Source: Heligmosomoides polygyrus polygyrus (lineage: Eukaryota; Nematoda; Chromadorea; Rhabditida; Heligmosomidae). From it: 64,000 bases of DNA. The position numbers and the translations under genes were made by a program. Within the stretch, counting starts at the first letter, position 1, and the number at the start of each line of letters is the position of its first letter. The notes beneath the pieces were generated by a model. It did not search any database, was not told the origin of the DNA, and was given only the letters and a program-made list of their open reading frames with translations. The stretch covers positions 22,555,407 through 22,619,406 of the forward strand of contig OX377205.1 of NCBI GenBank assembly GCA_947396885.1, read 5' to 3'. Positions 1 to 64,000 of this stretch are shown here, piece by piece.

Positions 1-583
1 AAGTTCAGCATTACGCAGAAGGTAGGAGCTGGCGAGAAACAGGGCAGAAACTCGAAAAAGACCTGCACCGATTGAATGCCACTTTAAAGCCGATAACTCT
101 TACTACTTAATGTGAGTAGGACATGAAAAAGCTTACTACTTTAATGGGAATAAAAATAGTAGCTACTAAGCTCAAACCGATGTATTGCAAAACTTCGAAG
201 ATGTACAAAAAGAAAAACAAGCAAAAAAAGTCTAATTTATGAACTGACGCGCTAATTCAGTTGTAAAAGTAAAAAAAACCGATGCTTAAATATAAACAAT
301 ATTTTACTAATAAAAGTCGTGGAAAGTTAGCCCAACAACAAATCCTTCATAGCACAAAAAAACCCAAAAGTAAATTTTCATTATTATTTTAGCAGAACAC
401 AAAAGATAAGTTATTTCAAAAATAGTCCAATAGTTCTTGTTTAAGAAAAAATCCAAAAAAGTACAATGGAAAATGGTGCAGAAAAACTGGGTGAGAGCGA
501 AAACGGAAAAGAGAGTAAGGCTTGGTCTCAAATTCAACTGAAATAACAACGCACTGCAAGTGAAACGACTTCAAAATGAAGGT
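1..583. other. AT-rich stretch, no gene seen
   Basis: The sequence is AT-rich with short A and T runs. Open frames here are short and of low complexity. I see no coding, RNA or transposon signal. Confidence 0.5.
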
Positions 584-817
584 CTAAGCGAAACAGGTTG
601 AACTTCCAGGCCTCACCAGTTTGACGGTGAAGCGGCGAACGAGCAGGCATGATGTGAGCGATCGAGAGTGTCGGCTCAGGACCCGATGAATCGAAGGCGA
701 GAAGCTCTGAGGGTAGGTGGTCGCCGACGGGAACTCGCTGGCCAGCACCAGGGCCTGCCACGAGGACGAGGCTAGGCCTTCGGATAGGCTCATCGGAAGA
801 CCGTCGCTCATCGTCAC
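584..817 (-). CDS. Possible GC-rich coding exon, unrecognised
   Basis: This GC-rich block contrasts with its AT-rich surroundings. On the minus strand an ATG-initiated frame of about 77 codons begins MTMSDGLPMSLSEGL and is rich in Ser and Leu. A possible splice donor (CTG followed by GTGAGG) lies near its end, where the coding character fades. A second overlapping frame is also open and Pro/Gly-rich, so the frame is uncertain. No domain is recognised. It could be the 5' exon of a gene that continues off the left edge, or chance openness in GC-rich DNA. Confidence 0.25.
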   Translation of the reverse strand: MTMSDGLPMSLSEGLASSSWQALVLASEFPSATTYPQSFSPSIHRVLSRHSRSLTSCLLVRRFTVKLVRPGSSTCFA

Positions 818-1199
818 CGCTCCTGATGCGCTGTGGAGCGAGGGCTGACTCCGCCGTCTGTCGCTAGGGCTCGCGTGGCAATGCGAGAAAATACAGCCTT
901 CCTTCGCCAGATGACGGCTTCGGCGACGCTGCCTCCCCCACCGCTGCTGCTGCCGCTGCCGGCACCGGGATTTCCGTTTATTGCTGCCTAATCCTGAGGG
1001 ATTTCCTTGCCAGACACTGCTGCTGCTGCGTCGGATTCCTGTGGATGACGACGGCTGCTGTCAGAGTTAATGAATTCCGTAGAAGAATGCTGCGGTAGGG
1101 GCGCAGCTCCTGACTTCCTGTTTTGAAAAGTCAGCTTGTCGTTCGTCCACAAGATTTTCTCAAGAACGCCACGACGACTTCCGGTTTTTGACAACAAAA
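818..1199. other. GC-rich tract with GCN/CTG runs
   Basis: Short trinucleotide runs (CTGCTGCTGCCGCTG and similar) around 935-1030 keep all minus-strand frames partly open. They would encode Ser/Gly or Ala-rich low-complexity peptide. This may be the 5' flank or UTR of the preceding candidate exon. No firm gene is visible. Confidence 0.35.
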
Positions 1200-1399
1200 A
1201 GGAGGAAAGGAGAGGAGGACAGTGAAGGTAATGTCTTCTGGCATTGCCAGCTTCACATATCGAGCTTGTCGAACCCCTTCATTCTTACGAAAATTAAAAC
1301 TGCTTCTCGATTTTGTCCGGAAAAATCCTTCAAAAAAGATCAGATACCACTACAGAGAGAACAAGCACGCAGATGGCTACTTTTTCACTTTTCACTTTA

Positions 1400-1691
1400 G
1401 GATAAAAGGAGAAAGGACGGCGTTATTCAATCCCCTTTGGGATGCGCCACGCTTTCTACTTCTACGAGATGTCGTGAAGGCGAGTTGAATACGTATTTGG
1501 ACATACAATGACCTACGATGGCCAGCGATTTTCAAGTCAGTGCTTTGCCCTTCCCAGACAAGTCTGGTACCAATTCACCGACCCCGGAGGGATGGAAGGT
1601 TTGGTTGGCCTGAGCGGAAAATCCGAACCAGGAACCTGGTATCGGGTGCAGGCGACAGCCGGCGCCTCCTCCGACTGCGCTCCACGCGCCC
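1400..1691 (-). mobile_element. tRNA-derived SINE, family A
   Basis: A full-length family A copy in minus orientation. The tail (GGATAAAAGGAG on plus) is at the left and the tRNA-like head with its A box complement is at the right. It shares the 14-bp target duplication with the adjoining eL42 retrocopy. Confidence 0.88.
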
Positions 1692-1699
1692 ATACTTTT

Positions 1700-1780
1700 C
1701 GTATAATTACCCAAGTTTGAGGTAGTATGGTGAACGTACCAAAATCCAGAAGGACGTTCTGCGACGGCAAGTGCCGTAAG
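1700..1780 (+). pseudogene. RPL36A: SL1-tagged processed copy of ribosomal protein eL42 (RPL36A/RPL44), 5' part only
   Basis: Bases 1700-1721 match the 22-nt nematode SL1 spliced leader at 20 positions, including an unbroken 17-nt stretch. Five bases later an ATG (1727) opens 18 codons reading MVNVPKSRRTFCDGKCRK. This is the N-terminus of eL42, a large-subunit ribosomal protein of about 105 residues, in its worm form. SL1 is added to mRNA after transcription, so finding it in DNA next to the start codon means a mature mRNA was reverse transcribed. The copy stops at residue 18, exactly where the target duplication begins, and the next codon CAC is shared with the duplication. It cannot encode a ribosomal protein. 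Confidence 0.9.
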
Positions 1781-1884
1781 CACTTTTCACTTTAACGACC
1801 TAAAAATTGACAAAACTCGAGATGATAAAAGAAAGATTCCAAGAAATTTGCTTAGATTAATTTTATTCAATATCGGCTCAGCTA

Positions 1885-2162
1885 GGTGTGTGGTAGCGCA
1901 GTCGAGCAAGATGCTGGCTGTCGCGTGCACCAGGTTCCTGGTTCCGCTTTCCCGCCCTGGCCAACCAAGCCTTCTATCTCTATCGAATGTATTGGTACCA
2001 GACTTGGCTGGGAAGGACAACGCGCCGACTTGTTCGTCGGCTGAACACCATCATTGTGTGGCCAAATACGCATCCAAATAATCTTCACCACATCCTCTAG
2101 AAGTAGAATGCATGGCGCATCCCTAACGGGATTGATTAGCGCCGTCCTTTACCATTATCAAA
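1885..2162 (+). mobile_element. tRNA-derived SINE, family A (diverged)
   Basis: The head has the A box TAGCGCAGTCGAG and a degraded B box. The middle (TTGGTACCAGACTTG) and the 3' part (TAGAAGTAGAATGCATGGCG) are recognisable, and it ends near GCGCCGTCCTTTACC. Confidence 0.8.
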
Positions 2163-2574
2163 GGGCAAGATGATTCAGAAACCTATAGCAGGGTATCTAA
2201 GAATCGGGAGTAAAAGCTGATGTTTTGCCAGTTTTGGACCCCTCCTTATCCACCTGAGACATTTGCCTACACCACAATGAAGCAGCGTCATCGCCTACTA
2301 CTCATCATTTGCTGATAGAAATTCCCGTTTTCATAAGGCATATCAAAAACGCAGTGGCATTACAAAAAATTTAGGCAGTCCACTGAAACAGTGCTCGAAA
2401 GTTGAACTCCCTGCAGTCTTTCACAAATACTGCATTTCCAGCTGATATTGGAGATTTGCATAGTGTCTAGGTTATATATGTAGCGTAGCGACATTCTTTG
2501 GTAACTAGTTTTTGTAACTCCTCTTCAAGTAGGTGGGTTGTGGTTGGCTAATGTGGCGCAGTTTTTGCTCTCTC

Positions 2575-2965
2575 TACTGTCCCAACGACCTAGTTCCGGA
2601 GCTGGGCAGGAGGAAACGAGCGGCTTTTGGAGCTTTCAGGAGCGTCGAAGAGGTATTGAAGAAGACGAAGAACGTCCACGCTCACCTATTCAACTCCGCT
2701 GTTCTTCCTGCCCTAATATACGCCTCAGAGACCTGAGCCATACGAAAGCACGATGAACAGGCGAGCAGCGTCGTGCAGCGGGTAATCAAGTGGAGTGAGA
2801 TGAGACACGCAGGTGAGAGAAGGCCTCCGGAGTTCCGAGTTTCGTCGACATTCGAAAATTAGAGACGTTGTCTCGTGGGCCAAGTCGTCGAAAATTAGGT
2901 GGGTCGGCCAAGTAACACGCTTCGCAGACACCCGCTGGACGAGAACCATCACCGACTGAGACATC
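2575..2965 (+). mobile_element. RTE-type LINE fragment, C-terminal ORF2 region
   Basis: In shifting plus frames the DNA encodes peptide matching the region after the reverse transcriptase of nematode RTE elements. It reads NDLVPELGRRKRAAFGAFRS, then HLFNSAVLPALIYASET, then VVSWAKSSKIRWVGQVTRF and TRWTRTITD. Several stops and frameshifts break it, and the catalytic palm is absent. The same segment of the same family occurs at 33637-33837. Confidence 0.85.
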
Positions 2966-2989
2966 TCGCTAGTAAACTAGCTTAGCCAG

Positions 2990-3262
2990 GCAATTGCTTT
3001 TCTAGCTGGCTATGAGGGTTTCGGTTTAGTATCTAGCTTGCTCTCCTTACTTTGGAGTATGCCATCATCATATGGGCTCAGATGGACGGTTTCCGAGATT
3101 CTTTGGTTTAATGTCTGACGTTGCCGCTTCAGTCTCACACTGTTGTCTGCTTTTCATTTTTCATTTTTTTTTGTGTTGCATAGCTTTTTATTTTGTTTTT
3201 TTGCTACTCTCACAAGAAGTGCAAGTTTTTGTGACGCTCTCAAATAAATAAATAAATAAATA
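2990..3262 (+). mobile_element. CR1-like LINE 3' end with AAAT tail
   Basis: This aligns base by base with the 3' untranslated end of the CR1-like element at about 27020-27333. Shared blocks include GCTCTCCTTACTTT, TTCCGAGATTCTT and TTGTTGCTCTCACA-like text. It ends in AAATAAATAAATAAAT. Only the 3' end is present, as is usual for 5'-truncated LINE copies. Confidence 0.8.
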
Positions 3263-3275
3263 AAAGATAAATAAA

Positions 3276-3562
3276 AAGGGTAAAGGACGGCGTTACCAAT
3301 CCCTTTTGGGATGCGCCAGCGCATTCTACTTCTAGGGGATGTCGTGGAGGCGACATGAATACGTATTTGGCATTACAGTGACTTGCGGTGGCCAGCCGAT
3401 GAACAAGTAAGCGCTTTATCCTTCCTAGACACGTCTGGTACCAACTCACCGACCCCAGAGGGATGGAGGGCTGGTTGGCCTGGGCGGGAAATCCGAACTA
3501 GGAACCTGGTATCGGGTGCACGCGACGGTCGGCACCTCCTCCGACTGCGCTACACGCGCTCA
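3276..3562 (-). mobile_element. tRNA-derived SINE, family A
   Basis: A nearly full-length minus copy inserted directly behind the AAAT tail of the CR1-like fragment. AAATAAA-rich sequence lies on both sides, so the target duplication cannot be separated from the tail repeat. Confidence 0.88.
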
Positions 3563-3615
3563 AAAATAAGTAAAAAATGAATAAATAAACAAACAAATTA
3601 AAAAGCTTTTCGCTT

Positions 3616-3888
3616 TCAACAGTTTCTAGTCAATTTTGCAACATGCCAGAAATCCCTCTCACACCGGACAACGATGAAGGACAGGCTTCTGTCATCGAAG
3701 CGTCCACGGTCATCCAGTTCTTTCAATGCTCTGTTCGAAAACACCAGCACAGCCTCTTCGTTGACTTTCTGTAGGAGAAGGAATTTCACATCGTTGGTCT
3801 GGGGAATTTCGTAATGTTCAGGAAAAAAGAACGCTTGCTTGCCAGTTAAGGTCGCAGTTAGCTCGCAACGAAAAGCAGTGAGTGATCC
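3616..3888 (-). CDS. Last coding exon of an unrecognised gene
   Basis: A minus-strand exon with a good acceptor (TTTTTGACAG then GGATCA) and 90 codons to a TGA. The peptide is balanced and globular. It includes FFFPEHYEIPQTNDVKF, then LQKVNEEAVLVFSNRALKEL, and ends DFWHVAKLTRNC. It has no repeats and none of the stops that mark the transposon fragments around it. I do not recognise the family. The likely partner exon is at 4301-4381 and the phases agree (both 0). Together they would give a protein of about 117 residues without signal peptide or membrane segment. Coding status rests on composition and splice signals only. Confidence 0.55.
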   Translation of the reverse strand, partial: GSLTAFRCELTATLTGKQAFFFPEHYEIPQTNDVKFLLLQKVNEEAVLVFSNRALKELDDRGRFDDRSLSFIVVRCERDFWHVAKLTRNC

Positions 3889-4300
3889 CTGTCAAAAATG
3901 AAAACAACGGATCGTTCACATTTTGAGCGTAAACATTATAATTTGAATGAAGTTAGTTGTAGTTGTAGTTGTAGTTTAGAATAGCACAAATCATCGAAGC
4001 TCTGCAAGGGATTTATGAACATATGAATACGAAATGGAAGTAGCGCCTTTAATGGCCAAAGCGGTGTCGCCACCACAGGGTGAAAAGATAAATCAGTGAG
4101 AATTGAGTGGCTGCTAACCTTCACCATTGACCGCAGTTGACAGCCGGATCAAAGGCGATGTTTGCGGGGAGTTAGCTAGTCCGTAATGCCTTAATCCTTC
4201 CCAGTAGGAGACAAGCATCTCCGAATGCGCCATGCAACTGGTCGATCTTGATCGGGACGGCAACACTGCGAATGCATCAGAACTGGTAGGAGCCAGCTAC

Positions 4301-4381
4301 CGGCCAGGGAGGATTCAACCGAGTCGAGGGTGGGTCGTCTAGCTCCGTCTGAGAAATTTCGGTCATTTTTCCGGCTTTCAT
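4301..4381 (-). CDS. Probable first exon of the unrecognised 117-residue gene
   Basis: An ATG at 4381 opens 27 codons (MKAGKMTEISQTELDDPPST, then RLNPPWP) up to a donor CCG|GTAGCT. The exon ends in phase 0 and the exon at 3888 starts in phase 0, with a 412-bp intron between. A second ATG five codons downstream (MTEISQ) is an alternative start. No trans-splice acceptor is obvious close to the start. Confidence 0.4.
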
Positions 4382-4564
4382 AGACCACCCTTCAGAGATC
4401 TTCGTGCATCTAATACGCTTGAGATAAATAAGCAATGAGTGCGACGCCGGGATGTGACGAGGGGATGACATTCTGAGTGACAGTCTGGGAGAAGGGAGAC
4501 ACTTCCTCCGTTCAAGATCTCTTCCCTGTTCCAAGAGCGGAAGCGCAGCAGCGAGAACCGAATT

Positions 4565-6450
4565 AATTTTTTATTTTATTTTTTTCATTTTGAGGCGCGA
4601 ATTATGGCGCGGTGCTATATATCACACCCACTTGCAATACACATTAGAAATGGCATGACAGTATTAACATATCCAAAGAAAGATTACAGAAGAATAAAAC
4701 AAACAGTTAGATGAAAGAAAAGAACTAAACTCAGAACTCTTTCAATCGCTTGTCGATGAATTTCCTAAAATCGGCCGAGGGACATCTGAAGCACATTATC
4801 TCTGAGCAATGGTCGAAAAACTCAATCATTCCGTTCAAAAGTTTGACCGTATTTGACTTTGGCTCCTCGCAACTGGATCGGTGGCTCCTAGGTAACCGTA
4901 TCTTGTTCCGTACTCAGGTGCCAACGAAAAGAAGTCTGAGGCTTTTGTTTGTACTCTACCTGCCAGTATTTTGAAAATCATCACATGATTGGATTTTATT
5001 CTCCCACTCCTTAGGAGGGAAGGGGACGACAACCCCAATTGTATAGCTCGGGTTTCACCATCGGGAATGGAGGTCTAGTTCATCGAAAAACAGCTTAGCA
5101 TCAGTCTGTGGGTGGACTTATTCTGGACTCTCTCCAGCAGACGTATATTTTTGCGTTTATAAGGATTGAAGACATACATAGTCCCACTTTCAACGATTGG
5201 CCTGATATACATTTTATAAGCCCTTAAGAGAACCTTGGGATTTTTGGTTCTAAACATCCGAAAAAGGTTGTAGGCACGAGCTTCTTTACGAGCATACTGT
5301 AATGTGGCTCGAAGTTTTGTTCATGAGATAACCGAGATCTCTAACTTTCCACCCTTCTCAGCGGGTTGGACCTGATAGAATACCTTAGGTCAACGCCTAA
5401 GGTCCGTTTGAAAAACCAAGGGCATATTTGAGCTCAGGAGCTCGAGCTCTATCGATTGGTATACATATCTCATGTGGAGCCATGGAAATCTCCGAAATTG
5501 AAAAACGCGCTCCATTGCGAAGGGCGGTCGCGGACGAGTTATCGGTCGCAAGTCGTCGAAAACAGTTGCGATCTCATACTTCCTCTAATTTGCGGTTTTT
5601 TCAGAAATGGTTGGTACCCTTCGAGTACCTCTTCGAGATCTACACGTGCATACAACTTCGTCAGACCGCTGCAGTGGTTGGTCAAAAATGAGCAGACTTT
5701 TTGCGATTGGAGCAGCTTATATTTCAGGACTTGCATGTTCTCGGAGTATCTCAAGCAGGGTGCAAAGTGTTCTGTCATGCCAGGAATCCTCTGAGAGTGC
5801 GCATATAGGATCGAACATATCAATCGAGGGGGGGGGGACAGATTGTAGAGTGAGCGTTTAGGGAGATTTATGGGAAATTCTAGCCGACCTACTCAGGAAT
5901 TGTTGTACTCTGTCCCGGTGAGACTTTGTAGTACGCTGTGAAGTCTGGCGAGTTTTATAAGAAAAAAAAACGCAAAACCGAAAAGTCGCGGTTTTTGCGG
6001 AGTCTATTCAAAAGACGCGTCCGGTACTGTAGTCACGGCTTTATTCCCAGTGACGAAAACTTGAGTTTTTCCGACAGTAAGGGGTAGTTACTAATATTTG
6101 GACCACTTGTTCAAAAAATTTATAGTAGTTTGCGTGCGCTCCGTGTCCATTGGCTACCCTTTGACCTTATAAATTTTCATATCATCGGCGTACATTTTAC
6201 ATGTGACTCCATTTGGTTTTCGATATCGGGAATTTCAAAAGTGCAAATGAGTAATAAAATGCGAAAAAGAACCATACCGTGCGGGACACCGCCGCATGCT
6301 TCATATAAGGGTGAGAACACTTTACCTATACACTGAAAGTCCTAATATCGAGGAAATCACGTGTCCGCGATACAATCCACGAGATTAATCTTAATTTGCA
6401 CAAAATTGCCAAATTTCTTGCACATAAGCCAGAAGAACTATTGATCTACC
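4565..6450 (-). mobile_element. CR1-like LINE, decayed reverse transcriptase
   Basis: Reading leftwards on the minus strand, RT landmarks appear in order. A block resembling FLxxRTFxV lies near 6350. A degraded SGVPQGSVL block follows at about 6290. The catalytic block MYADDMKIYKV has its YADD at 6181-6192. A C-terminal region with NPKVLLRAYKMYIRPIVESG and NIRLLERVQNK lies at 5075-5257, and FKILAGRVQTKASDFFSLAP at 4835-5038. It ends in an A-rich tail complement at about 4565. Frames are broken many times. RT catalysis would copy element RNA at a nicked target; this copy is dead. Confidence 0.8.
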
Positions 6451-6583
6451 AACATGTTTATGTACCCTTCAAAATACGTGGCGAAAGGTTAATTCCTATT
6501 CACTGAGAAGTATTAGCAGTTGAAAGAGGAGTGGAATATGTAGAGGTTTTGCACACAAAACGGCTGAAATTGCAAGCTTTCCC

Positions 6584-6771
6584 GGATCTGCCCTAGTCGC
6601 TAGAGGGAGACTGTAAAGTACCAATTGCACAGGTCGTTCCATATCACACAACCAGATCGCCTTAATTTAAAGGCCTCGCACCATGGAACAGCAGCCGAAA
6701 TTGTCATAGAAATTCATGCTTGGGGATGGAGACGTAAATTGCTATATGTTCCCTCCGATTAGGATAGATCC
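6584..6771. mobile_element. 190-bp MITE, copy 1
   Basis: Ends are inverted repeats of the type GGATCTATCCTAATCGG. The right end is perfect over the last bases and the left end carries changes. The interior aligns with 13535-13733 (shared CACACAACCA, CTCGCACC, GGAGACG). There is no coding content. Confidence 0.7.
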
Positions 6772-7194
6772 GCCCTTCCGCACTACCAAGAGCAGCAAAG
6801 GAATGAAAGCATGAAAAGTAACCTAGATGTAAGGTAATCTAAATAGACACAGGACAGTATGGGACAAAAAAACAACAGCGCGCTTCGTTTTTCACCGAGG
6901 TAGGAACGAAAGTGCGCTCGAAAATGAAGAAAAATTGTGCGGATTGTGAAACAGTGGAATAGCAGTTCCCAGAACACAAACAACAGAAGGACCGCCCTTT
7001 GTGCTCATAATATTTTGGTTAGCCACCTATCTTCAGGGCGATTCACTGCTTTGGAGTTGAGTGCTCAGGCTCCACGATTGCGATAGTCATATTGGGGAAA
7101 CCAACAGCACAAGAAACTACCAAGTAGAGGTGATTGCTAGGTGAATAAATGTGGACCAAACAATCACCGTGTCTGGTTACCACTGTCGTCATTA

Positions 7195-7493
7195 AGGGAG
7201 GCGTAGCGCAGTTGGAGGAGGTGTCGGCTGTTACGTTCACCCCATACCAGGTTCTTGGTTCACATTTCCCGCCCAGGCCAACCAAGCCTTCCATTCTTCC
7301 GGGGTCAGCTAATTGGTACCAGGCTTGCCAGGGAAGGACAATTCGCAGACATGTCCATTGACTGGCCACCGTAAGTCATCGTATGGCCAAGCACGCCTTC
7401 AAATCACCTTTACGATATCTCGTTGAGGTCTAATACGTGGTGCAACACAAAACGGATTGAGGAAAGCCATCCTTTATCCCTTATCATTTGTCG
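7195..7493 (+). mobile_element. tRNA-derived SINE, family A
   Basis: Full length, with head GTAGCGCAGTTGGAGGAGG, a recognisable B box region, and a tail ATCCTTTATCCCTTATC. Confidence 0.85.
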
Positions 7494-7587
7494 TCATGAT
7501 AAAAAGTCGTAGATTGAGCGTTTAGTTTAAATTCCACCTTCTCCGACGTATTCCATGCACTTCTTTTTCTCTCAATATTTTATTTCT

Positions 7588-7866
7588 TGGCGCGTGGAGC
7601 GCAGTTGGAGAAGGCGCCGGCAATCGGCTGCACCCGATACCAGGTTCCTGGTTCGGATTTCCGGCCCAGGTCAACCAAGCCTTCCATCCCTCCGGGGTCG
7701 GTGAGTTGGTACCAGACGAGTCTGGGAAGGACAAAGCGCTGACTGTTTCATCGGCTGGCCACCGCAAGTCATTGTATGGCCAAACACGCGTTCAACTCGC
7801 CTCCACGACATCCCGTAGAAGTAGAATGCGTGGCGCATCCCAAAGGGGATTGAATAACGCCGTCCT
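7588..7866 (+). mobile_element. tRNA-derived SINE, family A
   Basis: Full length from GGCGCGTGGAGCGCAGTTGG to AACGCCGTCC, with an AT-rich tail. It lies about 100 bp from the previous copy in the same orientation. An ATTTCTTG/ATTTCTAT pair flanks it as a weak duplication. Confidence 0.87.
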
Positions 7867-8339
7867 ATATATATTTCTATTTTTATGGATTTTATTGCAA
7901 GCGAAACCCTTGCGCAAGGCAGAATTTGAAGCAATGCCCTATGCGCTCCGGAGGAGGTTCTTTAGGCCGTTGCAGCACCAGCACTGTTCGATGCAATGCC
8001 ACGCTTAACATTAGTTGCCTTTAACTCGATTTGAAACCCAGAACAGGTTCTAGACCAAAAACTTCTGTGCCAACAAGGAAACATATAAATGGAACACCAT
8101 CTTCACTCTGAGAAAATTTGCAGTTAAAGAATGGTTCCCGCACGGTCTTCGTTTAAAAAATCGTGACGGATGTATGTAGCCCAAATACGCACCCAAATTT
8201 TACCCCCAACTGTACCTAAATAGAATTAGAATGAGTGGCTTATACTAAGCATAAGAAAATTATGTAGTAAGACCTGTTTGCTTTCTTCTCATGATCCTGT
8301 CAGTTTAGAGGCAGATGCTTTCTGCAGCATGCAGTGGGG

Positions 8340-9142
8340 GCCTAGAAAGGCATCACAGTTGTAGTACATAGGAGGCGGTTCCTGGTTTGATTCCAACTAC
8401 ACCGACCAAACCTTTCATCCTTCCGTTGTCGGTGCATTGCAGGCAGCGTGGCAAGAATACCTTGAAAATCGGCCCAAGTATTCCGTGGACAGAACAAGTT
8501 TAACCGCCATAGGGGTTTCGTACCAGACCATTCCTTAGGGCTGAACGGCAATTCTAAATTTCGATACCACTGAGGCATTGAACATAGAAATGAAGGAGAC
8601 TAACCCTATCTCAGAATGGAAGAATTCGAAGTGGAACAGAAGGCCACATGAAGAACACTATGAACGTTTCTCTACTAGGAAGGTGTACATATCTTGGCAT
8701 CCTATTTTTCAAGGGGCGCTCGTCTTGGAAGGACAAGACACTGACTTGCTCATCAGTTGGTGACCGCAAGTCATTTTATAGGCCAGATACGAATTCAGAT
8801 TGCTTCCGTGATGTCCCGCATAAGTAGAGGGCATCAGTATTCCGCAAAGGGACTAACTAACGCCGAGCTTTGTCCTTTATTTTTTTTAAATATGCGCCCG
8901 CTCTTGGTTCGGATTTCACTAGGGGTGGGAGAGGAGGTGCAGCTCCTCTAAACAGGTCATACAAAATTCCACCAGAATTGGTTACCGATTCGCCACGGAA
9001 TGAAGAAACCCTTACTGGTCCATCTACTCCTCACTGCAAGTCACGGTAAACATAGTTCAGGTATGCGTTCTATTTCCCTCTACGGTATCCCGTTAAAGTA
9101 GAATGCACGGCGAATCCTGCTAGTCTTTTGCCTCTTATTAAT
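8340..9142 (+). mobile_element. Cluster of degenerate SINE family A fragments
   Basis: Three decayed pieces follow each other. A head-like piece lies at about 8360-8440 (GGCGGTTCCTGGTTTGATTCC). A middle-to-tail piece lies at 8719-8884 (TGACTTGCTCATCAG ... ACTAACGCCGAGC). A further copy lies at about 8905-9142 (CTCTTGGTTCGGATTTCA ... AAAGTAGAATGCACGGCG). All are plus. Divergence is much greater than in the full copies. Confidence 0.6.
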
Positions 9143-9540
9143 AGAACAACACTTGATATCTAGGCTCCACAGAACTGCTTTCAAGGAGAGATGTTCAACT
9201 TATGCATGGTGGGAATGGTATGTATATTATGCTCACCAGTGATGTTTTCAGCAAGACCTACACACATTGACTGCTGTGCACAGATTCCGGAACCAGATGG
9301 GCCTCCCCTTCATTTTCTGAGTTTTCGTTTCTATGTTTTTCTCAAAGCAGATAGATCAGGAGGAGACGGTGGAGGAGACGTACATATGCTCTCACCTGCG
9401 TCTCGACTTAGGTTCTCACCAGGGAATGGATCCAGCTTCCCATGGAACTTCCGGCAGAAACTTGGTTTACTGTCCGTGAGCAGGCTGTTGTTTGCGTACC
9501 AACTTTTTCACACAAAAAGGCCTAGTTCCGGGTTCATCTG
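9143..9540. repeat. Diverged repeat shared with 20830-21040
   Basis: Blocks such as ACCAGGGAATG, CAGCTTC and CAAAAAGGC appear in the same order at about 9415-9530 and 20850-21035, always beside a SINE. The 116-codon plus-strand frame here has no recognisable domain and I do not call it. Confidence 0.4.
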
Positions 9541-9800
9541 ATAAAAGAATAAAGAAGGGCGTTACTCAATCCCTTTTGAGAGGTGGCACACATCCTACTT
9601 CAACGGCATATCGTGGAGACAACTTGTATGCGAGCTTGGCCTACTTAATGTCTTGAGGTGGCCACACGATGACAAGGTAGTGCTCTGCCCTTCTCAGACA
9701 AGGCTAGTACCAATTCGCTGACTCCGGAGGGATGGAAGGCTTGGATGCCTGGGATTCCGAACCAAGAACCTGGTCCGTGTTACAGCTCCTCCGAGTGAGC
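9541..9800 (-). mobile_element. tRNA-derived SINE, family A (diverged)
   Basis: Minus copy from AGAAGGGCGTTACTCAATCCC to the B box complement. The tRNA-like head is mostly lost. Confidence 0.75.
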
Positions 9801-11777
9801 TGTGTTTATGCAGTCGCAATTCATAGTAATCGAAGTTCATCGGAAAGCGGGAAAATTCTCGCTCCTTTGCTAGGCTCAAAATACAAGCAAGCAGACTACG
9901 AGGCGTCCAACTGGCTTCTTGTTCTTGAGCATGATTCTTAAATTTCTATCGCAGCATATTTTGACTGATGCTTTGTGCATTCTTCAAGACTCGTGTTTGC
10001 ATTTTTTCATTTTTGAACTCCATGACTAATTAAAAATATTTAGATAAAATGAATCAGTTGAATAAAAATGAACAAAAATGAGGAACAGGTGAAATGTATC
10101 ATTTGAATAAGAAGTAATAAAAAGTGAATAAAGCCTCAGTATGTAGAAGCACATATATTACTGGCGTTTAAGAAGACTTTCAATTTTACGTAGATCGCAT
10201 TGGGCTTCTAATCGCCGTTGACCGCTGTTGCCCGGTGATGGTCGTCTCCCAGCTAATATTCGTCGGAATGGGACGATCCCCAAGCAGACCAGCTGACTTA
10301 AGACGGCTCGTCGTCAGGACCAGATGGCCCACCAGCGATCTCCGGCCAGAAATTGGATACTTCCACGAGGGTGGCTGCAACGGACGGCGACGAGGCGAGC
10401 ATTACGGGGGGATGTGGCGCCGCGCGGCGACTCCCAATTCGAACTCGCTTTATAGCAGCTTGAGCGCCTGCTATAAAACGAGCGGAGATCATCAGAAATG
10501 AGAGCAACTTGGCCCGTGGAGAGCCGCCACACATAATGGTCCTCGTCACTGGTCCGTGCCATCCCGTCTGGCCATTTTTCTCGGACGAAAAAAGACTGCT
10601 GGCACATGGGACGCCATTTTTGTTTGGAGCTCGGTTTTTCACGTCATTAAATCGGTCATCGTTAGCTGTCCACACCGCACGCGATGAGAGCTTCTGCAGA
10701 AAATTTATCGGCGAAAAAAATAAATTCTTGCAAAAGTGCAACGACGTCTGGATACAAGCCGCGAGTAAATTTTACATTGACTTAATATTATATTTTTTGT
10801 TTTTCTCAATCAAAATCTTTTCTCCATGAATTACCTACAAAATCTGATGAGATTTTTGAGATCAGAAAAGAATGAGAGATTTTTCAACATTTCTTCTTCA
10901 CTGTTAATTTAAAGAGTTTCAATGCTAATAAGAAGAAACAAAATGTGTGGCTCACTCTAAATCTGATTGCCCAACGTCGGAAGGAAGCTTGTCGTGAAGC
11001 GTGTACTGCAGACTTTGCTAGAACTGCCTTTCTTAAACGTTCAAAAAATTATGAGAAGACCTAGGTAATTAACGGTCCAGGTTGCGAAAGTGCGCAGCAT
11101 TGAGAGGAGGGAACGCGCCAGCCAATGAGACCGCATAGAGTGGACGTGCTATTCAGAGAGGGCGTCTATGATCGGTACCCTGGTTGGCTCGGGCTTAGAA
11201 AACTCAAATTGGGATGAATATCATTCGAATAGCTATTCGAATAGGTCATTCGATCACAATTACAGTAACAACTGCATCTACCCAACTCGTCGTTCCAGAC
11301 GTCATGAAAACAGAAATGGGGTTCAAAATGTGGGTTGGTAGTGCAGTGGATAAATGGATTAAAAACACCTTCAGAATTCATCAATCGCTTTCGGCAAGGG
11401 CTAGTAATGTCTTCATGCATTCCTAATGCGTACATAGTCCTACGACTTCCTTCGCTCAAAGGAGGCCACGGGCTTTGAATTATGTTCAGAGTTCGCGTGT
11501 AGAAACAGGGGTCTCTGTTTTTTCTGCAGCCCCCAAAATTCAGAGGCCAAAAACCAGACTAATGAACAGGAAGTGGAGTGGTTATCCGAAAGCCACTTTT
11601 TCCCTCTTTGTGTTGATCCTCAGGACCACCGCGTTCCCCCTGAACTTTTCCACCAACGAAATGCACTTCATTGTTTGGAGCAGTGCTGTCGGTTTCCGTT
11701 TGCCTAAATCTCGCCTATATCTTGATTCTTCCAGAATTTTTCTGTTGTTGAGATTAGCTCAAAACCTAACACATATC
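9801..11777. other. No gene recognised
   Basis: Mixed AT-rich DNA with a GC-richer patch at about 10180-10620. The longest frame there (147 codons, minus) has overlapping open frames on both strands and no domain. No transposon ends were found. Confidence 0.4.
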
Positions 11778-12276
11778 ATTTTCACGTCGAATTGGAAACT
11801 TTCAAGTCAAACTAGACACTCTTCCAAACTGGCCTGCAAACTTTGAAATCAAATTGAACATCTTTCAAATCGAGCCCAGCTTTTAACAGGTAAAATTGAA
11901 GACTCTACAAGATGGTTACAATAATTTTTGGTTCAAGGAAAGCATAGAAAAACTTTTTTTATTTTTTATTTTAGCTGCCAAATTTATTTATTTATTTAAT
12001 ACACAAGCTGTGCGCCATAAATAACAAACAAAATAATATTCTTAATAATAATATCATATAACAAAAATAATAATTTAGTGAAATAATTCCCCATATTTTT
12101 ATAACAATAACAAATGAGTGAAATAATTTTATAAAATTTCAATTTTTTAGGAAAAGTAATAAATAAAATTTTGTGTTAAGAAGCAGCAAAGAAACAATTA
12201 TGTCGAAAAACTGCAAAGAAATGCTTTAACACATTTGCTTAAGCCTGGAGAGGCTGGTAGAGAGGCTATATTCTGT

Positions 12277-12508
12277 TACAGGATGTTTTGTTGCGATCAA
12301 AACTCTTGCGCCAGGCGAGACTCGAACCCGCATCTTTTGCTTTCCGGGCAGCGATGTTCGCTTTACACCACCAGCGCTGTTTGAGCGCACCTAACATCCG
12401 CGATATCCTCCAGGTCTGTCAGCACCCACCCGTGATACGGGATGGGCCGGCCGCTGATATCAGCATGGAACCGGTTAAGCTGAAGACCTTACTAGTAACA
12501 AGTTTAGC
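12277..12508 (-). mobile_element. Retroposon family B with tRNA-like cloverleaf
   Basis: Runs from TGTTACAGGATGTTTTGTTG to CTAGTAACAA and includes the tRNA-like segment in minus orientation. Closely similar to the copy at 38920-39159, but no clean target duplication is visible. Confidence 0.7.
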
Positions 12509-13534
12509 CATGAACGTTTCGCCTCCCCAGAATTTGTCCGGTACCATATCACAACAGGAGGATCGAACGTGAACCTTTTTCGTAGCTGGTAGCCTTGACC
12601 TAACTAAAAAAATTAGCGTTCTTCTTCAGTTGAAGTATGCATGTATCCTAAAATTCGATTCGAAAAGGTATTGGGCAAATCTTCTGAATGATATGAAGAA
12701 GAAAGAGGATAGACCCTCGCTCTATGCGCGTCCGGGAGCTCCAGTTCCTCATAATATGATGGTGTTCCCGAAGTTTAGAGGACCCATTCCGCCCTGAGAA
12801 AGAACCCAAGCGGTGGTGTGAGTTGCTCCGAATCTATTTTAATGGTGGAGGAGGCTAACGAGGGGAGGGAAACACCGCTAGAACAGCGAAATGAAAATAA
12901 AGAGTGCCGTCTCCCCTGGCTAAGAAATTGCAGAACAGGGATCTATCGTAACCAAGTTTGTGCATTTCTATGAAGTTCTCTCCCTCTGGGACAAATTCAC
13001 AGCCCCTCCCCCCCCCCCTCCCCCGACCATGTGCAATCTCGGAACAGGTACCAGCCTGCTTAGTACAACAACAACAACAACAAAAAACAGTGCACATCCT
13101 TTACCACGGAAACCCGTTTGCGCGCGGCTGTGATGTCGTGAACCATATGTAGAGCCCTAGTAGCGATTCAAAAAACCCAACAGCCACTTTGGATTCACCC
13201 TTCCGACTAGCAATCTTCCCTCATTTCCCCTATCTGGACAAGAAATCTCATAGCCTATACAAAGCAGCAGAGTGCGCTGGCTTATGAGTGGATAGCGCTA
13301 TGTAATTGCCGGATCTTGCGCAAATGTGTTCGGGGAGGGGGGGGGGGGCTCACCATGTACTCGAGGGATATTCGCCTTGGTAAGAAGGCATGTGCATGTC
13401 CAGGTCAGCAATGGCCTAGCTCAGTTCACTAGAGGTGTATAACACACCGGCGCTGCATAATTTTGTTTCGTAGAACACAAAACGTTATGTAGGGTGTCCT
13501 ACAAGGTGACCGCCCATGACCCTATATGCGACCC

Positions 13535-13733
13535 GGATCTATCCTAATCGGGACTGAGCAACTGTAAAATGCCAACTGCGGACGTCATCCCATGCCACAC
13601 AACCACATCCCCGGAACTGAAATGAAAGCGCTTCGCACCCTGGAGGGGCAGCTGAAGCTGTCGTAGAAACTCAAGAGAGAGAACGGAGACGCAAAACACT
13701 GCGCTTCCTTTCCCCTCCGAAAAGGATAGATTC
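13535..13733. mobile_element. 190-bp MITE, copy 2
   Basis: The left end GGATCTATCCTAATCGG and right end AAAAGGATAGATTC are inverted repeats. The interior matches copies at 6584 and 40815. Confidence 0.75.
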
Positions 13734-13929
13734 TAAGTAGCTAATTGGGGACGCTACTCTGCAGGTGTCCAGTTCTCTGCCGCGGGGTCTCTCTCCGCCA
13801 GGATTGATCCGACCTCCTTTTCGCAGGATCATCCAAGTGAATCTCTCAACTTTTGGCCTTTCGGTGGAACGCCAAAGGAGAGGGTCCACTTTATAACGGG
13901 ATGTGCCTCCTACCCCCGTCCTCTTGGCG

Positions 13930-14245
13930 TGAGTCTTCAGTTTAACCGGTTCCATGCTGATATCAGCGGCCGGCCCATCCCCGTATCACGGGTGGGTGCT
14001 GACAGACCTGGAGGATATCGCGGATGATAGGTGCGGTCAAACAGCGCTGGTGGTGTAAGGCGAACATCGCTGCCTGGAAAGCAGAAGACCACCGGCGCTG
14101 TTTAGACCGAACAGAACATCCACGATATCTTCCTAGCAATCTCGCCTATCAGCACTGACCATCAGCTGCCCGGAAAGCAGAAGATGCGGGTTCGAGTCCC
14201 GCCTGGCGCAAGAGTTTTGATCGCAGCAAAACATCCTGTAACAGC
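13930..14245 (+). mobile_element. Retroposon family B, rearranged
   Basis: The family B sequence is in plus orientation, but a partial duplication of its middle (GGCGCTG ... GATATC) makes it longer. The 3' part contains a T arm (GCGGGTTCGAGTCCCGC) and ends AAACATCCTGTAACAG. Confidence 0.65.
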
Positions 14246-14750
14246 ATACTACAAAGAAAGTTATAATAAAATCTTCCTTGAACAAAAAATTATTCTAACA
14301 TTTTTGAAGAGTTTCTAGTTTAATGTAGAAGAAGATCATGTGATTTGGAAGAGTTCGCTTTGATTTGAAAAGTCTTAGGTTAGCTTAGAAGAGTGCCCAA
14401 TTTGATTTAAAAGCTGTCCAATTCAATAGACTAGAGACTCTTCAAAAATGTTAGAATAATTTTTTGATCAAGGAAGATTTTATTATAACTTTCTTTGTAG
14501 TTTTTTGACATAATTGTTTTTGGCTGATTCTTAACACAAAATTTTATTTATTACTTTTCCTAAAAATAGAAATTATTCCAATGAATAAATAACTAAATAA
14601 ATTCGACGTGAAAATGGTATAGCACCTTTATGTCAAACTGGACACTTTCCAGTTAAAAACCGATGTCCTCCAAATTAGCCTACACAGTGTGTAAATCAAG
14701 AAGGTAAAAAAATATAAGTTTCCAAGTGAACAATCACTACGACTTTTCTC

Positions 14751-15030
14751 GAGCGCGTTGAGCGCAGTCGGAGGAGGCACCGGCCGTCGTGTGCACTACA
14801 TACCAGGTTGCTAGTTCGGATTTCCGCGCCCAGGCCAATCAAGCCCTCCACCCTTTCGGTAACCTGGTGCCATCCTTGTCTCGGGAGGAACTGACTTATT
14901 CATCGTTGACCATCATATGGTTGAGGGAGAGGGACGGACGGCTTGGCTGGCCTGTGCGGCAAATCCGAACAAAGAACGCGGAATTGGGTAGACGCGAGAC
15001 CCTACGTCTTCTCTGAAATCACTCCTGCGC
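14751..15030. mobile_element. Two SINE family A head fragments, head-out
   Basis: A plus-oriented 5' half (GAGCGCAGTCGGAGGAGG onwards) at 14751-14925 is followed by a minus-oriented 5' half ending near 15030. The tRNA-like heads lie outermost and both tails are missing. Confidence 0.65.
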
Positions 15031-15856
15031 TCAAATTACGAAAAAATAACAAGGGAAAATGAAGTTTAAAGCCTTCCACGCCACAATCCTGCAGGATTTT
15101 TGCGTATCTATGTTCGTCTCGAATTTCGAAGTCTAAATCAAGTGAAAAATGTCACTGACTTTCCCTGAATGAAAAGTATGTTCAGCGAAACTGCTTTGAG
15201 AATGTGAAACAACTCATTTTTGCGCCTTCTATCGCAAGGCGCACGGCATTTAAAAACTTTATACCCCCTCACATGTTAGCCTTCTACTGTCATACACCGC
15301 CACATGTCTTTAGAACGTTTCAAAGAGTAGCGATCTTGCTGATGTGCTGTTGCCCTTAAAACCACTTTGCGGGTCGAATAGTCAATGTTCTCACTTTCTT
15401 CTGGAAATTCATGATTTCAGAGGCGATTTTAGAAGTAAAATGGATAACTAGGCGGTACATAGTGGGATAGTCAAAGGAGGCGAGCGGCTGTCGCGGCTGT
15501 GTGGAAATGAAACGCGTAGAGCTTTCCACTTAAGCCGACCTTCATCCTCACTTCCATAGCTTAGTTAGAAAGAAGAAGAAGGGAATAAAAGGTCTTCAGA
15601 CCATGTTGAACATGAGTTATGTAGCATAAGGTCTGTCCACTCAAGGTTCGATAAAATAAGGTGAGAGTGGTGAGTATAAGATCACAATTTTTTCTTAACA
15701 CGAAGCGGTTCGTTTGGCGTTGTCTCTAAAAGAACCCTTCTGTTGTACAAATTATCTGGAATAATTTAACAGAATGGCTTTAAGAACTTTAATCTTATGT
15801 TGTGTGCACTACAACACAGTGTAATAAAAGTTTCATTATGACATAGCACTATTCAG

Positions 15857-16139
15857 GGCGCGTGTAGCGCTGTCGGAGGAGGCGCCGACTGTCGCCTGTG
15901 CCCGATACCAGGTTCCTGGTTCGGATTTCCCGCCCAAGGTAACTAAACCTTCCATCACTCTGGGGTCGGTGAATTGGTACCAGACTTGTCTGGGAAGGAT
16001 AGAGCGCTGACTTGTTCATCGGCAGGCCACCGCAAGTATGGCCAAATACGCACTCAAATCGCCCCCACTCCACCCCGTAGAAGTAGAATGCGTGGCGCAT
16101 CCCATAAGGGATTTAACAACGCCGTCCTTTATCCTTTGT
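15857..16139 (+). mobile_element. tRNA-derived SINE, family A
   Basis: Full length from GGCGCGTGTAGCGCTGTCGG to GCCGTCCTTTATCC. The flanks carry ATAGCACTATT on the left and GTAGCACAATT on the right, a slightly decayed target duplication. Confidence 0.88.
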
Positions 16140-17941
16140 AGCACAATTAAAGATTTATTATGAAATTGTACAGCTGGAGTTCATAGGAATATTAAAGATA
16201 GTTAACTTACATACCGCACGTCGATCGGTTGATCCTAGTTTTTAGGGTCTAAGATTCTTGATTTCTTCTTGGATTTTTCGGTCTAGTACCCGAAAAAGTA
16301 AGGTCGCTGAAGAAATTTACCGCTCAGATGAAACGAACAAAGCAAAATCCAAAACGAGTGCAAGACAAATGCATGGCGCGTTCTGTTGAGGAAGAACAAG
16401 AAAGCGTCTAGTGGAAAGGAGAATTTGAGCATCAATCGGCATTTAGGTTAAGCGAGAACAGCAATTGCTCTTGCGGTACTCAGGGGGATCTCGGCCAGTA
16501 CGCCTCCAAGGAGCTTCAAGATATGTTCGTCCAACGTACCATTCTCGAAGTGGGCCGTATGCCGTATCCTATTTTTGAAATGCCTTCATGAGTTTGAAAA
16601 AAATCCATCAAAAGTGCAATACATAATTTGAATAATGAAATTGTTTATTATTCAGTTATTGTTGTTTAATTCCTATTATGTTATAACTAATGTAAGGGCA
16701 AAACCTGCAGTACAGGTGGATCGCAAAGCGTGATAAAAAATCATTTCTAATATGATTAATCGCCTTCAGTTGTCTCCTACAGTTTGACATTTTTAAATTA
16801 AGCTAAAATAAGCATTAGACAACGGAACAGAGCTGGCCGGAAGAGTAAACAAATGATTAATGGAGTTTCAAATGAAAATGATGATGCTGTCAGTGGCCAA
16901 AGGACAGACGTAGTCCTCTCGTGTCGTAATAGCGGCTATTTCGGTGCTTTTTACAGCACGACCGGACGGACGGACAGGGTCGAAATGGGACGTCCGTCGA
17001 GGAGTGTGGCTCAAAGAGCCGCTCGGATCGGGTTTCGATTCGCTGACCAAATCGCGAAGAAGTCTGTGCTCTGGCAAAGGGCACTCGTAGGCCAGTCAAG
17101 AGGTCTGCGTTTGAGGAGGGCTGGGTTAGGCCTGCTAGCTCCGGCTCAGTCATGCAAGACATCCTGATGATGCAAGGTGGAAGAGAGTTAAAGGAAGGGG
17201 CGAGGAAAGGTCTTGGCATCTCGGCAAACGTGGTTCACCCTTAAGCAACTGTCCAATAGCATTTGCAGTTAGAAGTTTACCGAGGAAGATAGGCATTCAC
17301 TTCGGAGTAGCTTCAGGGCGTCGGCTCTTGTCCATCCTCAAAAGTCTTCTCAGAAGGCTAGTTCGGTACTAGACGTCGGACTTCTATTATGGGTTAGATT
17401 GCGGAATAGACTTATGGAGTTTCAGAATTCTCTGCAGCTGAAGCTATGCTTCAGTTACATCACCTGAGGTTCTTAGTTATCGACCTAATGACGTCGAGCA
17501 AGCAACGTTGCTTTTCGTCCCTGTGGCGTGCAATACCTTCCCAGAAGATATTAGGTTGGAAGCTAGGTCCCCGCTGTTTTCTCATACTATTATAAACGTC
17601 TCTGAAAGTGTTTTGAACAACGTTGCACACCTTCAAAAAAGAATGATTTGGTCTATCAGAAAGTATGTCTTTCTCAGTTTTAGCTCAATAAGGTTGAAGA
17701 TCAGAAAAAGAAAAGTGATCTCATTCGTCGACAGCTCCCTCTCTCTGTTTACGATTGAGTTTTTTGCATAATTCTATACACTATTTGAAACTCGATAATT
17801 CGTCCTACGAGGCTGTCTGTATGATTTTGTCATTCGTTTTGAATATCGTTAATTTTCAGGAAATTAAAGTGGGGTGTCCAGAAGACATTATTGCTGCCAA
17901 AAGCTCTTTATCTTTAGGTAATATTTTAAACTTGAACTTGG
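16140..17941. other. No gene recognised
   Basis: A 104-codon plus frame at 16853-17167 overlaps an equally open 109-codon minus frame, and neither has a recognisable domain. Text near 17640-17660 resembles the repeat that hosts the insertion at 1386. Otherwise it appears unique. Confidence 0.4.
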
Positions 17942-18254
17942 GTAAAAGACAAAGGACGGCGTTACTCAGGCCCTTTTAGGATGCGTCACGCATTATACTT
18001 CTCGTGATGCCTTAGAGGTGATTTGTATGCGTATTTGGTACAATATACGCATACGTACAATGATTTGGCCACACAATGACTTGCGGTGGCCAGCCGATGG
18101 AGAAGTCAGCGCTTTGCCATTCCCAGACACTTCTGGTACCAATTCACCAACACCGAAGGAATGGAAGGCTTGGTGGACCTGGGCGGGAACCGAACCATGA
18201 ACCTGGCATCTTGTAAACGCGACAGGCGACGCCTCCTCCAACTACGCAACTTGG
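17942..18254 (-). mobile_element. tRNA-derived SINE, family A with short internal duplication
   Basis: Full-length minus copy. The segment around 18030-18075 repeats GCGTATTTGG/TACGCATACG-type text and lengthens the copy by about 30 bp. AACTTGG occurs on both flanks (about 17935 and 18249) as a possible target duplication. Confidence 0.82.
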
Positions 18255-20374
18255 TGAAGGTAGTTCTTCTCCTCTTTAACAATCTGCTAAAAATTTACAA
18301 ACCCAGTACGACAAATAAACGCGACGAAGATTTTAATAGAGCAAAATATTCTCTTTCGAAAGACTTATGGCACCGTTCAAAAAATTATCCAAACAGTTGG
18401 CGTTGTTGGTTAAAAATTTTTTCTTCTGGACACTCCACTTGAAGTCCTGAAAATGAACGGTAATCAAAACAAATGAAAAACGCAACACACTTTCTAGTCC
18501 AACAAATTGTCGTCTTTCAAATAGTAAATAAATAACATTTCTCAAAAAATACAAACGTAAGTAGAAAGGAGCTATTGGCGAAGGTCATTCTTCCTTTTAC
18601 CTTTCACTTCATTTATCCGAGAAAATGCAAAAATCGAAATAGGAAAAAGAGAAACATATTTTATGATGAAGCAAACCATTTTTTTCAAATGTCAACGTTA
18701 TGCGAAAAACTTTTGGGAAAATCCGGAGTAAAGTGTTTGAAATACGGCGAGGGACTTAGTTCCCAACCTAATGATTCTCGCTGGAAAAACCCGTCACATT
18801 TACTTGCATATTTATTATGTCCACTTTTTTGCGCATGCCAGGGATTAACAATTTTAAGTGATGCAATAATTGCTTTTTAGAGAGTAATATAAAAACGGAA
18901 AGTAAATGAGATGGAGAAGAGCAGAGCGCAACGACAAAAGTGACTAACCAACCTGGTAAGCCGTCTGAAATCTGTCAACGCAGCGCTGTATGCCAATGCT
19001 TTCTTAGGTCAGTTCTGTGCCCCAAAGTTCCCCGTTGAATACTAATCCAAAGACTAATCAGATTTGGAGGGATAGTAAAGCCACTGGTAGACGAACTGGC
19101 CAAGAAACCGTTTTCATAGGCTGGCCCTGGATCGCCGGTCTCTTGACCAGTAAGCGAAGGTCCTAACGGGTATGTAGGTTATACCCATTCCATAGTTGCT
19201 CAAAATCCCGTATCTGTCATTTACCGCTTTGCCGACGAAGAAGTGCGACAAGGAGGTTATGGAGATCATCATTTATCTTAAAATCCCAACTAACGAATCA
19301 GGTGTGGCTCCCGTAGCATGGCAGCAAGAGCACATTACGTGCCCGGCCAACCTACTTTTCACTGTCGCCCTGAATCCTCGAAATGCCACACCCTTATTTA
19401 CTTGTTTATTTTATAGAGGGGTATTCAACAAAGCAAGTAACTAGTAAGAGAAACTAGCAAGGGAAGAAATAACTGTAAAACAACACGGTGAAGCATAGAA
19501 ATGGTGGAGAATGGTGTAGAAAACGACTTCTGAGGCAAGAAGCCGGTCGACAAGTCATTTGTATTCATTCAGTGAGTTTCGTACTGTGTGCTTTCTTGAC
19601 AGCTTCAAGATTTCCGCGCCACCCCTTCAAGTGAAGAATGCCGATCTTGTATTGCTCCTCGGACTAGGAAACTAAATTTTCCGCTGCCCACCCCTAGAAG
19701 AAGAAAATGAATAAAATTTCTCAATTATTGCTCAAATTATATATTACTCTTATCATTCGCAACTCTCGTCTATTGCTTGTGCGTGACAGGCTCAGGCTTT
19801 GCTTTCAACCCTGGCGACGGGATTCTTTGACGTAGTCGCCTCATTCTTTGCTGAGGGTTTTATCAGGAATGAAGTAGACACGGTACACACAAGAATGCCA
19901 TTTGTAACCGGGTCACTGAAAAAATAGAGACATGGTTGACAAACAAGCAGCGCAGTTCCTTGTCGTTATCAAGTCGAAGAGCAAACCAAACCAAGAAGAG
20001 TGCTTGCGATGTCCTTTAAGGGCACGCTGCTCATCGGTCGGGCATATCCTCGGTGACGAACCCATTCAAATCGTCCAAACGCTATTCGGCACCAATTAGT
20101 AGAATACACGAGACCGCCTTGAATCCTAGGATCCCGCTTGGAAGGACAACGAGACTTGAGCCCAGTGTTATTTTGGCTCTCTTAATTTCCATAGTGGCCC
20201 TCTTAATTGCGACTTCTGCGACAGTGGAAATATTTCTTTAACCTGGTTCAAATATAAAATAGGCACACTTGGTTGGTAGTGGGAACCCAGCATTCATAGT
20301 TTTTCAGCCTTAACATGCGCAAGTTTTGTGGTTGGGTTTGCTGAGCCTTCGCTCTGGATAACGATTTTCTTCAG
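18255..20374. other. No gene recognised
   Basis: AT-rich to about 18900, then mixed. Frames at 18575-18880 and 20053-20241 are open for 60-100 codons but show no domain, splice pattern or repeat relationship that I recognise. Confidence 0.4.
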
Positions 20375-20745
20375 GAATAAAAAGAATAAAAGGCGGCGTT
20401 AGTGAATCTCTTTTCGGGATGCGGCACGCGTTCTACTCCCATGGGATATCGTGAGGCAATATGAATACGCATTTGGCCTATACAATAACACACGGTAGCT
20501 AACCGATGGCACGTCAGTGCTCTACCCATCTCAGACGAGAGTGGAACCGTTTCATCAACCCCAGAGTGATACAAGGCTTGGTTAACCTAAGCAGGAATTG
20601 TGGGTAAGGAACCTGGAATCGGGTGCACGCGATAGTTAGCATCTCCTCCGACAGTGCTAGAATGGAAGATTCGGTGGGCGGAAAGTTCGGGCCAGGAACC
20701 TGGATCGGGGTAAACGACAGCAGATGCCTGCGCTACCACAGGACT
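20375..20745 (-). mobile_element. SINE family A copy plus a second head fragment
   Basis: A diverged minus copy runs to about 20660. It is followed by a further minus head piece (AGGAACCTGGATCGGGG ... TGCGCTACC) to 20745, so two copies or a head duplication are joined. Confidence 0.75.
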
Positions 20746-21164
20746 AATTTTCACTGTTAGGATTGCTGACAAAGCTTTGTGAAACGTTACACGGATCTTC
20801 GTTTTCAGAGAGTCTTCGTGCTCTACCCTTGGGGATCTCATGTCACTTACCAGGGAATGCCTTCAGCTTCTCATGGGGCTCTGGACCGAGACCTATGCCA
20901 CGGGAAAGAGCTGTCAAACACTGATTACACATCAGCTGCTTTTAACTAGTGGCTACCTCCTCTTACTTTCATGAAAGGAAAGACAACTTCGACAGGGTGA
21001 ACTCTCTGTTCTCCAACATAAGCTTAGTCGTACAAAAAGGCTAGGAACCAAATTTGGAACAATTTGAAGCACTATTTGCTACTAGTCTCTGGGGGAGCGC
21101 GGTATTATTCAAAAATGGCCACTGATGGGTTGATAAGAGAGGTCGTGTGGTTAGCTTTTCAGTC

Positions 21165-21456
21165 CTCGAGGCCAGTCGGAGGAGGCGTGCACCCGATGCC
21201 AGGTCCCTGGTTCGGATTTCCCGCCCAGGCCAACCAAGCCTTCCATCCCTCCTGGATCGGTGAATTGGTACCAGACTTGTCTGGGAAGGATAGAGCGCCG
21301 AATCGTTAATCGGCTGGCCACTGCAAGTCACCCGATGCCAGGTTTTACCGATTGTATGGCCAAATACGCATTCAAATCGCCTCCACGACATCCCGTAGAA
21401 GTAGAATGCGAAGCGCATCCCAAAAGGGATTGAGTAACGCCGTCACTTATCCTTCA
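21165..21456 (+). mobile_element. tRNA-derived SINE, family A with internal repeat
   Basis: Starts within the head (CCAGTCGGAGGAGGCGTG) and ends GCCGTCACTTATCC. A second CACCCGATGCCAGGTT at about 21330 repeats text from 21190, an internal patch copied from the head. Confidence 0.8.
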
Positions 21457-21924
21457 TATAGAACAGGACTTTTTCTTTAAAATCGTAAATAATTAATGTC
21501 AAAACTTCAAAGATGGAGGAATTTTGCGGCTAGTCTTTTACGATGGTACGATGTTTGGCAGAAGGACGGAGAACCGCTACCACGTCATTTTCTTTTTGCT
21601 GTCAGAATAATTGCTTTATTAAAATGTGTTTTCTGCCTTTATATAGCGCACCGAATACCTAAATTATGGTACATATCATATTATTGTACTCGTCGAACAA
21701 ATATTTTTCCGATTTTCACTTCTTTTAAACAAAGATGGGATGTGAGGAAGAGAATTTGGAAAATCGTGTAAGGCGAGCAGCAGCCATGCCAGGCCATCGT
21801 TTACATGTCGTCATGTTTTCCAGGTGTAGTATTAAATGCACTATTATTTTGACCTTTCTGGGATCGCACAACTTTGAGAAAATTTTCATCAAATTAAGCG
21901 CTGGCCGAATACCCAGCCTGAGAG

Positions 21925-23470
21925 GAATTCGAGCTTCTTCTTCTTCTTCTTCTTCAGCGTTTGTCCCGCTTCATGGCGGGGTCCGCTTTCCTGGTGCCAT
22001 GTTGCCATCTTTCTCGATCCCGTGCTAGATCAGGGTGGACACCAGCTACTTTAAAGTCCTTGTGTAACGTATCAGCTCAGCGCTGCTTCGGACATCCTGT
22101 AAGCTGTTTTCCAGACACTTCGAAGTTGAGACCTATCTTACGGACGCTGTCTCCGTTTCCACGCAGAACGTGGCCATACAATCGCAGGCGTGTTTCGCGC
22201 ATCCCGTCAGCTACCAGCTCGATAACAAACAGGGGTGTGCGCTGACTTGTCGTCGCTAAATTTTTTTTTACCGCATATTTTTAGCGCAGAAATTCGCCGG
22301 CAAATTTCAGTAAATTCGGTAAATTCCGGTAAAAATTCCGGTTTTTAAAATTTAATATTCCCTCAAAACAACTAGTTTTAAACGGTGGTAATGCAAAAAA
22401 GCGTAAAGCTTCTCACCGAAGCATCATCTCGTTCAGAGAAACCATATCATCTTCATATTATCATGCATACGTCATCCAAAATCAAACGAGGCTTTCAAAG
22501 CAACGAGCATCCTACAACAAACAAAGCAAGCGGAACCCTAACAACGCACAAGTATAACGTCTATATTGTGGGTGCTTAATTGAAACTCTACAAAAGCATT
22601 TCTGAAACATCCGACATACAATCGAATATTGCTATACTGCATTTCTTTGGGATTAACAGTTTAATTGCTTTTTGAAATTTTCACAATGATCATCGTTTCA
22701 TTCGATAAAAGAATGATTACACTACTATTTTTGAACTATTAGAGTGTACTTTGGAGCAAAGCCAGACACTTCAGAAAAAACAACGAGACGTGACATGACA
22801 ACGAACTTCTTTCTTTTCTGTTTTCTAATACGAACAGCTTTAGAGTCCACCAGGACATCAGGTGGACTAAAAGAATACATTCCGATGCTTAACATCTTGG
22901 ACTAAATTATGCGAACAAGACATGTTGCATCTTCCCCTTATTCCCCTGGCGATCGTCTGTTCTGAGAACCTCTATATCTCTAGTTCGAATTATCTCATGT
23001 CGTGTGGGGAATCTCAGGGCGAGATACTGTCCCAGTGGAGTGCGTTTTTAACGCTGGAGCACACCATCTCCGCCTCGTGATGCGGACATGGATGCTTTAA
23101 GGAGGGTGAGGACCACAAACGCTAATAGCAAGTTATCGGAGAAGATAGAAACAATCACTTCTAGACTGATATCGGTAGTATGTCTTCTTCTCCATTTGAT
23201 AGACAGAAACATGATTTTATGTGAAAAAAGTCGTTAAATTTTCCGGTAAATTTGGGAATTTACCAAAAATTTTCGATAAGAGATTTTATCGCGAAAATGA
23301 CGGTAAATCCGTTAAACCCGTAAATCGTTAACCGTTAAACGCACACCCCTGATATCGACCTTCTGCCGAAAAAAATCAATTCGGATGCGGTCCAGGCGCG
23401 TGGCTCAGATCACCACAAGGCTAGGTTGATATATTGCATTTGTTCCACCTGGCTGCTCGATCGTGTATGA
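21925..23470 (-). mobile_element. RTE-type LINE 3' fragment with (GAA)n end, split by a hAT-like element
   Basis: On the minus strand the right piece (23352-23470) encodes TRLDRIRIDFFRQKV. After the hAT-like insert the left piece continues with MRETRLRLYGHVLRGN and DSVRKIGLNFEVSGKQLTG, then HKDFKVAGVHPDLARDREKW. The last two segments are the conserved C-terminus of nematode RTE ORF2. The element ends in a GAA run (TTC run on plus, 21930-21955). A few frame breaks are present and the polymerase domain is absent. Confidence 0.85.
22230..23351. mobile_element. hAT-like non-autonomous DNA transposon
   Basis: The ends are perfect inverted repeats, CAGGGGTGTGCG and its complement. The subterminal zones on both sides are rich in GGTAAATT/TTACCGG motifs in inverted orientation. 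It interrupts the RTE reading frame. The eight bases on either side agree at 5 of 8 positions, a possible decayed 8-bp duplication. There is no transposase. Confidence 0.72.
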
Positions 23471-23817
23471 TCAGAAAATTAACAGTGTTCTTCTATTGTA
23501 GTTTAGAGCCATTCATCTAATGTTTACTTTGAAAAGATTCTGAATCACTGTACACGATGCCATAATCCCGAATATTCCACCACCAATCTTTAGAAATTTA
23601 GCCACATCGGATTGGAAGTGCTGCAGCCCGACCAGGGGAAGATTTTCGGTAGTTTACGTGAGAGCGCACTACTTTCTAATAACTAGCTACAACCGTAATA
23701 CTTGCAAGGAGTATAGCACTAATGACATTGACAGTTGATATATGGTCCTCTGCAGTTGATAAAAGACTCATTATAAGGTCGTGTTCTTTTGTGGCATGAC
23801 TTGTGGTTCACCCTGTA

Positions 23818-23910
23818 TACAAATTTAAAATATTACAAATATAATATAAAAATAATATAATAAATAATGCAAGATATAATATTACATAATAAAAGTATAA
23901 CAGACATCTA
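23818..23910. repeat. AT-rich low-complexity tract
   Basis: Nearly pure A/T with irregular ATAATATAA text and no defined unit. Confidence 0.7.
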
Positions 23911-24198
23911 ACAATCTAATCTAGAATAGCAGAAATAATTGTAGTAAGTAACCACTCTTCATTGCGCAACTGCATCTAGAACAATCAAACAAATAAATGT
24001 CGCGCTGCACTGAACGTGTGTGAGGTGTGGTCTTCCTTCACGGCACATCTGGAAATGCTCAAAATTGCTGCCCTTTGAAATAAAGCTAGAGTACTGTTTC
24101 ATCACCGTGAATGGAAGTTTTGCTCTCGTTCAGGAGGTGTAGCAATTTTTCTTCGCAAAAATTACAAAGCTGGCTACCCGGAATATGTCACTGCATTA

Positions 24199-24840
24199 GT
24201 TAAAAGTTCCGACTCCACCGACACGACTTTGGTCGAGCAGTTTTTTTTTCGCTGAAACTTTGCCTAGGGAGGGGGTTATTTGGAGTGCTGATCACGAATC
24301 TGAAATCTGCTTTTCAGGTTCGGTCGGAGACCACCCATAACGTTAACAAGGGTGGTCCAGGCAGGGTCACCGATTTCGCTGAAACTTCGTCTAGGAAGGT
24401 TATTTGGGGTGCTGATCACGAATTTGACATCCACTTCATAAGCGTCATATATCTTATAGACGATTTCTCACCTTGAAACAAAAGCTGGAAGAGGTACGGG
24501 GGTGAGAACGATGCAATGAGAATGAAACAATGACAGGTTTTTATTGATAAATATTGTGCCTCAACATGACCAAAACTACTGAAATGTATCAGCGGAGGAA
24601 TAAAAAGACAAGGGAATCATTCGATGGACCGAACACTTATCAAAACCAACTTCTTCTGCCGTCACCGGCAAAAACTTTAAGAATGTAATCCTATGTCTTC
24701 CTGTGCCTATATTATCTAGCCGATTCGTGAAAAGCGGATGCCAGATTCGTGATCAGCACCCCAAATAACCCCCAAGACAAAGTTCTAGCAAAATTTTTTT
24801 TTCAGACCGAAGTCGTGTCTGTGGAGTCGGAACTTTTAAC
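24199..24840. mobile_element. Foldback element with ~115-bp inverted ends, TA duplication
   Basis: The left end GTTAAAAGTTCCGACTCC and the right end are inverted copies over about 115 bp. TA flanks it at 24197-24198 and 24841-24842. It sits inside the CR1-like element between its endonuclease and RT parts. The arms contain GTGCTGATCACGAAT, a motif also found in the element at 29045. Confidence 0.78.
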
Positions 24841-25573
24841 TAGTGCCTATGTCACATGCAGCCGAGATGGTATATTGAAAGTAGGTAATTGGGTAAAATA
24901 TTTTACAAAAACTTATGTTGGACCACATCATGGCACTCATGTTGGACCAACAACTTCTTGCCATAATTTATGCAATATCTATTTTCATCCTGAAGAAGTT
25001 TATAAGGTTCTGAAGTGTTTGAAACCATCACCTACGGAGCCTTACGATGGAATTCCTTCAATTGTGTTCAAAAAATGTGCTAGTTCTCTGAGTAAGCCTT
25101 TAGCGCATATTTTTAATGTCTCCCTTATGTTTAGTGAAGTACCTGAAGTGTAGAAGGATGCCTTAATTACGGCTATTCCTGAGACGCTCAATCCTTTATC
25201 GATAACCGATTACCGAACAATAAGTCTTATGCCACAACCAGTAAAAGTTACGGAAAGAATTATCAGAGATAAATTAATAAACCACTTGAACAGGTTTCAT
25301 GTTGTCCCACCAGAACAACATGGTTTCCGTTCTGGTCTCTCGACAACCACTAACCTCGTCGATAGTGTGTTTGATTGGAGCTTAGCACTCAACAAAGGTA
25401 ATTTAGTTGATGTAGTTTACGTGGACTTGTCTAAAGCTTTCGACATAGTGAATCATTGTAAGCTTCTTCAACGACTTTTTTTACTTGGTATAGGTGAAAA
25501 CCTGCTAGATTGGTTTTCATCTTAAAGGAAGGCATATGACAGTAAAGATAGGTCGTCAATTCTCCAAACGCCA

Positions 25574-26269
25574 GTGGCGTTTGGAGAATTGTTGCCCCAG
25601 TGGCGTACCTCAAGGAGGAGTGCTTTCTCCGCTACATTTCGTTATGACGATAATATAAAAATTTACGGAATATACAATAGAGATAATTGTGTCGAGGTGA
25701 CAGCAGCTCTAAAACTTTCCATTGAAAAGCTTACTGTTTGGGCAGTTGAGTGGGATCTAGCCGTGAATCTATCTAAATCGTTTGTTGTGCATTTTGGTGG
25801 TTTACCGCCCAACAGATATGAGATAGGTGGGGTTGTTCTAAATAATTGTGACATTGCCAAGGACCTTGGTGTAGCCGTTGATTCTTCGCTCAATTTCAGA
25901 GTGCATATTGATCAAGTGGTTAGAAAGGCATATACATACAGCTCTTTTTCCATATTGCGCCATGTCCATACTGATAACCCAACAATCTTGGTTAGGTTGT
26001 ACAGATCCTACGTTCTGCCACATTTAGAGTATTGCTCCCAAGTATGGACTCCCTCTACTAAGAAGCAGGCCCTTAAATTAGAAAGGGTTCAGCAAACTTT
26101 CACGAGGATAGTGTGCAGTAGGATGAAACTAAACTCACCGTATTTCCTTGAATATGGTGATCGTTTGAAGCTCTTGGGCCTAAATACTTTACTGTACAGG
26201 CGGATCGTTGCTGACCTCACCTTTTGTTTTCGTCCTGCTTCGCGGAGAGGTAAGACTTGCTCCCAGTAA
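25574..26269 (+). pseudogene. CR1-like RT C-terminal half (open frame)
   Basis: The longest intact frame in the CR1-like element, 231 codons. It opens within the deleted catalytic region (YDDNIKIYG). It continues through the thumb-like region (LSKSFVVHFGG) and the conserved C-terminal part (HLEYCSQVW, LKLERVQQTFTRIVCSRM, DRLKLLGLNTLLYRR). It lacks the palm and finger domains and cannot be active. Confidence 0.85.
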
Positions 26270-27256
26270 GTACTGGATATTTAGATCATGCGGCGAACGT
26301 TCAGGTGGGTTCAGGCTAGATTATTCTAAGATTAACAGGAATTTGGAATCTAAGTTATTTAATTTTGTTTTCTTAAGATTTGCCAGATAGATTTATCTCT
26401 TGCCTGCTAAGTTTCTAGCCTCGAGCAACACTACTGTCTTTAGAAATAAGTTGGCGAAAACTGATTTACTGAAGTATTAGGCATTGAGGATATACAGTAG
26501 TGTTTTCTTTTATCTTTGCATTCAGGAAGTCTCAAAATCGCCGCATCTATGCCTGTTATTGTGGTCAACCTGCCGTTAGCCTAGCCAAGCTTGCACTAAC
26601 TCCTGTGCTTTCAAGCGGCATGGGTTACGTCCTTTTTTCTTCTTGTTTCATGATTAATGTTCTTTGCTCTACACTGAGATGAGTGGTCTTACTTCTATTC
26701 TGTTCAGTTTTAGTAATGTGTTCTATTACTTCTCAATACGTGTTGCATTCCCTTCTGTTCATATGGGTTGCGGGGATCTATATCCAACCAACATGCACTA
26801 TTTCTCCCTATTGGTAGCTGACCATTTTTTTCAAGTTGCCTGCCCTAAATGCCGGTTCCATGGGGCGGCCAGCGTACCCATGTGCCGAGGTGCCGGTATC
26901 TACTCAGGGCGTCATAGCTGGCTGACGCGGACAGGCAGGCTTCGTGGGCTACAATCAAATTTAAATGCTTACGATAAAATATTATAGGTTTTCTGTATTA
27001 TTCGTTTGCTTGATTGACATTGCTTAGGCTACCTGAGAAGATTTTGCTTTAGTATCTAAGCTGCTCTCCTTACTTTTTGAGCATGACATCATTATATAGG
27101 CTCTCGCAACCAGATGGCTTCCGAGATTCTTATTTAATGTATAACGTTGTCGCTTCAATCTTGTATTTCTGCCTGGTTCTGTTTCTTTTTTTGGTTTTAC
27201 GACTTATTCTGTTTGTTTTTTTGTTGCTCTCACATATAGTGCGCGTCCTTGAGACG

Positions 27257-27331
<75 letters not shown>

Positions 27332-27333
27332 AA
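27257..27333 (+). repeat. (AAAT)n microsatellite, LINE tail
   Basis: About 19 uninterrupted AAAT units form the 3' tail of the CR1-like element. Confidence 0.95.
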
Positions 27334-27345
27334 AGGGTACTACCC

Positions 27346-27620
27346 GTGACTTTTCCTTTGATTGCAGATTCTAAGCAAGACCAGCAAGCAGCGACAGTTC
27401 TGCGTTCCGGTGTTTCGGCCGTATCTGTCATACACGCGGACGACAGCTGGCCACGTTGCTGTACACTGAGGACCTTTCTCTACGCCCACAAACTACGCGT
27501 TCAACGAAGAAGAACTGGTCATTCCTTGCCATGGAGAAGACTGTGTCTTACTGCTGTTTGTAAGATGCAGCTGGTGTGACACGGGCTTGTGTTTTACTTG
27601 TTTCATAGTTTTGTTACACA
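27346..27620 (+). mobile_element. Fossil of a Tc4/Tc5-like transposase C-terminus
   Basis: A plus frame encodes QRQFCVPVFRP and, after a frame break, FSTPTNYAFNEEELV then FVRCSWCDTGLCFTCFIV. This matches the C-terminus encoded in the foldback at 34069-36009 (QFCAPVFRR, FSTPADYAFDKVPVD, FIRCCWCQKLPCFACFIE). The peptides agree better than the DNA does, with Cys and Trp kept. The DNA similarity continues past the stop (GTTTCATAG, CTGTT). It begins right after the LINE tail. Confidence 0.6.
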
Positions 27621-27845
27621 GCTGTTGACTGGAAGGGAAATGATAAATGCAAGACGTTTAATTTAATAACATATAAGACTTTTTATTCCCAGAGAAATTA
27701 TATGGGGCAGATATGAATAGTTGAAAAACGCACATATGAAAGCCCAAATAGAGAGCCTTGGTTTGCTGTAGTTGATGGTCTAAAATTGCCTCCTGTAATC
27801 ATGAGAAAGCGTAATAACAACAAACTAAAATGTGCAAAAATAATG

Positions 27846-27935
27846 GCAGCAGTCGGACTCGAACTGGAAGCCCCGCGGTGTGCTCATACCAGGCGGGACT
27901 CCCATCGAGTGAGCCACCGACTCACATCTCGTGGG
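27846..27935 (-). repeat. tRNA-like sequence
   Basis: On the minus strand an A-box-like GGTGGCTCACTCGATGG and a B-box-like AGTTCGAGTCCG are spaced as in a tRNA with a long variable region. The stems pair poorly, so a tRNA-derived repeat is more likely than a gene. Confidence 0.35.
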
Positions 27936-28426
27936 TGTCGTAGAGTTTGATACATAGGTGATGCACACACGCCTTCACACATCTTTTCAGGTCTTTAAGA
28001 AACGTTCAGCAAAACTGACTGTGGTTCTGGACTCCGCTCACAGGGCCCTACCTCCTGTCAAAATGGCATCACAAAAGCTCACCATGAGTTGGGAACCTTT
28101 CCTTGTTAGACACAAGATTACTTTCAGTTTGTTAAAACGTGATTTAGATTCGTGCACTCATTTAGACTTCAGACGACCTGCTTTGGTTTAGTGTTCAATT
28201 TAAGGGAAAAGAATAACAACAAAGCAATGCCTCGCAATTTCAAGATTCATTAAATAAAAGATAAATACAAAGGCATCGAAAAATAACTCTCGGAACACAC
28301 GGCAGGTTCTCCTGCATTGGCCTCATCAATAGTCTTTAGCACACGAATAACTGAGGAGGGTCTTCAGAATGTCACTCGAGGATTAGGCTTGGGATCAGTA
28401 GACAGGCAGGTAGACAGAGAAGACGG

Positions 28427-28547
28427 TCAGTTGATCTTCAGCTCGAAGATGTCCATCACCTCCGGCTGGTCCTCCCACTCGTGCCGGCAGAGTGGGCACT
28501 GTTTACCGCCCAGTCGACAGGCCGCCTCGTACCATCGATTCACGCAC
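28427..28547 (-). CDS. RING-finger protein, last exon
   Basis: The acceptor CTGATTCAG precedes G TGC GTG. The exon encodes CVNRWYEAACRLGGKQCPLC, then RHEWEDQPEVMDIFELKIN and a TGA at 28427-28429. It supplies the last three metal-binding cysteines of a RING. With the exon at 36166-36261 the spacing is C-x2-C-x10-C-x2-C-x5-C-x2-C-x15-C-x2-C, an all-cysteine RING. RING proteins are usually E3 ubiquitin ligases that bind an E2 enzyme. I do not recognise the subfamily. The join is in frame (AA|G, Lys). The 7.6-kb intron upstream is full of transposons. Confidence 0.82.
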
Positions 28548-28724
28548 CTGAATCAGGAGTCGTTGAATAAATAAATGACTGTTCTCCTAGTATTCTGACT
28601 CTATCCCAGAGCTAGTTTCGTCGGCTAAACCTCTTGTGCGAGTTTTGATGAATGGAACAAATTCTTGAAAACATCGGACAAGAGCAGCCTGGCTAAGAAA
28701 ATAGTGGCGCTGTGGTCATCTAAT

Positions 28725-29026
28725 AAAGGATAAAAGATAAAGGACGGCGGTACTCAACCCCTTTTGGGATGCGCCACGCATTCTACTTCTACGGGATGTC
28801 GTGGAGGCGATTTGAATGCGTATTTGGCCATACAATGACTTGCGGTGGCCAGCCGATGAACAAGTCAGCGCTTTATCCTTCCCAGACAAGTCTGGTACCA
28901 ATTTACCGACCCCGGAGGGATAGAAGGCTTGGTTGGCCTGGGCGGAAAATCCGAACCAGGAACATGGTATCGGGTGCAGGCGACCGTCGGCGCCTCCTCC
29001 GACTGCGCTACACGCGACCATATCGG
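28725..29026 (-). mobile_element. tRNA-derived SINE, family A, with perfect 14-bp TSD
   Basis: Full-length minus copy with TGTGGTCATCTAAT at 28711-28724 and again at 29027-29040. The exact duplication and the tail at one end show insertion by LINE-type retrotransposition. It lies in the last intron side of the RING gene. Confidence 0.95.
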
Positions 29027-29044
29027 TGTGGTCATCTAATGCTA

Positions 29045-29761
29045 CAATACCGGCCTTAACTTTTGGTCTTTGGGCGGAAAAAGCGAAAAAAGCCGCCTTT
29101 TCCGCCGCTTTTCGGTAGCGCCCTTTAAACTGGGCGCGTTGTAAATTGAAACACATATTCGTGATCAAGTGTGCGGCTAACTGCAAAGAAGTGTCATGTG
29201 GCCAACTTTGCCGGGGTATAATTACTAGCGATTTCAACCCTAAAGATTTCGCTTTCGCAGCATGATTTCCACTGTTGCCTTCAACGGGACAAACGCGTAT
29301 AAAAGCACATAAGCTTGACGCACTGAAATTATAGTCTTCCAAAGTGGAGACATTTTCCGAAAATAATAGCACTTAAATTATCGGATCCTCTAAAAAAAAG
29401 TGCATCAGTGTGATCGAGAAATGCTAGGGAATCCAGAGAACTATATGTTACTACAAATAAAGCAGAAAATCGGCTTTAAAAGGCCGAATTTCTTCCATCA
29501 TTAGCCACTTAGGAGCTGCGGGTGTAATTATCTCCCGCGAAGAAAGGGGTCAGCCGCGACAGCCAGGAATTAGGTCACTGAAGTATTTTTCCGGGCTCGT
29601 TCTGCGCTTTAGAGCTCATCGGGAAGAGGGCTCGGTGCTGATCACGAATATGTGTTTCAATTTTCATTGCGCTCAATTTGAAGTGCGCTACTGAAAAGCG
29701 GCGGAAAACGCGGTTTTTTTCGCTTTTTCCGCCCAAAGACCAAAAGTTAAGGCCGGTATTG
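29045..29761. mobile_element. 717-bp foldback MITE, TA duplication
   Basis: The inverted ends begin CAATACCGGCCTTAACTTTT and extend about 115 bp with mismatches. The inner part carries ATATTCGTGATCA, matching the motif in the foldback at 24199. TA flanks it at 29043-29044 and 29762-29763. No coding sequence. Confidence 0.82.
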
Positions 29762-32259
29762 TACAGAAAAATCGGCTTAGTATGAATACCGAAGATGCCT
29801 TGAAGAACTAAATATAATTGACCACCCAGACCAGCTTTTCTGCCAGTGAAGCGGGACTGGAAAAGTAGATGCCATAGCCCTTTCAGTGTCGTCTACTGCC
29901 GAAGGAGTCTACATCGAAGAGCTGATGGAGGAACGAACTTCCGTAAAGGCACTTCACATTCAATCTCTGATGTCTTAATATTTTAAGTTTGTCTAATTCA
30001 GTAGCTCTTAAAGGTCCTAGTCTTGAAGTACATCCGGCTGCGTATTTTTGTCTTCAGGCCTAAAGGGCGCCAAAGGGCACAGCTGGAGACAATCTACTGG
30101 AGACAATCTTGGTTAAACTTCTCGATTTGTTACCGTACATATGACTGCTACTCTGAACTCGACATTCATATCAGTGTAAGTTCGTGCTTATATCACAAAA
30201 AATTGCAAAGATTTCGGATATGTGAAATATTTTCGTACTCGTACCACCTATAATGCTTTTAAAAGATTAAAAACCGCTCTTTCAAAAAGTCTACCACTCT
30301 TTTCTGTGAAATTTGAAAAACTTGGTGCTACCGGTAGTTTGGAAAAGTCACCCTCTTATTTTTGGATGAAGTGATGCTTTTAATTTATCTGGGAAGATTA
30401 TTATTTCGCATAAGTTTAGAGCCTAATCATATTCTAATCGACATCAAACCATTGTGGGCCCGCCAGCTGCCCCAGGAAACCTAGAAGCTAGAGATTTTGC
30501 ACGTTGGTAGGTCTAATCAAGAATTAATCTCGTGCTCTATTTGTTCAGCACTTTCTTATTGCTCTGATAAGGAAGGCCGATTACATCTGTGGAGACGTCT
30601 ACGTATGCATTTGTTCTCTAGAGGATTCGTGGTTTTCACTTCCTATTATCAGTGAATGTTTTGAAAGCCGTCTACCAAAACACAGCGTTAATAAGTAAAC
30701 AGTGAAGCCTTCTGTCTTATGGCCTTCCACGTCGTTGATTTGGCCCATTGGGAACTGTGTCGTGAGCGAATTTTGCATTGAAGTAAAGTACAGGCTAACC
30801 GTCGGGCTTCTCTTTAAGCTCTGAGATCATATAGACCCACAATTAACATATTCTGTCCTGCAGCAACACCCTTTCTTGCAAAGGATTTCCAGAAACCTTA
30901 TCGGAGTTTCAATGAAATATCACTTAAACTTATTCTCTAACCTGAATAGATCCGTAAGATGGAGCGTAAAACGAACTGGGATAAAGTTCCCACCATTAAT
31001 AGTGCTATTTAAGTAGACGAACGAGTTTTTCGCATCTCAAATAAACTCCTTTCTTATGGGGAGAAGATGATTTACTTCTGGAGAATGGTTTCTGCTGCAA
31101 GTCTATGAGGCGGTCCACCTGATATTCTCCTTTAAATTATTACAGAAAAAAAACATGCAACACTCAGTACATCCATGCCAATCTTATGTCCTCTAGTCCT
31201 GATAATCGGCCGAATGAATGCCCAGAACACCATTCCTAGTTGGGGGGGGGGGTGTACGTACGCGCCTGCGTCAGGAGACGCTTACGGACATGACGTGACA
31301 ACAGGCAGCGTGCTGACGCGAAAGCCTACGAAGATTTACCGATTTAAGTGAGAATATCATTTGGACCTCCGCACTAGACTTGCACCTGGTTTTTATTCTG
31401 ATAATAGTACCTTTTTTAAAGGAATTTCGATCAGATTTTCTAATTTTTACTATTTCACAAGCTCGCTGCGATTTCATCCATGCCGGAAGATTCGATTTCT
31501 TGTTACAGAACTGCGAGGGTGTTCTTCAACCTCTTCCTCAGCTCCATGCTATGCTACCAGGAACAACTCATGTCGCCCGGATCATTGTTGCACTATCGCG
31601 TTTTCTCGTCTGTTTGAAAGTATTCGTCTCCTGAGAAGCCCTTTGAAGCAGATGGTGAATTGCAAACGATTGTTCCCTTAGAGCACGAGTCAGACTACCG
31701 CCATAAAAACGATGATGTATCTTTTTCGGGCGATAAGCGACGGGTGTGCACTTTTTATGCCGTTCAGTCGCTCATATTCATCTCGGCAGCCATTGTAGAA
31801 GTGTGTAAAAAATGAAAAATGGACTTGGAAAATGACTTACGGTTAGAAAATAATCTTCTAAAGACTGTACTGTAAGATATTAATTAAATTTCAGCGCTAG
31901 CTAAATTCTCGGTCTAGTCAAATCAAGATAGAGAAGCTGAGGCTCCGAGTCATTTTGAATAGCGCCGGCAGAACTCTAGAAGAAGACAGCTAAGCGAACA
32001 TGCAGGGCTTCGGAGACAATTCAGTACGATCGACAACACTCACGCCATTAGGAAATTCATCGAAGTATCGTGAGAATTCAGTTGAAAATAAACGAAAGAA
32101 AGGAAAGAAATAATTGCATGAAAATGAAGGGAGGAGAGTAGACAAGATCAAAAAAGGATGGCAGACAAATTCACAAATATCCAATAAGCAGGAGAAAGGA
32201 TTGCTTTGCCACTTTCTTCAGACGAAACTTTTTCATGCTCGTCCCATGGTTTTTCAGTG
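29762..32259. other. Intronic, no feature recognised
   Basis: Within the long last intron of the RING gene. Frames of up to 106 codons (31361-31681) overlap each other and have no domain. An A/G-rich tract lies at 32090-32200. Confidence 0.4.
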
Positions 32260-33840
32260 AAGAGGAAGAAGAGCATGTAAGAAAACTAGTAAATGGAGTA
32301 GTTAGCTGTCACTCTGCTTTGCATTCATCAAATCGAACTGACAAAGCCATCGTCGCGGTCGAAATTGAAGCGCATGTCCAAACCGTGGTCATGCAGGTGT
32401 ACGACAGAGTACTTCAAGTGCTGTACAGTGGATTCGCGACAAAGATCTCAAGACCACGACGACGTTGCAGAACCTGGAGAGAGGGTTCGCCAAGGGGATA
32501 TCGATATCCTGAAGCTGTCACCCTCGAAGACGTCTTGTGCGAATTATTAGGTTGTCCCACACGGAATGTCGCATACATACATTGTGGCCTCCCTTTCAAA
32601 CTTATTCGCATCAATTGTGTGCTTACTTAGGGTTAGTTTTTCGCGGCGTTTCGTCTTCTACATTTCCCACCTTTCCTACTTCATTCCATCATCGGTTTAT
32701 AAAGCTATGGGGGATAGTCTTCAGACTACAATGGACCAGAAAATGATTGTGCGCGTGTGTCTGCTCTACGAGTTCAAATTGAAGAAATCCGCTGCGGAAT
32801 AGCATTGTTCCTTGGTAGCTGCATTTAGCGAAAGACAATGCGAGAGGTGGTTTCAACGTCTTGCCGCCGGCGACGAAAGTCTTGAAGAAGAAGAGCATTG
32901 GAAACAGGCGCCTCTCCTGGATAGCGACCTTTCACGGACTGCCTTTGAAGCAGATCCGACAAAATCGGAGCCGGAGCTTGCAATAGAGCTTCTCTGCTCT
33001 AAATCCTACTCCTAATCCTGCCCCAAATTTAAAACCAAATCGAGTTGACACGCCCTCTACCAACTCGCTGCATGCTCATGCGAGACCTCATGTCGCAAAA
33101 GTCGAGAAAAAAAAATTGAGGAACTTGGTGGACCGTTTTGTCTCATCTGCTGTACAGCCCTGACACTTTCCCATCCGACTACCACATATTCCGCTCGATG
33201 CAGCACGCCTTTGAGGGGAAAATGTTCCTTGACTACTACGAAATCTGGACTTCGGTGACCAACTTCTTCGATTCGCGGCCAGCTCATTTCTTTAGAGACG
33301 GGATCCAATATTTGCGTGTACGTTGGGCAATCGTTGTTTATAATTGTGGAGTATATTTTACTAAATTAACTTTGGTTTGAATTGCTTTCTATGAATTCAA
33401 CTTTTCGGTCTGAAGCGACATTCCGTGTGGGTCACCCTAATAGAATGGGAAGACATTGGAGTGAAGATCGACGGACGACAGCTGCACCATATTCGCTTCG
33501 CTGACGACACCGTGCTCATAACACCGAGCATCAGCCAGGCGGAGCGAATGCTGGCCGACTTCGATCGTGTATGTGTGAACGTTGGACTGCAGCTGAATCT
33601 TACGAATTACCATGTTCATGAGGTGCGGAGGAGTTTTTGATGCCCCCATTATCGCTCAACGGAACGAAGATCTCTGAATGCTCCAGCTACATGTATCTGG
33701 GTCGCGAAATCAATATGGCCAACGACCTAGCACCGGAGCTGAGCAGGAGGAAACGAGCGGCTTGGGAGCTTTCAAGAGCGTCGAAAAAGTCGCGAAGGAG
33801 ACGAAGAACCAAAGTAGGGGAAGGCTTCGAGGGTTGAGAT
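32260..33840 (+). mobile_element. RTE-type LINE fragment interrupted by a mariner
   Basis: The left part encodes a decayed palm entry (DKAIVAVEIEAHVQTV, VLQVLYSGFATKIS, VRQGD, LEDVLCEL). The mariner follows. The right part then continues EWEDIGVKIDGRQLHHIRFA with FADD catalytic residues intact, and SISQAERMLADFDRVC. A further block reads LNGTKISECSSYMYLGREIN, NDLAPELSRRKRAAWEL. Removing the mariner and one TA brings LEDVLCEL and EWEDIG into frame. The RT copies RNA at a target nick; frameshifts at both sides make this copy inactive. Confidence 0.88.
32547..33440 (+). mobile_element. mariner transposon, internally deleted, intact ends
   Basis: The inverted ends (left TTAGGTTGTCCCACACGG, right end the near-exact complement) match at 24 of 26 bases. 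TA flanks both sides (32545-32546 and 33441-33442). The transposase N-terminus (MIVRVCLLYEFKLKKSAAE, then WFQRLAAGDESLEEEE) is joined to the C-terminus (YSPDTFPSDYHIF, FFDSRPAHFFRDGIQYL). The third catalytic Asp of the DD34D triad is kept, and the first two lie in the deleted part. The type resembles the Hsmar1/bandit group. Confidence 0.93.
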
Positions 33841-34381
33841 TTCAATGTGAATGAAAACTCCACTGTCTATAAAGCATACATCGCGCACTGCTGGACGACC
33901 GCTTGGTGCAACCTCTTTATTCAACGCACCCAGAGGATTTCGATTCCTTTATCGCCTTAATTGATTGTAAATAATGTTCGTTCGTTTAAAACACGTTCAA
34001 AATTTGTTTAATCAGATCACAGCAGAAAGATCATTTACAACTCAATTATAGCACTGCAGCGCTACTTACGAGGAAGGTCAAAGAGGTCACCGTGGAGTTT
34101 CTCGAAGCGACCTATATGGGGTTGTAGGGCGTTGTCTGGGGAGCACCATAGTGGCTTCCAAATTTCCTGCGGACCTCTGGGTAGGTCAAAAATGGCAAAA
34201 ACTACCGCTTAAGTGGGGGCCGATAACGCAAAACTGACGCTTGGAATACCCTTGTCGTGCCCACATATAGTCCTGCAAAAGGTTTGGAGCTTCAATCATT
34301 GCTAGAACCTAGGAATTGATTAATTCCTAATTGAAGCGAGACGGCGCATTCACGGGAGGCACGCGCCACTAGGGTACCAAC

Positions 34382-34453
34382 GGCTGGGTGGCCGAGTGGT
34401 TAGCGTGGCGGACTTGCGGGTGGGAGGCCGAGGGTTCGATTCCGGCGGTGTGG
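34382..34453 (+). repeat. tRNA-like module in left foldback arm
   Basis: An A-box-like TGGCCGAGTGGTTAGCG and B box GGTTCGATTCC, as in Leu/Ser-type tRNAs with a long variable arm. The acceptor ends (GGCTGGG versus GGTGTGG) do not pair, so it is not a functional tRNA. Confidence 0.55.
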
Positions 34454-34879
34454 TTTCCGCATTGATGGGTGTACATCTTGCATTTTTGCCACCGTAAAGT
34501 GCTTTTCTGTCATGACTAGGTGTCATATTCGTTTTCCAATCCTGATTTCAACCTTCTTTGATGCGATTTTACTTCAAAACACAAGTCATGCTAATGAACA
34601 TGCGGTAAACTGTTTAACAGTTGTGGTAACCTTCTATGAAACACGCGAAGCAAGGCAGCTTCTAACACCAGCAGCGGATAAATGCCAAGGAAGAGCAGCC
34701 GGAAGCTTCCTGGCAGGGCGTGTCGACAGGCACCTCATCGAAGGCGTAGTCCGCCGGTGTTGAGAAGTGCCCTGGATGCATGTGCACATACATAGCTACC
34801 ACCCACATGTGAGCGCGCTACATGTGAGCGACAAGTCCCGCGTTTCTTTCGAGAATGCGTGGTTGGCTCTTCGGCAGCA

Positions 34880-35457
34880 ACCCTAAACATTGTTCTCCTT
34901 GACAGCTGGCATGGGTTCAGGGATCACGAGAACCTCGTTTCCGAGGTGCCTGCTGAAAAGAGCTTAAGCTGATAACAGTACCGCCAGGAGCGACGAGCCT
35001 TTGCCAGCCTCTCGATGTATACTTCTTCCGGCTTTTCAAACGGTTCATCCGGCGAATTCATGAACATGTGCTCCCCTTCCGTCCGGATTTCAACTACTTC
35101 TCAAGAGACAACACTTTGAAGGAAATCATGAATCGCTTCGGACCAGCTCACTTGATGTTTAAATTTTTAAGGCAATTTTCAAGGTATCCGTTCTTGCAGG
35201 TGGTCAGTCAGACGTATAGGCAATTCTGCGCTCCGGTATTCCGAAGGTGCTTTGCGCACGCGTGGGTGGCAGCTGGATATGTGGACATGCATCCGGGGCA
35301 CTTCTCAACACCGGCGGACTACGCCTTCGATAAAGTGCCTGTCGATACGTCCTGCCAGGAAGCTTCCGGCTGCTCTTTCTTGGCATTTATCCGCTGCTGC
35401 TGGTGTCAGAAGCTGCCTTGCTTCGCGTGTTTCATAGAAGGTTACCACAACTGTTAA
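34880..35457 (+). pseudogene. Transposase C-terminal half (pogo/Tc5-type DDE), frameshifted
   Basis: One frame reads NIVLLDSWHGFRDHENLV. After a frameshift near 34965 another reads LKLITVPPGATSLCQPLD, VYFFRLFKRFIRRI and then 129 codons to a stop at 35457. The Asp in LLDSW and the Asp in QPLD are separated by 37 residues, as the second and third metal-binding residues of a DDE nuclease would be. The N-terminal DNA-binding half and first Asp are missing. The last 60 codons lie in the right arm, so an inverted copy of them is present in the left arm. Confidence 0.8.
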
Positions 35458-35621
35458 ACAGTTTACCTACCGCATGTTCATTAGCATGACTTGTGTTTTG
35501 AAGTAAAATCGCATCACAGAAGGTTGAAATCAGGATTGGAAATCGAATATGACACCTAGTCATGACAGAAAAGCACTTTACGGTGGCAAAAATGCAAGAT
35601 GTTCACCCATCAATGCAGAAA

Positions 35622-35694
35622 CCACACCGCTGGAATCGAACTCTCGGCCTCCCACCCGCAAGTCCGCCACGCTAACCACTCGGCCACCCAGCCG
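35622..35694 (-). repeat. tRNA-like module in right foldback arm
   Basis: The inverted partner of the module at 34382-34453, with the same boxes on the minus strand. Confidence 0.55.
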
Positions 35695-36165
35695 TTGGCA
35701 ACCTAGTGGCGCGCGCCTCCCGTGAATGCGCCGTCTCGCTTCAATTAGGAATTAATCAATTCCTAGGTTCTAGCAATGATTGAAGCTCCAAACCTTTTGC
35801 AGGACTATTTGTGGGCACGACAGGGGTATTCCAGGCGTCAGTTTTGCGTTATCGGCCCGCACTGAAGCGGTACAGTTTTTTGTCATTTTTGACCTACCCA
35901 GAGGTCCGCAGGAAATTTGGAAACCACTATGATGCTTCCCAGAGAACGCCCTACAACCTTATATAGGTCGCTTTGAGAAACTCCACGGTGACCTCTTTGA
36001 CCTTCCTCGTTAGTATCATCCTGCTGGCGCAGCCTATTCACGCTCTAACAGATGATGGGAAAAAACAGAATTACGAAGAGCATGACAATTCAGCCACCTT
36101 CTAGCTGCCTATCAACCCCTTATCATTGTTGTAGTGCACGAATAAAGGCTCCGAACATCACTCAC

Positions 36166-36261
36166 TTTCGGCAGCCGATGAACTGTAGGCAGTAGATGCA
36201 CCCTACGGGGTCGTACGGCTCCTCCTCGAAGCATATGTTGCACTGTCCGAAGGCGTCGCTT
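36166..36261 (-). CDS. RING-finger protein, penultimate exon
   Basis: The acceptor AAAATTTCAG precedes A AGC GAC and the donor is AA|GTGAGT. The exon encodes SDAFGQCNICFEEEPYDPVG then CIYCLQFIGCRK. It holds five of the eight RING cysteines; the usual His position is Cys, giving a C4C4 ring. It ends in phase 2 and joins cleanly to 28547. The exon before it should end in phase 2. The candidate at 40564-40734 ends in phase 1, so at least one small exon between them is unidentified. Confidence 0.82.
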
Positions 36262-36729
36262 CTGAAATTTTCGTCCCTTGGTGCAATTGAAGTCAGTTCA
36301 TCGCCTCGTAGAGTACGCTATTCGCCTGATGACTAGCCAGGGCTTAGTTGCTTGCGCCCTCGCCTGGTGCTGATCGTGGCACTGATAGTGGTGGCCACAC
36401 AGAACTCACTTTATCATTGATTCATAGCGAACGGCTTTTGAGAACGCCGAAGAGCCGCCATCGGGCACAGACGGTTCAGGTGCTGCTGAACAATAGGTGT
36501 TAAAGGTTGACTCATTGCTATAAACTCGAAGAAAAGGACTAATTCGGTTTCTGCAGAGCGGTGTGAAAACAGGGCAAGTGACAGAAAGTACTTGGTGCAC
36601 GTGACTCAAATAAAAATTGCAAAAACTTGTGGAATCCGATGTGAGCAAACGTCAGACATAACTGTAGTGGAGACTACGAACGTCGTTGCAGGCTATAGCT
36701 ATCCTTTTGAGAAATTTTGTCGAACGGTT

Positions 36730-37500
36730 GAGTGAACGAATAAATTCGATATCGAAAAATCTCGAGGAAATGAACAAACGAATTTAATCGCCCATCAATT
36801 TTTTCGATTGATTGAAAATCGAATGGGTACGTTTTTCGTTTTCGAATATTCGAATAACTTGTTCGATTTATTTATTTATTTATACGCTACAAAGAGTGCG
36901 CCTCAAGCAATCAAATACGTCAAAATACTAATGCTAGTAAAATAAAAATGGTGAAAAAAGGAAAAACAGTAATGACCGGATTCAACTGAAAATGAAAATG
37001 AAGGATTTAGGTTCTGTTCTTGAAGATTTGAAGTTTAATCGACATTCGAATGAAATTATTCGAGATTCGAATAAAGTCGAAATGTTCGATCTTCGAATAA
37101 TATTCAAATATAGCTCCTTTTCGATGTTCGAATTCGAACGAATATTATAGTTGTTATACTTGAACAACCTATTAGAATAGGCATTCTAATTATATGGTTT
37201 CCATTCGAATTTAAACATTCGAATTCGGATATTCAAAAATCGAGTTTTTACAATGCCTTGAAAATCGATTAATCAAAAAACTGATTTTTTCGAATATATT
37301 CGATTTTGAATATTCGAAATTTGCCAGCATTCGAAACCACCTGAATATTCGAAAAAATTTCGAGAGCACAATTCACAATTATTAGTCTTTTTAAAGCCAT
37401 CGATGTTCGGATTCGAATAAATATTCGGCTATTACTATTTGAAAAAATATTCGAATAAATTATAAGAATAATTATTTGAATACATTCGTTTGAGTCAAAA
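36730..37500. repeat. TTCGAA-motif-rich tract
   Basis: Dozens of ATTCGAAT, TTCGAATA and TCGAAA motifs in both orientations, at irregular spacing, fill about 770 bp. A short LINE tail complement (ATTTATTTATTTATTTATAC, 36868-36887) lies inside. No coding sequence. Confidence 0.75.
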
Positions 37501-37920
37501 TATACTACAGACACCTCCGATCGCCTCTGATAGGTACCACGCCTCCTACCTCTACTTCCTTATTGTAAATACAGCAAAACTAGAACTGGGATCCGACAGC
37601 AAACCCCTCCTGTTAAACTTCCAAGGGAGAAAGTGATTCACTTCTTGCTTAGTAACCGTCCTATCAGACACTAGTGATGTAGTGCCTATGCAAACAATGA
37701 AAATATGGTTGATTAAGCAGAACAGCATGACCGTCTATGTCGTTTGCATATACTACAAGAGCGATACACTATCAGAGTACATGATCTGACGTTATGGCGG
37801 GAAACTGGCTCGAACGAGAAGACGCCAGCATCAAACTCCATCTTCTCCTTCCTTGTAACCTATTTCTTGTCGTTGCCAATATTGTGCTTACTCGTGGCTT
37901 TTAGGTGAATCTGTATTTAC

Positions 37921-38520
37921 GGGTGACGCAGTCAGAGGAGGGCTGTCGCGTACGCCCGATACCACGTTCGTGGTACGGGATTCCCTGCACACCCAAACTA
38001 AGCCTGTTACCCCTCCGGGTCGGTGAATTGGTACCGACGCTTGTCTCGAAAGGAGAAAGCACTGACTAGTCCATCGGCCGGCCACCTCAACTCAATAAGG
38101 ATAAGGATAAGGATAAAGGACGGCGTTACTCAATCCCTTCTGGGATGCGCCAGCGCATTCTACTTCTACGGGATGTCGTGGAGGCGACATGAATGCGTAT
38201 TTGGCCATACAATGACTTGCGGTGGCCAGCCGATGAACAAGTCAGCGCTTTATCCTTCCCAGACAAGTCTGGTACCAATTCACCGACCCCGGAGGGATGG
38301 AAGGCTTGGTTGGCCTGGGCGGGAAATCCGAACCAGGAACCTGGTATCGGGTGCACGCGGCAGTCGCGCCTCCTCCGACTGCGCTACACACGCCCACCTC
38401 AACTCAATGGGTAGGTCAAATATGCATTCAAATCCCTCCACAACATATTGTAGAAGTAGAATGCGTGGCGCATCTCAAAAACAGATTAATTAACGCCGTT
38501 CTTGGCCTCTTATCCTTTTT
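37921..38520 (+). mobile_element. tRNA-derived SINE, family A (older host copy, split)
   Basis: The head and middle are at 37921-38096 and the 3' part resumes at 38409-38520, ending TTAACGCCGTTC ... TTATCC. It is clearly more diverged than the copy inserted in it. Confidence 0.85.
38097..38393 (-). mobile_element. tRNA-derived SINE, family A, nested, 15-bp TSD
   Basis: A near-consensus minus copy with a tail of GGATAA repeats. CCACCTCAACTCAAT is repeated at 38082-38096 and 38394-38408. It lies within the older plus copy. Confidence 0.95.
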
Positions 38521-38919
38521 CATACTTACGGCTTAAATGGCCATTTTTAGAGGCCTAAATGTGTGTACTTGGTTTTTGACATGCAGTTCATGCCATTCAG
38601 CTCCTTAATCGCTCAAACGGTCTTGTCACTAACCTAAGGTCAAGTCTAGGAGGGAGAAATAAACCCACGCATAAATACACCGCAATCGCCCTCTGCGAGT
38701 AGTGGGAGCGTCTGAAACACATTACTCACACTGGAACACACATAGCGAACATGAAACGCGCTTAAGTGGAAGTTCACAGACATGCACATAGGATAACTGA
38801 CTGGTCCACGATCTCACCACATGTCGGAATGTGTCGCAATTTCTAGTTTTACGGTGCGGAGGCACCATATATGTATGTATTTGAAACGACTCTGGTTATC
38901 TATTAACAAGCTCAATTGT

Positions 38920-39159
38920 TGTTACAGGATGTTTTATTACGATCAAAACTCTGGCGCCGGGCGGGACTCGAACCCGCATCTTCTGCTTTCCGGGCAGCGA
39001 TGTTCGCCTACACCACCGGCGCTGTTTGACTACACGTAACATTCGCGATATCCTCGAGGTCCGTGAGCACCCACCCGTGATACGGGGTTGGGTTGGCCGC
39101 TGATATCAGCATGGAACCGGTTAAGCTGAGGACCTTACTAGTAACAATGCTTGAAAATT
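38920..39159 (-). mobile_element. Retroposon family B with perfect 13-bp TSD
   Basis: 240 bp bounded by CAAGCTCAATTGT at 38907-38919 and 39160-39172. It contains a tRNA-like cloverleaf in minus orientation. A further roughly 135 bp (CTGATATCAGCATGGAACC, CACCCACCCGTGATACGGG) is conserved in the copies at 12277 and 13930. Confidence 0.88.
38954..39022 (-). repeat. tRNA-like cloverleaf inside retroposon B
   Basis: 69 nt fold as a tRNA. The 7-bp acceptor stem GCGCCGG/CCGGCGC and the 5-bp T stem GCGGG/CCCGC are perfect, and the D stem has four pairs. The anticodon stem has four pairs plus one mismatch. The anticodon loop reads CCGGAAA (anticodon GGA, C instead of U at position 33). The body resembles tRNA-Gly more than tRNA-Ser. 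Because it is repeated inside a mobile unit, I take it as a retroposon module. Confidence 0.7.
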
Positions 39160-39172
39160 CAAGCTCAATTGT

Positions 39173-40108
39173 GTTTAATATTTGTAGATGTGTAAGTTTA
39201 TCTCCCACTCCTTGGCCTTTTTTACGATGGTCTGTTAACGTCAAAACCGCTAGAGCAGTAGAGGCTCTTGGTGTTGTAATTGCATAATAAAAACCTTGGA
39301 CCACATTGAGATCTTGAACATGGCGAACAGGTTGAAACGTAAGGTTTTAAATAAAGAGCCTTGTGAAAACCTCGATTCGCACGCCTTTTATGAAACTTGG
39401 TGTTGGAAAAGATACTGTAATAAAAGAATAAAAGAAAGAGTAGAAAAGTATAAATGAGAAAAAATCCTAAAATAATAGATTCAGAACTTCCAGAATTGTT
39501 GGATAGGACTACTTCAAATTGCATGGGGCATAACGCACGTCAAGCACATCAAAGAAATGCAGGTCGAGGTTAAGCAATTGTTTGAAGAATGTGCTCCGCA
39601 TTCTACCACTATACACAAGGTGCGGCGGTTAGCCCTCTCAGAGCCCACACTGGCTCAGAGCAATGATCCACAAGCCTTTGCTAGTACACCTTAGCATACG
39701 AAATGCGGAGTGGAATATATACTTAGAAAAGGTAGGGCGTTAAGCTATTTTCAAGTCCGATATCTCTAAAAAATAGGTGCATAATGCTCTTAAAACGCCT
39801 AGACAGATATTATTCAACATGACTAAGGTCCCAGGTATCCAACGGTTACGACTCGCTTCTGCATCCAACGTCTCAGCTTCTCAAACTCGTCCTGAGATCG
39901 GCGTGTACAAGCACTGCAGAGGGCCTGCAGTGTTTGCCCCATCTTCTGAGTCGTCGAAAAAAGTTGCAGTTCTTAAGGTAGACATCCCCACTAGGTTAGA
40001 CCACGGTGGTTGCTAAGTGTAGGTCATTTTCGTGTCACGAGCTTACCAATGGAAACTTGCTTCCTATACTAGTCAAGAAGTGCTGACCGCTTTCCCCTTC
40101 ACAACAGG
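39173..40108. other. No feature recognised
   Basis: Intronic to the RING gene on the minus strand. No splice-bounded coding block was found, although one small RING-gene exon is expected somewhere between 36262 and 40563. Confidence 0.4.
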
Positions 40109-40336
40109 ATGGCCCCTTTATCACGGGTAATCAATGCGATGAGAAAACTTGTTTTCGGAATCAGAAACAGCGACGTGAAGGAAGGAGACTTTATCGCTGG
40201 GTTGGGCAGCACCTCATCGGCTCAGCTTTTGAGGCATTGGAGCTCTGTTTCGACAACGTTCCACCACAAGCAGGCTGTTCTTCGGCTTTACAAGACGCTC
40301 GCTAATAGTAAAGGTCTTCCAAGCTCTGAAGACTAG
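40109..40336 (+). CDS. Possible small protein, 75 residues
   Basis: An ATG lies two bases after an acceptor-like TTCACAACAG, as in many SL1 trans-spliced worm genes. The peptide is of ordinary composition (MRKLVFGIRN, SAQLLRHWSSVSTTFHHKQ, AVLRLYKTLANSKGL). AVLRLYK faintly recalls the LYR motif of mitochondrial assembly factors, but its C-terminal position is unlike that family, so I assign no function. It would lie inside an intron of the minus-strand RING gene. Confidence 0.3.
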   Translation: MAPLSRVINAMRKLVFGIRNSDVKEGDFIAGLGSTSSAQLLRHWSSVSTTFHHKQAVLRLYKTLANSKGLPSSED

Positions 40337-40563
40337 GATGGCGAGCAGAACGGCATCGTAGCACCTTCAGAACTTTTGGATAGACAAGGACTTTTGCCAA
40401 CAAACGCGATGAGGGGCGCCCGAAAACTACTCATGAGCAACAAGGTGTGACAAAAATGAAAAACAGCATAAACATTTCGGAAAGGATTGCATCCACTTAA
40501 ACCACCAAAAAATGGCAAAAATTAGTATTCGAACAAAACGTATTGGAAAAACAAAAAATTCAC

Positions 40564-40734
40564 CTTGACTCTGAGCTAGCTCGATGGCGCGGATGCGCAA
40601 CTCGACCAAATGCCGAAGCAGTCGGATCTCCTCGGTGCTGTGATCGAGTCGAGCTAAGAGCTGAGCGAAGTTCCGATGACTCTCTTCGAGACCGGCAGTG
40701 TCTGTCCGAACGCCGCTACCCGACCCACTCGGCT
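40564..40734 (-). CDS. Probable RING gene exon 2, helical coiled-coil segment
   Basis: The acceptor GAATTTTAG precedes AG CCG AGT, and the donor is CAAG|GTGAAT. The exon encodes a Gly/Ser-rich start (PSGSGSGVRTDT). A long amphipathic helix follows (GLEESHRNFAQLLARLDHST, then EEIRLLRHLVELRIRAIELA). The other two minus frames contain stops. It needs two bases to complete its first codon, which matches the single base left by the exon at 44712-44736. Assignment to the RING gene is inferred from strand and phase; the protein family is unknown. Confidence 0.6.
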
Positions 40735-40814
40735 CTAAAATTCATTTCAAAACAGCTCCTCAAACGGCTGGAGTCAATTGATTTAAACACACACACACAC
40801 TGAATAGGAGAGAA

Positions 40815-41004
40815 GGATCTATCCTAATTGGAGGGAACATAGCAGGTTGCATCTCCAGTCCCTTATTTGAGTCACCACGACAAGTTCAGCTGCAGTTCCA
40901 CTCTGCGAGAACTTTTACTTAAATTCCGGGGATATAATTCTGTTGCATGGGATGACGAACGCAATTGTCACTTTACGGTCGCCCCTCCTGACTGAGGTAG
41001 ATCC
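40815..41004. mobile_element. 190-bp MITE, copy 3
   Basis: Left end GGATCTATCCTAATTGG and right end GAGGTAGATCC, with an interior related to the copies at 6584 and 13535 in the opposite direction. Confidence 0.7.
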
Positions 41005-41182
41005 TGAGAAAAATATAAGAAAATTAGAATAAGCCAAGTAATTAATTAACTAATTTCATTAAATCTTTGATGCAATGCAGTATGCTCCCTTGCGCATGTA
41101 CAGTGCGATTCCCTCATGTACTTGAAATCCTCCTCCACGGCATATGATCTAAGAAACGCTCTTTAAGGCAAAAACAGCTATA

Positions 41183-42053
41183 TTAGGGGGGGGCAAAAGT
41201 AATGAGAGTCTCCATGCCGTGCCCATATATGTTGTGATTGGAGTCCGGTTTCGTGCTTGTCGTATTTGTATGTTTGTTTGCTACATACTGGAGGAAACCT
41301 GAGAAGTGATCTTGTTCGCCCTTTCGAGAAGCATGCTAAACCCCAGTCTGACGAATCGACCTGTGTCGCGCAAATCTCACCCAATTCACAACCCGAGCAG
41401 CCTGGACTCAATAGTCACGCAAGATGAGTAGTACGTCTCCTACCTTAACCCTGCCAAGCAGCGAGTCTGAGTGAAGCCTGGTTACCTGTTACCGACCTTC
41501 GTTCGGCGGGATGTTCACAGAAGCACCTTCTAAGCTTTTGGGTCTGCGTCCAAGGAACGGCATACTGGAAGCTGTTTGTGAACGAAACAGAAGAGATGGA
41601 CCTGCGACTCGAACTTATTCAGTCGCAGCGCTTCAAGAAGGTCCTCCTCCTCGACAACGCCGCACTCCATCGGGCAAAAGTGACCATGGACAAGCTTGCT
41701 CGGCTGGGCTACGTTCACATGCCTCTCCCACCGTACACCACCGGATATCTCCCCTCGCGACTGCCACTACTTCTTGAGCCTATAGGACATTATGGTCGGA
41801 AAGGACACAAGGACCCAGGCAGACCTCGACAACAATAACGAGCAGTGGATCAGCACCAGGCCTAAGCAGATCTGGAAGGATGGGATCAGGAAGTTAGCTG
41901 ATCGATGGCAGCAAGCTCACTGCCCTTAATGGCAAATACATTCCTCAGCATCGTTGAGTAAATGAGTAAATGAGAAAATGAGTAAATGTAAACGAGTTAT
42001 AGAGAGATAAAGAAATGTGTTGAATTCGTCTCATTACTTATGGCCCACCCTAA
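41183..42053 (+). mobile_element. Second mariner-type transposon, deleted, intact ends
   Basis: The ends TTAGGGGGGGGCAAAAGTAA and the complement of TTACTTATGGCCCACCCTAA are inverted repeats. TA flanks both sides (41181-41182 and 42054-42055). Transposase pieces remain: YWKLFVNETEEMDLRLEL, VLLLDNAALHRAKVTMDKLA, and after frame breaks KQIWKDGIRKLADRWQQAHC. The second catalytic Asp (LLDN) is kept. The third is lost: the usual PPYSPD reads PPYTTG. It is a different lineage from the mariner at 32547. Confidence 0.85.
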
Positions 42054-42386
42054 TATAAATTGACTACATACAGTTTTTTTCTAAAGTAGGACCACGTTCG
42101 AGTTAGAACTTGACACGAATGAAGTTGGGTGGTAGCCTCAATGTTACTTCCAATATAAAAATCGTTACCGCACCATGTTGAGAAGCGAACGGTCCGAAGC
42201 TCAAAGGCATTCATCTCTGTGTTGCCTTCGAGTTCTTCTATGTAGCTAAAAACGCACGCTGGTGAGGGTTACCAAAACCCTTATCATTATATGAGATTTG
42301 AAGGGTAACCTAAAAATAAGAGAGAAGTAAAACTAACGACGAAATTCAACGAAGTGATCGTGGAGGTTCTCAAAACTACCTATATA

Positions 42387-42736
42387 TTAGGTTGTCTCAT
42401 AAGTCCCGCCGTTTTTTCAACGATTCATTGCGGATTTCGCCGGCGGTCTGTTGAATAGCGCTATACAGCTTTCGAAAGAGAATAATTTGCTCTATCAGAT
42501 CATGTATGGCATTTCTTTATTCACTTCGAACTTTTTCAATGTTTAGAGCATTAAAGTGAAAAGTGAAAAAGTGGCCATCTGCGCAGTCGCTTCTCTCCGC
42601 TTAGGTTTGGAACTCTTGCTCAGTTTTTCATAGTATTTTCATAGCATTTGGAAGACAATGTTCTGTACTAAAAGGATACCTGTTGGTCCTATTTGCTTAA
42701 TTGTCCGTTATTGATTTTTAGGTCATCAAATTGGGA
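42387..42736 (+). mobile_element. mariner-like repeat fragment
   Basis: TTAGGTTGTCTCATAAGTCC follows TA and looks like a mariner-type terminal repeat, but no matching right end is seen. The part at 42510-42600 (minus) is the empty-site relative of the sequence around 1386 and 1795. Confidence 0.5.
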
Positions 42737-43105
42737 CGTCCGACTTTTCCATCCAAATTTTTTCCGAAACTTTTCCTCTGTGATTGGACTTTTTGCTTGG
42801 TGTTATATGTCGTTCGGAAGAACATATCTTGCATAATAAGAATCTGTGTCGCGTTTATTGGTTCTACTGATTTCTGTCGAATATCCAGAAAATTCCAAAA
42901 TAAGAAAAATCATTTTCACGAACAACTCCTTCTTGCTCACTTGTTGATATTCGACAGCAATCAGCATGAGCCAATAAACGCGACACAAACTCTTATTGAG
43001 CAAGGCATTCTCTTCCAAACGACGTATAACAACAAGCAAAAAATTCCAACCACACAGCAGGATATGTCGGTAAAAATAAATCTTCTCCTTCGGAAACTTT
43101 AGCTG
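42737..43105. repeat. Large imperfect palindrome, ~175-bp arms
   Basis: The left arm (GGACTTTTTGCTTGGTGTTA ... GTGTCGCGTTTATTGG ... CTGTCGAATATC) and the right arm are inverted copies. The loop is short and centred near 42930. It behaves like a foldback MITE inserted in the Tc4/Tc5-like unit. Confidence 0.75.
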
Positions 43106-43300
43106 GACGATTTCTGAGCACGACAAGGGCGTTCCAGGCGTCAGCATACACTGAAGCGCTACAATTTTTGCCATTTTTGACCTACCCAGAGGTCCGCAAG
43201 AAATTTAGAAAGTACTACAGTGCTTTCAATACAACGCCCTACAACCCCATATATGTTGCTTTGAGAATCTTCACGACCACCTCGTTGACCTTCCTCGTAA

Positions 43301-44071
43301 AGTAAACAGTTCAGTAAACAAGCGATCTCTCAGCTCTGAAACTTTGAAGACGTCAAAGGATGAAAATAGTGCTTGAAACTGCAAAGAAATGTATGAGCGC
43401 TACTTTAAAAGGGACCTATCTTGATCTAACGGTACTTTCCCACATCTCCATCCGCCACCGAAGACACGCTAAGAAATAGGTACGGACGAGTTCTAGAGGG
43501 TTCCAAAAGATGGTTGCGAAATTGTTAAACTACTCAGAGCACTGAGGAAGAGGAGGAAAACGCGGAATGTAGGCCCACCAAAGTCGCTGCTACTCGCTGA
43601 AGAGCAGTAATTCCATGTCCGAGAACGATGTGCATGGTCGTAAACTCGCGCAAAAACTCGAAGCTGCTTATTTTTGTGTCCGTTCACCGAGAAATCTCCC
43701 TCCTCCTCCCCTTGATTATATCTCAAAAATCTGAAAAATATCTGAAATCTGTCTGAAAATATCTTTGTGAAAAATCGACACTGGAACTTGTCATGAAGTC
43801 TGGCAAACCGCTATTAGGCCTCTTTCACCTCCAGCGCAATCACCGATTCCTGAACGGGGGGTAGATAATCTCGGCCGATATGGATTGGCCTATTGGTGCT
43901 ACTTGCTTGTTGTGAAGGCTGTTTACCGGTCACCATATGGTGCCCACCTTCTACGGTTAACACTCCGGGAATATTGGGTTATCACGTTTGTAAAACCCCG
44001 TGCAGCCAATTATTTTGCGCGGACGGACAAACAAGAGGACACACAGACGGTTTAGCACTTTCCTACAAAAG
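43301..44071. other. No feature recognised
   Basis: Intronic to the proposed RING gene. No open frame with a domain and no repeat ends were found. Confidence 0.4.
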
Positions 44072-44364
44072 AGGATAAAGGATAGAGGACGGCGTTACTC
44101 AATCCTTTTTGGGCTGCGCCACGCATTCTACTTCTACGGGATGTCGTGGAAGCGAGTTGAATCCGTATTTGGCCATACAATGACTTGCGGTGGCCAGCTG
44201 ATGAACAAATCAGCGCTTTATCCTTCCCAGACAAGTCTAGTACCAATTTACCGACCTCGGAGGGATGGAGGGCTTGGTTGGCCTGGGCGGGAAATCCGAA
44301 CCAGGAACCTGGTATCGGGTGCACGCAACAGCAGGCGCCTCCTCCGACTGCGCTACATGCGCCC
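44072..44364 (-). mobile_element. tRNA-derived SINE, family A
   Basis: Full-length minus copy with the tail GGATAAAGGATAGAGG at the left. CCTACAAAAGA on the left and CCCACGAAAGG on the right are a decayed target duplication. Confidence 0.88.
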
Positions 44365-44711
44365 ACGAAAGGGGATATCCCCTGAAATCCGTTTTAATCA
44401 GCAATTAGCCCGTGTACCGTCCTAATAGCGGTTTCGATTGAACACCAAATAGTGGCTTTTTGATCATCGCCGAGACTCGATGAGATAGGAGAGCAATCAG
44501 ATTCTACACGGAAGTGATGCAAAAAATCAATAACGTGGCCAGATAAGATAAACCGATAAGTCTTTAAAGCTAAAGAAGCACAGAAGCAGCAAGCTAGGTA
44601 GGGTAGGGGTCGTCTATTGGAAAACAATTCCCGATGTAATTGGAAAAGCAGGATCATTAAGTAGTCAATAATCGGTGGAGCGGGAAATTCAGTAAATAGC
44701 ACTGCACTCAC

Positions 44712-44736
44712 CGTCCGAAGAGACCTGAGATGACAT
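44712..44736 (-). CDS. Possible first coding exon of the RING gene
   Basis: An ATG at 44736 gives MSSQVSSD plus one base before a strong donor G|GTGAGT. The single leftover base and the two bases at the start of the exon at 40734 form GAG, so the reading frame is kept across the roughly 4-kb intron. It lies beside a GC-richer patch (44740-44880) that could be the 5' leader. Short exons like this are easily misjudged. Confidence 0.4.
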
Positions 44737-45008
44737 CGTATCAGCAGTGTACGTCGTCTAGTGGCGGCAGTCTGGTGGGTCTGAAGCGGTACGACGGAAA
44801 GAAGTCGTCACGCCCCCGGAAGACGCCACATGGGGCGCTGCCGGCCGAAATGGCTTCGTAGACAAACAATGGGGGCCACTATCTAGGTGAACAAGTGCAT
44901 GTGTCGACTGATAGCTCCATCCAGCAATAAGGAATTAACTTCGAAATCACTGATTTCGATGGAGTTCAGGGAGCGTGAATGTAGAAGCTGCATCTCCTTG
45001 CTTGCATA

Positions 45009-45145
45009 TTCAGAAGACGTCTTCCAGACGTGGCATAAGCAGCATCCGATTCAGAAGACGTGTCCCAGATGCCTCGCAACGGGCGTCCATGTTCAGAAGA
45101 CGTATTCTAGACTTTATTTAGCTAGCATGCGGATTCAGAAGACAT
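45009..45145 (+). repeat. Degenerate minisatellite, 41-42-bp unit
   Basis: TTCAGAAGACGT-type blocks start at 45009, 45050, 45092 and 45134, with spacing 41, 42 and 42. The sequence between blocks is diverged. Confidence 0.75.
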
Positions 45146-45265
45146 GTTACGGGCGAAGTCACAATCCATGCTTTCCTTTCCTTCTTCCTGTTTTCCACGA
45201 AGTTGTTCCTCAGTATTCGGCCTGGTTCAATAAATTGTCATTGTTGTAGTTGTAATTGTGTTGTT

Positions 45266-45588
45266 GGAATGCGTATTTGGCTATAAAATGACTTGCGATG
45301 GCCAGCTGATGAACAAATCAGCGTTTCATACTTCCCAGATGAGTCTAATACCACTTCACCGACATTGGAGAGATGGAAGGCTCGGTTAGCCTGGGGAGAA
45401 ATCCGAACCAGGAACCTGGTATCGGGTGAGACAACCGGCACTTCCTCCGACTACGCTACACGGGCCCGTATGGACCAAATAGTCATTCAAATGATCTGGA
45501 AGACGTCGCCTGAAAGTAGAACGCCTCGCGCAAGCCGAACGGCCTTGAATAACGCGTCCTCCACCCTTGTTAACCTTTATCATGCTCT
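45266..45588. mobile_element. SINE family A with 5' inversion
   Basis: 45266-45470 is the complement of the 5' two thirds of the SINE, with the tRNA-like head at the junction. 45471-45588 is the 3' third in plus orientation. About 20 bp of the middle occur in both parts. Together they account for one whole element, as after twin-primed insertion. Confidence 0.8.
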
Positions 45589-46404
45589 CCTATCTACTGT
45601 TTTTAACGCTTGATTTTGAAGGCACTCTCGTGTCGTGTTTTGAATGATCAAATAAATAAAATCAAAGGTGGAAATCCTAGCGACCACTGCCGCCGTAAAA
45701 TGAAGGCGTTGTCTTCGCTTAGGCCTTATTCCAAATGCAGCTAACCTACGTTGTGCCACAAATGTTGCAGACGTCGATCGACTGATAGGGGACCACTCAC
45801 TTTTGCGCCACTCGAGTGACTCACAATAATCAGTTGCTCACTCAGCTAAGCTGACGTATTTCCGTCGTGTATCAAAACGGTTGGTCATCTCCGAAGTGTG
45901 AATTTCCGTAGTTCGTTGGTTCAATTCGAACTCAATTACATAGCTTACCAAGTGAAGGTGGGTGGAAAAAAGGAACAACTATCAACACCTCATTTTCTGC
46001 TAACAGCTGCACTCAAAATCTTCATACAACTTCAGCTCGGGCACGTGCGATTTTTTTTTCGAAAAAAAGGAGTACGAAAGGCGGATCGAAAAGGCTCCAG
46101 AATGATGAAAATCATAATATGAGACACGAAACCGAAGCGGTGCAGAGTTTTCCTCAAATACGCCTGCAAAGTGGTTTTAGTAGCTACTTACCACTTTAGC
46201 CTTGCTTAGATCAGTAATAAGTAGCCTTTTTATCCAGGATAGCATAATGCCATCATCTCAGTTTTTCTCCTAACATCCTCTCCTTGAGGAAATATTTCTC
46301 ATTTAATCTTTGCTTGAATTATAAAGTATGAAGTATCAAACTCAAATAGGGAGCCACACATTTCTTCCCCTTTAGTAATGGAAGAAATCGAAGTCTTGTT
46401 GCGG

Positions 46405-46668
46405 GCGTGAAGCGGATTCGGTGGAGGAGCCGGTTGTCGCATGCACTCAATGCCTGGTTTCTTGGTTGGAGTTTCCCTCTCTTCCGGGGTCGTTGAATTG
46501 GTACCGGATTCGTTTGGGAAGGATAAAACACTGACTTGTCCATCGACCACAAGTCACTGTTTAGGCCTGATACGCATCCAAATTGCCTCAACATCTCCTA
46601 GAAGTAGAATGCGTGGCGCATCCGAGACCGAGAAGAGATGGACTAACGCCGTCCTTTATCCTTTATCG
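46405..46668 (+). mobile_element. tRNA-derived SINE, family A (diverged)
   Basis: Plus copy from a degraded head (GAAGCGGATTCGGTGGAGG) to CTAACGCCGTCCTTTATCC. Confidence 0.8.
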
Positions 46669-46773
46669 TTTCTTAGAGCCACGAAAAAGTTGAATTGTTC
46701 TGACGAATTTAACAAACATATAATTTGAGCCATGTACTCGTCCGACCCATATCTTGCGGACTAGGTGAACGTT

Positions 46774-48068
46774 CGCAGGGGGGACCTCCGCCCGTACATC
46801 GGTGGAGGCCGAGGTCCCCTCTACGGCCCGAGCTGTGGCATATTCGATCCGCGGCTCGCGACCAGTGGGCTCAAGCTGCCACGCGGTTATTCCTACCCGA
46901 GAGGCCCTTAGCGGATCTTGATTGCCGCGTGATCTTTGATGCGACCTTGTAATCCCACATGATAGCGTCTCTTCGTATGTTGACTTCCTCCGGAGGAATC
47001 CCCGTTGGTCGAAGCGTCCCCCGACCCCCGGCGATCCCTCCAATTGCGACGCTGATTTGACCATTGACTTGACCCAGATAACCTGGCAAACCACCTTACG
47101 AGTTTGGATAATAAACCTTTGAATTATGAGTTTATATTAGCTAAAGGGGCGCGTGTAGCGCAGTCGGAGAAGGCGTGACTGTCGCGTGCACCCGATACCA
47201 GGTTCCTGGTTCGGATTTCCCGCCCAGGCCAACCAAGCCTTCCATCCCTCCGGGGTCGGTGAATTGGTACCAGACTTGTCTGGGAAGGATAAAGCGCTGA
47301 CTTGTTCATCGGCTGGCCACCGCAAGTCATTGTATGGCCAAATACGCATTCATATCGCCTCCACGACATCCCGTAGAAGTAGAATGCGCTGGCGCATCCC
47401 AGAAGGGATTGAGTAACGCCATCCTTTATCCTTTTTTATCCTTTATTAGCTAAAGAATGATGACCGACATAACATAACAAATTATGGAGGCGACCTATCC
47501 TACGAGTTACGGGCCAGGCTTCACCCAAACCTACTGAGGGGATCAGGACCGCGACCCGCGGGGCTTGCTTGACCCAGGTCCCGTGGCCTGCGCCAAGTCG
47601 GGACCGACGAGGCCAGGCAGGGGCCCCGCGTTACCTGTGGAGACGACGACGGCGACGTCGGCGACGAATCCTTGGCTCCTTGACGACGACTGGCGGCTAG
47701 CGACGAGGATGACGGTTGACGATCGTAGCGACCAGGGAGGTGGATCTCGATGATGACCAAGCCAGGATCCGACCGACGAGTAGTGCTTGCCCTCCGAGGC
47801 GACGGGCGACGACGACGACGACGCCTGGCCGCTCAGCGGGAGCGGCCGGGGACGACCACCGCTCAGCGGGAGCGGTGGTGGCAGGACTGGCGACCAAGCC
47901 GGCCAAGGACGACAGAGGCACGCACCCTCTGCGTCTCTGCCGGCTTCTAGAAGCTTCCGCGGTGGCGACGGTTCGATCGACGCGTTTGACCAGGTTTGAC
48001 CAGGTCGATCGACCGGCCCGGCCCAGCGACGGCGACCTGTGAGGACTTGTCGGACGCGAGTCACGACA
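46774..48068 (-). repeat. Left (3') LTR, carrying a SINE
   Basis: Starts CGCAGGGGGGACCTCCG and ends GAGTCACGACA on plus. Without the SINE and its duplicated target it is 986 bp, against 977 for the partner, and the 9-bp difference is one indel near 47900. It contains two copies of the hairpin CCGCTCAGCGGGAGCGG, 30 bp apart. Confidence 0.92.
47147..47444 (+). mobile_element. tRNA-derived SINE, family A, with empty site in partner LTR
   Basis: A reference-quality copy. The A box TAGCGCAGTCGG is at 47156-47167 and the B box GGTTCGGATTTCC at 47208-47220; the 3' end has TTTATCC repeats. ATTAGCTAAAG flanks it at 47136-47146 and 47445-47455. The other LTR has ATTAGCTAAAG once, near 51129, with no SINE. 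It is therefore younger than the LTR element. Confidence 0.97.
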
Positions 48069-48464
48069 CTGGGGGGGGGGGGGGCAAGAAGGATCCACAG
48101 ATAGTCACGGCCCTGAAGCTTACCTAGAAAATTTACAGACATGTCAACACCGCAGCCTAGGACGACCAGAATTAGATGGTGGCGGCGTGGCGGGCTATGC
48201 CACGTTGCGTGCGCCACGGCGGGTGTGACAGATGCAGCCTGGGGGTGGGTAAGCATGACGAGAGGGCTTGGGACGGTTAACGACCTACGAGTTAAAGTAA
48301 AAATGATGTGGATGCAACAGAAAAAGACAACAATAACAGTAAACATAACAACAACTAAACATAAGTGATGCGACATAAGTGATGGCTAAGTGGTTGAGGT
48401 GATAAGGGAGTATCAGTTGATGAGGTTGATGGTGGCGACGGAATATTTACATATGTACATGTTG

Positions 48465-48625
48465 GACAGCGACCATGATGTTCGGGCTGACGACGACGAT
48501 GTATGGCGACCATGACACGATGACAGGATACGACCGCGACCATGACGAGATGTGACAGCGACCATGATACAATGTGACAGCGACCATGATGTGACGACAG
48601 CGACCGAACGACACGATAGTGACCT
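48465..48625. repeat. Short tandem-like repeats of GACAGCGACCATGATG
   Basis: About six variants of GACAGCGACCATGA in irregular 18-30-bp spacing, within the non-coding 3' part of the LTR element. Confidence 0.75.
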
Positions 48626-48907
48626 TAAAAAACTCCGTTGGGTACTGGGGAACATCTTTTATGAAATTTGGGTGTATTATTGAAAAGGGAGAAAATTATA
48701 TAGTATGTTCGATAGTAAAAATTTGATGAATTTGGGAAACGGGAAAGGTAAAAAATATTGAGGATGAGAAAATAAAATATAAAAGGTAAAAATAATGTAT
48801 GTATAAAAGTAAAATTTGTGAAAAATTGTGAAAGTAAAAATTTATTGTTGCGGGTGAAAAATTAATTTAAAATGAGAAAAGAATATTTAGAAACATTTCT
48901 CACCTCA

Positions 48908-49276
48908 TTATTCATCGGGGTTGCACCGATTCCTTTCCCACGACTCTCGGATGCGCACCCAACGCATATATGCTGCGTTGCGACGAGCGCGACGCAGCCG
49001 CTTCTCCCAGCGTGTGACGCTGACATCCCGAATGACCGTGGGCCCCACGGGGCAAAAGGCCGGGTGGTGAGTGGCCTGGTTGCAGTACCTACATGGGGGA
49101 GTGTCGCGTGGACAGTCGTTATCGAGGTGGTCTCCTGTGCAGAGAAAGCACCGTCCATTCAGTGAATGGACTTGAAACCTCTTCTCGAGCGACCGACAGT
49201 TGTAACACGCCGCGGAGTAATGATTTTCTCCGCAAAAGGCACAAGAGATGTACCACGGGATCCCTGATCCCGGCAC
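48908..49276 (-). pseudogene. Gag C-terminal part: three zinc knuckles
   Basis: This frame encodes CAFCGENHYSAAC, CFLCTGDHLDNDC and CRYCNQATHHPAFC, three Cys/His zinc knuckles spaced as in BEL/Pao Gag. A basic tail (WEKRLRRARR) and a stop follow. Zinc knuckles bind the element RNA during packaging into particles. It is one frame away from the upstream gag ORF, with the shift near 49270-49300, so the protein is either made by frameshifting or broken. Confidence 0.85.
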
Positions 49277-49944
49277 ATGACCGAAGGGGACGACCCGTGG
49301 CGGCTGGCAGGCATGGCGACATTGAAATGATAATACGGCTGTTGCTGCGCCTGCGACGACTGTGAGCCATTTGGTGGCTGTTGACCTATTGGCGGCATGG
49401 CAGGCATGGCGACAGTGAATGGGTAGTATGGCTGTTGCGGCGCCTGCGACGACTGTGAGCCGCTTGGTGGCTCTTGACCCGTAGGCGGCGCGGTGGTGAC
49501 AGACGACTCAGATGCCTCTGTGGCAGTATTAGATGGCTGCGTCATCGGCGGAGTTTGCGACGAGCGGCACTCCTCCATCAGCGACTGTACCTCTTCGAGG
49601 CTGTATTGCAAAGTGATGAGTAGCGACTCTGTTTGCACCACCGCGTCGTCGACGCGCGTTTCTTGCATGTATGTGTCGTAGGCGGCCTGGTCAGCACGCT
49701 GGTCGGACGACGACCTGACTAAGTCTAGAAGCGCCTTGCGACGATCCCCGCTATTGTTTAGGGCTGACTTGATATCTGCAATTGTCGTTTGGAGCTGTTT
49801 AGATCGCGCGTCGAGTGCCTGGTATTGACCGCGGTCGTTTGCCTCGACAGTTGATAGAAGAGAGGGATTGATGTTACCTTTGAGTGCTTCCAAGGCCGTG
49901 AGCGCCTTAGTAAGGTTAGCCTTGCACGACGAAACCGTAGGCAT
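49159..49944 (-). CDS. Gag N-terminal part of the LTR element
   Basis: From ATG at 49944, 261 codons. Residues 1-125 are helical and charged (ALTALEALKGNINPSLLS, LDLVRSSSDQRADQAAYD, LEEVQSLMEE), likely a coiled coil. Residues 130-220 are Ser/Pro/Gln-rich with a duplicated block (GSQSSQAPQQPYYPF and GSQSSQAQQQPYYHF). The last part runs in the wrong frame over the zinc-knuckle region. Gag would form the particle shell in the cytoplasm. The frame is otherwise clean, which fits a young element. Confidence 0.8.
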   Translation of the reverse strand: MPTVSSCKANLTKALTALEALKGNINPSLLSTVEANDRGQYQALDARSKQLQTTIADIKSALNNSGDRRKALLDLVRSSSDQRADQAAYDTYMQETRVDDAVVQTESLLITLQYSLEEVQSLMEECRSSQTPPMTQPSNTATEASESSVTTAPPTGQEPPSGSQSSQAPQQPYYPFTVAMPAMPPIGQQPPNGSQSSQAQQQPYYHFNVAMPASRHGSSPSVMCRDQGSRGTSLVPFAEKIITPRRVTTVGRSRRGFKSIH

Positions 49945-50766
49945 GGTCGTTGTTCGACTTTGAAAAGATTATTGGCGGAAGGCGGTACTGCCGTGACCCG
50001 AGTCTAAGATAAGATGACCTAAGCGTGTGCTGACTGAAAGGAGGGCTCGGGCCCTGAGCCTCCTTCATACAAGCACGGTCAATATAGCGACACACGGCCA
50101 TACGTGAGAGCTATTGTGACAGAAATGTGGGTATGCAAGTGAATGATGTTACTGCGACACGCGTAGACCTATGCGAAACAGGGTGTGTAGGCGAGACACG
50201 AAACTGTTGAACAGCGTGTGCTCTACGAGCAATGCATGACGACTAAGGCCTTGGACCAAGTGAAGTTGCGGGCGGAACCTAAGACGACAACAGTAAATAC
50301 TGCCAATGGGTTAACTTGCCAGACAGTACGTAGCCCTGTAGACCTGCCTTAGGGGAGCTGCTACGCACTGTTGAACCTGGGGTCTCCTACTGGGTCCCGT
50401 TTGCATGCTTCTTTGCGACGGCGACAAGTCCAAGAGGGGTTTCCTAGTCGGTTAGTCCGACTATCTGCTCCTTCTATGCGCGCGCCGTGGCACTTGTGGT
50501 TCGACGTATAACGGCTGTCTCTGTGCTGGCTCGTGCCACTCGAGGTGCACAGGTAAGAACCACGGCCACTAGAAGGAGGAGGGCATTACCCCAGTTATAG
50601 CGCATGCAGGTGCCGTCAGCGGCACCTGCACTAGTCCAGTTTGTGCGACCCCTACACCGGACGCGGCGACAAGGCTTAATGCCTGCGAGCCAACGCAAAC
50701 GTCCGATCACTAGGGCCCAGTGTGGTTCCCCCACACTGAACCTCGGACTGATGCACCATGTCGTGC

Positions 50767-51743
50767 CGCAGGGGGGACCTCCGCCCGTACATCGGTGGAG
50801 GCCGAGGTCCCCTCTACGGCCCGAGCTGTGGCATATTCGATCCGCGGCTCGCGACCAGTGGGCTCAAGCTGCCACGCGGTTATTCCTACCCGAGAGGCCC
50901 TTAGCGGATCTTGATTGCCGCGTGCCCTTTGATGCGACCTTGTAATCCCACATGATAGCGTCTCTTCGTATGTTGACTTCCTCCGGAGGAATCCCCGTTG
51001 GTCGAAGCGTCCCCCGACCCCCGGCGATCCCTCCAATTGCGACGCTGATTTGACCATTGACTTGGCCCAGATAACCTGGCAAACCACCTTACGAGTTTGG
51101 ATAATAAACCTTTGAATTATGAGTTTATATTAGCTAAAGAATGATGACCGACATAACATAACAAATTATGGAGGCGACCTATCCTACGAGTTACGGGCCA
51201 GGCTGCACCCAAACCTACTGAGGGGATCAGGACCGCGACCCGCGGGGCTTGCTTGACCCAGGTCCCGTGGCCTGCGCCAAGTCGGGACCGACGAGGCCAG
51301 GCAGGGGCCCCGCGTTACCTGTGGAAACGACGACGGCGACGTCGGCGACGAATCCTTGGCTCCTTGACGACGACTGGCGGCTAGCGACGAGGATGACGGT
51401 TGACGATCGTAGCGACCAGGGAGGTGGATCTCGATGATGACCAAGCCAGGATCCGACCGACGAGTAGTGCTTGCCCTCCGAGGCGACGGGCGACGACGAC
51501 GACGACGCCTGGCCGCTCAGCGGGAGCGGCCGGGGACGACCACCGCTCAGCGGGAGCGGTGGTGGCAGGACTGGCGACCAAGGACGACAGAGGCACGCAC
51601 CCTCTGCGTCTCTGCCGGCTTCTAGAAGCTTCCGCGGTGGCGACGTGTCGATCGACGCGTTTGACCAGGTTTGACCAGGTCGATCGACCGGCCCGGCCCA
51701 GCGACGGCGACCTGTGAGGACTTGTCGGACGCGAGTCACGACA
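50767..51743 (-). repeat. Right (5') LTR
   Basis: 977 bp, nearly identical to the left LTR. In minus orientation it begins TGTCGTGACTCGCG. It preserves the SINE-free site. A 277-codon frame through the left LTR and a 178-codon frame here are GC-driven and not called. Confidence 0.92.
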
Positions 51744-51889
51744 CCTTCCCATGTTAGCCACATGAACGACTAGCACCAAAAAACTCCCTGACTCATAGCT
51801 AGCACTATGACTATGCCCTCCCCTGGACAAAGTCTGGGCGAAATCGGTGATTCTAACTCTACCGTGCTCACCTACTCTACTCACTGTTT

Positions 51890-53380
51890 TCCCAGGACGT
51901 CATGGACATGGCAGTTTTCTGCCTGAAGGAGCTACATCTACTACCAAAATTGCACTCTATAAAATTTCAAGTGTTAATTACTGGGGACGACCTAAATGTC
52001 ACCCTACAAGATTTTTAAGACTACAAGATTTCTGAAGCGCTCTTCGAATCGATGACGGAATGGCAACCGAAGGACGGACTTGCCTCGAAAAGAAATTTCT
52101 CCCTTCTGCAGGAAACAACATCAGAAAGTGAAATCGTACCCTATAAAACCTTAAGCCCGTTTGACACACAGTGATAAAACTATGATTTTCTGAAACGATT
52201 TTCTATATGATCAGACGTGTCGATTTAGCGTCATTTGCCGAAAAAACATCGACCCAAATCACAATGGAAGATGTTACTTTTAGAACCTGCTTTTTAAAGC
52301 ATAGAAACCACATTTATCGAAGCTTTGTGAATTTTCCAGAAGCTCCAAAAATCTCCGAGTTAAGCTGTTTACGTGCGGCTGCTGCGTTCTTTGACATGAT
52401 CGATCGCATCTGAAGGATGGACGGACTCCTAGCGGAAAAACTTTTCTGCCTTCTGAAGGAAAGAACGACACAGTGCGGAACTGTGCCATATAAAATTTTA
52501 AGTCGTGCTTATTACACGCAAAAAGCTAAGCTTCTCCGCTGCGATGACGATATGATTAGGATGGATCATATACGAAATTCTCGTTCTTCAAAAAATTCTT
52601 TTTCTTAATTTTTAGCCAAAGCAGACAACCCGTACGGATAAAATTATGCCACAGAAACTTCCAAGTCTTGGTCAACGCACAGTTAAAAAATCATCGTTTT
52701 CTGCATCAACAGGTTAAATCGACCTCTGGTTGACTTTGCACCAACGTCATAGGATCATAAAATTGAACGTTCAGGTTCATGACTCTGCAAGTTTTTCGAA
52801 TTTTAAAAATTGCGCTAACATTTCAAAAACTAGAAAAAAGCGCTTTCCCACAATGTAAAACCAATTTCTTAAAAAAAGTTCCTCATGCACGGCGGTCGGT
52901 TCAATTTTTGAGCGAAGAAAATTGAAGCGACTTAACAAAAATGCTCATAACCGGCAAGTTTTTCGAAGTTTCAATCCTGCTAGCTTATCACTAACTAGAA
53001 GAAAAGCGCTTTCTCGCTATATAGGCACCGACTTTCAAAAAAGGATCTTCATGCGCGACGGGAGCGGTTCAATTTCTGGTCGATTTCGCGAAATTACGTG
53101 CCGAAAATCGAACCCCCCACCGCGCATGAAGACCGCTTTGTTGGGAATCGTTTCTTATATGGTTAGAAAGCATATTTGCTCTGTTTTTGGATGAGCGAGC
53201 AAAACTTTTGACCTTCGGAAAATAAGCCGAATTATGATCAATTTGGCGAAGTCGTGAACTGAACCTCGGATCGACCCCTCACCGGCGTCACTGGAGTGAT
53301 TTCACAAAAATATTCATAACTCGATCAATTTTTCGAAGTTCAAAAATCCCGTTATCTTTTCAAAAAGTATATGCAATGCG
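51890..53380. repeat. Degenerate long-period repeats
   Basis: Blocks recur at intervals of 170-370 bp. CTTCTGAAGGA with ATAAAATTTTAAG (52040-52160, 52405-52510) forms one series. CATAACCGGCAAGTTTTTCG with AAAAGCGCTTTC (52770, 52937, 53308) forms another. Divergence is high and no coding exon is recognised. Confidence 0.5.
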
Positions 53381-54839
53381 CTGTCCTACTTTTTTTTGCT
53401 CCTAGCCTTGCTCAGCTCCTCCGTGCCCATCAGGAGAGCAAAGAGCAAACATATTCGCTGCAGCACAGCGCTGAGTCTTTTGTTAGGAAGGTCCCCAGTG
53501 CAGTTCGAGGAGACAGAGTGCGTGCAGCAACAGAACATTAAATCAAGAGGGCTTTTGCCAGCGTCTGAAGAATAGGGATCTGAGGTGTGTTTCGACTTGA
53601 TGTGGGCGTGATTGAAACTTGACGTCTGCCGTGCAAGCGGAAGCAGCATCTGCTCATTAGACTAAAGCGTCCACCTTCACAAAACCTCATTTAAAAATTC
53701 TCAAGGCACGCTGTACATTCGAATTCCAACGAAGCCAGCTGAAGATAACCTCGTAGTAGTGACCGCTTCACAACACACCATAGTGCTGCGAGGGCAGGGC
53801 TGCCGGACATTATGTACGAATGGTCGCCGCGGGCGCGGCGAATAGCGCGACGAGTGCGGCGAAAGTCGCCGCAGATGTGCGACTTCAAGGGTCATTGGTC
53901 CGTGGTACATGATCCATGGTCCAGGGTATAGGAACAATTTTCCTTTCCGGAAAACTCTTCACCGTCATTCGCCAGCACCTCAACTTAGTGAGAACCGACC
54001 CGAAGGCCAGTAAACCTCGCATTTCCACTCTCACAACACTGCTTTCTGGCTTAGAGCAGGTATTGTTTGCCGAGCGATGCGCGACAATCCTTGTCAAGAA
54101 AGCAAAACGTATAGGACAGCAGAAAGGGGGGGGGGGAACGGAGGGAACCGGAGTAGGGAACACCGGAATGGAAACAAAAGTAAATCAAATTTTGCTTGAA
54201 AACGACCGAAATGGTGTGGAATGACTGTTACCGCTTCTTCTCTACCTAAATAAAGCCATCACAATAGGTATCAATTCTCAGCAAGACGTATGTAATCGAG
54301 TAAAACATGCCTGCTTAACATCAGTAAATTATCTTCTACCAGCGTCGGTCGCCGGCTCCGCCGGCGCCGACGCTGGAGTGTGCGGGCCACGCCAGGCTAG
54401 CCGGCTTCGCCGGCGCCGACGCTGGGTAAGGAAGCATCCGTAGCGTCGAGCGCGTTGAAACTTGCGCCTACTTCGGACTGATCCCTAGCTTGGTACCTCT
54501 CACTCATTATAGCACGCAGAAGAATGTTCGCAGCACGCCTTCTTCATCTAGCGTTGAATTCACAGCCTATTGGAGCTTGTCAAGCCTAAAGAAATGTCTG
54601 ACACTTCTGTCCAGTCGTCGTGCTTCGAGCCGCTAGGTGTGGCGAATTCCGGAGGTGACTTCATTAGCCACTAATTTTGAGGAAACGTACGGGAAGAATT
54701 ATTCCGAAAGCCTAGTGTAGTCGAAAACAGTGGGACGGGAACTTGGTTTCCGCTGTTGACGAACCACTACAGACAATGACTTATGCCTCCCTCCCTTATA
54801 TATGGTGCGATTTTGTGTCTCTGATTTCTCTACCTCCAA
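53381..54839. other. Mixed region, no gene recognised
   Basis: Contains a GC-rich block (53814-53885) related to one at 58060-58150. A pair of GC hairpins lies at about 54345-54425 (CCGGCTCCGCCGGCGCCGA and CCGGCTTCGCCGGCGCCGA, about 50 bp apart). Open frames of 60-100 codons overlap on both strands. Confidence 0.4.
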
Positions 54840-55061
54840 TGTGTCAGATAGAAATCGTGGTCGGTTCGGTTTGAGAGAAAACCGATAGCTCCACTCAAAT
54901 GATCGATAATATCGATCGATATCGACTGCCTGATCAAAACGCCCAATCTACTATGGAACGCTTCCGTCGGCCAACATAATCAGGCAACTCCAATCCCGAT
55001 CGGTTAGGTCTGAGAGAAAATCGATAGCACCACTGGTTATTTGATTGATAGCGTAAATGCC
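54840..55061 (+). repeat. Two copies of a ~140-bp unit
   Basis: GGTCGGTTCGGTTTGAGAGA with ACCGATAGCTCCACT near 54860 recurs, slightly changed, near 54997. Confidence 0.55.
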
Positions 55062-55062
55062 T

Positions 55063-55690
55063 CTTAATTGAATCACCAAAGTGGGGGTATGTGTGCTCCT
55101 CACTGTTGTATTTGTTGTTCAGCTTCTGATATCAATCGAATAAAAATCGCTCAGCCGAAATAACATCGAATGGGAGAATCTTACAGCCCGCAGCTAAGAA
55201 GCAAACATATAGCGCATTAAAAGATGAGATCGCGCCATGCACTCCAAAAATGCCACCTAATTGATCCACCAAAAGTGGGGATATGTGTGTTCCTCACTGT
55301 TGTATTTGTTGTTAAACTTACGTTATAAATAAATATCGCAACCTCTTAGAAGGAGGCCCAAGCGATAAATAGGAATCATGAGTGGGGAGGGGGGGGGGAG
55401 AGAAACTGTTGCATGCGCTCGACACAACGAACTTCGAATGGGAGAATCTTACTTACAGCCTATGAGCAAGCATATAGCGCAAATAGTGTAAAAGCCACTT
55501 AATCACAAAGGTGAGATATGCATGTTCCTCATCGTTGTGTTTCTTGTTCAACTTCGACTATCACACGAATAAAAATCCAACAGCTTGGAAGGGTGTAGAA
55601 AGTAGAAAGTTTATATGGGCGGGAGAAACTGATGGGCTCAATCCAACCAACTTAGAATGGGAGAATCTTACTTACAGCCTACAGAATCAG
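55063..55690 (+). repeat. Three tandem copies of a ~200-250-bp unit
   Basis: Each unit holds CACCAAAGTGGGG-like text, TCCTCACTGTTGTATTTGTT (starting at about 55097, 55291 and, changed, 55526), AATAAAAATC and AATGGGAGAATCTTAC (55169, 55436, 55656). Units have diverged and differ in length. Confidence 0.7.
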
Positions 55691-55699
55691 GCGCAAAAC

Positions 55700-57529
55700 G
55701 GCTCGGGTGGACAGGGCTCATCGTGTTAAGTGGTTGTCAGCCTCTTTAAGAATCACACGAGTGGATATAAGTGGTACAACTAGCAGTGGGGATCAAATAG
55801 GCTGGAGCGGGAGGCCCACGATGTAGGAACGCCCAATCCGTTGTTCTGTGTTGTATGAATTTCAAAATTATCAGCAGCACTGGTGGGTTCTAGCCCTATG
55901 GTGAACCAAGTTAGTTCACTTCTGCTGTGAATGGGCATACATGTGCCTTCCTACCAAGGGACATACTCTAACGTGTAGAGCGAGGAGCACTAGAATAGGG
56001 CCGCAAATTCTCACCACAACACTGACGTCAACTTAAAAGGCTCTCGAACAGAAACAAAGTAAAACGGTGATAAAGGCAGTAACGAAGAGCGGCAGTATGG
56101 ATTAACACAGCAGGAGCTGTTCTTGAAAAGTGGAGGCGGAAGCTCGTACACATCAGAAGGTTATGCCCGAACACAGAGAAGGTAGCAAGAACAGGAATGA
56201 GCAGTGACCTCGGCCATGCATACAGGCGGCAGAGTCGTACCCTGCGGTAACGCAACTGTAGCAGCACCTAACTGCAAGCACTAATTGACCGGTAGCAAGG
56301 ACAGGAGCCTTCAAGGGGGTCAGTTCGAAGCAGTAGCCACCCAACACGTGCGCGGGCAGAGCCGCGGCGCCGGCCTATTTCGCAACGGCTCGCGTGTTCT
56401 CCTCGGCAGCGCGATTGCTCACATCCCTGCGCTTCCCTTCGGAGAGAGAAGTCGAGAACCTGCCTCAAACTTGGGTGATTAAACCATCGAGCCCGCGGAG
56501 TTTACGAAGTTTCCCACGGTCACGTTGAGACAAAAAAAACCCTCCTCTATTATATATGGTGGGATAATAATAAGAACTTGGGTGCAAGTTTAGAGCGAGA
56601 GATCCACCTTCTTTTCGCTCTCTCAACGACCGGAGAATTTTCTTGAAATCTTTTTAATGAAAACGTTAAGCACGATTACAGAAGTATTATTACGATTGAA
56701 ATTCACTTATTGTTAGAGTTGCTACGCTTAAGATAAGCTGCCAGTTTAGAAAGAGATGCAGGATGGGCTCCTATCTAGACTTACATCAGAACTTGCACGT
56801 CATGTGTTAGGAAGTGTATACGAAATCATTTAACTACAATAGGGTGTCACTTTTTCAGCTTTTACTGAAGAAGCATCGTCTAAAAATTGATTGAGCATTA
56901 GAAGGTTGTTCAGTTTGGTGTCTCGAACTCAATTTCTGAACCAGAGCATGTGGTCCCAATTATTTGACACTGGCGGCTGCCGCGACGCAACCGCGCAGCG
57001 CAATGACTCAGCTGTTTCGTGCGCGCGATCCACCGACACTCGAGTACTCTGACCCGTGAATTGAACATTGGGCTAAACCTCACTCTACATTGATGGAAAT
57101 TACAATGCGTGGATTACACGAAAACATTACGCATCTTTACCACGGTTGTCAGATGGATGGCTACCGCCCTTGCTTGCTGGCTGACTAACTGGTCGATAAC
57201 TGAAGTACGAAATTTCAGCCCATAAGAGCTCGAACGAGCAGTATATTGTATTGGGAAAGTAGCTGTAGTGCAGCTCAGATAATCAGCGACTTTGGGTCCA
57301 TGATCAACTAATCGCCTTTTCGAAGGGATTGTTCGTAATTGTTAAGCATGAGCAACCGTCGACTACTCGTGAAATCGTCATCGAATACTACAACAATCAC
57401 ACCAGAAACCTATACCCATATTTGTACTAATGAGAGAAGGACACACCAGGTCGCAGTGACACTTGGAGGTAATATGTACAGTGATTTTACGAAGGGGCGA
57501 GAGCGAAACTCACCCAGGCAAACTTAGTC
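55700..57529. other. No gene recognised
   Basis: Apart from the SL1-like sequence at 56464, there are only overlapping short frames. A GC-rich patch at 56340-56460 lies downstream of that leader on the minus strand. Confidence 0.4.
56464..56485 (-). pseudogene. SL1 spliced-leader sequence in genomic DNA
   Basis: On the minus strand 21 of 22 bases match SL1. The next bases are GCAGGTTCTC, not GTA, so it lacks the splice donor of an SL RNA gene. It may be a second SL1-tagged retrocopy whose mRNA I cannot identify, or a damaged SL RNA gene. Confidence 0.7.
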
Positions 57530-57690
57530 ATCTATCGCTCTGAGGGCGGTGAATTCGTACCTGATTTTTCTGAGAAAAGTAAAGCACAGATTTTTTGGTT
57601 AACTGACCACAGCAAGTCTGTATAGTAATCTGAATACGCATCAATTACCGCCTCACAATAGTCTGTGGAAGTACATTTCGTAATACTTTT
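57530..57690 (+). mobile_element. SINE family A fragment (old)
   Basis: The middle-to-3' part is still alignable: GGTGAATTCGTACCTGA, AGCACAGATTTTTTGG, CTGAATACGCAT. Confidence 0.6.
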
Positions 57691-57859
57691 TCCCAAACTT
57701 TGTTTCAGGAAGGAAATAGACATCCATAATGTTCAAAGCTGCATCCGCTGACACGCATCACCTCAACGTGCCGTGGCCACCCGTTCTCCTTTTCTTGACT
57801 GAGCGTTAGATTGTAGTCTACTTGGAACCAATTGAGTGTAATTGTTGAGTGGAGTTATT

Positions 57860-58170
57860 CTCATTGCGGCAGATTCAACAGTCTTGAAGCAGCAGTGCTA
57901 AAAGAGCGCGCAGCGCAGCAAGCGCAACGCCGCAATGTGCCGCACGCGAAGTCGCGGCGCGGCAGCCGCCGGTGCCGAATAATGGCGATCCAGAGCATGT
58001 TTTCCCGCAGCACCTGCAACAGCGGAATGGTGATCATCAACTCAAACCAAGCGTTTGCATCAGGTAATGAGCGACAACTCGCACGACCGCGGCGGAGCTC
58101 GTCGCGCACGCAACATTCGCCGTCGCGGGCGCGGCGACAATTCGTACATTAAGCCCGCCCCTCCGATGGC
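57860..58170. repeat. GC-rich repeat upstream of ZW10
   Basis: CGCGGCG-rich DNA whose right end (GCGGCGACAATTCGTACATT) is an inverted relative of ATGTACGAATGGTCGCCGCG at 53820. It could be a GC-rich MITE. It lies about 250 bp before the ZW10 start and might act in its promoter, which is speculation. Confidence 0.45.
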
Positions 58171-58397
58171 AGAGAGAGCAAGCGTGCTCTAATCTACCAC
58201 TAACCCTCTGCCAAGAGCTTGGCGCGGAATTTCGACAGGGTTGAATTTTTCTTGAAATTTCACTTTCAGTTCTCGGTTTTCAACCAATTGGTGATAGTCA
58301 GTGCTGTTGGAGGCATTTTCGTAGTGCTGAGTTGGCGAAAAGTCTTTGCTTTGACTCGATCTCGCTCTCGAAACAAATTACGCACCAACTGTACAGA

Positions 58398-58406
58398 ATT
58401 TCCAGG
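58398..58406 (+). promoter_or_regulatory. Probable SL trans-splice acceptor of ZW10
   Basis: ATTTCCAG ends at 58405 and the ATG follows one base later. A 3' splice site so close to the first ATG, with no upstream exon needed, is typical of nematode trans-splicing. The frame stays open 25 codons upstream, so an upstream ATG at 58332 is the alternative. Confidence 0.6.
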
Positions 58407-58682
58407 ATGATCGGCGATTTGGAGGAACTTGAAAGGGATATCGCCTGCGGTAAGACGCATGAGTGCTCCGGAACTCCACGTTTCATAAAGATTTATGGTT
58501 CAGGTCTCGAGGTGATCGCTAAAGGACTGCAAGAACGCTACGTTGAGTTCCAGCCGCTCATGAAGGTCGCCGAAGAAGACATCATTCTGAGGCTGGACGA
58601 CTTGTCCAACAAAGTCAACGAGAACCTTCAGATCGCCGACAGTTTTCTTCGCGAAAACAGTAGCATGGACTCTTCCGTGGAG
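58407..58682 (+). CDS. ZW10: ZW10 homologue, exon 1
   Basis: 92 codons. ZW10 is part of the RZZ complex at kinetochores (spindle checkpoint, dynein recruitment) and of the NRZ tether at the ER for Golgi-derived vesicles. The segment LQERYVEFQPLMKVAEEDII, then LDDLSNKVNENLQ, aligns with the N-terminal helices of animal ZW10 (KYSEFLPSMQSAQ, VDKLSEDI). The start is set at MIGDLEEL, just after a trans-splice acceptor. The donor is GAG|GTACTC, phase 0. The gene is single-copy in appearance and codons are intact. The whole protein is about 780 residues in vertebrates; exons 1-4 cover about 267 residues. Confidence 0.92.
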
Positions 58683-60101
58683 GTACTCTCTTGGCATTTA
58701 AACGCTTGGCTTAGTGTTTATTTCAGGGGTCAGGCTTTAGTATTTAACCATCGGCCTTTTACTGGCTGGGGATGGTGTAAACCGCCCAAGTAAGATAGCG
58801 CAGCATTTATTGAGCGACAGAAACGACATCCAACGTTTGAGTTCGTATGAGTTTGGATCAATCCAGAAGTGGGGTTCTGTCTGTAGTACAGAAATGTCCT
58901 CGGGTAGGCATGGAGCAACGTATTAATTAACCTGACGCTAGTGAAGAGGTGCATCCTTCTTATCCTCATTAACATGAAAAGCTGCTTGAAAGGAAAGGCT
59001 TCAAAATAAGTATGGACTGATACACTTACATTTCTATGAACCGATACATTTACATTATAACTGTAGAGGGTATCTATAGTAACTGTTGCGTTATAGAGGA
59101 ACAGGAGACGTTTGGATAAATAAAATGAAATCAAGGTAAACTATCATGTCACCTGTTTCGCCGCTTACCCTAGACAGGTAACATAGTGACAAAAGGCATA
59201 GTAAAAGAGGAAAGGAGAAAGCTAAATGTGGTCACTCCTCCGAGGCTAATCTCTAGCTTAGGGAGTAAGTAAGCATATTAATAAAGGATCACTTTATATA
59301 TCAGTTATTAGGGCCAAAAAGGCGAGAAAAGGGGAGGGCAAACAACAATAGGTCAAAAGATCAAATAATGAGTGAAGGGCGACAAATGTGTGCTGCGCCT
59401 AGAGTGAAACTGAAGCCAACGAAATTGAAGGGCTTGGCAGAACCTGGTACATACAGGACATAGGGTGCGTGGGCGAAAAATGAAGGCTCTCGGTTGGGAC
59501 TCATAAAGAAAAGGGGCTTCAGGACGATACGATACGATAGGAGACCTAAGGTCATGATCGTAACCTACCCTATACCAACGTAATACGAAAGGCGGGTGTT
59601 AGATTCGTCGTTAGCCCTCTAAGCGAAGTTTTGGCGAAATCGATGACTATGGCCTTGGCAGCCTTACTCTCCCATACCTGCCGTAAAATACCGTAATTAG
59701 GCGAAATTTCAAAAACGGATGTCAGATTTGCGATCAACACTCTAGATAATCCCCCCCCCCCCTTGGGCGAAGTTTGGGCGAATTTTTTTCGACCTCTCTT
59801 TGACTTCTGGAATCGTGAAAGCACAATGGTGCCAAGTTTATGAAGGGCGGCGTTAGTCGATCCCTTTGTGGGATGCGCCACACATGAGGAATGGACTACG
59901 TTTCAGCGTTTCCGACGGCTTTGCTTTATTGGATGTCGTGTAGATTGGTGCTCTACTTCCTCTGGCGTTATTTTGTTGTTGTATTTACCTGCTTGGTCAA
60001 AAATGTTGTTAGTTACTGCACCACCCGACTAGGATAGATTCGGTGTTTCTATAGTCAAAATATTCTTTGTCTAAGTGCTTCTTATTCCTCGTTTGCTGCA
60101 G
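58683..60101 (+). other. ZW10 intron 1
   Basis: Bounded by GTACTC and TTTGCTGCAG. It holds a 3' fragment of SINE family A (59838-59886, minus) and, near 59600-59800, degenerate text related to the foldback at 24199 (GATCAACAC, GGCGAAGTTTGGGCGAA). Confidence 0.8.
59838..59886 (-). mobile_element. SINE family A 3' fragment
   Basis: GGCGGCGTTAGTCGATCCC then GGGATGCGCCAC match the last 50 bp of the SINE; nothing more is present. Confidence 0.65.
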
Positions 60102-60299
60102 AAGTCGCGGCTGGCACTGAGCTCGCAAGATCGTCTCCTGCGCAAAAAACTAAACGAGTTGTCGGATTGTCGGCAGCTGCTCGACAAAGTGCAGAACATC
60201 GAAGGTCTGCTGATTTCTTGTCGATCCAACTCGCTCGGTAAAGTGAATGAAGCGCGAAATTTGCTCGAATGTGAGATGCTGCTCAACGAGATCACACAG
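60102..60299 (+). CDS. ZW10: ZW10 homologue, exon 2
   Basis: 66 codons, phase 0 at both ends (TGCTGCAG|AAG, CAG|GTACAG). It encodes a heptad-like helical stretch (LRKKLNELSDCRQLLDKVQN, then EGLLISCRSNSLGKVNEARN, LLECEMLLNEITQ), matching the rod-like N-terminal coiled region of ZW10 (LLKQLQEFSTAIEEYNCAL in vertebrates). Confidence 0.93.
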
Positions 60300-60354
60300 G
60301 TACAGCCGCTTCGGATGTCTAGTTCCGCCAGATGAGAGGGTTGACGCGATTTAG

Positions 60355-60543
60355 GAGGACGGATGGCCGATTCTTACCGGAAGAGTGCGCGATATTCTAC
60401 GCGACGAGGTGTGCTTTATGATGAAATCGCTGATAGATTCGCTGGCGTGCAGCTTCGATGAGTTCGTCTCCTATCCGACAACGGACGTGAAGGGCACAGT
60501 TCACATGCATATTCGGAACGACGACCCGGAAGAAGTCACTCAG
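60355..60543 (+). CDS. ZW10: ZW10 homologue, exon 3
   Basis: 63 codons after a short intron of 55 bp (acceptor GCGATTTAG). Contains RDILRDEVCFMMKSLIDSLA, then FDEFVSYP, corresponding to the LGEEWQKLIVWKFP region of vertebrate ZW10. Donor CAG|GTAGCT. Confidence 0.92.
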
Positions 60544-60618
60544 GTAGCTGTTCGGGACATAACAGCATTTCGTTTTCGGTATTTAGAGATTCACTGAAGC
60601 AACGTTGAACGCTTGCAG

Positions 60619-60756
60619 GTCGTGGCTGCACTTAGCTTGCTGGGCGAACTCGATAAACGCTTAAAGAAGTGGGCCAGCTACGTGGTGAAGAATTTCGTTC
60701 AACCTATTATAGACAGTGAGACAGGAGTGGATCCATACGAGAGGATTACCGTTACG
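60619..60756 (+). CDS. ZW10: ZW10 homologue, exon 4
   Basis: 46 codons between GCTTGCAG and ACG|GTAGGT. VVAALSLLGELDKRLKKWAS, then YVVKNFVQPIID, aligns closely with [29 protein letters not shown] of vertebrate ZW10. This is the most diagnostic block of the gene. Confidence 0.93.
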
Positions 60757-63700
60757 GTAGGTCTCTCTGCACTTTTGGCTTTGACGGCTTAAACATATTG
60801 TTTTCCTTCTTACGAAATGAGCTAAATATATAATATATTATATTTATATAATATAAATAAAAAATATCGTTTTGATTATACTGAGGTTCATTTGAAAAGG
60901 CATTAATTAATTCATTTCTTGCAAATTGGACACGCGCCTAACTTAAGGCAGTTGAAGCTGAACAACTAAGCTGAATATAAAAGCTAAAACGACTTAGGTG
61001 AACCAGAAGACTTAGTAATGATCTCCATTGCTATCACAATGGAGATCATTACTTCCCGTTTGCTGTCGCCAAGATACGCAAATTGTACGTGTTTCAATGG
61101 CAATGACATTTTAAATGCGAGCTTCTAAGATGTTATATATTTGTTCTGCTGAGTTTTCTTTTAGATCAAGGCTAGTCTTTTTTCTTTGAAGGACGTTTCA
61201 TGTAGTCTATATATCGTTCTGATTATACTGAGGTTCATTTGAAAAGGCTAGATGGAAGCAGCGTCAATCACAGTCAGTCCCCATTTGTGCTAAGCGGTGT
61301 TGTTGTGAATAATTTCAAATACCTGATCTTCTTTTAAAAAAAATCGCTTTCAATCAACTCTAGTCTACAAGCCTATTCCTTCGTTTCTTCATATTTGCTC
61401 GACGTTACCTTTCAGAGGAGATCTAGAGTAGACTCATATCATGTGCGGTTTGTAGGTAGTGTGATTGGATACTGTTTTGTGCATCAAATGGATCAGTTTT
61501 TATTGAGGGGCCTGACTTTTCGAACTGTTCGTCATCGGAGGCCTAAAAGTGACACAAAGGTTCAGATATAACTATTTTCCCGACCAAACGCCTCAACGAC
61601 TTTCTGAGACACAGTACCAGAACAGTCGAGCCGTTTTTAAGCCTCCAAAGATGACGAACGGATCGAAACGCTAGGCAAGGTCAATAGAATCTGATCCACC
61701 AGAAGTGTTAGGAACATCTCAACAATGCCGACGTTTCATGAAAAGAGAACATGGAGAATACTGTTTAGTATTTTTTTAACTGAAAGGTCTGGGGATGTAA
61801 CGCAGTGGAGGTCCTTTTTGTTGGACTCAGAACGCTATTGCTCATTTCGATTATAATTTCTCCCAGTGATGGTTGCTCTTCTGGGATTCATCAACAACAT
61901 ATATAACTTGAACAGAGAATTCACTGCGGAAAACTCAGATGACCCGGCTTATCGCTCACGATATCGCTTGATAAGCCGCACTGTCATAGATTTCGGCTGT
62001 TATTCTCTCTGTTAAATTACTGTAAGTCGTTACTGAATCCGGCCCCTGGGGTGTTTACGCCAATTCTTTCGAGCAGCCGGGGTTTTTACCAGCCATCTCC
62101 ATGTCCAAATTCAACGAGTCTAGCTAAGCTCGTTGCTCTGTGAGTTTTTTGAGCCGTTTTCCAGCAACCTCAAGATGAAAAAAGCAGAAGGAAGAGAAAT
62201 GACCTTATCATGTCCTTCAAAATTGTTACTCGGAAGACTGCTCTTGAGCCAACCCAATTTTTTCAGCTTGTATCTTCCAGAACAAGGAGTGGTTTGTATA
62301 ATATCAGGGTTAGCGTTTCAAGAACACAAGCCAGATCCAGATTTTTCTTCATCAGAGTGACTCCTATCTTGAATACACTTCTCCGCAAGTACTCAATTCC
62401 GCTTACAATGAAACTCGGCGCTTTCAAATTGCTAGTTCATAAAGCCATTAGCTCAAAGGTTTCCTGAATATAAGAGTCTATTTGTGCCGTGAGCTCATGC
62501 TATTCTTAACCATTTGATGTTGTTTCCTTACTTTCTTTTCGATGTTTTCTGTTGACGCTTTCTTTTTATTTCCTTCTACTGGTGTTGTTTCTTCTCTTTC
62601 AGTAAGGTTTTATTGTCCTTGGGGGACATGAGCTATTTTCGTATTACTTACTAGGATAACTAGCTGTATTAAACGCACTCTCCGTGTGTCCATAAATAAA
62701 TAAATAAAGATGGAGGTTAATTTAATGGACGGTGTAGTGGTTAGCGCAGGGGAATACCGTACTGTCATAGCTGAACTCAGTCTATCTATCGGAGTACGTA
62801 TCCTCAGAACTCTCGTTATAAATCAAACCTTGTATGTTAGCTGGGCCCCTCATTTTTATATCGCTAGTAGAGGTTCACTTTTGTTCTTATTTGCTACCGC
62901 GTATCTAAAGCGTTCCTAACTGACTGCCATGGGTAGTTTCGAAGAAAATGAGGGTGCGTCGCAACTTTTATGCCTTTGACACATTTCATCAGTTTTCCTG
63001 AGACTGAGGCTAATTAGGAATAAGAGTAAAATCAGAAACGGCTGCCGTTTTCTCGAAGATAATTGGTTGTTGTTGTCGTCATTATGGTGTAAGGTTGAAA
63101 ATTGTGCTTCAGATTGTGTGCCCATTAACAGTTCGACATTGGTTGTAGATTCGTGCTGCTCGGTTACTTTGCCTTTTTACTCACGAATGAAGAGGTCTCA
63201 GGTGTGTGTCTGAACTGCGAAATAAACAAGGCTGCGAGAATCCCCACCTTTCAAATAGTGAGGAATTATGTTTCATTTTTGCAAAGTCGTTCAAACTACC
63301 GAGTTAAAAACTCACGGACTTCGCTATGTAAGTGCACAGCGGCACAATGCAATCCCTTCTATGCACCGAATATGTGCATAAAATGAAAAATAGGAGCCCA
63401 AGGAGTCGCTCTTCTGATCGCTAGCTTACGAAGCAGTATTTTTGCGCGTCTTCTGCATATCCGATGCTTGGAAGCGTTGTGCGGCTATGCGACTCCATGG
63501 TGAAGTTTCAAAATCCATAACTCGGTAGGTTTAAGGAAAGGACTTTGCAAAAATGGAGCATTTCTTTCTATTCCCCGAGGGGTGGAGATGTGCTCGGTGT
63601 GCTATCCGTTTCCGACATTTGGATGTACGCCTGAGATCCTTTCCTACTAGGGAAGGACTTTTCCTGTGTAATGTTATAGACAGCAGTAAATTCAACGCAA

Positions 63701-63946
63701 TAGATAAAAACTTTTGCAACGTTTCTATTTGCGTTGCATTTATTTGACCCGATGTGTGAGGGCCGTCATCACACTCTGCATGACAGGATTTTCAGAACGG
63801 AAAGACCGAGTTCACGTTCAGCAGCAAGGTTAGGCCGACAGTTCGTGGCTTCTCCGTGGAAGGGATAGTAAAGTAGGCGCCTTTGAAACAGTATCAGTTG
63901 TTGATATGCGCATACTCTTTATATTTCTCTCTATTTATTTATTCAG
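60757..63946 (+). other. ZW10 intron 4 (3.2 kb)
   Basis: AT-rich, with a CR1-like fragment in its middle. An additional small ZW10 exon may be hidden here, because the frame that looks best in the last exon needs two carried bases. Confidence 0.6.
62160..62710 (+). mobile_element. CR1-like LINE 3' fragment
   Basis: Encodes the extreme C-terminus of a CR1-like ORF2 (LEPTQFFQLVSSRTRSGLYN, then RVSVSRTQARSRFFFIRV). A 3' untranslated end and an AAATAAATAAAT tail at about 62694-62708 follow. The RT itself is absent. Confidence 0.8.
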
Positions 63947-64000
63947 CGGCCTGAAGCGTTTATTCTCCAACTTGGAATCGGCTATAAGAGGCGTAGAACT
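63947..64000 (+). CDS. ZW10: ZW10 homologue, exon 5 (cut by window edge)
   Basis: The acceptor TTTATTTATTCAG ends at 63946. The phase-0 frame is open (RPEAFILQLGIGYK). The frame starting one base later reads GLKRLFSNLESAIRGVE, which looks more like the helical EVFTKIRLVLEVLQ stretch of vertebrate ZW10 but would require two bases carried from an unseen exon. The choice cannot be made here. Confidence 0.55.

What the first reader, a model, noticed from the sequence alone, without database searches (positions are those of the whole stretch)
1386..1794. SINE and SL1-capped eL42 mRNA co-inserted head to head in one target duplication
A minus-strand SINE and a plus-strand copy of the first 18 codons of eL42, preceded by 20/22 bases of SL1, lie between two exact CACTTTTCACTTTA repeats. 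The 5' ends of both RNAs meet in the middle with 8 extra bases. The eL42 copy stops exactly at the repeat, and its next codon CAC is the start of that repeat, as if the target strand paired with CAC in the mRNA. A related repeat at 42510-42600 (minus) shows the site uninterrupted. Ordinary retrocopies lose the 5' end; here the 5' end, with leader, is all that is kept. The simplest account is twin priming in which the two target strands primed on different RNAs.
Basis: partly seen in the sequence, partly recalled or inferred. Interest (0 to 1): 0.95.

Follow-up and report, generated by a model that had tools for sequence, protein, structure and literature searches.

The report
Two RNAs inserted back to back
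In what is most likely a nematode genome, a short retroelement and a copy of the leader-bearing start of a ribosomal-protein mRNA sit head to head inside one 14-base target duplication, and 31 other places pair the same kind of element head to head with the same leader, likely because each strand of one DNA break was copied onto a different RNA.

Summary
At 1386-1794 a minus-strand SINE and the first 18 codons of eL42, preceded by 20 of 22 bases of SL1, lie between exact 14-base repeats; a related repeat at 42512-42597 shows the empty site. That alone could mean two successive insertions. The whole genome argues against it. It holds 32 places where a SINE head is followed within 30 bases by the SL1 core (reversed-pattern control 0; SINE-tail motif 0). 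I read the other 31: each has a reverse-strand SINE at the joint, and, one local duplicate apart, different sequences follow, among them eS4, eS10, CCT-gamma and glutamate dehydrogenase. In 11 of 26 assessable loci one duplication encloses both pieces. The best account is twin priming on two RNAs in one event: the SINE cDNA briefly copies the tip of the opposite overhang, while that overhang primes on an mRNA and runs to its cap. Two-RNA twin priming has been proposed for mammalian L1; a recurrent SINE plus trans-spliced-mRNA form is a new variant.

The parts
1386..1399 (.). left copy of the target duplication CACTTTTCACTTTA (13 bp ACTTTTCACTTTA if the first C is not counted)
   Evidence: (score 14, best cross-locus null 10)
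1400..1693 (-). SINE, tail outwards (GGATAAAAGG...), head GGGCGCG at 1685-1691; AT at 1692-1693 is read as its 5' end or junction bases
1694..1700 (.). ACTTTTC: partial third copy of the target, in phase with the duplication, between SINE head and SL1
1701..1721 (+). spliced leader SL1 (20 of 21 from base 2; 20 of 22 if 1700 is counted)
1722..1726 (+). GTAGT, 5' untranslated part of the eL42 mRNA (inferred)
1727..1780 (+). first 18 codons of eL42
1781..1794 (.). right copy of the target duplication; its first three bases CAC can also be eL42 codon 19 (His) (inferred microhomology)
42512..42597 (-). related host repeat without the insertion (empty site)

Best explanation
The SINE and the SL1-capped eL42 fragment likely entered together in one target-primed reverse transcription event in which the two strands of a staggered break were copied onto two different RNAs (two-RNA twin priming). 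Shown: both pieces lie in one 14-base duplication, head to head, with the SINE tail and the cut end of the mRNA copy at the outer edges; SINE and SL1 stand head to head at 31 other places. Inferred: (1) the left 3' overhang primes on the SINE RNA tail and is copied to the SINE 5' end; (2) that cDNA jumps to the tip of the opposite overhang and copies a few bases of target, as in an ordinary SINE 5' junction, but lets go; (3) the opposite overhang (ending GTG or GT) pairs with CAC inside the eL42 mRNA and is copied to the cap, through SL1; (4) its 3' end is joined, probably by an end-to-end template jump, to the 3' end of the SINE cDNA, which closes the insertion.
For: Recurrence: SINE head + N0-30 + SL1 core 32 times in 656 Mb, reversed-pattern control 0; SINE-tail motif + N0-30 + SL1 core 0 times. 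All 31 others carry a reverse-strand SINE match at the joint, 27 of 31 from SINE base 1. 17 of the 32 have the perfect 17-base head against about 1.0 expected (my arithmetic from 11799 such heads; 3661 SL1 cores; 31 positions); a coarser estimate from the window's four intact heads gives 3.5 expected for all 32. After SL1 no two of the 32 are alike except L073/L074, identical over 250 bases, so 31 events. 18 of 32 have all 22 SL1 bases exact. One duplication around both pieces beats all 25 cross-locus nulls in 11 of 26 assessable loci. Joint sequence resembles the locus's own duplication: 37 of 20000 permutations reach the observed sum for these 11 loci, 352 of 20000 without the focal locus. 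L059 has AATCAAT at the joint and AATCAATGTTGAT as duplication. An ordinary SINE insert, L011, shows a 7-base tip repeat without any second RNA.
Against: 15 of 26 assessable loci gave no duplication above the nulls within 520 bases, and in L067 and L084 the margin is one base; looking up to 4.2 kb away in 20 loci gave only unproven 11-16 base matches (L056, L057, L058, L071). In 6 of 32 the SINE 3' end was not found; in L070 and L082 the SINE match is only 45 and 30 bases; L064, L066, L067 and L075 do not align from SINE base 1. Most SL1 cores are not at SINE heads. Without the focal locus the joint/duplication resemblance is modest. The microhomology rests on one locus and on protein conservation. 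PMC4245944 (passages) saw 5' inversion almost only with L1 in human cells, and germline Alu inversions are 0.02% in PMC12016303 (passages). A partial target copy, taken alone, is also what a second insertion with its own 7-bp duplication would leave.
Confidence: 0.84

Rival explanations
1. Two successive insertions: the SINE came first with a 13-bp duplication, and later a 3'-truncated, tailless eL42 retrocopy inserted into the SINE's 5' copy of that duplication, making its own 7-bp duplication ACTTTTC.
For: At the focal locus it needs no mutation: ACTTTTC flanks the mRNA piece on both sides and abuts the SINE end. PMC2912911 (passages) mentions tailless retrocopies of tRNAs.
Against: The left edge of the second duplication would have to coincide with that of the first. 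At L059 it does so again (AATCAAT of AATCAATGTTGAT). And later insertions would have to strike SINE heads, head to head, far above chance: 17 perfect-head cases against about one expected. PMC2912911 reports that mRNA retrocopies are not associated with short duplications.
Confidence: 0.11
2. Template switching in one strand, or retrotransposition of one chimeric RNA that carried antisense SINE upstream of SL1-eL42.
For: Chimeras by template switching or RNA joining are reported in mammals (PMC4476161, PMC13174262).
Against: Those give both pieces in the same orientation (PMC13174262). SL1 is by rule the 5' end of an mRNA (established knowledge), and the outer edge is the SINE 3' tail, at which an antisense transcript would not be expected to end.
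Confidence: 0.03
3. Chance adjacency, assembly error, or a segment copied as DNA from elsewhere.
For: SINEs and SL1 sequences are both frequent (11799 perfect heads, 3661 SL1 cores).
Against: 17 seen against about 1 expected for perfect heads; shared duplications; different downstream sequences.
Confidence: 0.02

Closest known systems
Inverted snRNA/L1 chimeras by twin priming on two RNAs (U5, U1, U2, U6; PMC4476161, passages and section 6 read)
   Same: Opposite orientation, one duplication around both, second RNA 3'-truncated, complementarity at the second RNA/target junction.
   Different: First RNA here is a SINE, second an SL1 trans-spliced mRNA, in a likely nematode; joints carry partial target copies.
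Antisense 5S, tRNA-half and mRNA chimeras with LINE-1 (PMC13174262, passages and section 13 read)
   Same: Antisense second RNA, for 5S with its start at the joint; the authors suggest twin priming.
   Different: There 15 of 17 mRNA/lncRNA chimeras are sense, and the antisense mRNA ones did not include a first exon; here the second pieces are leader-bearing 5' ends, which is also what I searched for.
Classical L1 twin priming, 5' inversion (Ostertag and Kazazian 2001, recalled and as cited in the papers read)
   Same: Both target strands prime; inverted piece; microhomology. In PMC2912911 (passages) about 70% of 5'-inverted L1 show 2-5 bases of it; here probably 3.
   Different: Two different RNAs instead of one.
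Dinoflagellate retrogenes tagged by DinoSL (PMC6050394, PMC12014239; search listing and abstract starts only)
   Same: A spliced leader in genomic DNA marks an mRNA origin.
   Different: Here 5' fragments beside SINEs, not whole retrogenes.

Membership tests
Two-RNA twin-priming chimera | two different RNAs in opposite orientation | tested here: met
Two-RNA twin-priming chimera | one target duplication encloses both | tested here: met
   focal locus and 10 others of 26 assessable; not shown in the other 15
Two-RNA twin-priming chimera | second RNA complete at its 5' end and cut at its 3' end | tested here: met
   SL1 at the joint, eL42 ends after codon 18
Two-RNA twin-priming chimera | microhomology between second RNA and target at the outer edge | tested here: inconclusive
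   CAC at the focal locus, from protein conservation only; parent gene not obtained
Two-RNA twin-priming chimera | pieces present and absent together in relatives | not testable with these tools
   no relatives of this genome are held
Classical twin priming (one RNA) | both pieces from the same RNA | tested here: not met
   SINE versus eL42 mRNA
Processed pseudogene | mRNA 3' end with poly(A) tail | tested here: not met
   eL42 piece stops after codon 18 at the duplication
tRNA-derived SINE | tRNA-like A and B boxes in the head | not tested
   seen by eye only; Rfam listed no tRNA at this copy; ARAGORN was not run

The most novel reading that the evidence does not exclude
SINE integration in this genome now and then passes through a state in which the free 3' end of the second target strand picks up a capped, trans-spliced mRNA as template and runs to its cap, and the two cDNAs are then joined end to end; the short target copies at the joints are fossils of the normal template jump onto the overhang, caught half way.
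Probability: 0.55. Interest if true: 0.85.

Novelty: new variant of a known kind. Interest (0 to 1): 0.74.

Why it matters
The second half of LINE integration is still poorly understood (PMC6895275, start of abstract and passages). Here the second RNA bears a 22-base leader that marks its exact 5' end, so such insertions can be found by a simple pattern and their junctions read to the base. That gives a natural collection of diverted second-strand reactions, about 31 in one genome and perhaps more in other genomes with trans-splicing, and makes the template-jump model testable. It would also be a way in which 5' ends of housekeeping mRNAs are scattered through a genome.

Tried and rejected
Chance filler between SINE and SL1: set aside after the 7-base target copy and its recurrence. 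Two successive insertions: taken seriously (notes), demoted. SL1 RNA gene instead of mRNA at the focal place: Rfam SL1 scores 17.5 bits against a cut-off of 75. A second empty site at 18595-18657: E 0.007, judged chance. A cruder search for duplications missed the focal one because its tail anchor was wrong; replaced. Rfam on 20 loci: nothing at gathering score. Parent eL42 gene in the genome: not completed. The first genome search scored 40 of 6588 candidates, so it does not show that the SL1-eL42 piece is unique.

Full report
What is there. Between exact copies of CACTTTTCACTTTA at 1386-1399 and 1781-1794 lie, on the minus strand, a SINE (1400-1691, 92% to a family consensus) and, on the plus strand, SL1 and the first 18 codons of eL42. 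The 19 residues read from 1727 match eL42 chains of the PDB, best E 1.7e-08. Residue 19 is His followed by Thr in 15 of 15 nematode eL42 proteins read, so the copy matches eL42 through CAC and then leaves it, where the right duplication begins. A host-repeat copy at 42512-42597 runs through the site without the insert (80% over 86 bases across the joint, E 9e-16).

Close SINE relatives begin with GGGCGCG, some with T, AT or GT before it. So the '8 extra bases' plus base 1700 read AT + ACTTTTC, and ACTTTTC is an exact, in-phase piece of the target. This made me doubt the one-event reading: a SINE with a 13-bp duplication, entered later by an mRNA piece with a 7-bp duplication, would look the same. 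One locus could not decide.

The genome. The window lies in an unnamed 656 Mb assembly. The pattern 'SINE head, up to 30 bases, SL1 core' occurs 32 times, 18 on one strand and 14 on the other, reversed control 0. I fetched the other 31. All 31 have a reverse-strand SINE match at the joint, 27 from SINE base 1; in L070 and L082 the match is only 45 and 30 bases. 18 of the 32 have the complete 22-base SL1, and after it no two are alike except L073/L074, a local duplication. As control, the SINE-tail motif followed by the SL1 core occurs 0 times; but the SINE tail takes up part of the allowed gap, and one SINE with a changed tail motif does end at an SL1 (L098). With 11799 perfect 17-base heads and 3661 SL1 cores about 1.0 perfect head-to-leader neighbour is expected by chance (my arithmetic); 17 are seen. 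From the four intact heads in the window, 3.5 would be expected for the 32. Spacers are short: 28 of 32 leave 10 bases or fewer before SL1 (binomial P 0.0003 against an even spread).

The second RNAs. Identified by search: eS4 (L056), a MADF protein (L071), an Arf/Sar-type GTPase (L077), eS10 (L079), phosphorylase (L058, E 4.9e-06, just under the curated cut-off) and, weakly, an RRM protein (L086); CCT gamma (L057, E 9e-09); glutamate dehydrogenase (L067, E 1e-20). Of the ten peptides given to Pfam, L060, L063 and L067 had no hit. The other loci were not identified; parts of what was translated may be host DNA beyond the fragment. In L084 only SL1 plus GT stands before the duplication, so the SL1 RNA itself may be the template there (inference).

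One duplication around both. For 26 of 32 loci the SINE reaches its 3' end. In 11 the best match between left flank and the 520 bases after SL1 beats all 25 cross-locus nulls: L076, focal, L069, L067, L059, L065, L085, L084, L079, L075, L060; in L067 and L084 by one. The fragments after SL1 are 2 to 360 bases. In the other 15 no duplication was shown; for 20 loci I looked up to 4.2 kb away, with one null each, and found unproven matches in L056, L057, L058 and L071.

The joint. In L059 the filler AATCAAT is the start of its duplication AATCAATGTTGAT, the same picture as at the focal place. Over the 11 robust loci the resemblance of filler to own duplication is reached by 37 of 20000 permutations, by 352 of 20000 without the focal locus; a set of 16 with five hand-picked loci gave 0 of 3002. 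Of 39 ordinary SINE copies, chosen as best matches to the focal one and including a few repeats of one place, 33 have a clear duplication; 24 of these have 0-2 bases between it and the head, but L011 repeats the last 7 bases of its duplication there. So copying a few bases of the opposite overhang and letting go may be part of SINE insertion here even without a second RNA.

Mechanism. Both outer edges are ends at which reverse transcription would start (SINE tail; mRNA cut at a target match); both inner ends are 5' ends of RNAs. That is the expected product when the two overhangs of one staggered break prime on two RNAs. The partial target copy suggests that the SINE cDNA had already touched the opposite overhang. 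Successive insertions would need the second duplication to share its left edge with the first at both places of the robust set where a long tip copy is seen (focal, L059), and would need SINE heads to be struck far above chance.

What is known. Two-RNA twin priming was proposed for U5/L1 and similar chimeras in mammals (PMC4476161, passages and section 6) and for antisense 5S, tRNA-half and mRNA chimeras (PMC13174262, passages and section 13). Germline Alu 5' inversions are 0.02% in one survey (PMC12016303, passages); here 17 of 11799 perfect heads, 0.14%, have the leader within 30 bases. I found no report of this in nematodes: 'twin priming' with 'nematode' gave 0 papers, with 'elegans' one on primate L1; searches joining spliced leader with retrocopies or pseudogenes listed dinoflagellate retrogenes, a Caenorhabditis retrocopy survey (PMC3532220) and a Trichinella retrogene (PMC4022200), seen as listings only (20 of 49 listed), and nothing closer (2 of 2; 10 of 46). 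Only openly licensed PMC papers were searched.

Limits. No parent gene, no relatives and no RNA data were available.

Noticed in passing
G000, looked at in L088-L127: 3661 exact SL1 cores in the genome. 40 places from the first 100 listed (46 SL1 sites) look by eye mostly like SL1 RNA gene clusters and repeat families that begin with SL1, with similar sequence upstream; some look like mRNA copies.
   Followed up: partly
L091, L113, L126: SL1 next to an inverted copy of itself or of the sequence after it, forming palindromes; in L126 a SINE head lies 35 bases further out.
   Followed up: no
L029, L030, L031: Tandem SINE pairs. In L030 and L031 a copy of the duplication lies between the two SINEs; in L029 it does not, and the bases before the first SINE head look like repeated pieces of the duplication TATGTATAACAAA.
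   Followed up: partly
L003 upstream of the SINE head: Between duplication TTATCGGGATCAG and SINE head stand 46 bases that form, with the end of the duplication, an inverted repeat with arms of about 23 bases, as if the overhang had been extended and then folded back on itself (read by eye).
   Followed up: no
56464-56485 (minus): SL1 with one change (GGTTTAATCACCCAAGTTTGAG) followed by GCAGGT; no Rfam SL1 match. Origin unclear.
   Followed up: partly
1885-2160 (+): An older SINE copy (80%) stands about 90 bases right of the insertion, head towards it, without a clear duplication.
   Followed up: no
14044-14210 (+): A tRNA match 167 bases long for a 71-position model, so probably with a long intron.
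   Followed up: no
24731-26269 (+), 34957-35457 (+), 41449-41838 (+), 48908-49968 (-): Open frames that look by eye like non-LTR reverse transcriptase, mariner-type transposase and a gag-like zinc-knuckle protein; no family search was made.
   Followed up: no
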